Source: Gordonibacter massiliensis (ex Traore et al. 2017)
GTDB taxonomy: Bacteria; Actinomycetota; Coriobacteriia; Coriobacteriales; Eggerthellaceae
Length of the DNA stretch: 64,000 nucleotides
Direction: 5' to 3'
Assembly (NCBI GenBank): GCA_900170005.1
Contig: LT827128.1
Location: 124,001 to 188,000, forward strand
Both the position numbers and the translations under genes were made by a program. This document shows, piece by piece, positions 1 through 64,000 of this stretch. Every line of letters begins with the position of its first letter. Position 1 is the stretch's first letter. The notes beneath the pieces were generated by a model. The model searched no databases and was not told where the DNA came from. It saw only the letters and a list, made by a program, of their open reading frames with translations.

Positions 1-1707
1 CAGGCGGGAGCGGCGCAGACGTGCGGGAAGTGCGTGCCGTGCCGCGACGGCCTGCCGCGCCTGGCGGCGCTGCTCGAGCGCGTGGCAGCCTGCGAGGCCG
101 ACGAGAACGTGCTCGTTGAAGCCCGCGCGCTGGCCGAGATGATCCGCGACGCCTCCGACTGCGCCATCGGCTACGAGGCGGCGAACGCCGTGCTCGAGGG
201 CATGGACGCCTTCGCCGACGAGTACGCGAGCCACGTGGAGCGCGGCGCGTGCCAGGAGGGCGTGGGGCAGACGGTCCCCTGCGAGACGCTCTGTCCGGCG
301 CACGTGGACGTGCCCGGCTACCTGGCGCTCGTGGCGGGCGGCGACTACGCCGGGGCCGTCAACCTGGTGCGCAAGGACAACCCGTTCCCCACGGCGTGCG
401 CGTTCGTGTGCGAGCATCCCTGCGAGACGCGGTGCCGCCGCACGCTTCTGGACGCGCCCGTCAACATCCGCGGCATCAAGCGCTACGCCGTCGACCAGGC
501 TCCCGCCGACCGAGTGGCGCCGCCCGCGCACGGCGTGGACACCGCGAAGAACGTCGCCGTCATCGGAGGCGGGCCGAGCGGGCTCACCTGCGCCTACTTC
601 CTCGCCCTCATGGGGCACCGCGTGACGGTGTTCGAGGCGCGCAGCCAGCTGGGCGGCATGATGCGCTACGGCATTCCCGCCTACCGCCTTCCGCGCGAGC
701 GGCTGGACGAGGACATCCGCGGCATCCTGTCCGCCGGCTCCATCACGGCGCTCTGCGACACGCCGGTGGGCGCGCGCGAGATGGCCGAGATCGCCGAGAA
801 CTACTACGCCGTGTACGTGGCCGTGGGCGCGCAGGCGGGCAAGACGCTCAAGATGGAGAACGCGGACGCCGCGGGCGTCATGTCGGCGGTGGAGCTGCTG
901 GGCGCCATCGGCGACGGCGATTACCCCGACTTCACGGGCAAGAAGGTGGCCGTGGTGGGCGGGGGCAACGTGGCCATGGACTGCGCGCGCACGGCCGTGC
1001 GCGCCGGGGCCGCCGAGGTGTCGGTGGTGTACCGTCGTCGGCGGTGCGACATGACGGCGCTGCCGGCCGAGGTGGAGAGCGCCGTGGCCGAGGGCGTGGA
1101 GTTGATCGCGCTCGAGGCGCCGGCGGCCATCGAGGTGGACGGGGCCGGGCGCTGCGCCGCGCTCGTCACGCAGCCGCAAATGATCGGCGCCGTGCGCGGC
1201 GGCCGTCCGGCCCCCGTGCCGGCCGACAAGCCCCCGCGCCGCATCGAGGCCGACATCGTGCTCGTCGCGGTGGGGCAGGACATCGAGGCGGGACCGTTCG
1301 AGGACTTCGGGATGAAGACCACCTGGGGACGCTTCGACGCCGACGAGCATCTCGCGGCCGAGGGCCTTGGCAACGTGTTCGTGGGCGGTGACTGCCAAAC
1401 GGGCCCGTCCACGGTGATCCGCGCCATCGGCGCGGGCAAGGTCGCCGCGCGCAACATCGACGCTTACCTAGGGTATTCGCACAAACTCGTCTGCGACGCG
1501 CACGCCCCGGCGGCCGCGCCCAACGACCGCGCGCCCAAGGGCCGCGTGGAGCTGGCGGAACGCCCGGCCCGCGAGCGCAAGCGGGATTTCCTGGACGTGG
1601 AAGAGGGCATGAGCCGCGAGGAGGTCGAACAGGAGTGCGGGCGCTGCCTGCGCTGCGACGTCTTCGGCTGCGGATCGACCGAGGGAGGCAGGAGCCAGTA
1701 TGCCTAG
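1..1707 (+). CDS. NuoF/GltD-like FAD-dependent oxidoreductase subunit, 5' truncated
   Basis: The frame is open from base 1, so the gene starts upstream of the window and the GTG at 34 is not its start. The first residues (CGKCVPC, bases 22-42) are the [4Fe-4S] motif from the end of NuoF-like diaphorases. A GltD-type part follows: Fer4_20 cysteines (CETLC, CEHPCETRCRR), an FAD dinucleotide fold (VAVIGGGPSGLTCAY), an NAD(P) fold (VAVVGGGNVAMDCA) and a C-terminal CGRCLRC motif. The family passes electrons between NAD(P)H, flavin and Fe-S clusters. The next gene, a formate dehydrogenase, overlaps by 8 bases, so this is most likely the diaphorase partner of a soluble NAD(P)-linked or bifurcating formate dehydrogenase. 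The subunit role is inferred from context. Confidence 0.85.
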   Translation, partial: QAGAAQTCGKCVPCRDGLPRLAALLERVAACEADENVLVEARALAEMIRDASDCAIGYEAANAVLEGMDAFADEYASHVERGACQEGVGQTVPCETLCPAHVDVPGYLALVAGGDYAGAVNLVRKDNPFPTACAFVCEHPCETRCRRTLLDAPVNIRGIKRYAVDQAPADRVAPPAHGVDTAKNVAVIGGGPSGLTCAYFLALMGHRVTVFEARSQLGGMMRYGIPAYRLPRERLDEDIRGILSAGSITALCDTPVGAREMAEIAENYYAVYVAVGAQAGKTLKMENADAAGVMSAVELLGAIGDGDYPDFTGKKVAVVGGGNVAMDCARTAVRAGAAEVSVVYRRRRCDMTALPAEVESAVAEGVELIALEAPAAIEVDGAGRCAALVTQPQMIGAVRGGRPAPVPADKPPRRIEADIVLVAVGQDIEAGPFEDFGMKTTWGRFDADEHLAAEGLGNVFVGGDCQTGPSTVIRAIGAGKVAARNIDAYLGYSHKLVCDAHAPAAAPNDRAPKGRVELAERPARERKRDFLDVEEGMSREEVEQECGRCLRCDVFGCGSTEGGRSQYA

Positions 1708-4609
1708 CATCACGATAAACGACACGGCGCTCGTGGCGCCGGAGGGCGCGACCGTGTTGGAGGCGGCACGGGAGGCGGGCATCCGCATCCCCACGCTCTG
1801 CTACCTGAAGGACGTGAGCGCCGTTGGCGCGTGCCGCGTGTGCGTGGTGGACGTGGAGGGCGTGGACCATCCGGTGCCGTCGTGCTCGACCGCCGTGTGG
1901 GACGGCATGGCCGTGACCACCGACTCGCCGCGCCTGGCGACCTACCGGCGCATCGCGCTCGAGCTGCTCATGGCCGACCACGGGCGGGGCATGGGCGCCC
2001 CCTGCCTCGTCTGCGACAAGAACGGGGCCTGCGAGCTGGCCGCCCTCTGCCGGGAGTACGGCGTGGAGGGGCCGGAGCGCCCCGAGCCGCGCCCGGTGCG
2101 GCCCGTGCTGGACGCCAACCCGTTCCTCTCCTTCGACCCGAACCTGTGCATCCGCTGCCAGCGCTGCGTGGGCGCCTGCAACGCCGCAGCGCGCAACCAC
2201 ACGCTGCGTACGGGCAAGCGGGGCGTGCGCACCGCCATCGAGGCGCCATTCGGCGAGGAGTGGCGCGCCACCGACTGCGAGTCGTGCGGCACCTGCGCGC
2301 AGGCGTGCCCCACGGGCGCGCTCACCGAGAAGCGCCGCGGCGCCTACCGCTCGTGGGAGATGGAGCGCGTGCGCACCACCTGCCCGCATTGCGGCGTGGG
2401 CTGCCAGCTGGACCTCGTGGTGAAGGACGGCCGCATCGTGGACGCCGAGGGCGCGCCGGGGCCGTCGAACAAAGGGCTCTTATGCGTGAAGGGGCGCTCG
2501 AGCAGCTTCGACTTCGTCGACGCGCCCGACCGGCTGCGCACGCCGCTCGTGCGCAACGCCGCCAGCGGCCAGCTCGAGCCGGCCACGTGGGACGACGCGC
2601 TCGACCTCGTGGCGCGGCGCTTCACGGAGCTGCGCGACGAGCACGGCGGCGGGTCGCTCGCGGCCTTCGCCTGCTCGCGCTCTACGAACGAGGACATCTA
2701 CCTGTTCCAGAAGATGGCGCGCATCGCCTTCCAAACGAACAACGTGGACTGTTGCGCGCGTGTTTGACACGCTCCCACCGTCGCCGGTCTGGCGACCATG
2801 CTTGGCTCGGGAGCGATGACGAACTCCATCGACGACGTGACGCGCAAGGCGGACGTCGTCATGCTCGTGGGGTCGAACCCCGAAGAGGCACATCCGGTCA
2901 TCGGCATGCAGCTGCGCGCCGCCGTGGAGCGGGGCTGCCGGCTCATCGTGGTGGACCCGCGCGATATCGGGCTGGCCGCGCAGGCGGACATCCACCTGAA
3001 GCTGCGGCCGGGCACGAACGTGGCGTTCGCCAACGGCATCGTGAACATCCTGCTGGCCGAAGGCCTGGTGGACGACGAGTTCGTGCGCGAGCGCACGGAG
3101 GGCATCGAGGTGCTGGCCGCCACGGTGCGCGACTACACGCCCGCGCGCGTGGCCGAGATATGCGGCATCGACCAGCGCGACCTCGTGTCCGCCGCGAAGA
3201 TGTACGGTTCGGCGGGGGCGGCCGCCATCGTGTACTGCCTGGGCGTGACGGAGCACTCCACCGGCACCGACGGCGTCATGGCGCTGTCGAACATCGCCAT
3301 GATCACCGGCAACCTGGGCAAGCCCGGCGGCGGCGTGAACCCGCTGCGCGGGCAGAACAACGTGCAGGGCGCCTGCGACATGGGGGCGGGGCCCGACGAT
3401 CTGCCGGGCTACCAGAAAATCGCCGATCCCGAGGCCGTGCGCCGTTTCGAGCGCGCTTGGGGCGCGTCGCTGCCGCGCGAGCGCGGGCTCAAGGCCACCG
3501 AGTGCTTCCCCGCCATGCTGGAGGGGCGCGTGCGCGGCCTGTTCCTGTTCGGCGAGGATCCCGTGCGCACCGACCCCGACACGCATCACGTGATCCGCGC
3601 GCTGGAGGCGCTGGAGTTCCTGGTGGTGGACGACCTGTTCCTCACCGAGACGGCGAAGTACGCCGACGTCGTTTTGCCCGGCCGCAGCTACGCGGAGAAG
3701 GAGGGCACGTTCACGAACACCGAGCGGCGCGTGCAGCGCGTGCGCAAGGCGGTGGAGGGTCCGGCGGGCGCGCGCCTCGATACGGACATCTTCACCGAGG
3801 TCATGAACCGCATGGGCTGCGCGCAGCCGCGGTTGGACGCCGCGGCGCTCATGGACGAGATCGCATCGGTGACGCCGTCCTACGGAGGGGTGAGCCACGC
3901 GCGCCTCGACGGCGACGAGGCGGCCGGCCGGGGCCTGCAGTGGCCGTGCCCGCATGCGGAGCACCCCGGCACGCCCATCCTGCACCAGCACGAGTTCGCG
4001 CAGGGCGTGGGCGCGTTCTCCACGCCGGACTACCGCCCGTCCGCCGAGCTGCCCGACGGCGAGTATCCCTTGGTCATGATGACGGGACGCGTGCTGTACC
4101 AGTACAACGCCCGCGCGATGACCGGGCGCACCGAGGGCTTGGACGAGATGTCCGGCAGCTCGTTCATCGAGCTGAACGACGCCGACGCCGCCGCCCGCGG
4201 CATAGCCGACGGCGACCGCGTGCGCGTGTCGTCGCGGCGCGGCGCCATCGAGACCACGGCCCGCGTGTCCTCCAAGACGAACCCCGGCCAGACATGGATG
4301 CCCTTCCACTTCCAAGACGGCAACAGCAACTGGCTCACCATAGCCGCCCTCGACCGCGTGTCGAAGGCCCCCGAGTACAAAGTGTGCGCTGTGCAGGTGG
4401 AGAAGGCGGGCGCTGCGAGCGGGACGACGGCGCGCGCGGACGTCGGGACAGGCGGTCTGAGCGAATCGCCCGATGCAGCCGAAAGGGAGCTGGCCGGCGA
4501 GGCGTTCGGCGGGGTGGCAGCCTCCTGTCGCGCAGCGCAGTCGCTCGGTGCGCGCGATGCCGAAGGATCGAGCGAGGCGGCCAGCGCGGACGGGGGAGCG
4601 AGGGCGTGA
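1700..4609 (+). CDS. fdhF: Selenocysteine formate dehydrogenase alpha subunit (Mo/W-bisMGD)
   Basis: Oxidises formate or reduces CO2 at a Mo/W-bisMGD centre, in the cytoplasm (no signal peptide). The in-frame TGA at 2765-2767 (codon 356) is read as selenocysteine. The context C-C-A-R-V-U-H-x-P-T-V-A-G-L is the FdhF active site, and the frame continues without a gap through the rest of the molybdopterin domain to 4609. The N-terminus has a NuoG-like [2Fe-2S] domain (C34, C45, C48), a His/Cys cluster region (DHGRGMGAPCLVC), two ferredoxin motifs (CIRCQRCVGAC, CESCGTCAQACP), then the bisMGD [4Fe-4S] motif CPHCGVGC. The last 65 or so residues are a low-complexity Ala/Ser/Gly tail not typical of the family. 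About 969 aa. Start ATG 1700 overlaps the upstream flavoprotein. Automatic gene callers will split this gene in two. Confidence 0.95.
2765..2797 (+). promoter_or_regulatory. bacterial SECIS element with UGA(Sec) codon
   Basis: The UGA at 2765-2767 is followed by a perfect 6-bp hairpin: GTCGCC (2780-2785), loop GGTCT (2786-2790), GGCGAC (2791-2796). The apical loop matches the GGUCU loop of the E. coli fdhF SECIS, which SelB binds to deliver Sec-tRNA, and its distance from the UGA is right. The sequence still encodes conserved residues (T-V-A-G-L-A). Confidence 0.9.
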
Positions 4610-5547
4610 ACGCGCTCGTGCTCGGCGGCACGCAGTTCATCGGCCGCGCATTGGCGATGGAGCTGGTCGCGCGCGGCCACGCCGTGTCCATCCTCACGCG
4701 CGGCAGGCTTCCGGTGGACTACGAGGGCCTGCATGCGCACTACGTAGCCGACCGCAGGGACGCCGAGAGCTTGCGGCAGCTGGAAGGGAAGCGCTTCGAT
4801 GCGGTATTTGACGTGTCGGGCTATGGTGCCGCCGACGTTAGGCCGGTGCTCGAGGCACTGCGCCCCGATTCGGAAACGCGCTACGTGTTCCTGAGCTCGG
4901 GCGCCGTGTACAAACCTTCCTCCGCGCCACTCTCCGAGGACGCGCCGAAGGGCGAGAACGAGCAGTGGGGACGGTACGGAACGGACAAGTTGGCGGCCGA
5001 GGAGTTGTTGCGGGAGCAACGATCGCGGGAGGGTTTCGCTCTGTCCATCGTGCGGCCCGCCTACGTGTACGGCCCGGGCAACAACCTGTACCGCGAAGCG
5101 TACCTGTTCGATCGCCTCGAACGAGGCGAGGTGGTGCCCGTGCCGAAGGGCGGTACGACAACCCAGTTCGTGCATATCAACGACCTTGTGAACCTCCTTG
5201 TCGGCATCGCGCAGCGCGCGCCCGACGGCGAGACAGAGGCTTTCAACTGCGCGCACCCCGAACCGGTCGGCTGGCCGGCGCTTGTGGAGGCCTCCGCTGC
5301 GGCGATGGACGTGGAGCCGCGCTTCAAGGAGGTCGACTACCGGGGCGTCATGGAGCCGCGCGAGTTCTTCCCGTTCCGGGACTGTACCTATCTGCTCGAC
5401 GTCATCCGGGCCGCGCGCCTCGGCCTGGCCCCGGCCATCGACCTGCGAGAGGGCCTGGCGGAAACGTACGCTTGGTACCGCCGTGTCCGTCCGCGCCTCA
5501 TCGATCCCAAGATGAACCGCGTCGAGGAAGCGCTCGCCGCGGATTAG
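4606..5547 (+). CDS. NAD-dependent epimerase/dehydratase (extended SDR)
   Basis: 313 aa extended short-chain dehydrogenase. The N-terminal Rossmann motif is GGTQFIGRAL. The catalytic YGTDK (YxxxK) and a substrate-domain region (RPAYVYGPGNN) are present. The closest recognisable type is the NAD-dependent epimerase group that includes the plant CSP41-like proteins. The substrate cannot be told from sequence. The GTG start at 4606 overlaps the fdh stop (GTGA), with GGGGGAGCGAGG just upstream, so it is translationally coupled to the formate dehydrogenase. The same frame is open far upstream (from 1831), but that part is a shadow of fdh and was excluded. No biochemical link to formate metabolism is evident. 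Confidence 0.85.
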   Translation: MNALVLGGTQFIGRALAMELVARGHAVSILTRGRLPVDYEGLHAHYVADRRDAESLRQLEGKRFDAVFDVSGYGAADVRPVLEALRPDSETRYVFLSSGAVYKPSSAPLSEDAPKGENEQWGRYGTDKLAAEELLREQRSREGFALSIVRPAYVYGPGNNLYREAYLFDRLERGEVVPVPKGGTTTQFVHINDLVNLLVGIAQRAPDGETEAFNCAHPEPVGWPALVEASAAAMDVEPRFKEVDYRGVMEPREFFPFRDCTYLLDVIRAARLGLAPAIDLREGLAETYAWYRRVRPRLIDPKMNRVEEALAAD

Positions 5548-5596
5548 GTCGGCGTGCTGTCGGCGCACACTTGCCGTTCTTCATGATTGCACGTTA

Positions 5597-5874
5597 GCTC
5601 CGTTGTTAAACCAGCATCGACATGCACCCGGCCGGGTTGTCATCCTGAGCGGAGGCGGCGCGAGCCGCCGGAGTCGAAGGATCCCGCGCGGCGACAGCCG
5701 AGGCGCCTCCAGTTGACACCACACGGGATCCCTCGTCTCCGCTTTGCGGGGCCTCCCTGCGCCCGCTCCGCGTGCTCGGGAGTTCGACAGTCCACCGGAC
5801 TGTCGAATGCTCCGCTCGCTCAGGATGACAACGCGCTGGCCTGCGGAATGTCAATGCTGGTTTAACAGCGGAGC
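5597..5874. repeat. Long palindromic intergenic repeat element (intact copy)
   Basis: A 278-bp near-palindrome fills the first half of the 5548-6138 gap. The outer arms are GTTAAACCAGCATCGACAT near the left end and its near-complement ATGTCAATGCTGGTTTAAC near the right end, bounded by GCTCCG/CGGAGC. An inner perfect inverted repeat is GTTGTCATCCTGAGCG / CGCTCAGGATGACAAC. Further nested hairpins lie inside (GGCGGCGCGAGCCGCC, GACAGTCCACCGGACTGTC). A second copy at 62396-63941 is split by an IS110 element, and single-arm copies occur elsewhere in the window. No transposase is present. The rest of the gap (5875-6138) shows nothing recognisable. Confidence 0.85.
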
Positions 5875-6138
5875 GTCGAGTTTTCGCACGTTTTTCGCCG
5901 GAATGTTACATTTGGGAGGCCGTATGTTGGCGTTCCGTATGGTGAAGAGAGGTTATCTTCTTCCGAGCTAATTCGCGACCTGGGATTATCGTATTCAAGG
6001 AGCGTCTTCGCTATGAAGAGCGTATGCGAGCGGACTTGCATACGCAACATTGCGCCCGAAAACGTGTAAAAAAGCGGAGCCTGCGTCGACGCTGCGGCCG
6101 CACGCCAAGGAAAATCACCGCGCTCGTTCGCCGAAAGC

Positions 6139-6549
6139 TCAGATCAAAATGCCGTTGCAGTGGTCCACTTCGTGCTGGATGATCTGGGCGGTCCAACCGC
6201 GGTAGGACTTCGTGTGCTCGCGTAGCTGCTCGTCTTGGAAGCGCACCTTGATGGTCCGGTAGCGCGTGGTCGTGCGCACGCCGTCGAGGGACAGGCAGCC
6301 CTCTTCAGCATCGAATGGACCGGAAGCTTCGACGATCTCAGGGTTCAGCATCGTTCGCGTCGTGCCGTTTTCGTCGAATACGATGATGCGCTTCAACACG
6401 CCTATCATGTTCGCCGCCATACCCACGCACGAATCCGCATGGGCCGCCAGCGTGTCGCGCAGGTCGCACGCCGTTTGCAGGTCGTCGGCCGTTGCGGTCG
6501 CCGAGGCCTGGCGAAGGACGAACAGGTCTTTCATGATGGGCTTGATCAC
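6139..6549 (-). CDS. def: Peptide deformylase
   Basis: Removes the N-formyl group from nascent proteins; a Fe2+/Zn2+ metalloenzyme. All three motifs are seen: motif 1 as CVGMAANMIG (usual Gln replaced by Asn), motif 2 EEGCLS with the metal-binding Cys, motif 3 QHEVDH with both His ligands and the catalytic Glu. I chose the GTG at 6549 (about 136 aa) because the protein then begins VIKPIMKD, like the paralogue at 21383-21802, whose start is also GTG-ATC-AAA. The longer frame to 6627 lacks family homology in its extension. Length is slightly short for the family, as in other short gut-anaerobe deformylases. Confidence 0.88.
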   Translation of the reverse strand: MIKPIMKDLFVLRQASATATADDLQTACDLRDTLAAHADSCVGMAANMIGVLKRIIVFDENGTTRTMLNPEIVEASGPFDAEEGCLSLDGVRTTTRYRTIKVRFQDEQLREHTKSYRGWTAQIIQHEVDHCNGILI

Positions 6550-6641
6550 AGGGTCGCCTTTCGCGTCGTCGTGGGGAGATGGGTTGGCGTGCGCCATGAA
6601 GTGCGGCGGCAGGCGGGGCCGCCGCACTCGCCTCTGCCTGT

Positions 6642-8321
6642 CTAGTCGCGCGTGAGCTTGCGGTGCAGGCGGTGGGGCTTGGAGGCCTCGGGCCCCAGGC
6701 GCTCCAGACGGTTCTCCTGGTAGGCCTCGAAATTGCCCTCGAACCAGGTCCAGGTGCCGGGGTTCTCGTCGGTGCCCTCCCAGGCCAGGATGTGCGTGGC
6801 CACGCGGTCGAGGAACCAGCGGTCGTGGCTCGTCACCACGGCGCAGCCGGGGAACGCCAGCAGCGCTTCCTCAAGGCTGACCAGCGTCTCGGTGTCCAGG
6901 TCGTTCGTGGGCTCGTCGAGCAAGAGCAGGTTGCCGCCCTGCTTCAAGGTGAGCGCCAAGTTCAGGCGGTTGCGCTCGCCGCCGGAGAGCACGCCGGCCG
7001 GTTTCTGCTGGTCGGAGCCCTTGAAGCCGAAGCTGGCCACGTAGGCGCGGCTTGGGATCTCGGTGTCGCCCACGATCATGAAGTCGTTGCCGCCGGACAC
7101 CACTTCCCACAGCTTCGTGTTCGGGTCGATGCCCTCGCGGTTCTGGTCGACGTAGCTGATCTTCACCGACTCGCCGATGTCGAGCGTGCCGCCGTCCACC
7201 GGCTCCAGGCCCATGATCATTTTGAACAGGGTGGACTTGCCCACGCCGTTGGGGCCGATGACGCCCACGATGCCGTTGGGCGGCAGGTTGAACGACAAAT
7301 CGTCGATGAGCACGCGGTCGCCGAACGCCTTGTGCAGGTGCTCGGCCTCGATGACCTTGGCGCCCAGGCGCGGCGGCACGGGGATCTGGATCTCGTTGTA
7401 GTCGAGCTTCTTGTTCGCGCGCGCCTCGGCGGCCATCTGCTCGTAGGCGGCCAGACGCGCCTTGCTCTTGGCCTGGCGGGCCTTCGGGCTCGAGCGCACC
7501 CATTCCAGCTCGCTCTTCAGCTTCTTCGCCAGCTTCTCCTGGCTTTGGCCCTGCGCCTCGATGCGGGCGGCCTTCGTCTCCAAGTACGTGGAGTAGTTGC
7601 CCTTGTAGGGGAACAGGCTGCCGCGGTCCACCTCGCAGATCCACTCGGCCACGTGGTCGAGGAAGTAGCGGTCGTGCGTCACGGCCAGCACCGCGCCCTG
7701 GTAGGTGCGCAGGAACTGCTCGAGCCACAGCACCGACTCCGCGTCCAGATGGTTCGTGGGCTCGTCGAGCAAGAGCAGGTCGGGCGCCTCCAGCAGCAGA
7801 CGGCAGAGCGCCACGCGGCGGCGCTCGCCGCCGGAGAGGTGCGTGACCGGCTCGTCGGGGTCGGGGCACTGCAGCGCGTCCATGGCCTGGGAGAGCTGGC
7901 TGTCCAAGTCCCAGCCGTTCGCGGCGTCGATCTCGGTCTGCAGCTTGCCCATCTCGTCCATGAGGGCGTCGAAGTCGGCGTCGGGCTCGGCCATTTCCAT
8001 GCCGATGGCGTTGAAGCGCTCCACCTTCGCGAAGATGTCGCCGAAGGCCTGCTTGATGTTCTCGAGGACGGTCTTGTCCTCGTCGAGCGGCGGCTCCTGC
8101 AGCAGGATGCCCACGGAGTAGCCCGGTGTGAGCCGCGCCTCGCCGTTCGTGACCTCCTCGAGGCCGGCCATGATCTTGAGCAGGGTGGACTTGCCCATGC
8201 CGTTCGGCCCCACGACGCCGATCTTCGCGCCGGGGTAGAACGACAGCGTCACGTCGTCGAGGATGACCTTGTCGCCGTGCGCCTTGCGGGCCTGATGCAT
8301 CTGGTAAATGAATTCTGGCAT
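6642..8321 (-). CDS. ettA: ABC-F ATPase, energy-dependent translational throttle EttA
   Basis: 559 aa ABC-F protein with two nucleotide-binding domains and no membrane segment. Walker A motifs GPNGMGKST and GPNGVGKST, signature motifs LSGGERRR and LSGGERNR, and Walker B motifs (LLLLDEPTNHLD, LLLLDEPTNDLD) are all intact. The length and the N-terminus (MPEFIYQMHQARKAHG) match EttA, which binds the ribosomal E site and gates elongation by ATP level. The start ATG 8321 has AGGAAAG upstream; the in-frame extension to 8354 has no support. Confidence 0.92.
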   Translation of the reverse strand: MPEFIYQMHQARKAHGDKVILDDVTLSFYPGAKIGVVGPNGMGKSTLLKIMAGLEEVTNGEARLTPGYSVGILLQEPPLDEDKTVLENIKQAFGDIFAKVERFNAIGMEMAEPDADFDALMDEMGKLQTEIDAANGWDLDSQLSQAMDALQCPDPDEPVTHLSGGERRRVALCRLLLEAPDLLLLDEPTNHLDAESVLWLEQFLRTYQGAVLAVTHDRYFLDHVAEWICEVDRGSLFPYKGNYSTYLETKAARIEAQGQSQEKLAKKLKSELEWVRSSPKARQAKSKARLAAYEQMAAEARANKKLDYNEIQIPVPPRLGAKVIEAEHLHKAFGDRVLIDDLSFNLPPNGIVGVIGPNGVGKSTLFKMIMGLEPVDGGTLDIGESVKISYVDQNREGIDPNTKLWEVVSGGNDFMIVGDTEIPSRAYVASFGFKGSDQQKPAGVLSGGERNRLNLALTLKQGGNLLLLDEPTNDLDTETLVSLEEALLAFPGCAVVTSHDRWFLDRVATHILAWEGTDENPGTWTWFEGNFEAYQENRLERLGPEASKPHRLHRKLTRD

Positions 8322-8470
8322 GGTTCGCTTTCCTGGGTTGGGGTTTTTCTGCACGGGCTATTGTCTCATGGATGCGCGCCGACGGCGAGGTGGTTTTCCG
8401 CCTCCATATACCGTCCGCCGCCGCGACGTTCGCGCGCGCCTGCGTCGTGGTACCATGGAGCCAACTGAAT

Positions 8471-8573
8471 AGCTTATGCAGGAGAACCGAGCGGGCGCGG
8501 CCCGCGGGCGTTGAGAAGGCGAGAGCCTGATCCTTTGAACCTGTCAGTTAACACTGGTGTAGGGAGCATGCTT
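8471..8573 (+). promoter_or_regulatory. TPP riboswitch (THI element)
   Basis: Conserved THI-box elements appear in order: GTTGAGA (8510-8516), CCTTTGAACCTG (8532-8543), and GTGTAGGGA (8557-8565). Flanking bases (AGCTTATGC / GCATGCT) can close the P1 helix. It lies directly upstream of thiM and a terminator hairpin, so it should switch off the thiM-thiE operon when thiamine pyrophosphate is bound. Confidence 0.92.
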
Positions 8574-8583
8574 TGAATACGAG

Positions 8584-8617
8584 GACGCTTGCCGCAACGG
8601 TGGGCGTCTTTTGTTTT
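8584..8617 (+). terminator. Riboswitch-controlled intrinsic terminator
   Basis: An 11-bp stem (GACGCTTGCCG / CGGTGGGCGTC, with G-U pairs), CAA loop, followed by TTTTGTTTT. It lies between the TPP aptamer and the thiM start, the expected position of a transcription-attenuation expression platform. Confidence 0.8.
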
Positions 8618-8636
8618 CGGGAAAGGAGCGGAAGCG

Positions 8637-9470
8637 GTGGAGAAAGCGGAACTTGAGCGGCAGGTGGCCGCGGCGGTGGACGCGGCGCGGCGGGAGGTGC
8701 CGTTGGTCGGCTCGGTCACGAACGCCGTGAGCGTGAACTTCGTGGCCAACGCGCAGCTGGCGGCCGGCGGGTCGGCGGCCATGGTGTACCTGCCCGACGA
8801 GGCGGAGTTTCTGGCGCAGGCGGGCGGCGCGTTGTACCTCAACATGGGCACGCTGCTGCCGGTGCACGAGGATACGATGCCGCGCGCCGCGCGGGCGATG
8901 CGCGAGCTGGGCAAGCCGTGGGTGCTCGACCCGGTGGGCATCGGCATCGGGTCGCTGCGCACCGGCATCTTGAAGGAGCTGAAGGCGTGCAGGCCCGCCG
9001 TCGTGCGGGCGAACGCCTCCGAGGTCATCGCGCTGGCGGGGCTGTGGGAACTCGACGGCGGCGACGCCCGGGCGCGCGTGCGCGGGGTGGACTCCACCGA
9101 CGAGGTGGATGCGGCCGAGGGCGCGGCCGTCGCCTTGGCGCGCTGGACCGGAGGGGCCGTGGCGGTGTCCGGGGCGGTGGACCTGGTCACTGACGGCGCC
9201 GTCGTGGCGACGTCGCGCGGAGGGTCGCCGCTCATGGAGAAGGTGACGGGCTTCGGGTGCTCGCTCGGCGGCGTGGCCGCCGTGTACGCGGCCGTGGCCT
9301 CGCCGCTCGCGGCGGCGCTCGCGGCCACGGCGGCCTACAACCTGGCCGGTGCGCGCGCGGCCGGGCGCGTGCAGGCGCCGGGAAGCTTCCAAGCGGCGTT
9401 TTTGGACGAGCTCTACGAGGCGTCGGCGGCGGACGTCGCAGGCAATCCGTTCGATATCAGAGAGGTGTGA
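8637..9470 (+). CDS. thiM: Hydroxyethylthiazole kinase
   Basis: Phosphorylates 4-methyl-5-(2-hydroxyethyl)thiazole for thiamine salvage. About 277 aa. Family features: N-terminal VGSVTNAVSVNFVANA, glycine-rich LDPVGIGIGSLRT, and the C-terminal nucleotide/anion-binding VTGFGCSLGG, where the usual catalytic Cys is present. The GTG at 8637 has GAAAGGAG upstream and follows the riboswitch terminator. An earlier in-frame TTG at 8589 lies inside the terminator hairpin and was rejected. First gene of a thiM / MTH1187-family / thiE operon. Confidence 0.9.
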   Translation: MEKAELERQVAAAVDAARREVPLVGSVTNAVSVNFVANAQLAAGGSAAMVYLPDEAEFLAQAGGALYLNMGTLLPVHEDTMPRAARAMRELGKPWVLDPVGIGIGSLRTGILKELKACRPAVVRANASEVIALAGLWELDGGDARARVRGVDSTDEVDAAEGAAVALARWTGGAVAVSGAVDLVTDGAVVATSRGGSPLMEKVTGFGCSLGGVAAVYAAVASPLAAALAATAAYNLAGARAAGRVQAPGSFQAAFLDELYEASAADVAGNPFDIREV

Positions 9471-9475
9471 GGCGT

Positions 9476-9790
9476 ATGAACACGTTGGTGGCGGTGGCCA
9501 TCGCCCCGTTGGGCGTGGGCGACGAGTTGGCAGCCGAGGTGGCGGAGGTCGTGCGGGTCATCCGCGCGTCGGGCCTCCCGAACCGGACGAACTCCATGTT
9601 CACCGAGATCGAGGGCGAGTGGGACGAGGTGTTCCAAGTGGTGAAGGACGCTACGTTCGTGCTGGCGGAGAAGGGCATTCGCACCGAGGTTGTGCTCAAG
9701 GCCGACGTGCGTCCCGGCCACACCGGCATGATGGAGCGCAAGGTGAGCAAGGTGGACGACATCCTGGGCGGGGGCGGCCATGCGGAATAA
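9476..9790 (+). CDS. MTH1187/YkoF-type thiamine-binding protein
   Basis: 104 aa small alpha/beta protein of the MTH1187 (DUF77) family. The N-terminus MNTLVAVAIAPLGVGDEL and the later NSMFTEIEGEWDEVF are typical; members bind thiamine or its thiazole/pyrimidine moieties. It sits 5 bases after thiM and its end overlaps thiE by 11 bases, under TPP riboswitch control, which supports a role in thiamine uptake or handling. The exact ligand is inferred. Confidence 0.85.
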   Translation: MNTLVAVAIAPLGVGDELAAEVAEVVRVIRASGLPNRTNSMFTEIEGEWDEVFQVVKDATFVLAEKGIRTEVVLKADVRPGHTGMMERKVSKVDDILGGGGHAE

Positions 9791-10475
9791 CCTGGACATA
9801 ACGGCGTACCTGGTGCTGGGCCCCGAGAACACGGCCGGCCGCCCGGTGGGCGACGTGGTTGAGGCGGCGCTGGCGACGGGGTTCACCTGCGTGCAGGTGC
9901 GCTCGAAGGAATGCTCGGCGCGCCAGCTGATGGAGGTGGCGCGCGAGGCCGCCGGCGCCATCGAGCGCGTCGGCGCGGCCCAGCGGGTGGCGCTTTTGGT
10001 GGACGACCGGCTCGACGTGGCGCTGGCGGCGCGCGCGGCCGGCGTCAAGGTGGACGGCGTGCATGTGGGGCAGTCCGACGTGCCGGTGGAGGTGTGCCGG
10101 AGGTATCTGGGCGAGGACGGCGTCGTGGGCCTCTCGGCGCGCACCGACGAGATGCTGGAGTACGTGCGCACGGTCGACACGGGCTGCGTGGACTACCTGG
10201 GCGCGGGGCCTCTGCACGAGACGGCCACGAAGCCCGACTGCGGCATGGACGCGGCGGGCAACGTGATAACCAGGAGCCTGGCCGACTTGGCGGAGCTCGC
10301 GCGCACGAGCCCGCTTCCCGTGGTGGTGGGCGGCGGCGTGAAGGCCGCGGACATCCCCGCCCTCGCGCGCACGGGGGTCGACGGCTTCTTCGTGGTGTCG
10401 GCGGTGTGCGCCGCGCCCGATCCCGGAGCCGCCGCCCGCGAGCTCGTGGAGGCTTGGCGCGCCGCACGGGCGTAG
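9780..10475 (+). CDS. thiE: Thiamine-phosphate synthase
   Basis: Joins hydroxymethylpyrimidine diphosphate and thiazole phosphate into thiamine phosphate. 231 aa TIM barrel. Visible motifs: QVRSKE (pyrophosphate side), VDDRLDVALA, GVHVGQSD, GLSARTDE, DYLGAGPLHETATK and VVVGGGV near the C-terminus. ATG 9780 overlaps the preceding gene. No thiD is seen in the window, so salvage of the pyrimidine half must be encoded elsewhere. 10476-10692 holds a single-arm host repeat and otherwise nothing recognised. Confidence 0.9.
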   Translation: MRNNLDITAYLVLGPENTAGRPVGDVVEAALATGFTCVQVRSKECSARQLMEVAREAAGAIERVGAAQRVALLVDDRLDVALAARAAGVKVDGVHVGQSDVPVEVCRRYLGEDGVVGLSARTDEMLEYVRTVDTGCVDYLGAGPLHETATKPDCGMDAAGNVITRSLADLAELARTSPLPVVVGGGVKAADIPALARTGVDGFFVVSAVCAAPDPGAAARELVEAWRAARA

Positions 10476-10596
10476 CCCTCGGCGTTCCACGCGAAGGCTC
10501 GTCCGCTTGGCAAGGGGGAGCGTTGGATTTAATTTGCTCGTCTCTCGTTCCGAGCGCGTGTCGGCTTCGTTCTTGGTAGGATAGCTATTCACTCCT

Positions 10597-10650
10597 TGTC
10601 ATCCTGAGCGGAGGCGCGTAGCGCCGGAGTCGAGGGATCTTCGAGGGTCG
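10597..10650. repeat. Single-arm copy of the dispersed host repeat
   Basis: TTGTCATCCTGAGCGGAGGC followed by GCGTAGCGC and CGGAGTCGAGGGATCTTCGAGG. It is the left half of the repeat core seen at 5635 and 62435. It contains the target sequence read by the IS110 guide RNA described at 62460-62680. Confidence 0.75.
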
Positions 10651-10692
10651 AACATCTGGAAAAACCGATACCATCGCAACAGGAGGCTGCAC

Positions 10693-11682
10693 ATGGCGAA
10701 AACGCGCATCGGCATTTTGGGTTACGGGAACTTGGGCAGAGGCGTGGAGCTGGCCTGCCGGCAGAACGACGACATGGAGTTCGCAGCGCTGTTCACCCGG
10801 CGCGACCCGGCGACCGTGAAGCCCTTGACCGACGGCGTGGCCGTGTACGCCGCCGCCGACTTGGCGGCCCATGCGGACGACGTGGACGTGCTCGTTCTGT
10901 GCGGCGGCAGCGCGAGCGACCTGCCCGAGCAGACGCCGGCGTGCGCGAGCCTGTTCAACGTGGTGGACTCGTTCGACACCCACGCGAACATCCCCGTCCA
11001 CTTCGCGAACGTGGACGTGGAGGCGAAGGCGGGCGGCAAGGTGGCCGTGATCTCGGCCGGCTGGGATCCGGGCATGTTCTCGCTCGCGCGCCTGTACGCG
11101 AACAGCATTCTGCCCGAGGGGCGCGACTACACGTTCTGGGGGCGCGGCGTTTCGCAGGGGCATAGCGACGCTATCCGCCGCATCGAGGGCGTGGCCGACG
11201 CCCGCCAGTACACGGTGCCCGTGCCCGAGGCCCTCGACGCCGTGCGGGCCGGCGAGAACCCCGAGCTCACCACGCGTCAGAAGCACACGCGCGAATGCTT
11301 CGTGGTGGCGAAGGAGGGCGCCGACAAGGCGGCCATCGAGAAGGCCATCGTGGAGATGCCGAACTACTTCTCCGACTACGACACCACGGTGACGTTCGTC
11401 ACGCAGGAGGAGCTCGACCGCGACCACGCCGGCATCCCGCACGGCGGCTCGGTCATCCGCTCGGGCGTGACGGGGACGGGCGGCGAGCACGCGCACGTGG
11501 TGGAGTACTCGCTGAAGCTGGACTCCAACCCCGAGTTCACCGGCAGCGTGCTCGTGGCCTGCGCCCGCGCGGCGCATCGCCTCGCCCGCGAGGGGCAGAC
11601 GGGCTGCAAGACGCTGTTCGACATCCCGCCCGCGTACCTGTCGCCGCTCGCCGCCGAGGAGCTGCGCGCGAGCATGCTGTAG
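10693..11682 (+). CDS. ddh: meso-diaminopimelate D-dehydrogenase
   Basis: 329 aa NADPH-dependent enzyme that converts L-2-amino-6-oxopimelate and ammonia directly to meso-diaminopimelate, a one-step route to the lysine/peptidoglycan precursor. The Rossmann motif is GILGYGNLGRGV. Typical Ddh stretches include VLVLCGGSASDLPEQTP, SFDTHANIP, SAGWDPGMFSLARLY and FWGRGVSQGHSDAIRRI. AGGAGG precedes the ATG at 10693. Monocistronic between a host repeat and a strong terminator. Confidence 0.93.
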   Translation: MAKTRIGILGYGNLGRGVELACRQNDDMEFAALFTRRDPATVKPLTDGVAVYAAADLAAHADDVDVLVLCGGSASDLPEQTPACASLFNVVDSFDTHANIPVHFANVDVEAKAGGKVAVISAGWDPGMFSLARLYANSILPEGRDYTFWGRGVSQGHSDAIRRIEGVADARQYTVPVPEALDAVRAGENPELTTRQKHTRECFVVAKEGADKAAIEKAIVEMPNYFSDYDTTVTFVTQEELDRDHAGIPHGGSVIRSGVTGTGGEHAHVVEYSLKLDSNPEFTGSVLVACARAAHRLAREGQTGCKTLFDIPPAYLSPLAAEELRASML

Positions 11683-11724
11683 GGAGCCAGGGCGCGCCCT
11701 ACGGGGCGAGTCGGTTTGGCGGCA

Positions 11725-11752
11725 ACGGACGGGCTTCGGCCCGTCCGTTTTG
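11725..11752 (+). terminator. Intrinsic terminator after ddh
   Basis: Perfect 10-bp stem ACGGACGGGC / GCCCGTCCGT with a TTCG tetraloop, followed by TTTTGC. About 40 bases after the ddh stop. Confidence 0.9.
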
Positions 11753-11756
11753 CTTT

Positions 11757-11776
11757 CTGTACCGAAAGGGGTACAG
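11757..11776. promoter_or_regulatory. Inverted repeat CTGTACC-N6-GGTACAG, possible operator
   Basis: A perfect 7-bp inverted repeat separated by 6 bases, 48 bases upstream of the WYL regulator start. Related half-conserved forms occur at about 13148-13168 (TGTACCGAAAAGGGGACAGCT) and about 19676-19697 (CTGTCCCGTTTACGGTACAGCT). The position suggests an autoregulatory site, but no protein can be assigned to it. Confidence 0.4.
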
Positions 11777-11823
11777 CTGATACACTGGTGTTCCGTTATG
11801 CCGCCCCGTCGAAGGGACCTCCT

Positions 11824-12807
11824 ATGCCGGTCAATCGCCAGAAGCTCAAGCTGCTGTACCTTATGAGGATGCTATTGGAAGAGACCGACGCCGAGCGGGG
11901 GCTCACCATGCCGCAGCTCGTCGAACGGTTGGAAGAGCTGGGCGTTTCGGCCGAGCGCAAGTCCGTCTACCGCGACCTAGAGGCGCTGCGCGAGTTCGGC
12001 TTGGACGTGCGCACGCTTTCTCGCCAGCCGGTGGAGTACGCCGTCGTGAGCCGCGAGTTCGCCTTTCCCGAGCTGCTGCTGTTGGTGGACGCGGTGCAGA
12101 GCTCCCGTTTCCTCACGCAGCGCAAAAGCGACGCGCTCGTGCGAAGCGTGAAACGGCTGGCGCCCGCGCGGCAGCGCAAGCTGCTGGACAAGCGCCTGCA
12201 CGTGGAGGGCCGCATCAAGACGCAGAACGAGTCGGTGTTCGCGAACGTCGACCGCATCCAGGAGGCCATGGCGCGGCGTCGGAAGATATCGTTTCTCTAC
12301 TTCAAGTACGACGCGGCGAAGCGGCGGGTCATGCAGCACGGCGGCGCGCGTTACGTGGAGACGCCCGTGCGGCTCGTGTACTCCGACGGCTACTACTATC
12401 TGGTGGCGTACAACGAGAAGCACGACGGGTTTCCCAGCTACCGCGTGGACCGCATGGACAAGATCGAGGTGACGGACGAGCCTGCGTGCCGGAACGCCCG
12501 CGTCGCGGGCTTCGACGTGGAGGAGATGGCGAGCCGCGCGTTTGGCATGTACGACGGCGAGCCGGTGCGCGCCACGCTGCTGGCCACCGACGAGGCCATG
12601 GGGGCGGTGATCGACCGGTTCGGCGAGGACGTGGAGTCGCTGCCTGCGGGGGAAGGGCTGGCGCGCATCTACGTGGCGGTCGCTGCGAGCCCCGCGTTCT
12701 TCGGGTGGCTCGCGCAGTTCGGCGACCGCCTGCGCATCGAGAAGCCGAAGTCGCTCGCGCGGGAGTACCGGGACTATCTGCGGGGGATACTGGAAGCGTA
12801 CGAGTAG
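11824..12807 (+). CDS. WYL-domain transcriptional regulator
   Basis: 327 aa. The N-terminal winged HTH (about residues 7-65, LTMPQLVERLEELGVSAERK then VYRDLEALREFG) is followed by a WYL ligand-binding domain (YYYLVAYNEKHDGFPSYRVD) and a C-terminal WCX extension (LRIEKPKSLAREYRDYL). Such proteins sense small molecules or nucleic acids and regulate transcription. The ATG at 11824 (MPVNRQKLK) matches family N-termini; the frame upstream to 11716 overlaps the terminator and was rejected. Target genes are unknown. Confidence 0.85.
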   Translation: MPVNRQKLKLLYLMRMLLEETDAERGLTMPQLVERLEELGVSAERKSVYRDLEALREFGLDVRTLSRQPVEYAVVSREFAFPELLLLVDAVQSSRFLTQRKSDALVRSVKRLAPARQRKLLDKRLHVEGRIKTQNESVFANVDRIQEAMARRRKISFLYFKYDAAKRRVMQHGGARYVETPVRLVYSDGYYYLVAYNEKHDGFPSYRVDRMDKIEVTDEPACRNARVAGFDVEEMASRAFGMYDGEPVRATLLATDEAMGAVIDRFGEDVESLPAGEGLARIYVAVAASPAFFGWLAQFGDRLRIEKPKSLAREYRDYLRGILEAYE

Positions 12808-12814
12808 CGAGCGG

Positions 12815-13057
12815 TTAGAGCAGCACGACGGCAAAGGATACGGCCGCCAGCAGGATGCCCGCCCCGCGTGCCCAGGCAAGCTCGCTTTTCGAGAGGCCGT
12901 ACCCGCGGCCCCGCAAGCTGCGACGGCGCGGGGGAGCGGGCTTCGCGTGCCGCGGCGCGGGGGTTCGCACCACGCTCACCTGACAGGCGGCGCTCGGGTC
13001 GAACTTCAGGATCACGGCTTCCGTCGCCGTCTTTTCCCAGCGTGCGGCCTCTCCCAT
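12815..13057 (-). CDS. Small hypothetical membrane protein
   Basis: 80 aa, convergent with the WYL gene. Start ATG 13057 has a good GGAAAGGAAGAGG ribosome site. The middle is basic and Pro/Arg-rich (PAPPRRRSLRGRGYG) and the C-terminus is one hydrophobic segment (GAGILLAAVSFAVVLL), so it looks tail-anchored. No family recognised. 13058-13259 holds a copy of the TGTACCGAAAA...GGACAGCT motif and no gene. Confidence 0.55.
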   Translation of the reverse strand: MGEAARWEKTATEAVILKFDPSAACQVSVVRTPAPRHAKPAPPRRRSLRGRGYGLSKSELAWARGAGILLAAVSFAVVLL

Positions 13058-13259
13058 GTCCTCTTCCTTTCCCTCGGCTCGCGCCGGTGCGTTTTGCACG
13101 ACGCGCGTTCTCGCTGCTGTGCAGGATATACGCCGAAGGCAGGTTCATGTGTACCGAAAAGGGGACAGCTGGAATAAAAAGGGGGTTCTTGGCGAAAAAG
13201 CCGCATCGAAAATCGTTGCGCGACACCGTCGAGGACGGTTCGCGGTTGGCGGGTGCCTG

Positions 13260-13790
13260 CTACCCGACGAGTTCCACGGTGTGCAGGGGCTTGTACACGG
13301 CCCCTTCGCGTTCCAGCGTGCTTTTGAACAGGGCGACGGCGACGGCCTCGTCGTCGCGCGGGAACGCGAGCGGCGGCAGGTCCCTTTTCGGAATGCGGGC
13401 CCGTCGGGCCAGGGTCACGTGAGGCTTGAACGGCTTCTCGTCGAAGGCGAGGCCGCGCACCGACAGCTCGTCGCAGAGCCGGGCGGCAAGGTTCATGAGC
13501 GCAGGGTCGGCCGCGATGCCCAGCCAGAGGGTGGCGTCGCTCGCGCGGCCGAACTTGCCCAGGCCGTCGCTTCTCACGGAGACGGGCGGAACCGCCTCGC
13601 AGGCGGCGTCGACGGCCTGGGTCGCCGCGGCGACGCCCGTCTCGTCGATCTCTCCCAGGAAGGCGAGCGTGAGATGGTAGGTTTCCTTCGGCAGGAAACG
13701 GCCTTCGACCGAGGCGCTCAGGCGGCGGGCAAGGGCTGCCACGTCGAAGGCGAAGCCCTCTGGCAGCTGTAAAGCGACGAACGTTCTCAC
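13260..13790 (-). CDS. thpR: RNA 2',3'-cyclic phosphodiesterase (2H family)
   Basis: 176 aa member of the LigT/ThpR 2H phosphoesterases, which open 2',3'-cyclic phosphates on RNA. Both catalytic HxTx motifs are present: HLTL (about residue 39) and HVTL (about residue 124), flanked by the usual TYHLTLAFLGEI and FKPHVTLARR. The start is GTG 13790 with CAGGAGG upstream. It is transcribed alone. Confidence 0.88.
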   Translation of the reverse strand: MRTFVALQLPEGFAFDVAALARRLSASVEGRFLPKETYHLTLAFLGEIDETGVAAATQAVDAACEAVPPVSVRSDGLGKFGRASDATLWLGIAADPALMNLAARLCDELSVRGLAFDEKPFKPHVTLARRARIPKRDLPPLAFPRDDEAVAVALFKSTLEREGAVYKPLHTVELVG

Positions 13791-13941
13791 GACAGCCTCC
13801 TGTAGGACTGCTCCGGCGCGCGGCGCGCCACCCGTCTCGCACCGGAGCGCGCGGCTTCTACGCCGCTCGCGCGCGAATGCGAGGCATCCGGGAGGGGCGG
13901 CAACGCATGCCCCTCGGGTCCGACGCGGCGCGCCGGGCGGG

Positions 13942-15366
13942 CTATTCCTTCCCCGACCAGCAGTAGGTGCAGATCTTCTCCCGGTCGATGCCGATGGCCT
14001 CCAGCATGCCGTCGAGCGACTGGTAGCCCAGCGAGTCGAAGCCCATCTTCTCGCAGATGGACTTCAGCATGCACGCTCCGCGTTCGGTGGAGCTGTCGGC
14101 GTACTCGTCCAGGTGCTGCTGGCCCTCGTCACCTTCGAGCTCCTGGATCACGCGGCGGGCGATGAGCTCCATCTCGGAGCGGCTGCGCGAGAAGCTCAGG
14201 TACTTGCAGCCGAACATGATGGGCGGGCAGGCCGAGCGCATGTGCACTTCGGAGGCGCCGCATTCGTGCAGGTAGTTCACCGTTCCCTGCAGCTGCGTGC
14301 CGCGCACGATGGAGTCGTCCACGAACATGAGCCTCTTGTCGCGGATGAGCTCGGGCACGGGGATGAGCTTCATCTTGGCCACGCGGTCGCGCACGTCCTG
14401 GTTCGTGGGCATGAACGAACGGGGCCACGTGGGGGTGTACTTGATGAACGGGCGGCCGAAGGGGGCCTTGCTCTCGGTGGAGTACCCGATGGCGTGCGGT
14501 ACGCCCGAGTCCGGCACGCCGGCCACGTAGTCCACGTCGGGCACGCCGCCCGCGGCCGCCTCGTCGCGCGCCATGATCGCGCCGTTGCGGTAGCGCATGA
14601 CCTCCACGTTCACGCCCTCGTAGTTCGAGTTGGGGTAGCCGTAGTACACCCACAGGAAGGCGCAGATCTTCATCTGGGTTCCCGCAGGGGAGATGGTCTC
14701 GTACCCGTCGGCGTCCACGCGCACGATCTCGCCCGGCCCCAGCTCGTACTCGTCGTCGTAGCCCAGCTTGTGGTAGGCGAACGACTCGAACGAGATGCAG
14801 AAGCCCTCGCCGTTCTTGCCGATGAGCACGGGCAGGCGGCCCACTTTGTCGCGCGCGGCGATGATCGTGCCGTCGCTGGTCATGATGAGCAGCGTGAGCG
14901 AGCCCTCGATGACGTCCTGGGCGAACTTGATGCCCTCGACGAAGCTGCCCTTCTGGTTGATGAGGGCGGCGACGAGCTCGGTGGTGTTCACCGCGCCCGA
15001 GCTCATGGCCATGAACTGCTTGCCGCCGCTTTCGAAGTAGTCTTCCACCAGCTGCTCGGCGTTGTTGATGGCGCCCACGGTGGTGATGCCGAACGTGCCC
15101 AGATGCGAACGCACGAGCAGCGGCTGCGGGTCGGTGTCGCTGATGCAGCCGATGCCGCTGCAACCGTGGAACCCGGGCAGGTCGTCCTCGAAGCGGGTGC
15201 GGAACGGCGTGTTCTCGATCGAGTGGATCTCGCGCTGGAAACCAACCTCGCTGTCATGGAAGATCATGCCCGCACGCCGCGTCCCCAGATGCGAGTGGTA
15301 GTCCACGCCGAAAAACACGTCCAGCACCACATCGTGATGTGATGCGGCCCCGAAGAATCCGCCCAT
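13942..15366 (-). CDS. Amidophosphoribosyltransferase-like protein without N-terminal Cys
   Basis: 474 aa PurF homologue. The Ntn-glutaminase fold is recognisable (GTRRAG, then SSGAVNTTELVAAL), and the phosphoribosyltransferase domain keeps the PRPP loop LMFVDDSIVRGTQL. The protein starts MGGFFGAAS, where PurF has MCGIFG: the Cys that becomes the N-terminal nucleophile is Gly. I recall the same MGGFFG start in PurF-like proteins of Bacteroides and other anaerobes, so this is a distinct clade and not a sequencing error. It probably uses free ammonia or has another role (inference). A Cys pair sits at the very C-terminus (CTYC). Start ATG 15366 has AAAGG upstream. Confidence 0.8.
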   Translation of the reverse strand: MGGFFGAASHHDVVLDVFFGVDYHSHLGTRRAGMIFHDSEVGFQREIHSIENTPFRTRFEDDLPGFHGCSGIGCISDTDPQPLLVRSHLGTFGITTVGAINNAEQLVEDYFESGGKQFMAMSSGAVNTTELVAALINQKGSFVEGIKFAQDVIEGSLTLLIMTSDGTIIAARDKVGRLPVLIGKNGEGFCISFESFAYHKLGYDDEYELGPGEIVRVDADGYETISPAGTQMKICAFLWVYYGYPNSNYEGVNVEVMRYRNGAIMARDEAAAGGVPDVDYVAGVPDSGVPHAIGYSTESKAPFGRPFIKYTPTWPRSFMPTNQDVRDRVAKMKLIPVPELIRDKRLMFVDDSIVRGTQLQGTVNYLHECGASEVHMRSACPPIMFGCKYLSFSRSRSEMELIARRVIQELEGDEGQQHLDEYADSSTERGACMLKSICEKMGFDSLGYQSLDGMLEAIGIDREKICTYCWSGKE

Positions 15367-15496
15367 TGGTAGCCTTTCGCCTTGCCTTTTGCCTGTTGTG
15401 CCAACAAAGATATCAGTATAAGGCTCCCGGCGCGCGGTTGGGGCGAGGCGGCCGTGCGATTCGCGGTTTCTGCACGAGTGGCTGCACGAGCGGCGT

Positions 15497-16849
15497 CTAC
15501 GAGGTCGTCGCCGGCGCGTTCTTTTTCTCGGGCACCAGGAAGATGAACACGAGAGAGCTGATCAGCAGCAGGAACGGGTAGAACAGAAACGGGATGATCT
15601 GGAACGCCGACACCGCGAAGCCCAGCTCCGTGGCGGCCGAGATGGCCACGAGCATCTGAGCGCCGTAGGGAAGGATGCCCTGGAACACGCACGAGAACGT
15701 GTCGAGCAGCGATGCCGTCTTGCGCTTCGATATGCCGTACGTTTTCGCCATGTCGGCTGCGATGGGGTTCGAGATGACGATGGCCACGGTGTTGTTCGCG
15801 GTGGCGATGTCCATGGCGCCCACGAGAAGGCCCATGCCCAGCTGGCCTCCCTTCTTGCTTTTGAACAGGCTCTTGATGCCGTTGAGCAGCGCCACGAACC
15901 CGCCGTACTCGCGGATGAGCGCGCAGATGGCCGACACCAGCAGCGCCACCATCGTGGTCTCGAACATGCCCGCGGCGCCCGAGCCCATGTTGGCCAGCAG
16001 GTCGGTGGCGGCGGTGGCGCCCGTGGCCACCATGATGATGGAGCCCGACAGGATGCCCAGCAGCAGCACGATGAACACGTTCACGCCGACGATGCCGCCG
16101 ACGAGCACGATAAGGTAGGGGACGAGCTGGATCAGGTCGTATTCGTGGACGACGCTGCCGCCGAGGTCGGCGCCGAACGACAGCACGAGGATGATGACGA
16201 GCGAAACGATAGCCGCCGGCAGGGCGATCTTGAAGTTCTCGCGGAACTTGTCCTTCATCTGGCAGCCTTGGCCCTGGCAGGCCGCGATGGTGGTGTCGGA
16301 GATGAACGAGAGGTTGTCGCCGAACATGGCGCCGCCCATGACGCTGGCCACGCACAGCGGCAGGCTGAAGCCGGACGCGGACGACACCGCCACGGCGATG
16401 GGCGTGATCAGCGTGATGGTGCCCACCGACGTGCCCATCGACAGCGACACGAAGCAGCTCACCACGAACAGCACCGCCACGGCGAACTGCACGGGAACGA
16501 CGGAAAGCAGCAGGTAGGCCACGCTTTCGGCGCTGTCGCGGCCCACGGTGCCCACGAAGATGCCGGCCACCATGAAGATGAGCACCATGGTGACGATGGT
16601 CTTGTCGCCCATGCCGCGGCCCATGATGGACAGCTTGTCGTCGAAGGGCAGCTTGCGGTTCTGGAAGCACGCCACGAGCAGCGCGACGAGGAATATCACC
16701 ACGACGGGGATGTTGTAGAAGCCCATAGGTATGCCCATGCCGTACTCGAACAAGATGCCGAGCCCCAAATACAGCACCAGAAACACCCCGATGGGCAGCA
16801 GCGCCTTGACGTTGCCCTTGGGGGCGGCGGCCGTGTTCTTCTCTTCCAT
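15497..16849 (-). CDS. NhaC-family Na+/H+ antiporter-type transporter
   Basis: 450 aa integral membrane protein with about 11-12 hydrophobic segments starting at residue 16. NhaC/YuiF-type signatures: SLSMGTSVGTITLITPIA, GGAMFGDNLSFISDTT, and ATANNTVAIVISNPIA. The family exchanges Na+ (sometimes with an organic substrate) for protons; the substrate cannot be fixed from sequence. Start ATG 16849 (MEEKNTAAAP) with GGAA upstream; the longer in-frame extension to 17053 overlaps the next gene's 3' end and was dropped. Confidence 0.85.
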   Translation of the reverse strand: MEEKNTAAAPKGNVKALLPIGVFLVLYLGLGILFEYGMGIPMGFYNIPVVVIFLVALLVACFQNRKLPFDDKLSIMGRGMGDKTIVTMVLIFMVAGIFVGTVGRDSAESVAYLLLSVVPVQFAVAVLFVVSCFVSLSMGTSVGTITLITPIAVAVSSASGFSLPLCVASVMGGAMFGDNLSFISDTTIAACQGQGCQMKDKFRENFKIALPAAIVSLVIILVLSFGADLGGSVVHEYDLIQLVPYLIVLVGGIVGVNVFIVLLLGILSGSIIMVATGATAATDLLANMGSGAAGMFETTMVALLVSAICALIREYGGFVALLNGIKSLFKSKKGGQLGMGLLVGAMDIATANNTVAIVISNPIAADMAKTYGISKRKTASLLDTFSCVFQGILPYGAQMLVAISAATELGFAVSAFQIIPFLFYPFLLLISSLVFIFLVPEKKNAPATTS

Positions 16850-16934
16850 GATTCGCATTCCTTCTTGTCGTCGCGCGCGTTGAACGTCGCGCATGGGTAC
16901 CGTTATGAGACGAGCCCGCCCTTGCGGCGCTCGG

Positions 16935-19211
16935 TTAGGTGCGTGCCCCCTTGCCGTCCAGCAGCGGCGTGAGCTCGCCGTGGGCGAGGATGGTGATCTT
17001 GCGGGTGGCTCGCGAGACGGTGGTGTACAGGCGGCGGCGCGCGAGCGGGTCATCGGGGAAGGTGCGCGCGCTGGCGTCGGGCACGATCACCTGGTCGAAT
17101 TCCAAGCCTTTCGCCAGTTTGAGCGTGATAAGCACCACGCCTCCGTCCGGCAGCTCGTCGTGCTCGCCGACGAGCGCGGGCGCCGTGTCGCCCAGCAGCG
17201 TTTGCAGGCGGCGGGCCTCGTGCTTCCACGGCACGATGACGGCCGTGAGCCCCTCCTCGCCGCGCGCCTGCTCGACGGCGCGGCGCAGCTCGGCGACGTA
17301 GCGGGCCTCGTCGGGGCACGCGATGATGGTCGGCGCCGTGTCGGCGCGCTGGATGGACGAGATGCGCAGCCCCTCCTCGCGATCGAGCAGGCTCGCGAAC
17401 AGCGCGGTGATTTCGGGGGTGGAGCGGTAGCTCGTCATGAGGTGGCATTCCTCCACGGGGCCGCGCGCGGCCGAGAACACGGCGCGCACGTCGTAGAACG
17501 ACGCCGTGTCCGGCGCGATGGCCTGGTTCGGGTCGCCCAGCAGCAGGAAGTGCGCGCGCCTGAAGTAGCGCGCCAGCACGGCGAGCTGCGCGGCGGTATA
17601 GTCCTGCACCTCGTCGACCATCACGTACTTCGCGTTCGGGTTGCCCAGGCCCGTGAGCGCCATCTTGAGGTAGAGCCATTCGAGGGGCGCGAGGCCGGGC
17701 GCGTTCAGCAGGCGCATGCCTATGCGGTCGATGCGCAGCCAGTCGTCGCGCTCGACGGCACGGTAGGCGTCCGCGTAGCGGTCGTTCAGGAAGCGCAGGG
17801 CCAGGGCGCGCTCCTCCTGCTCGTCGGCCGGGGCGATGAGCTCGTGGAATATCCGCAGCTGCTCGTCCGTGCTCAGGGCCGAGAGTTCGTCGAGCACCTC
17901 GTCGGTGGCCGCCATCTGCTTGAGGCGGGTTTCCAGGCGCGCGTGCAGCTCCTCGCGCATGAGCGTGACGCGGTGCGGGCCGGCCGGGATGCGGCCGAAC
18001 TTCGCCGCGACCTTGCGCACCTGGTCGGCGGAGACGAGCCGGGTGTCGGCGCAGCGGATGTCCTTGAAGTCGTTGGCGTCGAACTCGAACGAGGCGACGG
18101 CTTCGTCTATGCGCGCCAGGGCCTCGAGGGGCACGCCCACGTCCCCGCTGCCGCGGTCGGGCGGCAGCAGCCCTTTCGCGAACTCGTCCCAGGTGAGGGT
18201 TTCGGGGTTGCGCTCGCCCAGGTCGGGCAGCACGTTGTCTATGTAGTGGCGGAACACCGGGTTCGGCGTGACGAGGAACACCTCGGAGGGGTCGAGGCTG
18301 CCGCGGTTCTGGTAGAACAGGTAGGCTATGCGCTGCAGCAGCACGCTGGTCTTGCCGCTGCCGGCGATGCCGCTCACCAGCAGCACGGGCACATCCTCGT
18401 GGCGCACGACCAGGTTCTGCTCCTTTTGGATGGTGGCCGTGATGGCCTGCATCTGCGCCGTGCGCCGCTTGGAGAGCGACGCGAGCAAGAGCGAGTCCTG
18501 GATGGCGACGCTCGTGTCGAAGTAGGCGCGCAGGCGGTCCTCCTCGATGTCGAACTGGCGGCGCAGCTTGAGGTCGGCCGTGATGGTGCGCCCGTCGGCT
18601 TGGTAGGACGTGCGGCCGTTGTCCTGGTTGTAGTAGGTCTCCGCAACGGGGGAGCGCCAGTCAACCACGAGCCGGCGGTAGTTCTCGTCGGAGATGCCGG
18701 CGTTGCCGATGTAGAGTTCTTTCGGCTCCTGGTCGGGCTTGAACTGCAGGACCACCTTCGCGAAATACGGCTGCTTCAGCAGCAGTTGGACCTTGGCGAG
18801 CTCCTCGGCGTTGGCGTCCTGCGCCAGGTTGTAGCCGTCGATCACCCGGTTCATGGCCGCGAAGTCTGCGTAGGTTTCCATGGCGTCGGCGTAGGTGGCC
18901 AGGTTGGGCGCCAGCTCCTCCGCCATGGCCTTCTTGTCGGCCGCCGCCTCTTGGCGCGCCTTCTCCATCTGCCGCACGAGGTTGCGCCCGATGGCTTGGA
19001 GCGTGCCGTAGGTTTCGGAGAGGTGGCGCTGCTCTGCGGCGAAGATCGGGTCGTCGGTCTGGTCGGAGGGACTTTCGCTTGGGGGCGCTGCGCTGGTGCT
19101 GGCGTTAGCGCCAGCGTTCTCGCCGGGTGCTTGGGCCGGGCTGTTCGGCGGCGGGCACGCCGCCTGACCTGCCGACGGCTTTTCGGGCGTTTGTTTCGGG
19201 TCGATCTGCAA
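16935..19211 (-). CDS. helD: HelD-like UvrD-family ATPase (RNA polymerase recycling)
   Basis: 758 aa superfamily 1 ATPase. The N-terminus is low-complexity Pro/Ala-rich, then a charged helical coiled coil (about residues 55-130) as in HelD, which inserts into RNA polymerase channels. Walker A is GIAGSGKTSVLLQR (about residue 280), Walker B region YVMVDEVQDYTAAQL, and motif VI region LYTTVSRATRKI. The HelD-typical YIGNAGI and VVDWRSPVAETYY are present. HelD proteins detach and recycle stalled RNA polymerase and can give rifamycin tolerance (family knowledge). Start TTG 19211 with GGAG upstream. Confidence 0.85.
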   Translation of the reverse strand: MQIDPKQTPEKPSAGQAACPPPNSPAQAPGENAGANASTSAAPPSESPSDQTDDPIFAAEQRHLSETYGTLQAIGRNLVRQMEKARQEAAADKKAMAEELAPNLATYADAMETYADFAAMNRVIDGYNLAQDANAEELAKVQLLLKQPYFAKVVLQFKPDQEPKELYIGNAGISDENYRRLVVDWRSPVAETYYNQDNGRTSYQADGRTITADLKLRRQFDIEEDRLRAYFDTSVAIQDSLLLASLSKRRTAQMQAITATIQKEQNLVVRHEDVPVLLVSGIAGSGKTSVLLQRIAYLFYQNRGSLDPSEVFLVTPNPVFRHYIDNVLPDLGERNPETLTWDEFAKGLLPPDRGSGDVGVPLEALARIDEAVASFEFDANDFKDIRCADTRLVSADQVRKVAAKFGRIPAGPHRVTLMREELHARLETRLKQMAATDEVLDELSALSTDEQLRIFHELIAPADEQEERALALRFLNDRYADAYRAVERDDWLRIDRIGMRLLNAPGLAPLEWLYLKMALTGLGNPNAKYVMVDEVQDYTAAQLAVLARYFRRAHFLLLGDPNQAIAPDTASFYDVRAVFSAARGPVEECHLMTSYRSTPEITALFASLLDREEGLRISSIQRADTAPTIIACPDEARYVAELRRAVEQARGEEGLTAVIVPWKHEARRLQTLLGDTAPALVGEHDELPDGGVVLITLKLAKGLEFDQVIVPDASARTFPDDPLARRRLYTTVSRATRKITILAHGELTPLLDGKGART

Positions 19212-19344
19212 AGGTTCTCCTCGGGTTCTCCGTCGTGCGTCGCGTCAAAGATATCGCTGTGCATTGTATCGGATTCTCGCACGGGAGTGTGCAAGGCGAA
19301 CCCGATTGAAGCGTTCGCGCGATGCGACGGCGCCGAAGGCCGCC

Positions 19345-19600
19345 CTCAGCTTGTCATCCTGACCGCAGCGTGCAGCCTTGCGGTGCCCCTCGCCATCCCG
19401 AGCGGAGGCCGAAAGCCGATCTACTCCGCCGTTCCCGGTGGAGCGCCAAAGGTCGATTTACCCTGTCACCTGAGCGGAAGCAGAAGGTCGGTCTACTCTG
19501 TCGTTCTGGGTGGGGCGTCAAAGGTCGGGCCCCTTTTGTCATCCTGAGCGGAGCGCCGAAGGCGCGGAGTCGAAGGATCTTCGGCGTCAAGGAAGCTCGA
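19345..19600. repeat. Degenerate tandem copies of the dispersed host repeat
   Basis: Several imperfect units follow each other: GTCATCCTGACCGCAG (19353), CATCCCGAGCGGAGGC (19393), TGTCACCTGAGCGGAAGC (19465) and a full TTGTCATCCTGAGCGGAGCG with CGCGGAGTCGAAGGATCTTCG (19538-19583). Spacers such as GGTCGATTTACC and GGTCGGTCTACTC also resemble each other. No gene lies in 19212-19767. Confidence 0.65.
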
Positions 19601-19767
19601 CGGTTCGTGGCCTGTCGGATTCTTCGCTTGCCCAATTCGACGGAAAGTCGATCAGTAGGTTGGCTTGCGTTCAACTGTCCCGTTTACGGTACAGCTAGAA
19701 ATTCTTTCCATGGCATACTGCCCAGTAAGAGAAGAAGAGGGCATCGTTTGGAGGGAAGGTGGTCGGA

Positions 19768-20016
19768 ATGGAGAACGCGCGCAGTCCGCTGATCGAGAAG
19801 CTGCACGAGGATCGGATCGATATGGCCAGGTACCGGGAATGGAAGCGGGGCGAGGACGGAAGGACGCTCGAGGCGATCGGGGCGAAAGGCGAGGTGGTCG
19901 TCGACTTGCTGGCCGCCTACGACGCTCGGCACGCGGCGCTGGTTCGCTTCATGGAGTCCGGGCATTGCCGCGACGCCTCAGTCGCTCGGGGTTCCTGTCC
20001 GCCGCTGCGACGCTGA
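19768..20016 (+). CDS. Small hypothetical protein
   Basis: 82 aa, starting MENARSPLIEKLHEDR, with a purine-rich GGAGGGAAGGTGG upstream. The first 70 residues are a charged helical protein with normal codon use; the end (SVARGSCPPLRR) is less convincing. No family recognised. It precedes the ADP-ribosylglycohydrolase gene and may be co-transcribed with it. Confidence 0.45.
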   Translation: MENARSPLIEKLHEDRIDMARYREWKRGEDGRTLEAIGAKGEVVVDLLAAYDARHAALVRFMESGHCRDASVARGSCPPLRR

Positions 20017-20094
20017 ACGGGTCCAGCCGAACTTCGCTATACTTCTCGCGAAGGCAGGCGCGGGTTTGCTCGCGCGGTGGAGCGGAGGCGGCGG

Positions 20095-20919
20095 ATGGCG
20101 GGAACGTTGCGGGATGCGGTGTACGGTGCGGCGGTGGGCGACGCTTTGGGCGTGCCCTACGAGTTTCGGCGACGCGGCGAGTTCGCATGTACGGGCATGG
20201 TGGGCGGCGGTGCGCACGATCAGTTGGCGGGCACGTGGTCGGACGATACGTCGCTTCTGCTGGCGACCTGCGACAGCCTGCGCGAGTGCGATGGGAAGGT
20301 GCGTGTGGACGACCTGCGGCGGCGCTTCTGCGACTGGATGCGCGACGGACGCTACACGCCCGACGGCTTCTGCTTCGGCATCGGCAACGCCACGGCCAAG
20401 GCGCTTGCCGAGGGGAAGGGATGCGTCGACGTGAGAAGCAACGGCAACGGGTCGCTCATGCGCATCGCGCCGCTGGCGTTCGCGGATGCGAGCGACCGCG
20501 ACGTCGCCGAGGCGTCGGCCGTAACGCACGCCCATCGCGTGTCCGTGGACGCGTGCGTGTCGTTCGTGCATGTCGCGCGCGACCTCGCCGCCGGCGTGCC
20601 CGCACGCGAGGCCGTGGAGCGCAACGCGCCTGAGGGCGAGGAGTTCTCGCGCGTGGGTCGCGCGGGCGAGCTGCGGCGCTGCGAGGTGGAATCGAGCGGG
20701 TACGTGGTGCACACGCTGGAGGCGTCGCTGTGGTGCCTGCTGAACACGGACGATTACGCCGCCTGCGTGCTGATGGCCGTCAACCTGGGCGACGACAGCG
20801 ACACGACCGCCTGCGTGGCCGGCGCCTTGGCGGGCATCGTCTACGGCGCGGAGTCGATTCCTCAAGAGTGGCTCGCAACCCTCCGCAGGAAGGACCTGAT
20901 CGAGGCGTGCTTGTTCTGA
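20095..20919 (+). CDS. ADP-ribosylglycohydrolase (DraG/ARH family)
   Basis: 274 aa all-alpha binuclear Mg hydrolase that removes ADP-ribose from proteins or small molecules. Metal-binding motifs: WSDDTS (about residue 49) and the C-terminal GDDSDTT. Other family stretches: GAAVGDALGVPYEF near the N-terminus and GNGSLMRIAP. ATG 20095 was chosen because MAGTLRDAVYGAAVGDALG aligns with family starts and has GGAGGCGG upstream; ATG 20077 is the alternative. No partner ADP-ribosyltransferase is recognised next to it. Confidence 0.88.
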   Translation: MAGTLRDAVYGAAVGDALGVPYEFRRRGEFACTGMVGGGAHDQLAGTWSDDTSLLLATCDSLRECDGKVRVDDLRRRFCDWMRDGRYTPDGFCFGIGNATAKALAEGKGCVDVRSNGNGSLMRIAPLAFADASDRDVAEASAVTHAHRVSVDACVSFVHVARDLAAGVPAREAVERNAPEGEEFSRVGRAGELRRCEVESSGYVVHTLEASLWCLLNTDDYAACVLMAVNLGDDSDTTACVAGALAGIVYGAESIPQEWLATLRRKDLIEACLF

Positions 20920-21060
20920 CGTGAGAAAATTTTCGCCGAGCTTGCGTTCGCCGCAGGTATTCATGACTTCCGGAACGGGAGCGAAGTTTCGTCCACGCGT
21001 GTGTTTGGAAGGAATGTGTCAAAACACCGTGCAACTCGTGTCTTGGTGGTCGTTTCGTAG

Positions 21061-21132
21061 GGGCGGGGCTTGCCCCGCCCGCTCGACCTGGGAATACGCA
21101 CCTGATTGAATGGGCGGGCCAAGCCCCGCCTC
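21061..21132. repeat. Paired GC-rich hairpins
   Basis: GGGCGGGGC-TT-GCCCCGCCC (21061-21080) and GGGCGGGCCAAGCCCCGCC (about 21112-21131) are two similar hairpins 30 bases apart in the 20920-21242 gap. No T-run follows, so these are better seen as a REP-like pair than as terminators. Nothing else was recognised in the gap. Confidence 0.55.
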
Positions 21133-21242
21133 TGCGAAGGACGTTCTGGCGGGGTTTTCGATGCAGCCCCTTCAGCTTATAAGGGTGCAGCCATACGACA
21201 AGCCCTTGCTACCAGCGATATGCAGAAACCAATCGCGTGAGC

Positions 21243-21377
21243 TTATCCCCGTTTCGAGCCCTGCCGGCTGATACCGCCCTTGTGACCCGACGCCTTGTTC
21301 GGGCCCTTGTCGGCGCGCGGAATGCGGTTGGGCTTAGGCGGCAAGGGACGTTCGGCTGCGATCGGCCTCTTACCCAT
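21243..21377 (-). CDS. Possible small basic protein
   Basis: 44 aa, very basic (MGKRPIAAERPLPP to SRQGSKRG), 5 bases downstream of the deformylase-like gene on the same strand. There is no clear ribosome site beyond coupling to the stop of the upstream gene. It may be a non-coding tail. No homology recognised. Confidence 0.25.
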   Translation of the reverse strand: MGKRPIAAERPLPPKPNRIPRADKGPNKASGHKGGISRQGSKRG

Positions 21378-21382
21378 TAGGT

Positions 21383-21802
21383 TTAGACCAACTTGCCCTT
21401 GCAGTGGTCGATGCCGTGTTGGATGATCTGCGCCGTCCATCCGGTGAAGTCCTTCTTGCGGGCAACGAGCTCGCCGTCGACCAGCTCGTCGTAGGCGATC
21501 TTGACGCGGTCATATCGCGTCACCTTGGATTCGGCCTCTAACGAAAGGCACCCCTCGACCGCCTTGAACGCCCCCAGCGCCTGCAAAAGCCGCGGGTTGT
21601 ACATAACGTGCGGCTGATCGTCGTCGTCCAGGTAAGCGATGATGCAGGTCGTTGAGCCGATCTGGTTAGCTGCCAAGCAAGCGGCCCCCTCCATCGACGT
21701 CAACGTCTCCACAAGGTCATCTGCCACCTGCGCGTCATCAGCCGTGGCAGGGGCGCACGCCTGCGAGAGGATGGCCTCGTCTTTTATAAGTTCTTTGATC
21801 AC
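21383..21802 (-). CDS. Peptide deformylase-like protein lacking catalytic Glu
   Basis: 139 aa deformylase paralogue. Motif 1 CLAANQIG is better preserved than in the 6139-6549 copy, and motif 2 EGCLS keeps the Cys ligand. Motif 3 reads QHGIDH instead of HExDH: the two His ligands remain but the general-base Glu is Gly. By family knowledge this should cripple deformylation, so it may bind formyl peptides or metal without turnover, or act differently (inference). Start GTG 21802 with AAGGGGAAC upstream. Confidence 0.82.
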   Translation of the reverse strand: MIKELIKDEAILSQACAPATADDAQVADDLVETLTSMEGAACLAANQIGSTTCIIAYLDDDDQPHVMYNPRLLQALGAFKAVEGCLSLEAESKVTRYDRVKIAYDELVDGELVARKKDFTGWTAQIIQHGIDHCKGKLV

Positions 21803-21918
21803 GATGTTCCCCTTAGGAATAGGTTTCTTTCCATGACGTCGTCCCTTTGGGAGTCGCGTCGGTTTCGTTTGGCAAGAATTCTACCATGAAGGAACGCGAG
21901 GTCGGGCGTCAGGTCTTG

Positions 21919-21943
21919 GTCGCCCTCGGTTACCGAGGGCGAC
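21919..21943. repeat. Perfect hairpin GTCGCCCTCGG-TTA-CCGAGGGCGAC
   Basis: An 11-bp perfect inverted repeat with a 3-base loop in the gap between the divergent deformylase-like and Fic genes (21803-22076). No T-run follows. The rest of the gap shows only a TATAGT -10-like box at 22058-22063. Confidence 0.5.
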
Positions 21944-22076
21944 GGATACTGCGGGGCCAGCTCGTTCTACATGATGGGGCGAACCATCGCGTATCTCTTC
22001 GTGTGACGAGTTCCCGCCGTTTGGAGAGGGTGGGCATCTTTCTGTGCACTCTCTTGGTATAGTGTGTGCGAACGTG

Positions 22077-22778
22077 ATGGAGAGGAGGCGTGCGTCGTGG
22101 ATCCAATCGCTTTTCATGCGGGGTAACAGGGAGTATTTCGAGGATTTCTTGACGAGGAGCACCTATCACTCGAATGCTATCGAGGGCAGCACGCTTTCGT
22201 ATGCTGAAACCTACGCGATTCTTTGGAACGACAACTCGCTGGAGGTGACGGCGACTGCGCGAGAGCTGTACGAGGTTATCAACCATAAATGCGCGTTGGA
22301 TGCGGCTCTCAGGGACGTGCGGGCTCCTTTGAGCGAGCGGCTTGTCAAAGAGATCGCTCAAACCATCAACAAGAACATCAACGAGATAGGCGGCTATCGG
22401 ACGGTTTCGGTGCTCATCCGAGGGACCGAGCATATTCCTCCGAAGCCGTATCAGGTGAACCAGCTCATGATACGGCTGGTGTACGAGTACAACCGCGACG
22501 AAGAAGCCGATCCGTTCAAGCGTGAAGCGCGCTTCCATGTGCGATTCGAGCGCATCCACCCCTTCGAGGACGGCAACGGCCGCACAGGCAGAATACTCAT
22601 CAATCGCGGGTTGCTGCGAGCGGGCCTCGCTCCCATCGTGGTGCCGTTCGAGCGCCGCGCCGAATATCTTGCGATGCTCGCGAACGGCGATGCGGACGGC
22701 CTCGCCGACATGCTCCGGTCGCTCTCTCGCACCGAGGAAGAGCGCATCGCGGCGTTCGCCGAGGTGGCTCGGGGGTAG
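22077..22778 (+). CDS. Fic/DOC family protein (class II, self-inhibited)
   Basis: About 233 aa. The active-site loop HPFEDGNGRTGR matches the Fic consensus, so AMP transfer (or a related nucleotidyl transfer) from ATP onto a protein hydroxyl is expected. The N-terminal TYHSNAIEGSTLS contains the inhibitory S/T-x3-E-G/N motif of class II Fic proteins. The start is uncertain. ATG 22077 has no ribosome site, whereas GAGGAGG (22081-22087) is ideally placed for a GTG at 22096 in another frame. That frame encodes DPIAFHAG, then stops after a GGGG run where the Fic frame continues NREYFEDF. A one-base indel in the N-terminus is therefore likely. Confidence 0.82.
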   Translation: MERRRASWIQSLFMRGNREYFEDFLTRSTYHSNAIEGSTLSYAETYAILWNDNSLEVTATARELYEVINHKCALDAALRDVRAPLSERLVKEIAQTINKNINEIGGYRTVSVLIRGTEHIPPKPYQVNQLMIRLVYEYNRDEEADPFKREARFHVRFERIHPFEDGNGRTGRILINRGLLRAGLAPIVVPFERRAEYLAMLANGDADGLADMLRSLSRTEEERIAAFAEVARG

Positions 22779-22866
22779 GGGCTGCAGAGACTCTAGCGCG
22801 GAGTTCTTCGAGCACGCGCTTGCACTCGCGATGCCTTTCGACGCATTGCAGAACTTCCAATTCCGG

Positions 22867-23301
22867 TCACCAATAGCGGTTGTTTCTTTCTTCGAGCTCC
22901 AGAAGGGCCCGGTAGAGCTCCTTCTGAAGTTCTTCTTTCTTCAGGCTTTTGACATAGCGTTCGAGTTCTTTGAGGTGCTCTTGCTCCTGGCGTTCCGCTT
23001 CCTTTTCGGACTCTTCGACTTCGCGCATGAAAGCATCGACTTCGTCGGGGAACGCGGTAAAGCACAGGGCGACCATATGCTTGCAGATGACGCGCCGGTC
23101 TTTTGCGAACGGGCAGTCGCAGTGCGACTTCTTGGGATGATTCATGTTGATGACGGTGTGGTAGGGTTCGGCCGCCGAACCCTCGATGAAGCTTTCGTAA
23201 ATCCCATCGGCAACTTTTTCGTAAGAGTCGACCTTTCCCTGTTTGAAATAGTCGTAGCCTCGCCACACTGAGGCATTGCTTGCCGATGACCAAAAGCTCA
23301 T
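22867..23301 (-). CDS. SWIM zinc-finger protein
   Basis: 144 aa. A SWIM-type zinc motif CxCxnCxH is visible as HCDCPFAKDRRVICKH (about residues 60-75), and the C-terminal 60 residues are a Glu/Lys-rich coiled coil. SWIM domains bind nucleic acid or protein; no catalytic domain is attached here. ATG 23301 is well defined. 23302-23644, up to the methyltransferase gene, contains no recognisable gene. Confidence 0.8.
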   Translation of the reverse strand: MSFWSSASNASVWRGYDYFKQGKVDSYEKVADGIYESFIEGSAAEPYHTVINMNHPKKSHCDCPFAKDRRVICKHMVALCFTAFPDEVDAFMREVEESEKEAERQEQEHLKELERYVKSLKKEELQKELYRALLELEERNNRYW

Positions 23302-23644
23302 AGGATGGCTCCGTTCTCGGGTTACCGCTGTCGGTTGTTCGAGTGTACGCCAGACCGGAGAAAGCTTCCACTCTGGCGCGCGAATTAGATAAGCTCGCGT
23401 TAATCGATTCGTTTAACGAAGCTGTCAACGGCCAGGTCGTGCAGCTGCTTCGACAACATTGACTCGGAAATGATTCCGATACAGCGGCAATCTGGCCGAG
23501 CTTAATCCTGCGCGGATCTAGGAGATTGAACGCTGACGGGAAAGCGTCTGGTGGGCGTAGCGGAGCAACTGGTAGAATAAATAACTTACGCATAGGGCAG
23601 GGCCGGGCGCTTTGTGCGGCCATGTTTTTAACAGAAAGGTATGA

Positions 23645-24586
23645 GTGTTGACTGCTGGCAAAAAGCATAGCATACGCATGACGGCCGTAGACCTCTTCTC
23701 TGGCTGCGGTGGCATGTCGCTCGGCTTCGAGCAGGCAGGGTTTGACGTCCTCGCCGCCTTCGATAACTGGACTCCTGCTATTGAGGTTTATCGCAAAAAC
23801 TTCAATCATCCAGTCTATCAACAAGACTTGTCGGATGTGGAAGCGTCCGTTGCGCAAGTGAAGAAACTCGCACCGGCTGTCATATTTGGTGGTCCTCCAT
23901 GCCAGGATTTCTCAACTGCGGGTCATCAGGACGAGGACGGTGGAAGAGCGGTTCTTTCGGTTGCCTATGCAACCATAGTCTCGAAGGCTAGACCGCAATG
24001 GTTCGTGATGGAGAACGTGGCTACTATTAAGAACACTCAGTCGTTTAAAAGGGTCTGCAAGACATTCCGAGAGGCCGGCTACGGTATCACCTGCAAGGTT
24101 CTTAACGCAGCGTATTGCGGCGTTCCGCAGACGCGCAAACGCATGTTCATCATCGGAGGCCTCGGTGAGAAAGATGACTTCCTTGCCGAGATGCTCGATA
24201 TGGGCCTGGCTGACAAACCTATGACGATTCGTGACTATCTTGGCAACTCGCTAGGCATAGATCATTACTTTCGTGTACCCACCAACTATAGCCGTCGCGG
24301 CGTGTTCAGCATCGACGAACCGTCTATGACGATACGGGCGATTGACCGCCCAATTCCTCCTGGCTACAAGGGAAACCCAAAGGACTCAGCACCCGTGAGT
24401 GAGACAAGAATACTCACACCGAAAGAACGCAGCTACATCCAGACGTTTCCTGAAGAGTTCGAATTCTTTGGCGGAAAGTCAGATGTTAATACGATGATCG
24501 GCAATGCTGTTCCGGTCAATTTCGCAAAATTCGTCGCATCTGCGCTTAGGGCGTACATAGAGGCGAAGGGCGGTAAGAGGCAATGA
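23645..24586 (+). CDS. DNA (cytosine-5) methyltransferase, LlaJI-type M1
   Basis: 313 aa m5C methyltransferase. Motif I DLFSGCGGMSLGFEQAG, motif IV with the catalytic Cys GGPPCQDFS, motif VI MENVATI, motif VIII QTRKRMF, motif X IGNAVPVNFAKFV. The target-recognition region is short. Start GTG 23645 has AGAAAGG upstream; the ATG at 23681 is the alternative. The next methyltransferase overlaps by 4 bases (ATGA) and is a clear paralogue. Paired enzymes are used to methylate the two strands of an asymmetric recognition site, as in LlaJI. Codon use is less GC-biased than in flanking core genes. Confidence 0.93.
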   Translation: MLTAGKKHSIRMTAVDLFSGCGGMSLGFEQAGFDVLAAFDNWTPAIEVYRKNFNHPVYQQDLSDVEASVAQVKKLAPAVIFGGPPCQDFSTAGHQDEDGGRAVLSVAYATIVSKARPQWFVMENVATIKNTQSFKRVCKTFREAGYGITCKVLNAAYCGVPQTRKRMFIIGGLGEKDDFLAEMLDMGLADKPMTIRDYLGNSLGIDHYFRVPTNYSRRGVFSIDEPSMTIRAIDRPIPPGYKGNPKDSAPVSETRILTPKERSYIQTFPEEFEFFGGKSDVNTMIGNAVPVNFAKFVASALRAYIEAKGGKRQ

Positions 24587-25485
24587 AGGCGGTTGATATC
24601 TTTTCGGGTTGCGGTGGCATGTCGCTCGGTTTCGAACAAGCGGGGATCGAGGTGCTTGCGGCTTACGATAACTGGGAGCCCGCAGTCGAGATTTATCGTG
24701 CGAACTTCGATCACCCTGTATATCGGAAGGATCTTTGGGACGATGATGTGACCGATGCTATTAAGGAGCTTGCGCCCGATTTAATTATGGGGGGTCCTCC
24801 GTGTCAGGACTATTCCATCGCGGGGAAACGCGAGGAGGGTTATAGGGCCAATCTAACAACTCGCTTTGCGGAGATCGTTGTGGGTGTGCGCCCAGAGTGG
24901 CTTGTGTTCGAAAATGTCTACAATATCGAGCGTTTCGACACACTCCTGAAGATGAAAAAGATGCTCAACGATGCGGGATACGGTTTAACCTCGCAAGTGC
25001 TTGATGCCAGTCGATGTGGGGTTCCTCAGGCTAGAAAGCGTTTCATCTTGGTGGGCCATCTTGGTTCCGAGGACGGATTCTTCGATGAAGCGCTGATCGA
25101 GGGGATGTCCGAAAAGCAGATGACGGTTCGCGACTACCTTGGTAATAAGCTCGATACGCAGTACTACTATATGCATCCAAGGAGCTATGCGCGTCGCGGA
25201 GTCTTTTCGATCGATGAGCCCTCGGCAACAATTCGCGGCATCAATAGGCCGATACCGGACAACTACAAGAAACATCATGCCGACGCAGCGGCGATCAAAG
25301 ATGGCGTGCGCGCGCTTACGACTAAAGAGCGAAGCTATTTGCAGTCGTTTCCTGAGGAATTTAAGCTCTTTGGGCCGAAGAGTAGCGTGGAGCTTGCAAT
25401 TGGGAATGCCGTGCCACCTGCACTTGCGAAATATGTTGCGTCGCGGGTGCTCAAATTCGACGAATGCAATAAAAACAGGAGATGA
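24583..25485 (+). CDS. DNA (cytosine-5) methyltransferase, LlaJI-type M2
   Basis: 300 aa paralogue of the upstream enzyme. Motif I DIFSGCGGMSLGFEQAG, motif IV GGPPCQDYS, motif VI FENVYNI, motif VIII QARKRFI, motif X IGNAVPPALAKYV. The start overlaps the previous stop (ATGA) and its own stop overlaps the next gene. Expected to modify the strand of the site that M1 does not. Confidence 0.93.
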   Translation: MKAVDIFSGCGGMSLGFEQAGIEVLAAYDNWEPAVEIYRANFDHPVYRKDLWDDDVTDAIKELAPDLIMGGPPCQDYSIAGKREEGYRANLTTRFAEIVVGVRPEWLVFENVYNIERFDTLLKMKKMLNDAGYGLTSQVLDASRCGVPQARKRFILVGHLGSEDGFFDEALIEGMSEKQMTVRDYLGNKLDTQYYYMHPRSYARRGVFSIDEPSATIRGINRPIPDNYKKHHADAAAIKDGVRALTTKERSYLQSFPEEFKLFGPKSSVELAIGNAVPPALAKYVASRVLKFDECNKNRR

Positions 25486-27341
25486 TTGTCTTGTCGTACT
25501 TCGTGAAGGTTGACGATTATCAGACGTACTCAGGGCATGACTCTGAATTTCACTACGAGTACAACGCTAACAGCGGCGGGGGGCAAGCGTTTCTTGGAGG
25601 GAAAATCATTGATACTGCTGGTATAGTTGCATCGCCTAGCGAGCTCGAAGGATTGAACGCAAGCTTTGCTTTGCGTGTGCGCGATAGTCTAATCGACCTG
25701 AGCGATGGGGGCAATGCGTCCTATATCGTATCGCCTCGCGGCGCAGGCAGCCAAAGCATGAAGCTGGGGGTTCATGACAAGGTAAATCCGAATCTTCTCA
25801 TGGCGGCGGCCTTTATGCTGCCAAAGACTTGTGGCCGGAACATGGCGGCTTCTATCAGTGTTTCTCCGCTTACGACCGAGAACTACTGGCTACGCTCCAT
25901 GTGGCTCGATGTAGATCGCAGCGAAAATGGCGTCACTACTTTCATTCCGAAGGATTTCGTTTTTGAGGGCGGTCTATCAAAGAGGCCGGGGGTGACTGCA
26001 CAGAAAGATGCAGTGACGGGTGACCAGCAATTTTTCAAGCTTGAGTACGCTCGGAGAATCGAGGATACGATACTCCTGGCGGATGATGACTCATTGCCCG
26101 ACTATGCGCTCGATGTTTTGAGACGTTACCGAGACGTCTACCTTGGAGTTTCCGCTTTTAACTACCAAGAAAGCGTAAAGAGCGTGTCGGACCTTATGCG
26201 CCACTTGTCGTTTGACTACAGTGACACCTACACGGGATATAGCGATCCGCTCGTCTTCCTCGCAAACTTGAGTGGGCGTGGCGAAAATGCTTCCTGTGTT
26301 GCTCATGGCGGGCCTTCCGAAATCCGTCAGCCACGCAATTTCATCTTCTTCGGTGCTCCCGGAACGGGTAAATCCTTCCAGCTCAACAAGCTTGCTAACG
26401 AGAACTTTGCACGTGAGAACATATGTCGTGTGACCTTCTATCCTGACTACACCTACGCGCAATTTGTAGGATGTTTTAAGCCTTTTGGTCAGATTGCTGC
26501 TCCCTTAGGGGACGAGGCTCCAGCCTCAATGAAATCTGAAATCTCGTACCGTTTCGTCCCTGGCCCCTTCCTCGATGTGTATATGAATGCAGTTCAGAAC
26601 CCGGATGAGCTTTATCTGCTCATCATTGAGGAGATCAACCGGGCAAATCCTGCTTCTGTATTCGGTGATTTGTTCCAACTCCTTGACCGGAGCGATAGCG
26701 GACGCAGCGAGTATGACATCGCGGTGCCCGCAGAGCTTCGCGAATATTTTCGTGTATTTTTACCCGAGTACGCCACAAGCGGACATATCGTGGATCCGGT
26801 TTGCCTGTTGTCTGAACAGGGCCGGCTGACGAAAGAGGCGAGACGGCTCTCACTTCCACCAAACCTCTACCTGTGGGCAACAATGAACAGCGCTGATCAG
26901 GGTGTTTTTCCGATGGACACCGCTTTCAGACGACGTTGGGACTTCCGTTACATTGGGATCAACGAAGGCGATTCTGGGATCGCCGATATCGTTGTCGAGG
27001 TTGGTAAGGAGCGTATCTTCTGGAACGAACTACGTCGCAACATAAACGACCTAATGAAAAGAGCCGACATCAACGAGGATAAAATGCTGGGACCGTACTT
27101 CGTTTCTCCGGCTGCGCTCAAGAGCGGTCGGTTCGCTGATGTGTTCAAGGAAAAGGTGCTACTGTACCTTTTCGAGGATGCTGGCAAGTTGAAGCGCAAG
27201 AGACTTTTTGCCGACGAAACCGCCTCTTATTCTGAGCTATGCGAACAGTTCGACGAGGAAGGCGTGCGGATATTTAAAGACATCGACATTGCCTGCATGC
27301 TCGCCCCGGCAGAGAGCGATACGGAAGGGTTCGAGGATTAG
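25482..27341 (+). CDS. McrB-like AAA+ GTPase/ATPase subunit of LlaJI-type restriction enzyme
   Basis: 619 aa. The C-terminal half is an McrB-class AAA+ motor: Walker A GAPGTGKS (about residue 290), Walker B LLIIEEINRANPASVFGD, and the sensor/arginine region TMNSADQGVFPMDTAFRRRWDF. The N-terminal 270 residues are a family-variable DNA-recognition part. In McrBC and LlaJI systems such a subunit recognises the site and translocates, while the partner cuts. ATG 25482 overlaps the M2 stop. A TTG at 25491 fits the AGGAG spacing better and is a possible true start. Confidence 0.9.
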   Translation: MIVLSYFVKVDDYQTYSGHDSEFHYEYNANSGGGQAFLGGKIIDTAGIVASPSELEGLNASFALRVRDSLIDLSDGGNASYIVSPRGAGSQSMKLGVHDKVNPNLLMAAAFMLPKTCGRNMAASISVSPLTTENYWLRSMWLDVDRSENGVTTFIPKDFVFEGGLSKRPGVTAQKDAVTGDQQFFKLEYARRIEDTILLADDDSLPDYALDVLRRYRDVYLGVSAFNYQESVKSVSDLMRHLSFDYSDTYTGYSDPLVFLANLSGRGENASCVAHGGPSEIRQPRNFIFFGAPGTGKSFQLNKLANENFARENICRVTFYPDYTYAQFVGCFKPFGQIAAPLGDEAPASMKSEISYRFVPGPFLDVYMNAVQNPDELYLLIIEEINRANPASVFGDLFQLLDRSDSGRSEYDIAVPAELREYFRVFLPEYATSGHIVDPVCLLSEQGRLTKEARRLSLPPNLYLWATMNSADQGVFPMDTAFRRRWDFRYIGINEGDSGIADIVVEVGKERIFWNELRRNINDLMKRADINEDKMLGPYFVSPAALKSGRFADVFKEKVLLYLFEDAGKLKRKRLFADETASYSELCEQFDEEGVRIFKDIDIACMLAPAESDTEGFED

Positions 27342-27343
27342 CT

Positions 27344-28771
27344 ATGCGTCGAGTGTTAGTCCGCGAGCGCAAGTCGTACTCGCTGGCATCCCTCGCCGGA
27401 CTGATGAGGACCGACGGCAATACCGCGGCTTGCGTCCTCTCGCTCTTGCTGCAACGCGGAATCGTGAAGCGTCGCGTGGAGCTTGCGGAGGAGGATGACG
27501 GGGCGGAAACCGCCTCTGATGAGCTCTATCAATTCGTTTACGTGGGTATAGCGATCGTGGATACTTGGGTGTTTGTGAGTTATCCAAAGTACCTCTTGTC
27601 GAATGAGCCTGCAGATAGGGAGTTGCGTCGTTTTCTGGCTGTTGTACGCAAGGTCGGACGCATGGAGTCAAAAGATATCGATACGACCGAGCAAGGTGCC
27701 GGTAACCTGTTGTCAGTAATGATTCGTCTACTTGAACTCTACGACGAGAGCGGGCTGTACACGCACTATGAAGTCGGGCGCGAGCTCAACGGCGCGGGTC
27801 AGATCGACTGGGCTCGCACTATCAACCTTCGCGTTCCCGTTATCGTGCAAGGAAGCCCAATATACGCCGAATACGATACGCGCAAAACGAGTTGCGACGA
27901 AGCTGATTTGGTCATGCGCCTGCATCGAGCAGTGCTGACTGAGTGCTCGACGTTTCTCGCCGAGTGTGGAATCCTTGACCTGCTCGCTTTCGGCCAGGTG
28001 GGACTTTCCTCGGAGGAAGTTGAGAATATTGGGAGCCCCGAGGCGCTGCGATGGATGCTCGAGCGCGAGCGGAGTGTGCAATTCGTAACTTGGAAGCAGG
28101 AGATCTTGGACCTCATGCTTCTCTATCTTGGCGGGCGCGACCTCGCTGCTGCTTCTGCGACCGTTCTGTGCTTCGGCACGGGCAGCTTTCATCGAGCATG
28201 GGAGCTTGCCTGCAAGTGCGCTTTCGACGATCTACTTGATACGCAGCTTGGGGCGTTGGGCATCGACCTTGTTGAGCCGTGGCTCGAACGACAGAAAATG
28301 AAGCTCATCGATGTCGTCCCGCATCCGCTCTGGGAACGACCGCAGGATGACGGTGATTGGCAGGTATGCGAAAAGGTCGATAGCCTAATTCCTGACACAG
28401 TTGCATTCGGCGCAAGCTGCAAAGGACGGGTTTTTCGTATAATCGATGCGAAGTATTATGTGCCGGCTGTTTCGCGCAAAATAACCTCACAGCCTGGAGT
28501 GGAATCTGTGACTAAGCAGTTCTTGTACCAGTCGGCATATCGCCGCTTCGTACTCGATCATGGTTTTTGCGCCGTCACGAACTCGTTCGTTGTGCCGACC
28601 GAGGAGCCTGAGCCAAAGATACTTGCCCGTGTTTCATTTCCTGAAGTGCTCTCTAATGAAAAGGCGCCCTTTTCGAATCACGTGTGCATGTGGGCATTGC
28701 CTGCCGATGAAGTGTTTGACGCATTCTTGAATGGCAAGCAGTTAAGCGGTGCGCGTTTCCTGCAAGTATAG
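27344..28771 (+). CDS. LlaJI-like restriction endonuclease subunit
   Basis: 475 aa, starting 2 bases after the McrB-like gene. The C-terminal third holds a candidate PD-(D/E)xK nuclease site: SLIPDTVAF followed by FRIIDAKYYVP. Length, the HTH-like N-terminus (SLASLAGLMRTDGNTAACV) and position after two m5C methyltransferases and an McrB-like gene match the LlaJI R2 type. It should cut unmethylated copies of the site the two methyltransferases protect. The recognition sequence cannot be read from the protein. 28772-28899 is non-coding. Confidence 0.85.
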   Translation: MRRVLVRERKSYSLASLAGLMRTDGNTAACVLSLLLQRGIVKRRVELAEEDDGAETASDELYQFVYVGIAIVDTWVFVSYPKYLLSNEPADRELRRFLAVVRKVGRMESKDIDTTEQGAGNLLSVMIRLLELYDESGLYTHYEVGRELNGAGQIDWARTINLRVPVIVQGSPIYAEYDTRKTSCDEADLVMRLHRAVLTECSTFLAECGILDLLAFGQVGLSSEEVENIGSPEALRWMLERERSVQFVTWKQEILDLMLLYLGGRDLAAASATVLCFGTGSFHRAWELACKCAFDDLLDTQLGALGIDLVEPWLERQKMKLIDVVPHPLWERPQDDGDWQVCEKVDSLIPDTVAFGASCKGRVFRIIDAKYYVPAVSRKITSQPGVESVTKQFLYQSAYRRFVLDHGFCAVTNSFVVPTEEPEPKILARVSFPEVLSNEKAPFSNHVCMWALPADEVFDAFLNGKQLSGARFLQV

Positions 28772-28899
28772 CTTTGACGGCAGGGACTTTGCCTCATCAC
28801 GTCTTATCGATTTCGCAAGTGGATGAAATTTTTCATCTTAATCCTGCCTTTTGCAGGGTTCTGATCTGGCGACGGGGAAGAATTCTGGTTGCCAAAAGG

Positions 28900-29960
28900 A
28901 GCGCTTTCATCTTCGCAATGGAGGTAGCAGAAGAGAAGTCTTCGTGAGCATCTTGCGCAGGAGCAACCGCGGATTGCCGGAGTTATCGACCGGGGGGGGG
29001 GGGCTTGCTCCTCTGCTCCATGTTTCTACTGTCGGCCCGCTCGCTATTTTCTCGATTCCGGAGAGATGTCTCCACTGGTTGGGATGCGTCTTGAAACCCT
29101 CGTCGATGAACACGCTGTTGTCTTGCCGTTGAGCCTGAGCTTGGAAAGGCGGCGAGATCAAGTTGCCGAACCCTCCTTCGGGGACGGTGGTTTGGGCAGG
29201 GAAAAGCCGGTCGTACGCCTTGAAGTCGATCGCGCCCGTCTCGCCCATGGCTGCGGTGATGAGGGCGCTGCCGAGGTTTCGCGCGAGGGCGGCATCGACG
29301 GACTCGGCGAAGAAAGCCCAGGCATGGTCATCGTTGCCGGAGCGCGAATGCTCGACTGCGACGTCGAGCCGTGCTCTTTGCCCGTGCGTCGGTATGCGGT
29401 GATCTCGTCCTGCCAGACTGCCTTGTCGGAATCGGCCACGAGCACGGAGGTCTTGCTGCTCTCGTCGAGCACGTAAAGGCCGACGACGTCCTTGAAGCCG
29501 TTCCGTCCTTCGTTTAAGCGCCTCACGAGTGCGCCGTCGTTCAACGGCGTGAACAAGCGCTCGGGGCAATTCGCGCATTCCGACCGGGGGTTCGCCTTCT
29601 TGGGGCAGACGCCCGCCTTCCATTCGTTCGCGCAGACGGGGGCGTATCCGATGCCGCCGTCTTTTCTGCGAATCCGCACGCGTGAACGTCGCTACGGCCT
29701 TTGAACAACTCCTTGAACAGGGTGAGCTTGTCTTTCGCGGAGCTCTCGGACGTGGCGATGCCCCGCTCGGCTGCCCGGTGCGCGAACTCCTCGCCTCCGC
29801 GCTGCCATTCTACTTACGTGGCGTAAAAGCGGCTTCCCGACTGATCCGTGTACACGATGACGGATGCGCTGGCGGAGGCGTGCGGAATACGCTCGGCGAG
29901 CGTTGCCTCGCGTCCGTCTACGATGGCGTACTTTGGGGTATTGCCAAGGGGTTCGCCCAT
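28900..29960 (-). pseudogene. Decayed TOTE conflict-system primase (AEP) gene
   Basis: Pieces of one protein lie in different minus-strand frames: KLTLFKELFKGRSDVHA (about 29745-29695), then GGIGYAPVCANEWKAG (about 29660-29610) with the Cys cluster CANCPERLFTPLND, then HSRSGNDDHAWAFFAE (about 29360-29300), YDRLFP and GGFGNLISPPFQAQ (about 29225-29140). Together they are the start of a TOTE-type archaeo-eukaryotic primase (a family in which the primase is coupled to a helicase-nuclease). At least two frameshifts and one in-frame stop (near 29825) break it. A G12 run sits at its truncated end, and the helicase and nuclease parts are missing. Inferred to be a dead remnant. Confidence 0.75.
28992..29003 (+). 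repeat. G12 homopolymer tract
   Basis: Twelve consecutive G residues near the truncated end of the TOTE primase remnant. This is the longest homopolymer noticed in the window. Confidence 0.9.
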
Positions 29961-30426
29961 GCGCGCGCTCCAATCGGGAGAGGGCGGCAGATTCGTTGTG
30001 CGTTGCAGTCAGTATAGAGCTGGTGCGCCAAAACCAACTAGGGGACGAGACGGAGCGGCGTAAATTCATTAGGTTTATCCTTTTGTGCCCAATTCGAGGG
30101 ACACCCGATTCGATACGAATATGTATCATCTGCTCCATCACGGGCAAACCGTCAAAAGGTTCGTCCAGACAGCTTGCTTGCCCGCTGTCGGTATCCAAGA
30201 GACGGCGAGCGTGCGGCCAAAAGGCGGGTTCGAAGAATAAGACACGATCTGCGTGGCAACCGACATTGGTGCCAGGGTGCAGCAGGCCATGAGCGCCACC
30301 CAGAAAGAGCGAGAGAGGTCAAAGCCGAGCGCCGATTCGCTCTCAAGCGGCAAAGGCGCAGGCAGAAGAATCGCGGCAGGTAGGTCGGGCAGATTGGCGA
30401 CTAATTATCTGGTCGCTTTTCATGCC
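29961..30426. other. Non-coding or decayed accessory DNA
   Basis: No intact gene. Short frames on both strands show no family resemblance. A plus-strand frame ending near 30383 is very Arg/Lys-rich (RFALKRQRRRQKNRGR) and may be a protein C-terminus remnant, but I cannot name it. Confidence 0.4.
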
Positions 30427-30455
30427 TTGTCCAAAGACCATCGATATACTATACT
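30427..30455 (+). promoter_or_regulatory. Promoter of the XRE-family gene
   Basis: -35 TTGTCC (30427-30432), 17-bp spacer, -10 TATACT (30450-30455). A second -10-like TATAAT lies at 30461-30466. AAAGGAGGA precedes the ATG at 30492. Confidence 0.6.
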
Positions 30456-30491
30456 GACAATATAATGACATGTTATTAAAGGAGGATTACC

Positions 30492-31268
30492 ATGCCGCCG
30501 CGAACCAATGCAGGGAGCACAAAGCTGGGCGCGTCAATTCGCGCCCAGAGGATCGCTCTGGGTTTGACCATTGAAGAAGCTGCGTTAAAAGCGGGGGTGG
30601 GAACGAAAACATGGTGCCGATACGAATCGGGTTCGTCTATTCGAAGCGACAAGGTATTAGGGGTTTGCAAGGCTCTTGGCTGGCTCGGACTGCCCGATAA
30701 CGAAAAGGGAGAAAAGAAAGAGACCGCCTCTTATCTTGATACGATCGACGAGTCGGACGAGGTATGGCCAGCTTGGCTCAACGAGCTGTATGGAAGAAAA
30801 GCGGCCGTGTCCTTTGTCGTTGGTAGCGATCTCCTCCTTGATTATCTAAAAGAGGATCTTTTGGCGCTGTCTTCAAAACCTCGAGGCACCCATATCGGTG
30901 AATTGGGCGCATCATGGCTAGACGGTGATTTACCTGAGCAATTCAAAACTCGATACGACTATGAATTCGTTTTTGCTCTTTTATGCGTGGTTGAAAAATA
31001 TCGAAAGCAAGCTCGTTTCGCACAAGGCTTCACTGCTCATACGGTTTTAGACGAACTGGCGCTCTACCTAATTGTTGAGGAGTCGAGGATCTGTTTGGCG
31101 GAATGGTGTCCGGATGGATCCGACGAGGAGGATCGATGGGACGAGTGGGCATCTGACGTTAGAGATGACGAGGATCTGGAGTGGGCTCTGTTCTCGGATC
31201 AATTTGTTTCTCCCGGGGATGTTTATCATTTCGATAATTGGTTAACGCCCCAATTCTATTTGAGCTAA
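30492..31268 (+). CDS. XRE-family HTH protein with unknown C-terminal domain
   Basis: 258 aa. Residues 10-65 form a Cro/CI-type HTH (LGASIRAQRIALGLTIEEAA, then GVGTKTWCRYESGSSI). The remaining 190 residues are acidic and without recognised motifs. Composition is AT-richer than core genes, which agrees with acquisition. It has its own promoter and an optimal ribosome site. Within a defence island it could be a regulator or an antitoxin-like protein; neither is shown. Confidence 0.75.
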   Translation: MPPRTNAGSTKLGASIRAQRIALGLTIEEAALKAGVGTKTWCRYESGSSIRSDKVLGVCKALGWLGLPDNEKGEKKETASYLDTIDESDEVWPAWLNELYGRKAAVSFVVGSDLLLDYLKEDLLALSSKPRGTHIGELGASWLDGDLPEQFKTRYDYEFVFALLCVVEKYRKQARFAQGFTAHTVLDELALYLIVEESRICLAEWCPDGSDEEDRWDEWASDVRDDEDLEWALFSDQFVSPGDVYHFDNWLTPQFYLS

Positions 31269-31970
31269 CGTTGAATCGTTGCGAATGTGAAGAGGATGCA
31301 GTGAACGAGTTGTATGAAAAAGAAAGCGCTGCTCCGATTAAAGGGCCAGACGTTGTTGTAACCCTGGGCTTCCCAAAAACGTATATTTCTGAACGAGGGG
31401 AAGTGTTCACTTATGCCGGGGAGGCTTTCAAGGATTGCCTATCAATGGGTATCGGCTGCTGTTCGTACAAACACGAAGGCAAGCATTCGACGGATGAGAG
31501 CGTGGCGGCAGATATCCATGGTTTTTATCGCTTGAAGCGCGGAGGGATTTACCTCGACAGCTTTGTGGATGAAGGGTACTACGCAGCGGCTACTTATAAA
31601 GAGTCGAACTCTTACCTGGAACTTCCGATTGCGGCGAGTACATATTATGGTGTCATTGATCGCGAAACCCGGTGTGAAGACGAAGTGATGACACGAGCAG
31701 TTTTTCGGCCTGACTTATGATGAGCTTTCCCGCTTGCTTGAAGGGTATGGCTTATTGTTCGGGCTATCGAATGAGTATATTCAGTTTCCGAGGGTAACGC
31801 GGTCGACACGGTCGAACAATGTATGCAACTTGTCTGGCGACTGGATTCCAAAAGGGCTTCCCTGTACCGCGTTCAGTAATAGCAGTTATCCGTATTCCCA
31901 CATCTCAATCAGAACATTTTATTCTTACATTGGACTGCTGATGATTGGGAAACATGCAAATCCCATTTAG
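31238..31970 (+). pseudogene. Frameshifted hypothetical gene
   Basis: The frame to 31720 encodes about 150 aa (GPDVVVTLGFPKTYISERG through DRETRCEDEVMTR). An overlapping frame reads on from about 31690 to 31970 (QFFGLTYDELSRLLEGYGL, then VCNLSGDWIPKGLP). The two are coherent in style and join with a one-base shift near 31690, so this looks like one broken gene. The start is uncertain (TTG 31238 or TTG 31271) and may be coupled to the XRE gene. No family recognised. Confidence 0.5.
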
Positions 31971-32333
31971 ATGGGTCTTGTAAGCTGCGGAGTTAACGAA
32001 GAAGTTTGGGTCGGGTGACGTCTTTTAATGATGGCGCGGTTGAGTGTTTTTCAAAGGTTGTTCCGTACGGCGAGTTCTTTGATTGGTGAATTGTGCAACG
32101 GACACCAATTGATTAGCTGAAGAAGTGCTCGGAACTGTGAAAGAGGCCGATCAGATTCTTTCTGTCTTGTCTTATGACGGAGTTCCGGACGCGCCACAGA
32201 GTAAGCTCAATTCTGCGAGGTAATGGCTTAGATTCAAAAAGAGGGGGGCTGCATGATCAAAGGGCTTATCGAATTGCTACACAGATCTTCGATGCCGAAT
32301 GGGTAGGCCGTTGCGGAGAAGCTGACTGAATGT
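31971..32333 (+). other. Gene-remnant region
   Basis: No intact frame. A plus-strand fragment ending near 32223 (LAEEVLGTVKEADQILSVLS, then YDGVPDAPQSKLNSAR) reads like genuine protein but lacks a start. Probably decayed accessory DNA. Confidence 0.35.
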
Positions 32334-32501
32334 ATGCTCAAGCTGCTCGGTCTTGACGGCAAAATGTTGCCCAACGTGTATGCGTTCAAGAGCAACGGCG
32401 AGACATTCGAGATAGATGTTCTATTTGATGTCCGAAAGGGCGTTTTCGTTATTGAAAACAAGAATCCATCGCGGTTTTCAGCCGCATACTGGCATTTTTG
32501 A
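32334..32501 (+). pseudogene. Remnant of a NERD/PD-(D/E)xK-like nuclease domain
   Basis: A 55-aa open piece, MLKLLGLDGKMLPNVYAF followed by SNGETFEIDVLFDVRKG and VFVIENKN. The spacing D...ExK (EIDVLF / VIENKN) resembles the nuclease core of NERD or restriction-like domains. The frame stops right after it and continues into a hairpin, so it is a fragment. Confidence 0.45.
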
Positions 32502-32516
32502 CCCTTCTGGGTCCGC

Positions 32517-32557
32517 CTATTCACAAGCCATCGGCTCTGCCGGTGGCTTGTGAATAG
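32517..32557. terminator. Strong hairpin, possible bidirectional terminator
   Basis: An 18-bp stem with one mismatch (CTATTCACAAGCCATCGG / CCGGTGGCTTGTGAATAG) and a CTCTG loop, between the nuclease remnant and the end of the NACHT gene. The flanks are not clearly T-rich, so a REP-like role is also possible. Confidence 0.5.
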
Positions 32558-32632
32558 CGTAGGGAATTCACAAGCTACGCCTGTGGTGAGGTGGCTGACG
32601 CAAATGAAGGAAAGTTTTCGCATATAGTACCG

Positions 32633-34951
32633 CTACCGTGGCGTCGGTAATAAGCCTTTGATAATCGATGGGTATTTCTTTGCGAAGACCCGAAGCCTTC
32701 GCTTGATGGCTTTTTGGACTTCTCCCTCATCATCGCTTGCATATAATAAGTAAAAAAGCCCCCTCCCTTCTAGCTCTTTGTTGTCAAAGGTTTGTAGTAC
32801 TTTCATGAATTTTTCAGTGAGTGTCATTTTAGTGTCCAGATCAATAAGTGTTGAGGCACCCGCAAAAAGGCAGAGAAGAGGGATTACGGTTTCACTATCA
32901 AGCTTTGAGTCCAAAAGTATCTGCACTATCTGGGCACTCAAAAATACACTGTTGAACGATTCTAGAGATATGGAAATAAGAATAATGTCCGAAATGATGG
33001 GCGGAGTATCCGGGTTCTCCTCTTCGATATAGCTTAAAAAAGATTCTCTAATGGGGATTGCGTATTTGCACGATCTTGCAAGTCCATCAATCTTTACATC
33101 AATTTTTGAATGCCAGCACGCTTGCATTAGTCTTCCGACACGCATCTTGCATATCAGCGAGAAAGGATCGTCTTTCTCGTATGAAAAAATATTATCAAGT
33201 ACTGATAGCGTCATGCTCTTCCGAAGGCCAAAATAGTAGAAAGCTACATCTGTCCAGAAGGAATCAAAGTAGAGCTCTATAGCTCGACCAATCGTGTCGA
33301 TATCTTCGTCGGGGTTTGTGTGTAGGTGATATGATGCGAAAAACTCTAAGAAGGAACGATGTTTGAACTGTAGCATTTGATCGATTGTGCTAGTTACGAT
33401 AAGGCAAGATCTGTTCAGTTCTTCAATCATAGCTTCCCAATTATCTAAGGGCCAGTCATAATCTGTAAAATAGTTCTGTCCAAAACCCCAGAAATCACTC
33501 ATGGATATTGAGTCGACTTCTTTTTTTACAAACATTTCGTATGCCAATTCCCCTAAAAACCTCTTCTTTAGTTCATATTCAAAGAGCACTTCGATACCTT
33601 TGTCTTTATCGAACTTTCCTAGGACGCTATCAGCGTATTGTTCATAAAGTTCAGCTATAGAAGCGGGAATTTCTTGATGCTCTTCGATGATGTCGACGAG
33701 CAAGAACACAGCCAATGGAGTTAAATCGAAGCTATTTTGTATCTGATGTATTCCTGTTTTGAGAGAATTGATGATAGCTTGATCATCAAGGACTTTTTCA
33801 CACAAAGAAAGAGCTTGCTGGGTTTTCATCGCGCTGATTTCGTATGTATCCCATTCTGCTGATTCGAAATAGTCTCCGCATCTGGAGGATATTACGATAG
33901 GAATATCCTCGATTTCGGACAAGATGTTTAAAAGCGAGATTAAATCCGTCCGATCACTAGCCCTAGCTTCATCCATTCCGTCAACATAGATAGTACCTAT
34001 TGACAAAGACTCAGGAAAAGAAGCAAGTGATTTCATGGTATCGAGCAAGTTCGAACTGTCGCCGCAATCGACCAAGCTCTTTGCTTCGCAGTATATTGGC
34101 GCTTTTTCAGAAGAACTCGAGAAAAGCGAATCGCGGCATCTTCTCATTTCATCAATTGTGAGCTTTTTCAAAAGAGCTGATTTTCCGCATCCTGCTTCCC
34201 CAATGAGGGTCAATCGTCTTTTTCTTTTGATCAACCGAGGAAGATCCGCCATTTTTACAATGCTCTTCTTCGCTGTTAGGGCTTGGGCTTTTCCGGTTGT
34301 TAGACTGACCTTTTGCAGGGTCGGCTCAATAAAAGCCTGACTAAGGGTTAAATTACGATTGGCGAACATGTGAGCGTTGTCTAAGCGCACGATTTCCCGG
34401 GAAAGATAATCGTATTCATAGCCTCCAAAAAAAACGCGGGGATAATGCGCGGTGAACAGCTTAACTAACGTTGCGAGATCGTAAAACAATATCGGGAATT
34501 TTTGGAATTCTCTCTCAAGACGTTCTTTTGCGTTTGTGCTGATATTTCCGCTCGCTACGATAATGATTTCGGAAATACTAATCTGCTTAATGCCATCAGG
34601 AGAGTAGGGATGGTCTAAAGCCATGCCCACCTGGCTCTTTATTGTGTCTATAGGCCCATTAGCTTTGCCCGTAATACTCCCACACTTAACTACAACTGCC
34701 CGAGCTTGGGTGCTGATGGGGTCGTGCCGGACGAGGACTAAATCCTTGCCGTATTCATCAGGCCCATGTGTAATCGACACTTCTAGATTGGAGTCCATCG
34801 CGGAGAACAGTTCTTTAAGATGTTTTTGGAGTTCTATTTCCCCAAGCTGTTCAATCATCTTTTTTCTGCGATCAAAAGGAAGAGCTTGTGCCTCAGAGAC
34901 AAGATTAGCTTCTAGACAATTAGAGCTGGGGGCGTTGTTGAAGTGTGTCAT
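32633..34951 (-). CDS. Nuclease-NACHT STAND ATPase, probable antiphage protein
   Basis: 772 aa. The N-terminal domain (about residues 25-170) looks like a PD-(D/E)xK restriction-type nuclease: DEYGKDLVLVRHDP, then RAVVVKCGSITG (D...E/x-x-K-type spacing). The central NACHT-like ATPase has Walker A TLIGEAGCGKSALL (about 245-253) and Walker B IYVDGMDEAR (about 320). The C-terminal 400 residues are helical, without obvious LRR or TPR repeats. This is the layout of bacterial NLR-like (bNACHT/Avs-type) sensors, where ligand binding triggers the nuclease (family knowledge). Strongly AT-rich versus neighbours, so horizontally acquired. Ends about 130 bases from the 3' end of guaA. Start ATG 34951 has GAGAGAG upstream. 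Confidence 0.8.
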   Translation of the reverse strand: MTHFNNAPSSNCLEANLVSEAQALPFDRRKKMIEQLGEIELQKHLKELFSAMDSNLEVSITHGPDEYGKDLVLVRHDPISTQARAVVVKCGSITGKANGPIDTIKSQVGMALDHPYSPDGIKQISISEIIIVASGNISTNAKERLEREFQKFPILFYDLATLVKLFTAHYPRVFFGGYEYDYLSREIVRLDNAHMFANRNLTLSQAFIEPTLQKVSLTTGKAQALTAKKSIVKMADLPRLIKRKRRLTLIGEAGCGKSALLKKLTIDEMRRCRDSLFSSSSEKAPIYCEAKSLVDCGDSSNLLDTMKSLASFPESLSIGTIYVDGMDEARASDRTDLISLLNILSEIEDIPIVISSRCGDYFESAEWDTYEISAMKTQQALSLCEKVLDDQAIINSLKTGIHQIQNSFDLTPLAVFLLVDIIEEHQEIPASIAELYEQYADSVLGKFDKDKGIEVLFEYELKKRFLGELAYEMFVKKEVDSISMSDFWGFGQNYFTDYDWPLDNWEAMIEELNRSCLIVTSTIDQMLQFKHRSFLEFFASYHLHTNPDEDIDTIGRAIELYFDSFWTDVAFYYFGLRKSMTLSVLDNIFSYEKDDPFSLICKMRVGRLMQACWHSKIDVKIDGLARSCKYAIPIRESFLSYIEEENPDTPPIISDIILISISLESFNSVFLSAQIVQILLDSKLDSETVIPLLCLFAGASTLIDLDTKMTLTEKFMKVLQTFDNKELEGRGLFYLLYASDDEGEVQKAIKRRLRVFAKKYPSIIKGLLPTPR

Positions 34952-35083
34952 TGCTCTCTCGTTTCATAGCTGCTGAGTTGCTGTTCGCGTGACGATTTGA
35001 GATATCTAGAGTTGCCCGTAACTGCTTAAAAAATCAGTTCGATTTGCAACTATCAAACTCGAAATTGCATTATTGTATAAGCG

Positions 35084-36679
35084 CTATTCCCACTCGATTG
35101 TTGCGGGGGGCTTGCTGGTGATGTCGTAAGCGACCCGGTTCACTCCTGGGACTTCGGCCACGATGCGGCCGGACACCCTTGCTAGCACCTCGTACGGCAG
35201 CTTGGCCCAGTCGGCGGTCATGGCGTCGGAGCTCTCCACGGCTCGCAGGATGATCGGGTACGCGTACGTCCTTTCATCCCCCATAACGCCGACGCTTTTG
35301 ATGTCGGGGAGCACGGCGAAGTATTGCCACACGCTGCGTTCGCTGTTGCGGTCGCCGGTTTCCTCGAAGATGCGGGCGTTGTAGGCGTCCAGCTCCTCGC
35401 GGACGATGGCGTCGGCGTTCTTCAGGATCTCCAGTTTCTCGCGCGTCACCGTGCCGATGATGCGGATGGCCAGGCCCGGCCCCGGGAAGGGCTGGCGATG
35501 CACGATGTGGTCGGGCAGGCCCAAAGCCGTGCCCAGCGCGCGTACTTCGTCCTTGAAGAAGTGGTCCAACGGCTCGATCAGATCGAACGACACGCCGTCG
35601 GGAAACGGGATCAAATTGTGATGGCTCTTGATGGTGCTCGCTTTTCCGCCGGTCTTGCGGGCGCCGCTCTCGATGATGTCGGGGTAGATGGTGCCCTGGG
35701 CCAGGAACTTCACGCCGTCCAGATCCTGAGCGACGGAGAAGAACTCCTTCCAGAACTGCGAGCCGATGATGCGGCGCTTCTGCTCGGGCTCGACGACGTC
35801 GGCCAATAGCGCGGCGTAACGGTCCTCGGCGTGCACGTGCACGAAGTCCACGTCGAACTGCTTCGTGAACACCTCTTCCACTTCCTCGGGCTCGTTCTTG
35901 CGCAGCAGGCCGTGGTTGACGAACACGCAGGTGAGTTGCTTGCCGATGGCGCGTGCGCACAACGCGGCCACCACCGACGAGTCTACGCCGCCCGACAAAC
36001 CCAGGATCACACGGTTCGCGCCCACCTGCTCGCGGATGGCCGCCACCGAGTCCTCGATGATGGAGTCCATCGTCCAGGACGGCTCGAGGTCGCAGATGTC
36101 AAACAGGAAGTTCCTCAGCAGCTCGTCGCCATGAGGCGTGTGGCGCACCTCGGGATGGAACTGCGTCGCGTACAGCCGCCGCTCGGCGCATTCCATCGAG
36201 GCTACCGGGCACGTGTCCGTCGAGGCCGTCACCGTGAAGCCCTCCGGCGCTTGCGCCACGGCGTCGCGGTGGCTCATCCACGCCGTCTGCTCGACGGGTG
36301 TCTCACCGTACAGCAGAGATGCGCCCTCGTCGCACCTCGTCAACGAAGCGGCGCCGTATTCGCCCTTCTCCGTGTGGCCCACGGAGCCGCCCAAGGTCAC
36401 GGCCATGATCTGTTGGCCGTAGCAGAAGCCCAGCACCGGAATGCCCAGCTCGAAGATGCCGGGGTCGATGGACGGTGCGTCTTCGGCGTACACGCTGGCC
36501 GGGCCTCCTGACAGGATGATGGCCTCCGGCGCGAGCTCCCGCACCTCCGCTGCGCTCACGTCGCACGGGACGATCTCCGAGTACACGTGCAGGTCGCGCA
36601 CGCGGCGGGCGATCAGCTGCCCGTACTGGGCCCCAAAATCGACGACGATAACCTTCTGGTCGGATGGTGCTGCAGCCAT
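35084..36679 (-). CDS. guaA: GMP synthase (glutamine-hydrolysing)
   Basis: 531 aa. N-terminal class I glutamine amidotransferase (nucleophile in GFCYGQQIMA; His/Glu in TQFHPEV), ATP pyrophosphatase domain (P-loop LGLSGGVDSSV) and C-terminal dimerisation domain (ITSKPPATIEWE). Converts XMP to GMP. Start ATG 36679 has GAAGGAG upstream. The guaA 3' end is a known integration site for genomic islands, and AT-rich defence DNA abuts it here; no integrase or duplicated guaA end was found. Confidence 0.97.
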   Translation of the reverse strand: MAAAPSDQKVIVVDFGAQYGQLIARRVRDLHVYSEIVPCDVSAAEVRELAPEAIILSGGPASVYAEDAPSIDPGIFELGIPVLGFCYGQQIMAVTLGGSVGHTEKGEYGAASLTRCDEGASLLYGETPVEQTAWMSHRDAVAQAPEGFTVTASTDTCPVASMECAERRLYATQFHPEVRHTPHGDELLRNFLFDICDLEPSWTMDSIIEDSVAAIREQVGANRVILGLSGGVDSSVVAALCARAIGKQLTCVFVNHGLLRKNEPEEVEEVFTKQFDVDFVHVHAEDRYAALLADVVEPEQKRRIIGSQFWKEFFSVAQDLDGVKFLAQGTIYPDIIESGARKTGGKASTIKSHHNLIPFPDGVSFDLIEPLDHFFKDEVRALGTALGLPDHIVHRQPFPGPGLAIRIIGTVTREKLEILKNADAIVREELDAYNARIFEETGDRNSERSVWQYFAVLPDIKSVGVMGDERTYAYPIILRAVESSDAMTADWAKLPYEVLARVSGRIVAEVPGVNRVAYDITSKPPATIEWE

Positions 36680-36958
36680 GTTTTGCTCCTTCGAGTGCGG
36701 GCGGGAAGTCGGAAGCGCCCAGCGATCTTTTGTTCGGTGCCATCTTACACGAAAACAAAACCGGCCCGGCGTTCGAGAACCGTCCTGCACGTGTTTTGCA
36801 CGAGGAAGGCGGCTTGAGCGGAACGGTAGAACCCGGTTCTCGCCGCGACTGCGGGTTGTCGCCTTTTCGGCCGTCTTGTCGCGTATAATGGCCCCTGCGC
36901 GTCGGCTTGCCCGGCGCGTTCTTTGCGTGCAAACCCCCAACCAAGCGAAGCGAACATC

Positions 36959-38374
36959 GTGTCCCAACCCAAGCAACGACAGATCGACCTGGTGAACGAG
37001 CCTATCGGCTCGGCGCTCGCGCGTCTGGCGCTGCCCATCATGGCGTCTGCCTTCCTCGCAACGGCCTACAACATCACGGACATGGCGTGGATCGGGCTGC
37101 TCGGTTCGAACGCGGTGGCCGCCGTGGGCGTGGCGGGCATGTACACGTGGCTCGCCTCGGCCATCGTGGTCATGGCGCGCATGGGCGGGCAGGTGAACAT
37201 GGCGCAGGCGCTCGGGAACCGCCGGCCGGACGAGGCCGTGCAGTACGCGCGCGGCGCGCTGCAGCTCGCCGTGGGCCTTGCGCTCGCGTTCTCGGCTGTG
37301 ACCCTGGCCTTCGCCGACGGCCTCGTGGGCATCCTCGTCCCGGACGATCCGCACGTCGCCCAGGAGGCGGCGCTGTACCTGCGCCTCTGCGGCGGGTTCG
37401 TCCTGTTCATCTACCTCTCGCAAACGCTCACCGGCCTGCTCACGGCGCAGGGCGACTCGAAGACGCCCTTTAAGGCCAACGCGGCCGGGCTTGTCGTGAA
37501 CATGGCACTCGACCCGCTGCTCATCCTGGGGCTCGGCCCCGTGCCGCAGCTCGGGGTGCTGGGCGCGGCCGTCGCCACCGTGTTCGCGCAGCTGGTTGTC
37601 GCCGGACTCATGATCGTCGGCATCGTGCGCGATAGGGGAGCGGCTAACGTGCTGCGCCGCGTGCGCCTGCTGCAGCCCACCAGGGCCGTCCACCTGTCGC
37701 GCATCGTGAAGATCGGCCTGCCCGCCGCCATCCAGAGCGCGCTGTACGCGGTCATCTCCATGGTGCTCACGCGCATGGTGGCGGCTTGGGGCAGCGGTGC
37801 GGTGGCCGTCCAGCGTGTTGGAGGGCAGATCGAGTCGCTCACTTGGTGCACGGCCGAAGCCGCCGGCTCGGCGCTCAACGCGTTCGCGGCGCAGAACTTC
37901 GGCGCGCGCCGCCCGGAGCGCATCAGGCGCGGCTACCGCTTGGCGTTCGCGGCGGTGGGCGCGTGGGCGCTCGCGGTGTCGGCGCTGTTCATCTTCCTGC
38001 CCGGACCCATCTCCACGGTGTTCTTCCACGAGCCCGACGTGGTGGGCATCTCGTCGTCGTACCTGTTCGTCATCGGCATCGGGGAAGCGTTCATGTGCAT
38101 CGAGCTCATGACGGTTGGCGCGCTGTCGGGCCTGGGGAAAACGAGGCTCTGCAGCATCATCAGCGTCGCGCTCACCGGCTCCCGCATTCCGCTGGCGCTG
38201 CTGTTGAGCTCCACGCCGCTCGGCCTCGACGGCGTTTGGTGGGCGCTCACCCTCACCTCCATCGCGAAGGGCGTCGTGTTCTGGGCGGTGTTCCGGCATG
38301 TCGCGCGCCGGCTGCCGGAGGGGCGCACGCAAGCGGTCGTCGCCAACGACGAAGGCGAGCCTGGCCTCGCGTAG
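36959..38374 (+). CDS. MATE-family multidrug efflux transporter
   Basis: About 471 aa with 12 predicted membrane segments in two six-helix halves. MATE signatures: PIMASAFLATAYNITDMAWI near the start, QTLTGLLTAQGDSKTPF, and LSGLGKTRLCS in the second half. Exports cationic drugs or metabolites against Na+ or H+. GTG 36959 is chosen because VSQPKQRQIDLVNEP resembles family starts; an upstream start at 36923 is possible. A TATAAT box lies at 36884-36889. Confidence 0.9.
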   Translation: MSQPKQRQIDLVNEPIGSALARLALPIMASAFLATAYNITDMAWIGLLGSNAVAAVGVAGMYTWLASAIVVMARMGGQVNMAQALGNRRPDEAVQYARGALQLAVGLALAFSAVTLAFADGLVGILVPDDPHVAQEAALYLRLCGGFVLFIYLSQTLTGLLTAQGDSKTPFKANAAGLVVNMALDPLLILGLGPVPQLGVLGAAVATVFAQLVVAGLMIVGIVRDRGAANVLRRVRLLQPTRAVHLSRIVKIGLPAAIQSALYAVISMVLTRMVAAWGSGAVAVQRVGGQIESLTWCTAEAAGSALNAFAAQNFGARRPERIRRGYRLAFAAVGAWALAVSALFIFLPGPISTVFFHEPDVVGISSSYLFVIGIGEAFMCIELMTVGALSGLGKTRLCSIISVALTGSRIPLALLLSSTPLGLDGVWWALTLTSIAKGVVFWAVFRHVARRLPEGRTQAVVANDEGEPGLA

Positions 38375-38470
38375 GCTGGCCGATCGGCTCGGGCGGTGCG
38401 GCACGCGCGACGTTTCGTCGGTTGACGCATGCCGCCCACCCCCGTGGGCGTTCGCGCCCGCGTCCGGCCC

Positions 38471-39319
38471 CTAGCGCAGCGTCACGCCTTCGGGAAGCTC
38501 GATGCCCCGGACGTCGAAGCCGTCCTCGTCCTCGTCCGCAACAATCGGCGTAACTTCTTCGACCGCTGGCTTGCCGAACGTCTCGTCGAACGCGCTCGCG
38601 TGCGCGCGGGGCACGGCGAACACGATGCGTCCGATGGCTCCCGGGTGCGCCCCGATCCAGTCTTTGAACAGGCCGATCACCTGTTGCGGGTCGAAGCCTT
38701 CGCGCCCGCAGCCGAAGGCGCCGCATATCAGCGTCTCGCATCCGTTGGCGGCGGCTATGCGCAGGATGGCCTCGATGCGCTCGGCCAAGCATCGGTCGCA
38801 CTCCCGCTCCGAGCGATGGTTCTCGAGCGCGCGGGCGCGGTTCGGTTCGGGGATGGCGATGACGTCGGCCTTGCGGATGGTGCCGTCGTGCGAGAACACC
38901 ACGTCGGGCAGGTAGAGGGCGCGATCCGTGAACAGCTGCCCGCGCTGGTAGCCGCGATTGCCGTCGTGATAGGCGTCTTTGAGTCCGCAAAGGATAGGGT
39001 AGAGGTTGCTCTCCGAGCACAAGATTTGCTCCGGGCCGAACGCGCCGTCCTCGTAGTTCCCGCCGGGGCGCGTGAACGCCGTCGGATCCACTACGGCCGT
39101 CTTGCCGACGGCATCGCGCAGGGCGGCAGGCGCGAACGCGGTGGTGACGGAGGTCTCGGTCGATTCGAAAGCCGCCTCCGGAAGGGGCAGCTCCCGCCCC
39201 TCGCCGTCCTCGTAGATCATCGCGGCGGCGACGGTCGCGGCCGTCTCGCTCGCCAACGCCCCCTTCATGAGGGCGAGATGCTTCGCTGCTTGGGCTCGTC
39301 GTTCGTCTCTGTCGGCCAT
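38471..39319 (-). CDS. TIGR02452-family protein, possible ADP-ribose glycohydrolase
   Basis: 282 aa. The core VVDPTAFTRPGGNYEDGA then FGPEQILCSESNLYPIL matches the TIGR02452 (DUF2263) family, related to bacterial-type PARG macrodomains. The PARG catalytic loop normally reads GGG...QEE; here the corresponding GG...PEQ is not a perfect match, so hydrolysis of poly(ADP-ribose) is only a possibility. Further support: TLICGAFGCGREGFDPQQV, a macrodomain-like C-terminal motif. Start ATG 39319 with AAGGAGGA upstream. Confidence 0.8.
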   Translation of the reverse strand: MADRDERRAQAAKHLALMKGALASETAATVAAAMIYEDGEGRELPLPEAAFESTETSVTTAFAPAALRDAVGKTAVVDPTAFTRPGGNYEDGAFGPEQILCSESNLYPILCGLKDAYHDGNRGYQRGQLFTDRALYLPDVVFSHDGTIRKADVIAIPEPNRARALENHRSERECDRCLAERIEAILRIAAANGCETLICGAFGCGREGFDPQQVIGLFKDWIGAHPGAIGRIVFAVPRAHASAFDETFGKPAVEEVTPIVADEDEDGFDVRGIELPEGVTLR

Positions 39320-39523
39320 AGGTCCTCCTTCGATCGTGTTCCCATTGTACAAGAAGTTTGCTCGCGCGTGCAGGGCCGCCAGCGGCAGGCATGCTGAGGG
39401 GGGGAGCGATAGCGGCCGAGCCCCCTGTGCTCTCGGCACGCGCTTTCCTCCACCTCCCTTCCCGTTCGTGTCCCCCCTATGTTTTCTTCGACCTGCCGCA
39501 TTCCGTCGTGTACAATCACCTGC

Positions 39524-39886
39524 ATGGATAACGAGAGCGAGAATACGGACGGGCTCGAGCCGGCGCCAATGGGCGTCGAGGGGGCGGGGTCGTCGACGGG
39601 GGTTGCGCTGCCGGCGGACGACGCCGCTAACGCGCGCGCCCGTCGCGTGCGAAAGCCCTTGACCCAAGACGAGCTCGACGAGCAGCGCAGGCGCGATCTG
39701 CACGCCTCGTTCAACCGGCGCATCTCGTATCTGTGCAAGCTGGCGGCGCTCATCATCGCCGTGGTCGCGTTCGCGACGATCGCGCTCGGGCAGGAGGTTC
39801 CCGCCTACGTGCTCATGGGGCTGTGCCTTTCGGTCGCCCTGCTGGCCATCGCCATGCTGCAGGACCATTACCAGCACAAACAGTAA
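39524..39886 (+). CDS. Small membrane protein (two TM segments)
   Basis: 120 aa. Acidic N-terminus, a basic helical stretch (RRVRKPLTQDELDEQRRRD), then two hydrophobic segments (LAALIIAVVAFATIALG and YVLMGLCLSVALLAIAMLQ). No family recognised. It precedes uppP by 30 bases on the same strand and may be co-transcribed with it, hinting at a cell-envelope role (inference). Confidence 0.7.
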   Translation: MDNESENTDGLEPAPMGVEGAGSSTGVALPADDAANARARRVRKPLTQDELDEQRRRDLHASFNRRISYLCKLAALIIAVVAFATIALGQEVPAYVLMGLCLSVALLAIAMLQDHYQHKQ

Positions 39887-39916
39887 TCCCGACGAACAAC
39901 TAGGAAGTACGCGCGC

Positions 39917-40852
39917 ATGATTATCGAAGCACTGAAGTCATTCCTCCTCGGCATTGTGGAGGGCATCACCGAATGGCTGCCCATCTCGTCCACCGGCCAC
40001 ATGATCCTCGTGGACGAGTTCGTGAAGCTGCAGGTGTCCGACGAGTTCCTGGCGTTGTTCTTGGTGGTCATCCAGCTGGGCGCCATCATGGCGGTGCTCA
40101 TCCTGTACTTCCACAAGCTCAACCCCTTCTCGCCGCGCAAAACCAGCGTGGAGAAGAAAAGCACGTGGCGCTTGTGGGGCATGGTGGTCATCGGATGCAT
40201 TCCCGCCGCCATCTTCGGCTTCGCGCTGGACGATTGGGTGAACGAGCATTTCTACAACAAGGTCACCGTCGCGGCCATGCTCATCCTGTACGGCATCATC
40301 TTCATCGTGCTGGAGCGTCGCAACCGCCGTCGCCTGCGCGAGGCCGAGGCTTCCCTCGAGGCGCCGCGCGGCCGCCATGCGCGCTTGTCGGCGGGCAGCC
40401 TTGCCGAGCGCGCCGAGGCGCAGGTGTTCAAGATCACCGACGTGGACGACATCGACTGGAAAACGGCCCTCAAGATCGGCTTCTTCCAGGTGCTCGCCAT
40501 CGTTCCGGGCACGAGCCGCTCCGGCGCCACCATCATCGGCGGCATGCTGTGCGGCTGCTCGCGCACGGCGGCGGCCGAGTTCACGTTCTTCCTGGCCATC
40601 CCCGTCATGTTCGGTTGGGGCGTGGTGAAGGCCATCAAGTTCGTGGCCGCGGGCATCGCCATGACCTCCACGGAGATCGTGGTGCTGGTGGTGGGCATCG
40701 TCACCGCCTTCGTCATGTCGGTCATAGCCATCAAGTTCCTCATGGGCTACATCAAGAAGAACGACTTCACGGTGTTCGGCTGGTACCGCATCGTCGTGGG
40801 CGTGCTGGTGCTGGGCTACTTCGTGTTCGAGTCGATGGGCATGCTGCCGTAG
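39917..40852 (+). CDS. uppP: Undecaprenyl-diphosphatase
   Basis: 311 aa BacA-type membrane phosphatase recycling undecaprenyl diphosphate for peptidoglycan. Both family motifs are present: EGITEWLPISSTGHM near the N-terminus and PGTSRSGATIIGGMLCGCSR in the middle, amid seven or more membrane segments. A hydrophilic insert (about residues 135-170) between two TM helices makes it longer than the usual 270 aa. Can confer bacitracin tolerance (family knowledge). Confidence 0.95.
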   Translation: MIIEALKSFLLGIVEGITEWLPISSTGHMILVDEFVKLQVSDEFLALFLVVIQLGAIMAVLILYFHKLNPFSPRKTSVEKKSTWRLWGMVVIGCIPAAIFGFALDDWVNEHFYNKVTVAAMLILYGIIFIVLERRNRRRLREAEASLEAPRGRHARLSAGSLAERAEAQVFKITDVDDIDWKTALKIGFFQVLAIVPGTSRSGATIIGGMLCGCSRTAAAEFTFFLAIPVMFGWGVVKAIKFVAAGIAMTSTEIVVLVVGIVTAFVMSVIAIKFLMGYIKKNDFTVFGWYRIVVGVLVLGYFVFESMGMLP

Positions 40853-40978
40853 GCCCGCGCGGTTACGGCGGCGATTCCGTCCCGGGCGCTCACCGTGCAG
40901 CCAGCCTCTCGCCGAAGGAAGGGCGGGGCGACTTGGAGCGGTGCGTCTCGATCCCCTCCAACTTCCGTATGAATTTGA

Positions 40979-41007
40979 GCGGCGCGCCAATCAGGCGCGT
41001 CGCTTTT
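40979..41007 (+). terminator. Intrinsic terminator after uppP
   Basis: GCGGCGCGCC / GGCGCGTCGC stem (one G-U pair), AATCA loop, followed by TTTT. Confidence 0.8.
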
Positions 41008-41094
41008 GCTATCATGGTCTGCACACGAGGGCCGGTTGCCGTTCGGCGTTTTGGCCAAGCTCGTTATCGCATATGAGTCATGAGAGGAAAGCCG

Positions 41095-41376
41095 ATGTCT
41101 GACGAGAACAGCTCCCTGGCGGAGATTCAAGAACATCGTGCCAAGATCGACGATATCGACAAGCAGATCGTCGCGCTGCTCAACAAGCGCGCCGGTCACT
41201 CGCTGGTCATTCGCGGTCTCAAGCCCGGAGCCCATCTGGGCCTGTACGACGCCAAGCGCGAAGAGGAGATCTTCGCCAAGGTGAGCAGCTACAACGAGGG
41301 TCCCCTGTACAACGAGAACCTGCGCGAGATCTACGCCACCATTCTCAAGATCATGAAGGAGACCCCGTCCGTATGA
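41095..41376 (+). CDS. Chorismate mutase (AroQ type)
   Basis: 93 aa helical AroQ-fold enzyme converting chorismate to prephenate for Phe/Tyr synthesis. The pattern HRAKIDDIDKQIVALLNKRA with a later KREEEIFAKV is typical. ATG 41095 has GAGAGGAAA upstream. Its stop overlaps the DAHP synthase start (ATGA), so the first aromatic pathway step and the first Phe/Tyr branch step are coupled. Confidence 0.92.
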   Translation: MSDENSSLAEIQEHRAKIDDIDKQIVALLNKRAGHSLVIRGLKPGAHLGLYDAKREEEIFAKVSSYNEGPLYNENLREIYATILKIMKETPSV

Positions 41377-42173
41377 GCGAAGTGAAGATTGCCCCCATCC
41401 CCGACCTCGGAACCCGCACCGACGAGATCACCATCTTCGCCGGTCCGTGCTCTGTCGAGTCGGTCGAACAGTTCGACGAAGTGGCGGAATGCGTCGCGGG
41501 CCTCGGCCTCACGTGGATCCGCGGCGGCGCGTTCAAGCCCCGCACGAACCCGCACTCGTTCCAAGGCCTGGGCGAGGAAGCCCTCCAGATCATGAAGGAC
41601 GCGGGCGACAAGCACGGCCTGAAGACGCTCACCGAAGTCATGGACTCGGCTCACTGCGAGCTGGTCCACTCCTACGTGGACGGCCTGCAGGTGGGCGCGC
41701 GCAACTTCCAGAACTTCAGCCTGCTGAAGAAGATCGGCCAGGTCACCGCCGAATCGCACAAGATGGTGCTGTACAAGCGCGGCTTCGCGGGCACCATCGC
41801 CGAATGGCTTGCCGCCACCGACTACCTCACGGCGGAAGGCAACGACAACGTGGTGCTGTGCGAGCGCGGCATCCGCACGTTCGAGACGGCCACGCGCTTC
41901 ACGCTGGACATCGCCGCCATCCCGGTGATCCACAAGCAGTCGCTGTGCCCGGTGTGCATCGACGTGTCGCACCCCGCCGGCCAGCGCGACCTGGTGCCTT
42001 CGCTCGCCTACGCCGCCGTGGCGGCCGGGGCCGACTCCATCATGATCGAGGTGCACCCCAACCCGCCCGTGGCCCTGTCCGACGGTCCGCAGCAGCTGAC
42101 GCCCGCCCAGTTCGAGGTGCTCGTGGCCAAGCTGCGCGAGATCGCCGCCGTGTTCGGCAAGAAGATCGTGTAA
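41373..42173 (+). CDS. aroF: 3-deoxy-7-phosphoheptulonate synthase (AroF, KDO8P-like)
   Basis: 266 aa TIM-barrel enzyme condensing PEP and erythrose-4-phosphate, the first shikimate pathway step. Motifs: IFAGPCSVES, RGGAFKPRTNPHSFQGLG, the KxG-type VLYKRGF, and the C-terminal IMIEVHPNPPVALSDGPQQL. It belongs to the short microbial class without a regulatory ACT domain. The adjacent AroQ chorismate mutase may supply feedback control by complex formation, as known in some bacteria (inference). Confidence 0.94.
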   Translation: MSEVKIAPIPDLGTRTDEITIFAGPCSVESVEQFDEVAECVAGLGLTWIRGGAFKPRTNPHSFQGLGEEALQIMKDAGDKHGLKTLTEVMDSAHCELVHSYVDGLQVGARNFQNFSLLKKIGQVTAESHKMVLYKRGFAGTIAEWLAATDYLTAEGNDNVVLCERGIRTFETATRFTLDIAAIPVIHKQSLCPVCIDVSHPAGQRDLVPSLAYAAVAAGADSIMIEVHPNPPVALSDGPQQLTPAQFEVLVAKLREIAAVFGKKIV

Positions 42174-42217
42174 GGTGTTCCGGCGGTCTACGACCGCCGG
42201 GAACGACTCGACGCTGC

Positions 42218-42318
42218 GGGCCGTTCCGGTGCCCCATCTTCGCGCGGTCCTGCAAGCTTGCGTACTCAAGTACGCGGCGCTTGCACGATCCCACGAATCT
42301 GAGACACCGGAACGGCCC
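42218..42318. repeat. Long inverted repeat with nested hairpins
   Basis: A perfect 14-bp outer inverted repeat GGGCCGTTCCGGTG (42218-42231) / CACCGGAACGGCCC (42305-42318). Inside lie TGCAAGC...GCTTGCA and GCGTACT-CA-AGTACGC. A separate hairpin CCGGCGGTC-TAC-GACCGCCGG sits at 42181-42200 just after the aroF stop. Together they fill the aroF-pcrA gap and could form a structured RNA or terminator. Confidence 0.7.
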
Positions 42319-42380
42319 TCGCTGACTCACTACGCCAACCAGCGTGCTTGTGCATCAACCTGCTCTCAAAAGGACTCCCC

Positions 42381-44789
42381 ATGCCAATCGACATCGAAAC
42401 TCTGAACGGGCCGCAGCGCGAGGCGGTCATCACCATCGACGGGCCGCTGCTCGTGCTGGCCGGCGCCGGTTCGGGCAAGACGCGCGTGCTCACGTACCGC
42501 ATCGCGAACCTCATCGAGAACCACGATGTGGCCCCGTGGGAGATCCTGGCCATCACGTTCACGAACAAGGCCGCGGCCGAGATGCGCGAGCGCCTGAACG
42601 GACTGGTGGGCCCGCGCTGCCGCGGCATGTGGGTGTCCACGTTCCACAGCATGTGCGTGCGCATGCTGCGCGCCGACGCCGAGCGCCTGGGCTTCACGAA
42701 GAGCTTCACCATCTACGACACCGACGACCAGAAGCGCCTGTACAAGGAGATCATGGCCGAGCTGGACATCGACCCGAAGCGCTTCCCCGTGAACGCGCTC
42801 ATGAACCGCATCTCCACGGCGAAAAACGAGCTCGTCGTCCCCGGCGACTTCGAGAAGCAGGCCAGCGACCCGGTGGGGAAGGTGGCCTCGCGCGTGTACT
42901 CCCGCCTGCAGGAGCGCCTCAAGGCCGCGAACGCGTTCGACTTCGACGACCTCTTGCTGTACGCCTACCTGCTGCTCAAGAACCACGAGGACGTGCGCGC
43001 GGCCTACCAGCAGCGCTTCCGCTACATCATGGTGGACGAGTACCAGGATACGAACCACGCCCAGTACTCCATCACGAAGCTTTTGGCGGAAGGCCACCAG
43101 AACATCATGGTGGTGGGCGACGACGACCAGTCCATCTATTCGTGGCGCGGTGCCGACTTGCGCAACATCCTGGAATTCGAGCAGGACTACCCGAGCGCCC
43201 ACACGGTGAAGCTCGAGCAGAACTACCGCAGCGTGGGCAACGTCTTGGCCGCCGCGAACGCCGTTATCGCCAACAACCAGCACCGCAAGCAGAAGAAGCT
43301 GTTCACGGCCGCCGAGGACGGCGAGAAGATCAGCGTGTACCTGGCCGCCGACGAGCGCGACGAGGGCCGCTGGATAGCCGGCGAGATAGAGAAGCAGCGC
43401 GCGGCCGGCCTGTCGTACAACCAGATGGCCGTGTTCTACCGCACGAACGCGCAGAGCCGCATGCTGGAAGACATGCTGCTGCGCGCCGGCGTGCCGTACC
43501 GCATCGTGGGCGGCACGCGCTTCTTCGACCGCGCCGAGATCCGCGACGTCATGGCCTACCTCACGCTCATCGTGAACCCGGCCGACGACATCGCGGCGAA
43601 GCGTGTGATCAATGTGCCGCGGCGCGGCATCGGCAAAACCACCATCGAGCGCATCGAGCAGTTCGCGCGCGAGATGGGTATGACGTTCATGGAGGGCGCC
43701 GAGCTGGCCATCGTCGACCCGGAGCTGCGCGCGTCCACGCGCCAGTCCGTGGCGGAGTTCGTGGGCTTGGTGAACGAGGCCCGCACGTACGGCGGCGACC
43801 TGCGCAAGGTCATCGAGGCCGTCATCGACAAGAGCGGCCTCATCGGGGCCCTGCAGGCCGAGAACACCGACGAGGCGCGCGGACGCATCGAGAACATCCA
43901 GGAGTTCCTGGGCGTGGTGGACGAGTTCGTGGACACCCACGACGACGAAGATGCCCTTTACGAAGCGCCTGCGGCCGGGGAGCCCTCTATCATCCTGAGC
44001 GGAGGCGGCGAAGCCGCCGGAGTCGAAGGATCTCAAACGGCATCGACCGACGCCAATGCAGGTTCGCCCGTGCGCGTTCTGCGCGGCGACTCGCTGGCCG
44101 ACTTCATCGAATGGGTGCGCTTGCGCACCGACTTGGACACGGTGGCCGAGGATGGGCATGCGGTCACGCTCATGACCGTGCACTCCTCCAAGGGCCTCGA
44201 GTTCGACTGCGTGTTCGTGGCCGGCATGGAGGAGACGCTGTTCCCGCACATGAACAGCGTGGGCGACGCGGCCGGCATCGAGGAGGAGCGAAGATTGGCC
44301 TACGTGGCCATCACGCGCGCCCGCAAGCGCCTGTTCCTCACCTGTGCCTCGCAGCGCCAGATATTCGGCCAGACGTCGGCGAACCCGGTGTCGCGCTTCA
44401 TCCAGGAAATACCCAGCGAGCTGCGCCAATCGTCCGGCGTGGGCTCGGCCGGCTTCTCCGGTACGGGCTGGGAGAAGCGCGGCAGCCGTCGCGGCATCGC
44501 TGGTTCTGGCACCGAGGCGGGGGAGGGCCGCGTGTTCGGGCGCTCGAGCGCGTCGGGGCCGTCCGGTCGCACCGATCGCCGGCCTGAGGCTTACGCGCGC
44601 CCCAGTGCGGGCAAGAAGGAAGCCGCGAAGATGACGTTCGCCACGGGCGACGCCGTGGACCACAAGACGTTCGGCCGCGGCAAGGTGACGAAGGTTGACG
44701 GCGACACGCTCTACGTGAAGTTCGCGAAGTCCGGCCAGACGAAGAAGCTGCTCAAGGACTACGCTCCCATCGTGAAGATCAACGGATAG
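42381..44789 (+). CDS. pcrA: ATP-dependent DNA helicase PcrA/UvrD
   Basis: 802 aa superfamily 1A 3'-5' helicase for repair and removal of replication blocks. N-terminal Q motif LNGPQREAV, Walker A LAGAGSGKTRVL, Walker B MVDEYQDTN, motif III GDDDQSIYSWRGA, motif IV QNYRS, motif V TVHSSKGLEFD, motif VI AYVAITRARKRLF. The C-terminus has the RNA-polymerase-interaction-like tail (KMTFATGDAVDHKTFGRGKV). ATG 42381 has AAAAGGA upstream. Unusual: residues about 537-551 are encoded by a copy of the host intergenic repeat (43990-44033), inserted in frame in a variable loop. Confidence 0.95.
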   Translation: MPIDIETLNGPQREAVITIDGPLLVLAGAGSGKTRVLTYRIANLIENHDVAPWEILAITFTNKAAAEMRERLNGLVGPRCRGMWVSTFHSMCVRMLRADAERLGFTKSFTIYDTDDQKRLYKEIMAELDIDPKRFPVNALMNRISTAKNELVVPGDFEKQASDPVGKVASRVYSRLQERLKAANAFDFDDLLLYAYLLLKNHEDVRAAYQQRFRYIMVDEYQDTNHAQYSITKLLAEGHQNIMVVGDDDQSIYSWRGADLRNILEFEQDYPSAHTVKLEQNYRSVGNVLAAANAVIANNQHRKQKKLFTAAEDGEKISVYLAADERDEGRWIAGEIEKQRAAGLSYNQMAVFYRTNAQSRMLEDMLLRAGVPYRIVGGTRFFDRAEIRDVMAYLTLIVNPADDIAAKRVINVPRRGIGKTTIERIEQFAREMGMTFMEGAELAIVDPELRASTRQSVAEFVGLVNEARTYGGDLRKVIEAVIDKSGLIGALQAENTDEARGRIENIQEFLGVVDEFVDTHDDEDALYEAPAAGEPSIILSGGGEAAGVEGSQTASTDANAGSPVRVLRGDSLADFIEWVRLRTDLDTVAEDGHAVTLMTVHSSKGLEFDCVFVAGMEETLFPHMNSVGDAAGIEEERRLAYVAITRARKRLFLTCASQRQIFGQTSANPVSRFIQEIPSELRQSSGVGSAGFSGTGWEKRGSRRGIAGSGTEAGEGRVFGRSSASGPSGRTDRRPEAYARPSAGKKEAAKMTFATGDAVDHKTFGRGKVTKVDGDTLYVKFAKSGQTKKLLKDYAPIVKING
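43990..44033 (+). repeat. Host repeat copy inside the pcrA coding sequence
   Basis: TCATCCTGAGCGGAGGC, a GGCGGCGAAGCCGCC hairpin and GGAGTCGAAGGATCT match the intergenic repeat core. It is read in frame as ILSGGGEAAGVEGS within a poorly conserved, Gly/Ala-rich segment between helicase motifs. Confidence 0.8.
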
Positions 44790-44829
44790 GGCCGTATCCG
44801 AAACGTTGAAACGCGCGTTTTCGACCGTC

Positions 44830-44935
44830 GTGTCATCCTGAGCACAGCGACCGCAGGGAGCGGAGTCGAAGGATCCCGTGCGGCGTTAGCGGGAAACGTC
44901 GCGGCTAACGCCGCACGGGATCCTTCGCGTCCCTG
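44830..44935. repeat. Palindromic repeat copy downstream of pcrA
   Basis: GTGTCATCCTGAGCACAG and GGAGCGGAGTCGAAGGATCCC of the host repeat, followed by a perfect 22-bp inverted repeat that starts AAGGATCCCGTGCGGCG (44869-44890) and ends CGCCGCACGGGATCCTT (44904-44925). It lies between convergent genes and could also act as a terminator. Confidence 0.75.
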
Positions 44936-44998
44936 ATAACGGCATGCATTCCGGCGCGCCGTTCGGAGCCGCTCCGTTCTTCCAACTGCGCCTCGTCG

Positions 44999-46780
44999 CT
45001 ACAGCTCATCGCGTGCTTCGTCCACCATGGACAGCAGCTCCTGCTGGTTGTGGATGTCGAGCTTGCGGTAGATGTGGCTGATGTGCGTTTTGGCCGTGCT
45101 CTTCGAAATGCACAGCTTGTCTTGGATGTAGGCGGCGTTGTGTCCCTTGGCCAGCAGGAACATGACCTCGGTCTCGCGGTGCGACAGCAGGTAGCGGTCG
45201 GCGATGACCTCGCACTGCGAGCGGAACCGGCCGCTCTTGCGCGAGCGCTCGGCGTCCGAAACCGGCTCGGCCTGCTGCTTGTCCTCGCTCGGCGACGTTG
45301 CCAAGGACGACGGCGGGGTCGCTCCGATGCTCCCGCCGCGCCATCCCGGAACGGCGGCCTGGCTGAAAGCGCTCGTGGCGCCTACGGCCGCGTCCGGCTG
45401 GTGCTCCGTCGTCCCGTAGAACGCTCCGGGCAGGGGCGCCGATGCCGCTTCCGCCTCGTCGTCGCTGTGCCGCGCCGACCACGTGACCTGCTCGATCTGG
45501 CGGTTGAAGGTTTCGATGGCGCTGTAATCGCGCCCTCCCGCGATGATGATGCGCTTGATGTCGCGCACGCGCGGCAGCAGCGCGTAGGCCACCACCATGG
45601 CGAACATGATGAGCACCGCGCCGCCCGCCTCGCCGAACGGCGTGAGCGAATCCAGGAACGTGGGGTCCACCACCGACAGCGATCCGCCGAGCGAGCCCAG
45701 GGCCAAGCAGCCGCGCCCCACGCCGAACACGAAAATGGGCGACAGGCGGAACTCCTGCGACAGCTCGCCGAAGAACACCCACATGAGCGCCTCGAAGCAC
45801 ATGTAGCCCGTCAGCAGCACGAGTGCGGCTATCATCGAGTTCTCCAGCGCCAGCGAGGGCAGGAAGAACAGCGTGATGGCTATGAACGGGATGAGCGGGC
45901 GGAACAGGAAGTCCCAGTGGCTGCGCTTGTCGATGGAGAACGTGGTCACCAGCAGCAGCACGGTGGCCGCGCCGCCGGCGAACAGGGCCAGCAGCTGCGT
46001 GGTGAGGTCGGACGACGGCAGGATGACCTGCGTGGAGATGGACCGCAGCGCGCCCAGCGCGAAGCCGAACAGCAGCACGGGCAGCGCGAACCGAAGCGAG
46101 AACGGGCCCTTGCGCACCGGAAGCGGGTTGAAGATAGGTATGGCGTGGCGCACGGCGTAGCTCACCGGCGTCAGATGCCACAGCAGCGGCAGCTCCAGCA
46201 GGGGCAGGCAGGCCGTGAGAATGCCCGAGAACGGCGTGGGGATCACATGGAGCGCCACGGAGTAGATGGCCACGGCTATGACGATGGCCACGGCCGTGTT
46301 CATGACGATGGTGGCGGCGCCGTAGTGCGAGTAGGCCGTGCCCCAGAACAGCAGCAGCAACGCCGACCCGATGCCGGTGGCCACGCCGGCGAACACGGTG
46401 GCGACGATCCCCACGGCACCGGGAACCGACGAGGCGAACACGGCGAACGTGCCCAGGGCCGTGAGCACGGCCGCGCCCATCAGCACGCGCTTGGCCGTGT
46501 AGAACCGCAGGAACTTCTGGTCGGTGATAGCGGCGAACAGCAGCGAAAGCCCGAACACCACGATGGATATGAGGAACACGAGCGATACGGGCGATTCCGC
46601 GAAGTTCGAGAATATGGTGGGTGCTTGGGCCTCGAAAATGGAGTTCGTGCCGAACATGGCGGTGTAGATCCATGCTTGGTGTATGCCGAAGCCGAGCGAT
46701 AGCACGCTCAGCTCGCCTTGTGTTCCCATACCCCGGTCATCATCCACCGTTATGCTGATACGCGGAAAGGTGATAGCCAT
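44999..46780 (-). CDS. LuxR-family regulator with 12-TM MFS-like sensor
   Basis: About 593 aa. The first two thirds hold about 12 hydrophobic segments resembling a major-facilitator fold. A disordered linker (about 430-520, Pro/Ser/Ala-rich) follows, then a C-terminal LuxR-type HTH (LSHRETEVMFLLAKGHNAAY, then ISKSTAKTHISHIYRKLDIH). This architecture is abundant in Eggerthella and is associated with induction of catabolic oxidoreductases by substrate. Divergent from an MFS transporter gene 0.6 kb away, so the likely regulator of that gene and of the molybdoenzyme unit. Start uncertain: ATG 46780 used; GTG 46819 and ATG 46729 are alternatives. Confidence 0.88.
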   Translation of the reverse strand: MAITFPRISITVDDDRGMGTQGELSVLSLGFGIHQAWIYTAMFGTNSIFEAQAPTIFSNFAESPVSLVFLISIVVFGLSLLFAAITDQKFLRFYTAKRVLMGAAVLTALGTFAVFASSVPGAVGIVATVFAGVATGIGSALLLLFWGTAYSHYGAATIVMNTAVAIVIAVAIYSVALHVIPTPFSGILTACLPLLELPLLWHLTPVSYAVRHAIPIFNPLPVRKGPFSLRFALPVLLFGFALGALRSISTQVILPSSDLTTQLLALFAGGAATVLLLVTTFSIDKRSHWDFLFRPLIPFIAITLFFLPSLALENSMIAALVLLTGYMCFEALMWVFFGELSQEFRLSPIFVFGVGRGCLALGSLGGSLSVVDPTFLDSLTPFGEAGGAVLIMFAMVVAYALLPRVRDIKRIIIAGGRDYSAIETFNRQIEQVTWSARHSDDEAEAASAPLPGAFYGTTEHQPDAAVGATSAFSQAAVPGWRGGSIGATPPSSLATSPSEDKQQAEPVSDAERSRKSGRFRSQCEVIADRYLLSHRETEVMFLLAKGHNAAYIQDKLCISKSTAKTHISHIYRKLDIHNQQELLSMVDEARDEL

Positions 46781-46997
46781 GCTTCCTCGCATTCCCCTGT
46801 CGATGCGATCATCGGACACAGTCTCCTCGGCCGGGGCGCGGTTTTGCTGACGCCGTTCTGTGAAGGTCGACGTCGTTGCGCTACGCCGATCCGACCGGTG
46901 CGTTTAACTATAAACGTTTCTCCCCCTCGATTCAAATGCAATAATCCCGTCGTAGTATTCCCATCAGGTCTAATGGGTTTATCGTCGTTTTCGGGAC

Positions 46998-47055
46998 GAT
47001 GAAAATCAACCTCTCGGGACGATGGGGCTCATCCAAAAACGTCCCCCTGATTCGA
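46998..47055 (+). promoter_or_regulatory. Shared upstream block, copy A (before MFS gene)
   Basis: GATGAAAATCAACC, then GGACGATGG, ATCC, AAAA, GTCC and GATTCGA in the same order and near-identical spacing as at 50240-50298. It sits about 350 bases upstream of the MFS transporter start, in the divergent gap with the LuxR gene. Probably a promoter/operator block; the bound factor is inferred to be the LuxR protein. The rest of the 46781-47403 gap shows no gene. Confidence 0.6.
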
Positions 47056-47403
47056 CAATCATCCCTTTGCCGTTGCTTATGCTCGATTTCGTCAGCTTCT
47101 GTGGTAGGAGAAGCGATCAAACAGAGGCAGTAGAAATCGCGGAAGGGAGGAAGCGCACGGTCGGTTCTTCTGGTTGAGACGCGGTCTTGGAGGCTGGTTG
47201 CGATTGCCGTTGGGGTAAGGGCGATCGAAACTATGGAAGCGCCCGTTGCTTGTGCAGCACGGGGGCGTCCGTAATTTCCTGCAGGCACGCTGCGATTCCG
47301 GTCTTACTACTGTGCAGGGGAAACAAGAAATCATCAAGGTAGTTTCAAAAGCACATGTTCTGTTGGTTTCTCATCGAACAAAATCACATTGAAGGAGGGA
47401 TTC

Positions 47404-49095
47404 ATGGATAAAAAGGAGTTTACCATCTCGGAGGTTATCGACTCCATTGGTATCAGCTCGCACACGTGGGTTGTTTTCGTTCTCCTCGCTTTTGCCATGA
47501 TCTTCGACGGCTACGACTTCATGATCGTCAACTCGACGAACCTGTTCGTGGCCCACACGTTCTGGCCGAATGACGCGAACCCGGGCGCGCTCATGGGCTC
47601 GCTCACCACCTGGGGCCTGCTGGGCATGGTGCTCGGCGGCGCCGTCGGCGGCATCATGTCCGACAAGATCGGCCGTAAGAAGACGCTGATCGCCGCCGTT
47701 ATGTTCTACGGCCTGTTCACGCTGCCCCAGGCGTTCGCGAACGACCTCGGGTTCTTCGCGGCGTTCCGCCTGATCGCCGGCTTCGGCGTGGGCTCCTGCA
47801 TCCCCGTGGTCACCACGGTGTTCTCGGAGAGCATGCCCTCCAAGCAGCGCGGCATCTTCGTCACGTTCGGCATGGCCTTCATGGTCGTCGGCTGGGTTTT
47901 GGCCGGTCTCATCGCCAACCCCATCTGCAACGCGGCCACGCCGCTGCTGGGCGACTTCACGAACCAGGTCACCTACGTGCTGGCCGACGGCGGCACGGCG
48001 ACGATGTACGCTAACTGGCGCCTGTGCTACCTGATCGGCGCCATCCCGCTGCTCTACGGCGTGGTGCTCATCTTCGCCATGCACGAGACGCCGCACTGGT
48101 ACGCCAACTCCGGCAACAAGGAGATGGCCTGCAAGCGCCTGTCCGAGATCGAGCAGGCCACGCGCCACACGTCCCACGAGTACGATCCTGCTCTGCTCAT
48201 CGTCCCGCCGAAGCCTGCCAAGACCGGCCCCAACGTGCTGTTCTCGAGCAAGTTCATCGTGGCCACCTGCGCCATCTGGGCCGCTTACTTCGTGGGCCAG
48301 TTCTGCGTGTACGGCATGAACGCCTGGATCCCCACGTGGTTCGTGGGCCTGGGCTACTCGCAGGCTGACTCCGTGGCGCTGCAGACCTGGAACAACGTGG
48401 CCGCCATCGCCTCGAACATCTGCGTGGGCTTCGTGTCCGACAAGGTGGGCCGCAAGCGCAACCTGGCGTTCTCGTGGCTGTTCTGCATCGTGGCCATCAT
48501 CCTGTGCTCCATCTTCGTGGCCCCGAACAACATGGGCCTGTGCATCGCCCTCATGCTGCTCTTCGGCTTCGCGCTGAACTACGCCATCACGGCCGTCCAG
48601 CCCCTCATGCCCGAGAGCTATCCCACGGCCATCCGCAATACCGGCACGTCTTGGTGCCAGGCGTTCGCCCGCTTCGGCGGCTCCGCCTCCTCCATCGTGC
48701 TCGGCGGCATCGCCGGCATGGCGTTCTTCCAGACGGCCACCGGCGCCACCAACTGGTCGACGGTCGTGCTCGTGCTCATCGTTCCGTTCGCGCTCGGCTT
48801 CGTCTGCACGGTGCTGTTCGTGAAGGAGACCGCCGGCAAGTCCATGGACCAGCTCGCGGCCGAGGAAGAGAAGCTCGGTGCCTCCGAGCGGGACGGCAAC
48901 ACGCGCTTCATCATCATGCTGATCATCGTTGCCATCCTGGCCGTGCTCTGCATCGCTTGCCCGCTCATCGTGCCCAACTGGGCGAAGCAGCCCTACGCCC
49001 TGCCGCTCATGGCAATCGGCCTGCTGCTCCCGTTCGTGTACTTCTTCGTCTTCGGCGGCGCCCAGCTGGCGAAGAACAAGGCCGCAAAGAACTAA
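47404..49095 (+). CDS. MFS transporter, aromatic acid:H+ symporter-like
   Basis: 563 aa, 12-14 hydrophobic segments. Family features: FDGYDFMIVNSTNLFVAHTF (the D-G-Y-D motif of AAHS transporters) and GGIMSDKIGRKKTL in loop 2-3, repeated as GFVSDKVGRKRNL in the second half. The C-terminal 60 residues add two extra hydrophobic helices. AAHS members import aromatic acids. Location between a membrane LuxR regulator and a molybdenum enzyme suggests uptake of that enzyme's (poly)phenolic substrate. ATG 47404 has GAAGGAGGG. Confidence 0.9.
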   Translation: MDKKEFTISEVIDSIGISSHTWVVFVLLAFAMIFDGYDFMIVNSTNLFVAHTFWPNDANPGALMGSLTTWGLLGMVLGGAVGGIMSDKIGRKKTLIAAVMFYGLFTLPQAFANDLGFFAAFRLIAGFGVGSCIPVVTTVFSESMPSKQRGIFVTFGMAFMVVGWVLAGLIANPICNAATPLLGDFTNQVTYVLADGGTATMYANWRLCYLIGAIPLLYGVVLIFAMHETPHWYANSGNKEMACKRLSEIEQATRHTSHEYDPALLIVPPKPAKTGPNVLFSSKFIVATCAIWAAYFVGQFCVYGMNAWIPTWFVGLGYSQADSVALQTWNNVAAIASNICVGFVSDKVGRKRNLAFSWLFCIVAIILCSIFVAPNNMGLCIALMLLFGFALNYAITAVQPLMPESYPTAIRNTGTSWCQAFARFGGSASSIVLGGIAGMAFFQTATGATNWSTVVLVLIVPFALGFVCTVLFVKETAGKSMDQLAAEEEKLGASERDGNTRFIIMLIIVAILAVLCIACPLIVPNWAKQPYALPLMAIGLLLPFVYFFVFGGAQLAKNKAAKN

Positions 49096-49167
49096 CGCGC
49101 CCTTGCAAGGTGCGCTGCGCCTGGCGATACCGCCCGGCAACGCCGCCTTCGAAGCTCTGAGCTTTGC

Positions 49168-49214
49168 GAAGCCCCCGCTCCTTGGAAACAAGGACGCGGG
49201 GGCTTCTTCGTTTT
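49168..49214 (+). terminator. Intrinsic terminator after the MFS gene
   Basis: Long hairpin GAAGCCCCCGC-TCCTTG-GAAA-CAAGGA-CGCGGGGGCTTC followed by TTCGTTTT, about 70 bases after the MFS stop. Confidence 0.88.
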
Positions 49215-49342
49215 CCGCCGCCTTGGGGCGGCGGGGAGAAAGGCAACTGCTTCTCTGCGGCGAGGGCGGCCTCCAGCGAGGGTGGCCCGTGCGGAGCGGG
49301 GAGGGGCGCTTGCAAAAGGTGCGCTTTCCAGCTCCCGAAACG

Positions 49343-49390
49343 CGGAAGGCCCCCGGAAGGCGCGTTTCGCGCCGTTCCGGGGGCCTTCCG
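49343..49390. repeat. Very strong GC hairpin
   Basis: CGGAAGGCCCCCGGAA pairs with TTCCGGGGGCCTTCCG, and inside it GGCGCG-TTT-CGCGCC pairs as well, giving about 22 bp of stem. No T-run follows. It lies between convergent genes. Confidence 0.75.
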
Positions 49391-49463
49391 TCGTCGATCC
49401 TTGCCGGAGTCCGCATTTTCCGCCTGCGGCGGAACGGGCGATCGGGAGATCGCCCCTACGGAG

Positions 49464-50066
49464 CTATTCGGCGGGCTCGAGCGGCTTTTCGTCCAGGTCG
49501 GGCAGGTCCTCGTAGCGGATGCCCTTGTCCGCGAAGAGCCAGTTCTGGGCTTTCTTGAGCTTGGAGGCGTCGGGGTCCTTCAGGCCCTCGCTCAGGCCCT
49601 TGTACTCCTCTTTGATGCCCATGGCGATCACGGCCGCCACGGCTATGCGCAGTTTGGCGACGTCGCGGGCCCTGATCTCGTAGCATTCGCCGTGACCCTT
49701 GAAGTTGACCGTTTGCACGTGCACTTCCTTCGTGTGGTCTTCCTCGTTGACGAAGTCGAACGGCGGGTTCGCGAGCGATCCGTCGATCTGCCACTTCATC
49801 CCGTTGACGTAGTAATGCTTGAAGAGGTGGAGCGTGTGGAACACGTACTCCCAGCGTTCGAGCTTCAGGTAGTAGGTGAGGGCCTTGTGGTCGGGTTTGA
49901 TGTGCCCCATCTCGCCGCCCATGCGGCCGAAGATGACCGCCTTGTCGCGTTCGCTCGACCAGGTTCCCTTGATGCTGAGGAACGTGTCGCCGTCCTCGTA
50001 CCACACGTCGAAGTCCTCGTGGCGCGCGATGGCGTCCACGGGCAGGTACACCTTGTTGTTCTTCAA
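49464..50066 (-). CDS. Hypothetical protein of about 200 aa
   Basis: No signal peptide or membrane segment. Mixed alpha/beta with many aromatic and charged residues (HEDFDVWYEDGDTFLSIKG, then YEIRARDVAKLRIAVAAVIA). I could not assign a family. TTG 50066 (LKNNKVYLPVD) is preferred because AAAGGGGGA sits at the right distance; ATG 50096 lies before that ribosome site. Codon use is normal, so a real gene. Between the two units of the molybdoenzyme module but on the opposite strand. 50097-50427 contains the shared upstream block B and no other gene. Confidence 0.7.
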   Translation of the reverse strand: MKNNKVYLPVDAIARHEDFDVWYEDGDTFLSIKGTWSSERDKAVIFGRMGGEMGHIKPDHKALTYYLKLERWEYVFHTLHLFKHYYVNGMKWQIDGSLANPPFDFVNEEDHTKEVHVQTVNFKGHGECYEIRARDVAKLRIAVAAVIAMGIKEEYKGLSEGLKDPDASKLKKAQNWLFADKGIRYEDLPDLDEKPLEPAE

Positions 50067-50239
50067 AGAATCCCCCTTTAAAAGCGCGTTGTGCATAACA
50101 AGATTATACCGCAGGGGCCGTTGGGCAGGGGGTGCCAAGCGGTGTTTCCCCCAGCTTCGACGGGTTGGGCATGCGCCTGCGACGAGAAATGAAAAATAGC
50201 GATGATCAGGCGTTATGCTCTTTCGTACTCAAGGGGGTT

Positions 50240-50298
50240 GATGAAAATCAACCCCCAAGGACGATGGTATGATCCCCAAAATTGTCCTTGCGATTCGA
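50240..50298 (+). promoter_or_regulatory. Shared upstream block, copy B (before zinc-ribbon/molybdoenzyme unit)
   Basis: Matches copy A at 46998-47055: GATGAAAATCAACC, GGACGATGG, ATCC, AAAA, GTCC, GATTCGA. In this copy GGGGGTTGAT-GAAA-ATCAACCCCC (50231-50254) also forms a perfect hairpin, which copy A lacks. Lies 130 bases upstream of the 50428 gene. Confidence 0.6.
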
Positions 50299-50427
50299 TG
50301 CTCGACCCGCTGCGGCAACTAAGCTGTATCCCGTCAGCCCTTTGGCGACCGTTACGGCAAGGGGTCGGAGATAGGCGGCGCGCGGCGCCGCCAAAGCCGG
50401 CCGAAGAATCGAGATGGAGGATCCCCT

Positions 50428-50688
50428 ATGTGTTTCAGACCAGCAGATGCAGGTGCGAGCGGCGGCATGAACAAGTGCCCCGAATGCGGTAAGACCATTC
50501 AGATGATGGCCGGCGTTACCTTGAAGGCCTGCCCGTTCTGCAAGGCGGACTTCACGCCGTATATCAATGGCGAGAAGCCGCTGCCGAACGCGGCTCCCGG
50601 CGCCCCTGCGGCTCCTGCCGCCCCCGGCGCTCCCGGCGCCCCGAAGGCCCCCGCGGCCCCCGGCGCTCCCAAGCCTCCTACCGCGTAA
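50428..50688 (+). CDS. Small zinc-ribbon protein with Pro/Ala/Gly tail
   Basis: 86 aa. Two CxxC pairs (CPEC and CPFC, spaced 17 residues) form a likely zinc ribbon or rubredoxin-like knuckle. The C-terminal 35 residues are collagen-like repeats of G-A-P/A-A-P. ATG 50428 has GGAGG upstream; ATG 50467 (MNKCPECG) is a shorter alternative. It precedes the molybdoenzyme by 160 bases on the same strand and may be a redox or assembly partner (inference). Confidence 0.65.
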   Translation: MCFRPADAGASGGMNKCPECGKTIQMMAGVTLKACPFCKADFTPYINGEKPLPNAAPGAPAAPAAPGAPGAPKAPAAPGAPKPPTA

Positions 50689-50847
50689 GCGGACGAAAAG
50701 CAGAAGCCGGTGCCCGCAAGGGGACGGGCACCGCACTCGAGGGAAGGGGGTGGTCCCCGGCACGAGGATCCACACGAGGTTTCGCGCGATGACAAGCGCA
50801 GAGATGCTTCTACCGAACACGAGTGATAGTGTAGAAAGAAGGAGAAT

Positions 50848-53160
50848 ATGGCATACGGCAAACAGTGGCAAACCGTCATGGAAGACGGGACTGTCGTAAC
50901 CCGCAGCAACACGTGGTCTCCTCCGGGAAGCCACCCGGTTGGATACGGCGTCAAGGTTGTGACGAAGGATGGCGAGCTCATCCGCGTCGAAGGTGACGAC
51001 GACAACCCCATCACCACCGGTCGCGTGAACGCGATGAACCTCGCCCTGCGCGAGTACACGTACGCGCCGTCGCGCATCATCCACCCCATGAAGCGCGATC
51101 CGCAGGACCGCGGCAAGGACAAATGGGTTCAGACCACGTGGGACGAGGCTCTGGACACCATCTGCGACAAGGTTCGCTACTTCCAGAACACCTACGGCCC
51201 CGAGTCCATCGTCTGCTTCGGCGGCACCGGCCGTGAGGCTTGCATTTTCTACTACGCGCTGACGTTCTCCGTCCTGCAGTCGCCCAACTGCTGCTACACG
51301 CAGTCCGGTTGGTCCTGCTACGGCCCGCGCTGCTCCATCGCCGACTACGTGCTGGGCGCCGGCTACCCCGAGCTCGACTACGCCGGTCACCTGCCGGGCA
51401 GCTACCAGGATCCGCGCTACACCGTGCCGAAGTGGATCGTGGTTTGGGGCAAGGAGCCCCTGCCCTCCAACGGCGACGGCTTCTTCGGCCACTGCCTCGT
51501 CGACCTGATGAAGCTCGGCACGAAGATCATCTCCATCGACCCCCGCATCACGTGGGTGGGCGCTCATGACGGCAACATCAACCTGCAGGTCCGCCCGCAG
51601 ACCGACACGGCCCTGGCCCTCGCCATCATGAACCTCATGTTCGAGAACGAGGAGTACGACCAGGAGTTCGCCGAGAAGTGGATCTACGGCCTCGACGACA
51701 TGAAGGCCCGCGCGGCCGAGTACCCGGTCGACAAGGTTGCCGAGATCACCGGCGTCGACGCCGAGGACATCAAGCGCGTCGCCCACATCATCGGCACCGA
51801 GCGCCCGATCGGCTGGGCGTGGGGCCTCGCGTTCGACCAGAACAAGAACGGCGTGCAGCTGTCCCAGGCGTTCATCGTCCTGGCGGCCCTGGCCGGCTCC
51901 ATCGACCGTCCCGGCGGCCTGACCCTCGGTCCTCCGTCTGCCCTGCTCGGCAAGTGGCGCATGGAGCAGCGCGGTGCTATGGACGACGAGGTTTGGTCGA
52001 AGCGCATCGGCGCCGCGGCTTGGCCCGGCCTGTCCACCGGCATGGCCACCACCCAGCCCGACGAGACGCTGAACACCATGGAGACCGACGAGCCCTACGC
52101 CCTGAAGATGGGTTGGTTCAACAGCTCCAACTTCCTGACCCCGACGTGCTCCGCGCAGCCCAAGCGTTGGCACAAGGCTCTGCAGAAGCTCGAGTTCGTG
52201 GTCGTTCAGGACCTCACCATGACCCCGACGGCCATGGCCGTGGGCGACTACTTCCTGCCGATGGCCACCTGGGCCGAGCACAACGGCATCGTGCTCACGC
52301 ACTACGGCCGCAACACCGTGTTCATGGGCCCCATGAACAAGGCCCTGCAGGTCGGCGAGTGCAAGTCCGACGTGGAGATCTGCCTCATGTTCGGCCAGCG
52401 CCTGAACCCGTCCTGGTGGCCGTGGTACAAGCCGGCCGACGGCAAGTCCCTCGACCTCGACGCCCTGGCGGTTGCCGTGGAGGACTTCTACAGCGACCAG
52501 CTGAAGGAGCTCGGCATGGACTGGAAGCAGTTCCAGGAGGAAGGCCTCTACCAGCCCGGCGCCCATGGCTTCGAGTACGAGAAGTACGAGAAGGGCCTGC
52601 TCCGCTTCGACGGCGAGCCCGGCTTCAACACCATCACGGGCCAGATCGAAGCCTACTCGATTCTGTACGAATCCTGGGGCGAGGATCCGCTGCCGTACTA
52701 CGAGGAGCCGAACTACAGCCCCATCAGCAAGCCCGACTTCGCCGGTCAGTATCCGCTGATCACCACGTCCGGCTCGCGTCGCTACAGCTCGTTCCACTCC
52801 GAGCATCGTCATGTTCCGTCGCTGCGCCAGATCGATCCGTGGCCGTGGGTTCAGATCAACCCCGAGACCGCTGAAGAGTACGGCATCACCGATGGCGACT
52901 GGTGCGAGGTGTACAACATGTTCGGCGAGGCCCGCTTCAAGGCGGAGATCACCCCGGTCATGAAGCCCGGCATCCTGAACTGCGCCCATGGTTGGTGGTT
53001 CCCCGAGCAGGACGGCGAAGAGCCCAACCTGTTCGGCGTGTGGAAGTCCAACTTCAACAGCCTGGTGCCGCACTTCAACGTTGGCAAGCTCGGTTTCGGT
53101 GCCCCGTACAAGGGTGTCATGTGCAACGTCCGCCGCGTCCGTAGCCTGGACCAAGACTAA
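50848..53160 (+). CDS. Molybdopterin (bisMGD) oxidoreductase of dehydroxylase/transhydroxylase type, Fe-S ligands lost
   Basis: 770 aa DMSO-reductase-superfamily protein. Recognisable parts: TTWDEALDTICDKVRYFQ, WGKEPLPSNGDGFFGHCLVD, IISIDPRITWVGAHDG, RPQTDTALALAIMN, the long central domain and the C-terminal dinucleotide-binding part (GILNCAHGWWFPEQDG). Closest known types are gut catechol dehydroxylases and pyrogallol-phloroglucinol transhydroxylase. There is no Tat signal, so it is cytoplasmic. The N-terminal [4Fe-4S] motif is absent: residues 21-34 read NTWSPPGSHPVGYG where relatives carry Cys, and the fourth Cys position (ITTGRVNAMN) is also lost; no Cys occurs in the first 100 residues. 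The partner at 53181 has lost its ligands too. Start ATG 50848 with AGAAGGAG. Confidence 0.88.
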   Translation: MAYGKQWQTVMEDGTVVTRSNTWSPPGSHPVGYGVKVVTKDGELIRVEGDDDNPITTGRVNAMNLALREYTYAPSRIIHPMKRDPQDRGKDKWVQTTWDEALDTICDKVRYFQNTYGPESIVCFGGTGREACIFYYALTFSVLQSPNCCYTQSGWSCYGPRCSIADYVLGAGYPELDYAGHLPGSYQDPRYTVPKWIVVWGKEPLPSNGDGFFGHCLVDLMKLGTKIISIDPRITWVGAHDGNINLQVRPQTDTALALAIMNLMFENEEYDQEFAEKWIYGLDDMKARAAEYPVDKVAEITGVDAEDIKRVAHIIGTERPIGWAWGLAFDQNKNGVQLSQAFIVLAALAGSIDRPGGLTLGPPSALLGKWRMEQRGAMDDEVWSKRIGAAAWPGLSTGMATTQPDETLNTMETDEPYALKMGWFNSSNFLTPTCSAQPKRWHKALQKLEFVVVQDLTMTPTAMAVGDYFLPMATWAEHNGIVLTHYGRNTVFMGPMNKALQVGECKSDVEICLMFGQRLNPSWWPWYKPADGKSLDLDALAVAVEDFYSDQLKELGMDWKQFQEEGLYQPGAHGFEYEKYEKGLLRFDGEPGFNTITGQIEAYSILYESWGEDPLPYYEEPNYSPISKPDFAGQYPLITTSGSRRYSSFHSEHRHVPSLRQIDPWPWVQINPETAEEYGITDGDWCEVYNMFGEARFKAEITPVMKPGILNCAHGWWFPEQDGEEPNLFGVWKSNFNSLVPHFNVGKLGFGAPYKGVMCNVRRVRSLDQD

Positions 53161-53180
53161 CTCGAAAGGAAGTGGCGAAA

Positions 53181-53540
53181 ATGGCAGACCAGAAATACGC
53201 TTTGCTCGTTGATTACACCTACTTCTCCGGCAACCATGCCGCAGAGATCGCCTGCAAAGAAGAGCTCGGCCTTCCCCTCGATCAGTTCGGGATCAAGGAA
53301 GTGGAAGTCGGCCCGTTCAAGAAGGGCGAAGGCTCTGACGGCGACGCGTGGGAGTGGTTCTACATCCCCTGCCCGACGTCCATCTTCTCCGAGCACTGGG
53401 GAACGGGCGGCGACAAGGCCGGCCAGCGTCCCTTGGCCGTGCAGGTTGAGGAGTCCGCGTCCATGTACTACGGCACGCTGGAGGAAATGCAGGCCAAGAT
53501 GGCGGAGTTCGACCGCCCGATGGTGTTGTTCCAGCTGTAA
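53181..53540 (+). CDS. Degenerate ferredoxin-like small subunit of the molybdoenzyme
   Basis: 119 aa. The N-terminus YALLVDYTYFSGNHAAEIAC aligns with DmsB/transhydroxylase-type small subunits that read C-x-G-C-H-x-C-E-x-A-C. Expected ligands at 15, 18, 21 and 25 are here Phe, Asn, Ala and Cys, so only one remains. The only other Cys is in YIPCPTS. The protein is much shorter than three-cluster subunits and ends DRPMVLFQL. It follows the large subunit by 20 bases with AGGAAG at good distance from ATG 53181. It probably keeps a structural role. Confidence 0.8.
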   Translation: MADQKYALLVDYTYFSGNHAAEIACKEELGLPLDQFGIKEVEVGPFKKGEGSDGDAWEWFYIPCPTSIFSEHWGTGGDKAGQRPLAVQVEESASMYYGTLEEMQAKMAEFDRPMVLFQL

Positions 53541-53625
53541 TCGCTTGTGATATGATACGTCGTGGTCACAGGTCGCTAACCGGTGGCCACGGCGTTGCGT
53601 GGTTGACTAGAGAAGGAGGGTAAAG

Positions 53626-53895
53626 ATGACGCATGATGAGTTTATGGCCCTTGATCCTGCGGGTGCCGCCGAAAAGCTGAACGAGCTGCTTGACGCGGGC
53701 AAGTCCCAGGAAGAGGCGCTGGCTGAGTACGGCCTCGGAAAGCCCGATCTTTTGAAGCTGAACGTGTTCTTCGTGAAGGGCAAGTTCGTCGGCCGCGCGT
53801 GGGGTGGCTACACCTCCACGAAGGCCACGGGCAACGAAGGCGCTGGCGAGCTTGGTCTCGGCGGCAGCTTCAAGGACATCAAGCCTGTGAGCTAA
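53626..53895 (+). CDS. Small hypothetical protein of the molybdoenzyme unit
   Basis: 89 aa, soluble. N-terminal helical part (LDPAGAAEKLNELLDAGKSQ, then EEALAEYG) followed by a short basic strand region (KLNVFFVKGKFVGRAWGGYT). Strong ribosome site GAAGGAGGG. It ends just before a terminator, so it is the last gene of the unit. No family recognised; chaperone or regulatory role is only a guess from position. Confidence 0.7.
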   Translation: MTHDEFMALDPAGAAEKLNELLDAGKSQEEALAEYGLGKPDLLKLNVFFVKGKFVGRAWGGYTSTKATGNEGAGELGLGGSFKDIKPVS

Positions 53896-53929
53896 GCTTT
53901 TAGAAAAAAGCTTTGTGCAGAGCATAAGA

Positions 53930-53966
53930 GAGGACTCGCTTGTTGTTCGAAGTGGGTCCTCTTTTA
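53930..53966 (+). terminator. Intrinsic terminator of the molybdoenzyme unit
   Basis: GAGGACTCGCTT / AAGTGGGTCCTC stem (12 bp with G-U pairs), loop GTTGTTCG, followed by TTTTA. Confidence 0.85.
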
Positions 53967-54094
53967 GAATAGCCAGCACTGCATTGCCCGCAGCGCTTTG
54001 CCAGAGGGGAGGGAAAGCTTTACGGGCACCGTATTGGGGGCTATGGGAATCATCGAATACGCAGACATCGAACCGCACAAGGAGACGAACGCTT

Positions 54095-54421
54095 ATGGGA
54101 ACCGAGGATGCCATCAAAGCTGAGATCGAGGAAATGGGCCGCTTGACGCAGGAGCAGGAGGACATCCTGTACAACATTTCCTTGAAGCAGGACGAGCTCG
54201 GACGCGAATCCACGAACCTGCTGATGGAGAAGGTGAAGGGCAGCCCGATCTACGAGCCGATGATCGAGCGCGAGTACCTGACGTACGACGTGTTCAACCA
54301 CGGCGGCAAGCACGAGATCGCCTGCCTGTACGTCACGCTGAAGGGGCTGCGCTACTGCATCATGTTCGCCGACGAGCTGGCCGCGCGCCGCAAGGTCGAT
54401 GCCGCAGGGGCGCCCCGGTAG
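54095..54421 (+). CDS. Small hypothetical protein
   Basis: 108 aa. An N-terminal Glu/Gln-rich helix (AEIEEMGRLTQEQEDILYNI) then a mixed region (HEIACLYVTLKGLRYCIMFA). AAGGAGACG upstream of ATG 54095. It follows the molybdoenzyme terminator, so it is separately transcribed. No family recognised. Confidence 0.6.
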   Translation: MGTEDAIKAEIEEMGRLTQEQEDILYNISLKQDELGRESTNLLMEKVKGSPIYEPMIEREYLTYDVFNHGGKHEIACLYVTLKGLRYCIMFADELAARRKVDAAGAPR

Positions 54422-54481
54422 GCCAGCTAGCATCTCGCGCGCACGGGTTCAATGGTTCGTGCGATATTATTCTAATTAGGG

Positions 54482-54487
54482 TATAAT
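54482..54487 (+). promoter_or_regulatory. -10-like TATAAT before the LRR/VWA/MoxR cassette
   Basis: TATAAT in an AT-rich patch (54466-54490) in otherwise GC-rich DNA, 40 bases upstream of the LRR gene. No convincing -35 at the standard spacing. Confidence 0.4.
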
Positions 54488-54527
54488 ATTCCCGAACACC
54501 GACTCACGCGCGGCGGGAAGAGCTTGC

Positions 54528-56819
54528 TTGCGGAACGCCGAGAGGCCGACGGGCGGATTTGCCGATATGGGTGCAGGGATTTCATTGGATACCAGCAAGC
54601 TTGACGTTTGCTTCGGGGGGTTCACCCCCATGGCGCTGGGCGACGGCGTGTCGTCGCGTTGGCGCACGCTGGAGGCCGAAGAGCGCGCCCGCGCGCGTCG
54701 CGCGCAGCTCGAGGCGGTGGCCGCGATCGAGGCCGCTCGCGCGTCCGAGGTTCGCGAGCGGGTGGACGAGGCGGGTGCCGTGTGGCGCTACGTCGTGCTC
54801 GACGGCGCAGAGGTGCGCGTGGAGCGCTGCGAGACGCGCGGCCCCCGGTTGGACGTGCCGGCCGAGATCGAGGGCAAGCCGGTCGTCGCCCTCGCCGCCG
54901 ACGCGTGCGCGTTCTTGCCGACCGTCGAGGAGGCGACCTGCCCCGATTCCGTGATCTCCGTCGGGCCCTGCGCCTTTCGCGGCGGCAAAAGCCTGCGCAA
55001 GGTCGTTCTCTCCAAGGAACTCGCGGCGTTCGATTCCGACTGGTTTCGCGGTTGTCCGAACGTCGAGGACCTGACGCTGCCCGGCCGTCTGGCAAAGCTG
55101 GGCCCGGAGATCTTCGACCTGCCGGGGCTTCGAACGCTGCGCGTGGGCGCGACGGCGGAGGAGGTGGAGCCCGGCGCGTTCGCGAAAAGCAGGCTCGAAC
55201 GCATCGGGGTCGACCGGTCCAACCCGTTCTTGACAACGGACGGCAGGGCCCTGTACCGCCGCGACGGCCGTGTGCTCGTCGCGCTCGCCGTGCCCGGCCC
55301 GGAGTACCGTATAGGCGACGGATGCCGGGCCGTGGCCAAGAAGGGCTTCAGCGGGTTCGGGTGCCTCGAGCGCGTCGAGGTGCCCGAGAGCCTTGAGCTT
55401 CTGGGCGATTTCGCCCTGTCCCGCACGGGCATCTCCTCGTTCGAAGCGTCCTCGTCGCTGCGGCGCGTGGGCGAGAAGGCCTTCTTCAACTGCTCCAACC
55501 TCGAAGAGGTGCGCCTGCGCGAGGGCCTTGCGTCCGTCGGCGCCAACGCGTTCACGGGCACGGCGCTGCGCGAGCTGCGCCTGCCCTCATCCGTCGAGGA
55601 GCTGGGACACCCCCTTGCGGCCGGAACCGGGCTTACCTACGCGGGGGCCGCTGCGACGTTCTCCATAGCCGCGGGATCCCGCCTCGAACTCGACGAGGCG
55701 GGAGGTCTGTACCGCAAGGACGGGTCGGGAAGGCGTCTGACGCGCATGATGGATCAGGATGCGCGCCGCTACGTCGTGGGGGAGGGCACGCTCGCCGTCG
55801 ACGAGGCGGCGTTCGCCAACCACGCGGGCATCGTCGAAGCCGTCCTTCCGGAAGGTTTGGAGGCCGTGGGCAAGGCGGCGTTCAAAGGTTGCCGCAACCT
55901 CGTGCGCGTCGACGTTCCGAGCAGCCTGCGGAGCATCGGGGACGAGGCGTTCCTCGACACGGGCCTCGCGAGCTTGCGGCTGCCGGCTGCGCTCGCGCGC
56001 CTGGGGGCGAACGCGCTCGTCACCCGAGGGGCCCACCACGGCGCGGAGGAGCCGTCGCTGCGCGAGGTGGCGGTCGACGCCGGCAACGAGCGCTTCTACC
56101 GGGTACCCGGCCTTCTGCTCGAACGCACGGGCACCGGGCGCTCGCGCGTGGTGCTCTGCACGGGGGACGTCGCGGTCGTGCGCATTCCCGAAGAGGTCGA
56201 CGAGATCGCGCCCTACGCCTTCAACGGGGTCGCGGGCATCCGCGAGCTGTACCTGTCCGATCGCATAACGAACGTCGGCATGCGGGGGCTGGCGGTGGAC
56301 GGCCTGGTCGAGCTCATCCATCTGGACCTGGTGGAACCGGTCTCCGGGCACGAGAGCTTCGACATCCGCTTCCCCGACACCGATCGCGGCGTCCAGCAGA
56401 TGATGCTGGCGTTGAGCGTGCCCGACCACGTCGACGCGGCGGTCCTCTTCGAGCATTACGACAACGCCATCATCAACGGCAGCAGCTTCGACGCGGAAAG
56501 CGATCGGGGGCTGCGCATCTACGACCAGGCCGTGCGCATCGTGGAGCGCCTGCTCGACCCGGTGTTCCTCACACCGGTCAACCGCAGCATGTGCGACCGG
56601 GCGCTGAGGTGCGGCATCGAGGAGATATGCGTCGACGTGGCCCGCCACGACGACCGGAAGACCTTCGACGCCCTGATGGACCTGGGGTACCTCAACATCG
56701 ACAACGTCCACGCCGTTATCGAGCGCGTCGCCGCGCTGCAGGACGCCGCCATGACGGGGTACCTGCTCGAGGCGCGGCGCCTGCGCTTCGAGCAGGCCGC
56801 GCCGGACTTCGATTTGTAG
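54528..56819 (+). CDS. Cytosolic BspA-type leucine-rich-repeat protein
   Basis: Up to 763 aa. No signal peptide. An N-terminal charged helix (about 45-80) is followed by LRR_5/BspA-like repeats from about 100 to 590, e.g. KPVVALAADACAFLPTVEE, SLRKVVLSKELAAF, LEAVGKAAFKGCRNLVRVDV. The last 150 residues form a separate non-LRR helical domain. BspA-type LRR proteins are usually secreted; a cytosolic one in front of VWA and MoxR genes suggests a recognition or scaffold subunit. Start uncertain: TTG 54528 or ATG 54567 (MGAGISLDTSK). Confidence 0.8.
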   Translation: MRNAERPTGGFADMGAGISLDTSKLDVCFGGFTPMALGDGVSSRWRTLEAEERARARRAQLEAVAAIEAARASEVRERVDEAGAVWRYVVLDGAEVRVERCETRGPRLDVPAEIEGKPVVALAADACAFLPTVEEATCPDSVISVGPCAFRGGKSLRKVVLSKELAAFDSDWFRGCPNVEDLTLPGRLAKLGPEIFDLPGLRTLRVGATAEEVEPGAFAKSRLERIGVDRSNPFLTTDGRALYRRDGRVLVALAVPGPEYRIGDGCRAVAKKGFSGFGCLERVEVPESLELLGDFALSRTGISSFEASSSLRRVGEKAFFNCSNLEEVRLREGLASVGANAFTGTALRELRLPSSVEELGHPLAAGTGLTYAGAAATFSIAAGSRLELDEAGGLYRKDGSGRRLTRMMDQDARRYVVGEGTLAVDEAAFANHAGIVEAVLPEGLEAVGKAAFKGCRNLVRVDVPSSLRSIGDEAFLDTGLASLRLPAALARLGANALVTRGAHHGAEEPSLREVAVDAGNERFYRVPGLLLERTGTGRSRVVLCTGDVAVVRIPEEVDEIAPYAFNGVAGIRELYLSDRITNVGMRGLAVDGLVELIHLDLVEPVSGHESFDIRFPDTDRGVQQMMLALSVPDHVDAAVLFEHYDNAIINGSSFDAESDRGLRIYDQAVRIVERLLDPVFLTPVNRSMCDRALRCGIEEICVDVARHDDRKTFDALMDLGYLNIDNVHAVIERVAALQDAAMTGYLLEARRLRFEQAAPDFDL

Positions 56820-56828
56820 GAGGCCGTG

Positions 56829-58475
56829 ATGACGCCCGTTCCCGAAACGACCGATGCCAAGCTCAAGCGCCGCGAGGAGGAAGACCGCCTGGCCGCGGAC
56901 ATCGTCGACGAGTGCCGCGTGCAGCTCATGCTCAAGTTCCGCTTCTTGGACCTCGCGCTGTGGCGCATGGACCTCGCGCCTTTGCGCGTGGGCGCGCGCT
57001 ACCCCCTGGCCACCGACGCCAAGCAGGTCGTCTACGATCCGCCGCGCGTGATAGCCCGGTTCCGGGAGTCGTTCGAGGAATCGGTGCGCGACTACCTGCA
57101 CTTGGTGCTGCACTGCGTCTTCCGGCATCCGTTCGACGAGGGGCACGACGACCGGGAGGCGTGGGGGCTCGCCTGCGACATCGTCGTGGAGAACGCCGCC
57201 ATGGACCTGTGCGGCAGCCGGTTCGCCTGCACCGACGACGCAGCGCGGCACCAGGCGCTGAGCGAGATGCGGATGCTCGTGGGCCACGTGCTTCCCGGCA
57301 AGGTGTACGGCCTGGTGAAGGGCTTGATGCAAACGCCCGACGGGCAGCAGTACCGCGGCATGGGCCGATCTGTGTTGAACGAGTGGCGCGCCCTGTTCGA
57401 GCGCGACGACCATGGGGCCTGGCCCGCCAACAACAAGGCGAAGGGGCAGGGCGACGCGGACGACGCCGCTCCCGAAGAGGTTTCGCAGGACGACGCGAAC
57501 CCCGACGCGGAGCTCGACGCCCTTCGGACCGAGACGCTCGACGGCGAATCCGCAGACGGCGGGGGAGGCCGCGACGCGCAACCGGAAGAGGCCGAGGCCG
57601 AGGCAGAGGCGGACGCGGCTGACGACGCCGACGAGGGCGCCCGAGACGACGCGACCGACGGCGACGGGGCGGGCGAGCGCGACGCGCCCCGGCCGACCGA
57701 GGAGGACGCGGAGCGCGAGGAGCGGGAATGGGAGGACGTCGCGAAGCAGATCGAGGTGAACCTCGAGACCTTCTCGAAGGAGTGGGGGGACGAGGCCGGC
57801 AGCCTGGTGGCGAACCTCGCCTACGCGAACCGCGCCACCTGCAGCTACACCGACTTCCTGCGCCGGTTCATGGTGACAGGCGAGGAGATGCGGCTGAACA
57901 TGGACGAGTTCGACTACGTCTACTACACCTACGGCATGGACCTGTACGGGGACATGCCGCTGATCGAGCCGCTCGAATACCGGGAAACGGAGCGCGTGCG
58001 CGATTTCGTCATAGCCATCGACACGTCGGAGTCCGTCAGCGGCGAGCTGGTGAGGAAGTTCGTGGCCCACACGTTCGGCATCCTCAAAAGCTCCGAGGAC
58101 TACGCCAGCGAGGTGAACATCCATATCGTCCAGTGCGACGCGAGGGTGCAGTCGGACACCAAGGTGAGAAACCTGAAGGACGTCGACCGCATGCTGGACG
58201 GCATGCAGATACGCGGCTTCGGCGGCACGGATTTCAGGCCGGTGTTCGACTACGTCGACCGGCTGCGCAAGACGGGCGAGCTGGCCGACCTGAAGGGCCT
58301 CGTCTACTTCACCGACGGCCTGGGCCAGTTTCCGGAGAAGACGCCCGACTACGAGGCGGCGTTCGTGTTCATGGACGAGGGGGGCCAGGCGACGCCCCCG
58401 GTGCCGCCCTGGGCGTGCAAGATACTGATAGACGACAACGGCATCAACCGATTGAAGAGCCAGGCCGAGCGGTAG
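56829..58475 (+). CDS. DUF2201-type VWA protein with degenerate metallopeptidase motif
   Basis: 548 aa. The N-terminal half is the DUF2201 putative metallopeptidase-like domain; the expected HExxH reads HLVLHCVFRH (residues 91-100), with His kept but Glu replaced. A long acidic low-complexity linker spans about 205-300. The C-terminal VWA-like domain has a MIDAS motif DTSES (IAIDTSESVSGEL) and GFGGTDFRPVFDYV. VWA proteins of this class work with MoxR AAA+ ATPases, and a MoxR gene follows 28 bases later. ATG 56829 follows AGGAGG that overlaps the LRR stop, so translation is coupled. Confidence 0.85.
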   Translation: MTPVPETTDAKLKRREEEDRLAADIVDECRVQLMLKFRFLDLALWRMDLAPLRVGARYPLATDAKQVVYDPPRVIARFRESFEESVRDYLHLVLHCVFRHPFDEGHDDREAWGLACDIVVENAAMDLCGSRFACTDDAARHQALSEMRMLVGHVLPGKVYGLVKGLMQTPDGQQYRGMGRSVLNEWRALFERDDHGAWPANNKAKGQGDADDAAPEEVSQDDANPDAELDALRTETLDGESADGGGGRDAQPEEAEAEAEADAADDADEGARDDATDGDGAGERDAPRPTEEDAEREEREWEDVAKQIEVNLETFSKEWGDEAGSLVANLAYANRATCSYTDFLRRFMVTGEEMRLNMDEFDYVYYTYGMDLYGDMPLIEPLEYRETERVRDFVIAIDTSESVSGELVRKFVAHTFGILKSSEDYASEVNIHIVQCDARVQSDTKVRNLKDVDRMLDGMQIRGFGGTDFRPVFDYVDRLRKTGELADLKGLVYFTDGLGQFPEKTPDYEAAFVFMDEGGQATPPVPPWACKILIDDNGINRLKSQAER

Positions 58476-58503
58476 CCGACGCCTGCCGAAAGGAGACCGC
58501 GCA

Positions 58504-60813
58504 ATGAACATCGCTTCAGCGAAGCAGCAGATAAAGGACACCGTCGAGGCCTATTTGAAACGGGACGACGCCGGCACGCCCCTGATCTCGTCGGCGCACC
58601 AGCGGCCCTTGTTCCTGCTGGGGGCGCCCGGCATAGGCAAGACGGCCATCATGGAGCAGGTTGCCCGCGAGCTCGGCATCGGGCTCGTGTCGTACTCGAT
58701 GACGCACCACACGCGCCAAAGCGCGCTCGGCCTGCCGCGCATCGAACACCGCTCGTTCGAGGGCTTCGAGTACGAGGCTTCCGAGTACACCATGTCCGAG
58801 ATCGTGGCCGCTTTGTACGACTACATGGCGAGAACCGGCCTGCGCGACGGCATCCTGTTCTTGGACGAGATCAACTGCGTGTCGGAGACGCTCTACCCTT
58901 CGATGCTCCAGTTCCTGCAGTTCAAGACGTTCGGCAAGCATAAGGTTCCCGACGGCTGGGTGGTGGTGTGCGCCGGCAACCCGCCCGAGTACAACCGCTC
59001 GGTGCACGAGTTCGACATCGTCACGCTCGACCGCATGCGCGAGATCGACGTGGAGCCCGACTACGCTGCGTGGAAGGACTACGCGTCGAGCACGGGGCTG
59101 CATCCCGCGGTCACCACGTTTCTCGAGGCGAAGCGTGACTGCTTCTACAAGGTGGAGTCGAAGCCGGGCGGGGGCAAGTCGTTCGTCACGGCCCGCGGCT
59201 GGGAGGACCTGGCGCGGATCATCGCCCTGTACGAGGACATGGGCAAGCCCGTGAACCGGGAGCTGGTCGCCCAGTTCCTTCGCGACGACGAGGTGGCCGA
59301 CCAGTTCGCGGTGTACTACGCGCTGTTCGAGAAGTACCGCTCCGACTACCAGGTGGACGCGATCCTGGCGGGCGAGGCGAGCGATGCCGTCAGGAAGCGC
59401 GCGCACGAGGCCGTCTTCGACGAGCGGGTCGCGCTGATCGGCCTCGTGCTCGACGTGCTTGCCCGCGATTGTGCGGCGGCCCTCGAGAAGGAGGACGTGG
59501 CCGTGGAGCTGCGCGACGTGTTGCGCGACGCCAAGCCCGAGCTTCTGGAAGGGGCGGCCGCCGAGGCGGTTCTCGGGCCGCGGGTGGCCGATCGGGAGGA
59601 CGCCCTGGCCCGCAAGGTGGCATCCGGCACCGCCTCCAACTCCCTCGTTCGCAGGGAGCGCCTGGTGGCGGGCAAGCTGCGGGACTTCGCAACCCAGTGC
59701 GCGCGGGAGGGAACGGAGGCGGGCGAGGCCGCCTTCCGCACGATCGAGCGGGCGTACCGGGCCGAGGTGGGCGCGATCCAGCCGGCGGCGGACGCGGCGT
59801 CCTCCAAGATGGACCGCGCCTTCGACTTCGTGGACGAGTGCTTCGGCAACCGCGAGATGCTGGTGTTCATGGCGGAGCTGGCCACGCGTCAGCCCACCAC
59901 CCGGTTCGTTGCGCGCTACGGCAACGACCGATACTACGCGCACAACCAGGAGCTGCGGGTCGACTCCGCGCGCATGGGTCTTGTCGAGCGCGCCGGCATG
60001 CTGGAGGACCTGAACGAGAACATCAAGCTCGCCGACTCCCGCACCGTCGATGCCGGCGGCGTTGCGGGCATCTCCCTCGGTGCGGGGGCGCGCGCGGCCG
60101 AGCGGGACGAGGACGCGTTCGCCGACGCTCTGAAGAGGCATTACGGCGGCAGGCAGTTCGAAGACGGCTTCACCAGCGTGTGCAAGATGCTGCTGCCGGC
60201 GGCCGAGCTTCGGGGCAAGAAGGTCCTCGACCTGTGCTGCCGCCGGGGCAAGGGCGTCTACAAGCTCAGCGCCATGGTGGGCAACGACGGCAACGTGCTG
60301 GGAATCGACTGGAACCCGACCTACCTCGAGGAGGCGAGGGGCGGGATGGAGCGTGCCTGGCGCAAGAGCGGCCTCGCGCGCAACAACATGGAGTTTCGCG
60401 CAGCCTACCCCGAGGACCTCATCTCCTGCGGCATCGGGTCGAACACCTTGGACGCCGTCTACGTGAACAACGTCATGACGCTTTTGTACGACCAGGCCCT
60501 GGTGCTCAAGGAGTTGGGGCGCGTGCTCAAACCCGGCGGGTTGCTGGTCATGGAGACCGTCTTCGCGGATCGGGAGCGCGACGAGGACGTGGTCGAGCGC
60601 GCCCGCTCCCTCGGCAACAGCGTGCAGGCGGCGCGCACGCGCCAGGAGAACTACGCCTGGTTGGCGGACGCCGGATTCGGCGAGCCTTCGATCGAAGAGG
60701 AGTACGAGGTGGGCCCGCGCCGCGGCAGCAAGGCGGACAGCTTGGTCGAGACCGTCGAAGGCAACGAGGACGTGAACTACCGCGCCGTCTCGCTGTACGT
60801 GCGCAAGAAGTAA
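58504..60813 (+). CDS. MoxR-type AAA+ ATPase fused to a SAM-dependent methyltransferase
   Basis: 769 aa, two modules in one frame. Residues 1-350: MoxR-type AAA+ with Walker A GAPGIGKT (40-47), Walker B GILFLDEINCVSE (about 117-129) and sensor region VVVCAGNPPEYNRS. Residues about 350-530 are a helical linker. From about 570 a class I methyltransferase follows: motif I KKVLDLCCRRGKGVYKLS, acidic motif II GIDWN, then ELGRVLKPGGLLVMETV. The stretch before it (ALKRHYGGRQFEDGFTSVCK) resembles the cap of small-molecule methyltransferases. Such a fusion is not standard for MoxR proteins. Start ATG 58504 has AAAGGAG. Confidence 0.88.
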   Translation: MNIASAKQQIKDTVEAYLKRDDAGTPLISSAHQRPLFLLGAPGIGKTAIMEQVARELGIGLVSYSMTHHTRQSALGLPRIEHRSFEGFEYEASEYTMSEIVAALYDYMARTGLRDGILFLDEINCVSETLYPSMLQFLQFKTFGKHKVPDGWVVVCAGNPPEYNRSVHEFDIVTLDRMREIDVEPDYAAWKDYASSTGLHPAVTTFLEAKRDCFYKVESKPGGGKSFVTARGWEDLARIIALYEDMGKPVNRELVAQFLRDDEVADQFAVYYALFEKYRSDYQVDAILAGEASDAVRKRAHEAVFDERVALIGLVLDVLARDCAAALEKEDVAVELRDVLRDAKPELLEGAAAEAVLGPRVADREDALARKVASGTASNSLVRRERLVAGKLRDFATQCAREGTEAGEAAFRTIERAYRAEVGAIQPAADAASSKMDRAFDFVDECFGNREMLVFMAELATRQPTTRFVARYGNDRYYAHNQELRVDSARMGLVERAGMLEDLNENIKLADSRTVDAGGVAGISLGAGARAAERDEDAFADALKRHYGGRQFEDGFTSVCKMLLPAAELRGKKVLDLCCRRGKGVYKLSAMVGNDGNVLGIDWNPTYLEEARGGMERAWRKSGLARNNMEFRAAYPEDLISCGIGSNTLDAVYVNNVMTLLYDQALVLKELGRVLKPGGLLVMETVFADRERDEDVVERARSLGNSVQAARTRQENYAWLADAGFGEPSIEEEYEVGPRRGSKADSLVETVEGNEDVNYRAVSLYVRKK

Positions 60814-60844
60814 CGCCGCCCGGGACGGCAAGCGCCGCCAGCCG

Positions 60845-62176
60845 CTACGCCTCGCGCAGTGCGACGTCGATGAGGTAGCCGCCGCTCTCCTCGGTCTCGT
60901 ACACCAGATAGCACGTCATCGGGCGCACGGGTTCGCCGTCGGCCCGTTTCGCCGCGCGCGCCGTCTCCAGGTAGCGCGGCGGAAACGCGATCGACTGCTC
61001 GTCGGCATCCTCCATGAAGTCCGCGCAGCCCGCGGCCTCGAGCGCGCGGCGCGCGGCCTCGCGGTCGGGTCCGAACACCTTGGCCGTTTTCAGGAAGAAG
61101 TCGCCCTCGTCGAACGCGACGCAGGGATGCGCGTGGGCGGCGCGCTCGTTCTTCTGCCGGATCTCGCTGCGATGCTTGTTCTCGAGCGAGCAGTAGTGCA
61201 TGCCGAACGTCAGGCCCTCGTCGAGCGCCCACAGCATGAGCTCGAGCACGAGCTCCTCGCTGCCCGCCACGGCCAGCCCTCCCGAGTAGCCGTAGTCGTA
61301 CATCACCTCGAACGGCGGGTTCTTCAACGTGAAGCCGCGCCGGGAGAACTCGTCCCAGTTGCAGAAGGGGAAGCAGAACTCCAGCAGGTTGATGCCGTCG
61401 ATGCCCACCTCCTCGAATCGGCGGAACAGCTGCCGCATGTGCTCCTTGGCGCCGGGGATGACCGGCATCTCCACCATGACGGAGGGGATGTGGCGGCGGG
61501 CCAGCTCAATCGCGGCGATCACGCGCTCCTGCTGCTCGGGCTCGTCGTCGTCCTTCACGCTGAAGCGGATCTCGTCCAGCCCCGCATCGCGCAGGCGCGC
61601 CGCGCTCTCCTCGGTCAGGAGGTCGCCCGAGGTGTACAGGCGCTTGTGGGCGCTCGGCCACAGCTCGCCCGCACGCTCGAGGAAGCGCAGGGCGTTCTCG
61701 AGGTCGAGCAGCGGCTCGCCCCCGGTGAGGCCCACGCAGGCCAGCGTGTCGTTCTCGGCCGCCGCGCGCTCCAGGCTCTCCTCCCACGGGCATCCTTCGC
61801 GGAAGAACGTGTCGTAGTCGGGCTGGTTGTGGTTGAAGCAGAAGTAGCAGTCTCGGTGGCATTTGAATGTGGTGGAGAACGTCTCCGACCCGCGGTTGCC
61901 CGTGCACTCTACGCAGGCGGGGGAGAGGTGCCCCGTGCTCAGGCTGGCTCCCGCGTTGCGCACGGCCACGCCGCGCGCCGCCAGCTCCGCCCGCAGCTCG
62001 GCGCGGCGCACGGCGCCTTCGCCGGGTTCCGCGAATACGAGCCCCTTGTCCTCGAGCGCCTTCACATAGCGCTCCCCAACCTCAGCGTACCCCGCGAGGG
62101 CCGCGTCCAACGCCTCGTTGCCCACCTGTGCTCCGTTCCATATGATCTTGCCGGTTGCGTTCTTCTTGCCGTCCAT
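60845..62176 (-). CDS. Radical SAM protein
   Basis: 443 aa, convergent with the MoxR-methyltransferase gene (31 bases between stops). The cluster motif is CHRDCYFC (CxxxCxxC, about residues 116-123), with a GGEP motif (LTGGEPLLDLE). Two further Cys pairs (PACVECTGN before the core, FCFPFC after) could bind another cluster or zinc. The C-terminal domain lacks a recognisable SPASM pattern. It generates a 5'-deoxyadenosyl radical; substrate unknown, and context suggests a peptide or a protein of the cassette. ATG 62176 (MDGKKNATG) is the best start, but its ribosome site is weak. 62177-62395 is non-coding. Confidence 0.85.
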   Translation of the reverse strand: MDGKKNATGKIIWNGAQVGNEALDAALAGYAEVGERYVKALEDKGLVFAEPGEGAVRRAELRAELAARGVAVRNAGASLSTGHLSPACVECTGNRGSETFSTTFKCHRDCYFCFNHNQPDYDTFFREGCPWEESLERAAAENDTLACVGLTGGEPLLDLENALRFLERAGELWPSAHKRLYTSGDLLTEESAARLRDAGLDEIRFSVKDDDEPEQQERVIAAIELARRHIPSVMVEMPVIPGAKEHMRQLFRRFEEVGIDGINLLEFCFPFCNWDEFSRRGFTLKNPPFEVMYDYGYSGGLAVAGSEELVLELMLWALDEGLTFGMHYCSLENKHRSEIRQKNERAAHAHPCVAFDEGDFFLKTAKVFGPDREAARRALEAAGCADFMEDADEQSIAFPPRYLETARAAKRADGEPVRPMTCYLVYETEESGGYLIDVALREA

Positions 62177-62395
62177 TATAAGGTGTCGCGCCCCGCCCCG
62201 CTCCGGCAATCCCGCAGGAGAAGACCGCCGGCCTTGCGCTTAGCGTTATCCCGGAAACGAGTTGCAGTCTCCCTGCGCATTCAACGCAAGCTCGGCTGCG
62301 GAATCCAGTGATCTCCCGCAGTCTAACCCTTTGCGCCGCCTCGGCGTCTTCCTGCGTTCGCCGCGTATTTGGGCGCATTCGACAGCATATTCCCT

Positions 62396-62444
62396 CTCCG
62401 CTGTTAAACCAGCATCGACATGCACCCGGCCGGGTTGTCATCCT
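62396..62444. repeat. Left part of host palindromic repeat, interrupted by IS110
   Basis: CTCCGCTGTTAAACCAGCAT through GGGTTGTCATCCT matches 5600-5648 almost base for base and then breaks off at the IS boundary. The continuation is at 63783. Confidence 0.9.
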
Positions 62445-62459
62445 ATGGGACAATAGATG

Positions 62460-62680
62460 CGCTTTCCGATGATGAGGAGCGTCATTGGAAGAGAAGCCCC
62501 GCCCTGCCGGCCGACCCGTTGTCATCCAGGCCCTCGGTGCCTTCGCTCAGGCTCGTCGCCGGCAGGCGGGGCTTCGCCGTGAAAACCGCGCGGGGGCCTT
62601 CGGGGATGACTTGATAGGAGCCCGTCGGGGGGCGCCCGACATGCCATAGGATCGTCTCGCCCGGAAGCCTTCCCGCGCAA
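62460..62680 (+). ncRNA. Putative IS110 bridge RNA with readable target and donor guides
   Basis: Two large stem-loops. Loop 1: a 17-bp stem (62494-62511 with 62558-62574, one bulged C) encloses GTTGTCATCC (62518-62527), identical to the left target, and GCCTTCGCTCAGG (62539-62551), complementary to the right target CCTGAGCGGAGGC with one G-U pair. Loop 2: a stem (62589-62604 with 62660-62677, bulged) encloses ATAGGAGC (62614-62621), identical to the IS right end at 63773-63780, and CCATAG (62644-62649), complementary to the IS left end CTATGG (62443-62448). This order (target loop then donor loop, upstream of the transposase) is that of the IS621 bridge RNA. RNA ends are estimated. Confidence 0.82.
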
Positions 62681-62701
62681 CCCTTTCGGGAGGAATCCAT
62701 T

Positions 62702-63754
62702 ATGGCAGACGGATGCAGGGTTGTCACAGGGGGCGTCGACACGCACAAGGACGCCCACGCGGCAGCGGTTCTGGACGCCGCGGGCGCGCTGCTCGGCGCG
62801 CGGCCGTTCCCCGCCGACGCCGGGGGCTACGCCTCGATGCTCGCGTGGATGCGCGGGTTCGGGGAGGTCTCGGCCGTCGGCGTCGAGGGGACGGGAGGCT
62901 ACGGGGCGGGGCTCGCCCGCGCGCTCGCGCTCGCAGGCGTTCCCGTCCTCGAGGTCGTCTCGCCCGACCGCTCCGAGCGGCGCCGCCGCGGCAAGGACGA
63001 CGGGTTCGACGCCGTCCAGGCGGCGCGCGCGGCGCTCGCGGGGGCCCGCTGCGCGCCGGCCAAGTCGCGGGGCCTCGAGGCCGAGGCCCTGGGCGCGCTG
63101 GAGGCAGCCTACGAGGGCGCCGTGAAGGCGAGGACGGCGGCGCTGAACGCGCTGCAGGCCCGGGTCGTCTCCCTGCCCGAGGGCATGCGCGCGCCGCTTC
63201 GGGGCATGGGGTCCTCCGAGCTCGCCCGCGCCTGCGCCTCCATGCGCCCGGGCGCGGGCGCGACGCCCGAGGCGTCCCTGCGCGCAGCCCTCCGCTCGCT
63301 CGCGCGCCGGGCGCTCGCGCTGGAGAAGGAGGCCGGGGACCTGGAGGCGAGGATCGACGCGCTCACGGAGAAGCTCGTCCCCTCGGTGCGGGCGCTCGTC
63401 GGCGCCGGCCCGCACGTCGCCGCGAGGCTCCTGCTCGCGGCGGGCGCGAACGTCTCCCGCCTGCGCTCGGAGGCGTCGTTCTCCATGCTGTGCGGGGCGA
63501 GCCCCGTCCCCGCCTCGAGCGGCAGGACCAGCCGCCACCGGCTCAGCCGGGGCGGGGACAGGCGGGCCAACTCGGCGCTCTACACCATGGCCATCACCCG
63601 CATGGCCCACGACGAGAGGACCCGCGCCTACGTCGCGCGCAGGATGTCCGAGGGCAAGACGAAGAGGGAGGCGATACGCTGCCTCAAGCGCTACATCGCC
63701 CGCGAAGCCTACCATGCCATCGTGCGGGACATGGAGGCCCCGGGGATGGCGTGA
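62702..63754 (+). CDS. IS110-family transposase (bridge-RNA recombinase type)
   Basis: 350 aa. The N-terminal RuvC-like DEDD domain shows GGVDTHKDAH (first Asp), VEGTGGYG (Glu) and RGKDDGFDAVQAARAA (Asp pair). A coiled-coil stretch (about 200-225) precedes the C-terminal Transposase_20 domain with LCGASPVPASSGRTSRHRLS and GGDRRANSALY, which carries the candidate catalytic Ser. Intact, with GGGAGGAAT before ATG 62702, so the element may be active. Confidence 0.95.
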   Translation: MADGCRVVTGGVDTHKDAHAAAVLDAAGALLGARPFPADAGGYASMLAWMRGFGEVSAVGVEGTGGYGAGLARALALAGVPVLEVVSPDRSERRRRGKDDGFDAVQAARAALAGARCAPAKSRGLEAEALGALEAAYEGAVKARTAALNALQARVVSLPEGMRAPLRGMGSSELARACASMRPGAGATPEASLRAALRSLARRALALEKEAGDLEARIDALTEKLVPSVRALVGAGPHVAARLLLAAGANVSRLRSEASFSMLCGASPVPASSGRTSRHRLSRGGDRRANSALYTMAITRMAHDERTRAYVARRMSEGKTKREAIRCLKRYIAREAYHAIVRDMEAPGMA

Positions 63755-63782
63755 GAAAGCCCTCTTGACAACATAGGAGCGT

Positions 63783-63941
63783 CTGAGCGGAGGCGGCGCG
63801 AGCCGCCGGAGTCGAAGGATCCCGCGCGGCGACAGCCGAAGCGCTTTCGGTTGGCACCGCGCGGGATCCTTCGGCTCGCTCCGCTCGCTCAGGATGACAA
63901 CGCGCCGGCTTGCATAATGTCAATGCTGGTTTAACGGCGGA
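63783..63941. repeat. Right part of host palindromic repeat, interrupted by IS110
   Basis: CTGAGCGGAGGCGGCGCGAG onward matches 5647 onward of the intact copy and ends with AATGTCAATGCTGGTTTAAC. This copy is shorter because it lacks the GACAGTCCACCGGACTGTC block. 63942-64000 shows only the start of another GC-rich hairpin (CCCCCG...CGGGGGC) at the window edge. Confidence 0.9.
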
Positions 63942-64000
63942 ATTCTCTCGCTTTGCACAAAAATCACCGATGTCCCCCGCTCGAAGCGGGCTCCGGGGGC

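What the first reader, a model, noticed from the sequence alone, without database searches (positions are those of the whole stretch)
62445..63784. IS110 element whose bridge RNA guides can be read against its own target and ends
Seen: the left non-coding end folds into two guide-like internal loops. The first holds GTTGTCATCC and GCCTTCGCTCAGG, matching the left and (as complement) right side of the actual insertion target, GTTGTCATC-CT-GAGCGGAGGC. The second holds ATAGGAGC and CCATAG, matching the element's right end and (as complement) left end around the same CT core. Known: IS621 and other IS110 elements use a bridge RNA with target- and donor-binding loops and a CT core. Inference: this is a bridge-RNA system from a high-GC actinobacterium, complete and probably active, with about 10-13 nt target-guide matches, a potential new orthologue.
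Basis: partly seen in the sequence, partly recalled or inferred. Interest (0 to 1): 0.87.

Follow-up and report, generated by a model that had tools for sequence, protein, structure and literature searches.

The report
RNA-guided IS110 jumping element
This is a small bacterial jumping gene that carries its own guide RNA and inserts into a short hairpin repeat that offers about 200 sites in its host genome; the mechanism is already known from related elements, and this is a clean new example of it.

Summary
The finding is real and read correctly in outline. Window 62444-63783 is an intact 1340-bp IS110-group insertion sequence. Its genome (same family as Adlercreutzia) holds five full copies, four identical and one with a single mismatch, plus one decayed left end. 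All five sit at TGTCATCC|TGAGCG in a hairpin repeat; the 13-mer GTCATCCTGAGCG occurs 195 more times. A covariance model built from 30 relatives, window left out, hits the window once (62494-62684, E 1.5e-7). Across 45 loci both target guides covary with insertion sites (0 of 20000 permutations); wrong-strand controls do not. Donor guides and 'handshake' bases covary too. Corrections: part of the 13-nt right guide (GCCTT) is scaffold shared with relatives; aligned to relatives, the exchange point lies one base left of the CT core (target CC, donor TC), though CT is not excluded; several guide matches are not significant singly. Activity is inferred from near-identical copies; no transcript was tested. 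Verdict: a new member of a known kind (IS621/ISEc21 bridge-RNA systems). Less ordinary: relatives have different target (AC) and donor (TC) cores, each suiting the guide it meets after strand exchange.

The parts
   Evidence: five copies with the same ends at one target sequence; register from covariance-model alignment
62434..62443 (+). left half of the target, GTTGTCATCC, ending in target core CC
63784..63793 (+). right half of the target, TGAGCGGAGG
63784..63901 (.). remainder of the hairpin repeat into which the element inserted; the second arm GCTCAGGATGACAAC faces back
   Evidence: 13-mer GTCATCCTGAGCG 108+87 times in the genome, reversed control 0
62494..62684 (+). bridge RNA core (target-binding and donor-binding stems)
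   Evidence: covariance model R1 built without the window, 40.9 bits, E 1.5e-7
62463..62491 (+). 5' stem-loop of the RNA (predicted)
   Evidence: centroid of the single-sequence fold; not covered by R1
62518..62527 (+). left target guide GTTGTCATCC
   Evidence: 10 of 10 identical to the left target in 3 copies, 9 of 10 in 2; guide covaries with target in relatives
62544..62551 (+). right target guide CGCTCA plus core-pairing GG
   Evidence: guide covaries with target in relatives
62552..62552 (+). target-loop handshake base C, can pair donor base G 63781
   Evidence: the corresponding base pairs donor base 7 in 57 of 58 relatives scored
62614..62621 (+). left donor guide ATAGGAGC
   Evidence: identical to right end 63773-63780; same arrangement in 79 of 102 loci examined, window included
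62644..62650 (+). right donor guide CCATA plus core-pairing GG
   Evidence: complements left end TATGG and core CC
62651..62652 (+). donor-loop handshake bases AT, complement the target bases AT just left of the core
   Evidence: target position 7 pairs in 35 of 41 relatives scored
62702..63754 (+). recombinase gene, 350 aa, DEDD (D13 E62 D100 D103) and SSG motif at 272-274
   Evidence: PF01548 and PF02371 above cut-off; residues
63765..63770 (+). -35 box TTGACA in the right end
   Evidence: joined to the -10 in the circular form with 18-bp spacing
62449..62454 (+). -10-like GACAAT in the left end
   Evidence: 4 of 6 consensus bases
63773..63783 (+). left donor ATAGGAGC, donor base 7 (G) and donor core TC

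Best explanation
An intact IS110-group insertion sequence with a bridge RNA, working like IS621 and ISEc21, in an Eggerthellaceae genome. The element excises as a circle (inferred); joining the ends creates a sigma-70-like promoter TTGACA-18-GACAAT (seen in the sequence) that would transcribe a bridge RNA from the left end (inferred). Loop 1 pairs with the two strands of a hairpin-repeat target, GTTGTCATCC | TGAGCG; loop 2 pairs with the element's own joined ends. Recombinase dimers (inferred from IS621) cut and exchange top strands just after the core, with handshake bases of each loop pairing the incoming partner strand. The repeat supplies about 200 target sites.
For: Pfam DEDD_Tnp_IS110 and Transposase_20. 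Five copies, four identical over 1340 bp and one with one mismatch, all at the same target sequence with no duplication. Covariance model from 30 relatives without the window: one hit in the 64 kb at E up to 10; in the 3.95-Mb genome only the five copies at E up to 1, 150 of 2714 first-look candidates having been scored. Cross-locus test on 45 loci: left target vs loop direct, own 7.18 vs other 5.64; right target vs loop reverse-complement, own 6.78 vs 5.21; 0 of 20000 permutations each; wrong-strand controls 14817 and 16050 of 20000. Left donor 8-mer shared between RNA and right end in 79 of 102 loci, in eight versions. Handshake base vs donor base 7: 57 of 58 Watson-Crick. Summed window guides 0 of 5000 shuffles. 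Junction promoter. The 58% relative L008/L038 (Adlercreutzia sp. ZJ473) has the same kind of target, a changed left end TATATAAC and a correspondingly changed donor guide CATATAGG (sequences, compared by eye).
Against: No transcript, circle or movement was observed. R1 scores the window only moderately (40.9 bits) and L008 weakly (22.3 bits). Some guide matches are not significant singly. Own pairing is best or tied-best in only 17 of 45 loci for each side; for the window's right target another locus's loop matched 8 nt against its own 7. 23 of 102 loci gave no donor 8-mer of the searched form, L008 among them (7-nt match only). Relatives share ancestry, so permutation counts are not independent events, and near-duplicates were not removed. 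No close relative of this IS at a different target was found, so retargeting within the immediate lineage is not shown.
Confidence: 0.95

Rival explanations
1. The loop-1 resemblance is a captured or degenerate copy of the abundant hairpin repeat inside the element, and the protein alone recognises the repeat.
For: The repeat is common (195 unoccupied 13-mers) and the loop halves resemble its arms.
Against: The two loop segments occupy the positions where relatives carry guides for other targets, and the order and strand sense are those of guides.
Confidence: 0.03
2. A bridge-RNA element that is now immobile; the five copies spread in the past or by recombination.
For: A decayed left-end remnant shows long residence of the lineage; no movement seen.
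Against: Four copies identical over 1340 bp and one differing at one base, at five separate places with different sequence beyond the repeat; open reading frame with the expected catalytic residues.
Confidence: 0.12
3. The core is CT as in IS621, not CC/TC.
For: CT is identical at both junctions and in the unoccupied repeat, and IS621 has a CT core (PMC11208160, passages).
Against: Alignment to 30 relatives puts the exchange one base earlier: the dinucleotide after the right-end 8-mer and one base is TC in 78 of 79 loci, window included; in that register the 10-nt left guide fits to its last base and handshake base C pairs donor G.
Confidence: 0.25

Closest known systems
ISEc21 and ISMch6 (IS110 family, seekRNA; PMC11187229, abstract and ISEc21 section read)
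   Same: Upstream non-coding RNA, circular intermediate with a junction promoter, target matched on both strands, no target duplication; one plasmid relative of the window protein at 50% identity is annotated ISMch6 family, a lead rather than a test of kinship.
   Different: ISEc21 targets IS3-family transposase genes; this one targets a hairpin repeat. RNA size and activity untested here.
IS621 (PMC11208160, sections 5, 6, 12 and passages; PMC11208158, passages)
   Same: DEDD plus Tnp domains, bridge RNA in the left end, two loops, junction promoter, handshake guides; IS110 elements inserting into REP sequences are mentioned there.
   Different: Protein only distantly similar (33 bits to 8wt6); different donor (ATAGGAGC type); register suggests CC/TC rather than CT core.
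ISPpu9, ISPpu10, ISPa11 and other IS in REP sequences (PMC1525189, abstract read)
   Same: Specific insertion into repetitive extragenic palindromes.
   Different: Pseudomonas elements and REPs; the repeat here is a different sequence.
Adlercreutzia sp. ZJ473 relative (L008 = L038)
   Same: 58% protein identity, same kind of hairpin target, same guide layout.
   Different: Left end and donor guides differ in step; right-junction dinucleotide TT.

Membership tests
IS110 family, IS110 group | DEDD RuvC-like and Transposase_20 domains | tested here: met
   PF01548 70.3 bits, PF02371 59.1 bits, both above cut-off
IS110 family, IS110 group | catalytic D, E, D, D and serine | tested here: met
   D13, E62, D100, D103 and SS at 272-273; D13, E62, D103 and S272 invariant in 9 sequences, D100 not listed as invariant; which serine is catalytic is not settled
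IS110 family, IS110 group | long left end with RNA, short right end | tested here: met
   about 257 nt before and 30 nt after the gene
IS110 family, IS110 group | scarless insertion at one specific target | tested here: met
   5 of 5 copies
bridge-RNA system | conserved two-loop RNA structure | tested here: met
   model R1 without the window, E 1.5e-7
bridge-RNA system | loop 1 pairs target, loop 2 pairs donor ends, with covariation | tested here: met
bridge-RNA system | identical core dinucleotide in target and donor (CT in IS621) | tested here: inconclusive
   CT parse fits; relatives' register gives CC/TC
bridge-RNA system | promoter formed by joining the ends | tested here: met
   TTGACA-18-GACAAT across the junction, sequence only
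bridge-RNA system | transcribed RNA bound by the recombinase; RNA-directed recombination | not testable with these tools
   needs small-RNA sequencing and recombination assays
IS1111 group | RNA in the right end | tested here: not met
   right end about 30 nt; the R1 hit lies in the left end
Rfam families | match above gathering score | tested here: not met
   13 matches at E up to 1 in 62000-64000, all below gathering score, none to a bridge-RNA family

The most novel reading that the evidence does not exclude
Among the relatives of this element the natural target and donor cores differ at their first base (target AC, donor TC), and the 3' guide halves of both loops, with the adjacent handshake base, are complementary to the strand each loop meets after exchange, not before. 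The bridge RNA would then encode the product and give insertion a built-in direction; the window element (CC/TC, with GG in both loops) would be a variant of this design.
Probability: 0.4. Interest if true: 0.55.

Novelty: new member of a known kind. Interest (0 to 1): 0.36.

Why it matters
It adds a fully readable bridge-RNA system from the Eggerthellaceae, with a natural target present at about 200 sites, so that insertion specificity can be scored within its own genome. The comparison also shows natural handshake pairing (57 of 58 relatives scored) and unequal cores in relatives, which can be tested directly in existing bridge-recombinase assays and may bear on why insertion would be favoured over excision (inference).

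Tried and rejected
Rfam search: only sub-threshold matches. Near-identical DNA on plasmids: none. Phage records: one partial 34% match; IMG/VR: 2 relatives. Single-sequence folding was weak evidence. Deciding from open frames whether the five sites are intergenic failed because the high-GC flanks are open in several frames; no claim is made. The idea that the 9-nt match of the 5' hairpin to the right end (AGGAGCGTC) is a second donor guide was not kept: L008 lacks it and a 10-nt gap removes it in the remnant. Species was not determined; only the family kinship with Adlercreutzia is used.

Rows dropped before counts: 23 of 102 loci without a donor 8-mer of the searched form (the form was restricted, so the 8-mer counts are conditional); 27 of 79 without a left-end/donor-guide match of 7 or more nt and 1 near a contig edge, then 6 of 51 as near-duplicates or with short flanks. 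For the handshake test, 58 of the 78 relatives with a donor 8-mer had a unique loop motif (which required GA) and a TC end, and 41 had an AC/GT pair with at least 5 further pairs; near-duplicates were kept there. Alignment A2 used 30 of 35 eligible loci; 1 of those 30 could not be scored for the left dinucleotide.

Full report
What is there. The window holds a 350-aa gene at 62702-63754 with both IS110-family domains, preceded by about 257 non-coding nucleotides and followed by about 30. The host genome (3.95 Mb, one contig) has five full copies: L002 (the window), L001, L003, L004 and L005. Four are identical over 1340 bp and L003 has one mismatch. A sixth place is a decayed left end, 77% identical to nucleotides 1-79. 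The genome shares a family with G029, whose relative L008 lies in the same stretch as L038, Adlercreutzia sp. ZJ473, Eggerthellaceae.

Target. All five copies lie between TGTCATCC and TGAGCG with no duplicated bases. Left targets are GCTGTCATCC, CTTGTCATCC and three times GTTGTCATCC; right targets are TGAGCGAAGC (2) and TGAGCGGAGG (3). The 13-mer GTCATCCTGAGCG occurs 108 + 87 more times in the genome, with 0 for the reversed control; GTTGTCATCCTGAGCG occurs 27 + 25 times. These count sites, not hairpins, since a hairpin can offer one in each arm. In the window copy the repeat continues as a hairpin whose other arm ends GCTCAGGATGACAAC.

Is it more than chance? Against 5000 dinucleotide shuffles of the RNA region, the summed length of the four best guide matches is 32, against a mean of 22.2 and a maximum of 30. 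Singly, the left target guide is rare (4 of 5000); the right target match (1529 of 5000) and right donor match (1200 of 5000) are not. The best match to the right end in that test was 9 nt in the 5' hairpin (18 of 5000), not the 8-nt match in loop 2; with 8 the sum is 31. The single-sequence fold is only mildly better than shuffles (z -1.79).

Relatives. With loci from the family and class searches and IMG/VR I examined 102 loci. In 79 of them, window included, the same 8-mer stands in the upstream RNA region and near the stop codon: ATAGGAGC 50, AGAAGGGC 16, ATAGGGGC 5, ATAGAAGC 3, AGGAGAGC 2, and one each of three others (the form searched was restricted). This is the left donor guide and its donor.

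Structure. Thirty relatives, window excluded, gave an alignment with two internal loops closed by conserved stems; 11 of 22 predicted pairs have at least one sequence with both sides changed. The covariance model made from it finds one place in the 64-kb window, 62494-62684, 40.9 bits, E 1.5e-7, and in the whole genome only the five copies at E up to 1 (150 of 2714 first-look candidates scored). Of 19 further sources, one of them the window's own copy L002, all 19 carried a match upstream of the gene, from 142.9 bits down to 22.3 bits (E 0.0016) for L008; L127 had a second, weak match (E 0.81). In the model alignment the window's GACCC-GTTGTCATCC and UGCCUU-CGCUCA-GG-C-UCGUCG fall on the relatives' left guide and right guide columns.

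Covariation with targets. On 45 loci, boundaries being set by the donor guide and not by the target guide, the left flank matches its own loop better than others' (mean 7.18 vs 5.64) and the right flank's complement likewise (6.78 vs 5.21); 0 of 20000 permutations reach either value. Two wrong-strand controls are flat (14817 and 16050 of 20000). Own pairing is top or tied in 17 of 45 loci for each side; for the window it is top on the left (10 vs 8) but not on the right (7 vs 8). Relatives share ancestry, so these counts show association, not a number of events.

Handshake bases. The IS621 structure paper (passages read) describes bases next to the right guides that pair with the incoming strand. 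In relatives the base after the target-loop core pairs donor base 7 in 57 of 58 (A-T 36, G-C 15, T-A 6, one mismatch; permutation mean 27.7, 0 of 20000). The base after the donor-loop core pairs target base 7 in 35 of 41 (mean 27.1, 0 of 20000), target base 6 in 10 of 41 (mean 4.1, 5 of 20000), and target base 5 shows nothing (6 of 41, mean 7.0) (near-duplicates kept). In the window the target-loop base C can pair donor G, and donor-loop bases AT complement target bases AT; the next donor-loop base C does not pair.

Register and core. But 78 of 79 loci have TC after the right-end 8-mer and one base, window included, and 27 of 29 scorable relatives have AC at the left; in 30 of 30 aligned relatives the target loop has GA, and in 28 of 30 the donor loop has GT, at the core columns. 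In a search of 4 genomes for the unoccupied L122-type target, the two matches, L137 (exact) and L136 (one mismatch), both read AC. So relatives have target core AC and donor core TC. Placed in this register the window has target core CC and donor core TC, and its left guide fits to the last base. I prefer this register (about three to one), but sequence alone cannot separate it from CT. L008 has TT at the right junction.

Mechanism. Shown here: intact gene, conserved RNA architecture, guide-target and guide-donor complementarity, repeated scarless insertion, and a promoter-like TTGACA-18-GACAAT that spans the joined ends. Inferred from IS621 and ISEc21 (PMC11208160: sections 5, 6 and 12 and passages read; PMC11208158: passages read; PMC11187229: abstract and ISEc21 section read): circular intermediate, RNA transcription, RNA-protein complex, serine-mediated exchange. 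Nothing shows present activity beyond the near-identity of copies.

What it is like and what is known. It works like, and by the features tested belongs with, IS110-group bridge-RNA elements. One 50% plasmid relative is annotated ISMch6 family, which ties it loosely to the ISEc21/ISMch6 branch; no tree was built. The solved IS621 protein is a distant relative (33 bits). Insertion of IS elements into palindromic repeats has been in print since 2006 (PMC1525189, abstract read). Two papers in the library hold both 'Eggerthella' and 'IS110', neither about this from the listing. I found no report of this element or of unequal cores, but only through the searches, whose listings I did not open except for the four papers named; most subscription papers and preprints are not held.

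Verdict. The unequal cores with product-encoding guides in relatives are the part worth a specialist's time.

Noticed in passing
relatives in alignment A2 (30 loci of L037-L121); L136, L137 (unoccupied sites): Relatives have target core AC and donor core TC, with loop core bases GA (30 of 30) and GT (28 of 30) that suit the post-exchange partner.
   Followed up: partly
window 62475-62483 (in the 5' hairpin): A 9-nt match AGGAGCGTC to the element's right end, longer than the loop-2 donor guide match; absent in L008 and removed by a gap in the remnant L129.
   Followed up: partly
L129 (G000:C1:1463251-1463319, minus strand): A decayed left end of a related IS near an intact hairpin repeat, showing old residence of this lineage.
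   Followed up: partly
L009, L013, L014, L015 flanks: By eye, several Eggerthellaceae relatives sit in genes whose translated flanks look like IS3-type transposases, as reported for ISEc21.
   Followed up: no
L068, L121, L122 flanks; L137: Another group of relatives also inserts into a hairpin-like sequence (GGATCAACCTGACTCGCTTCGCTCGCAGGTTATCC in L137).
   Followed up: partly
window 63784-63901 and genome-wide: Hairpin repeat with 195 intact 13-bp sites in 3.95 Mb; its own origin was not studied.
   Followed up: no
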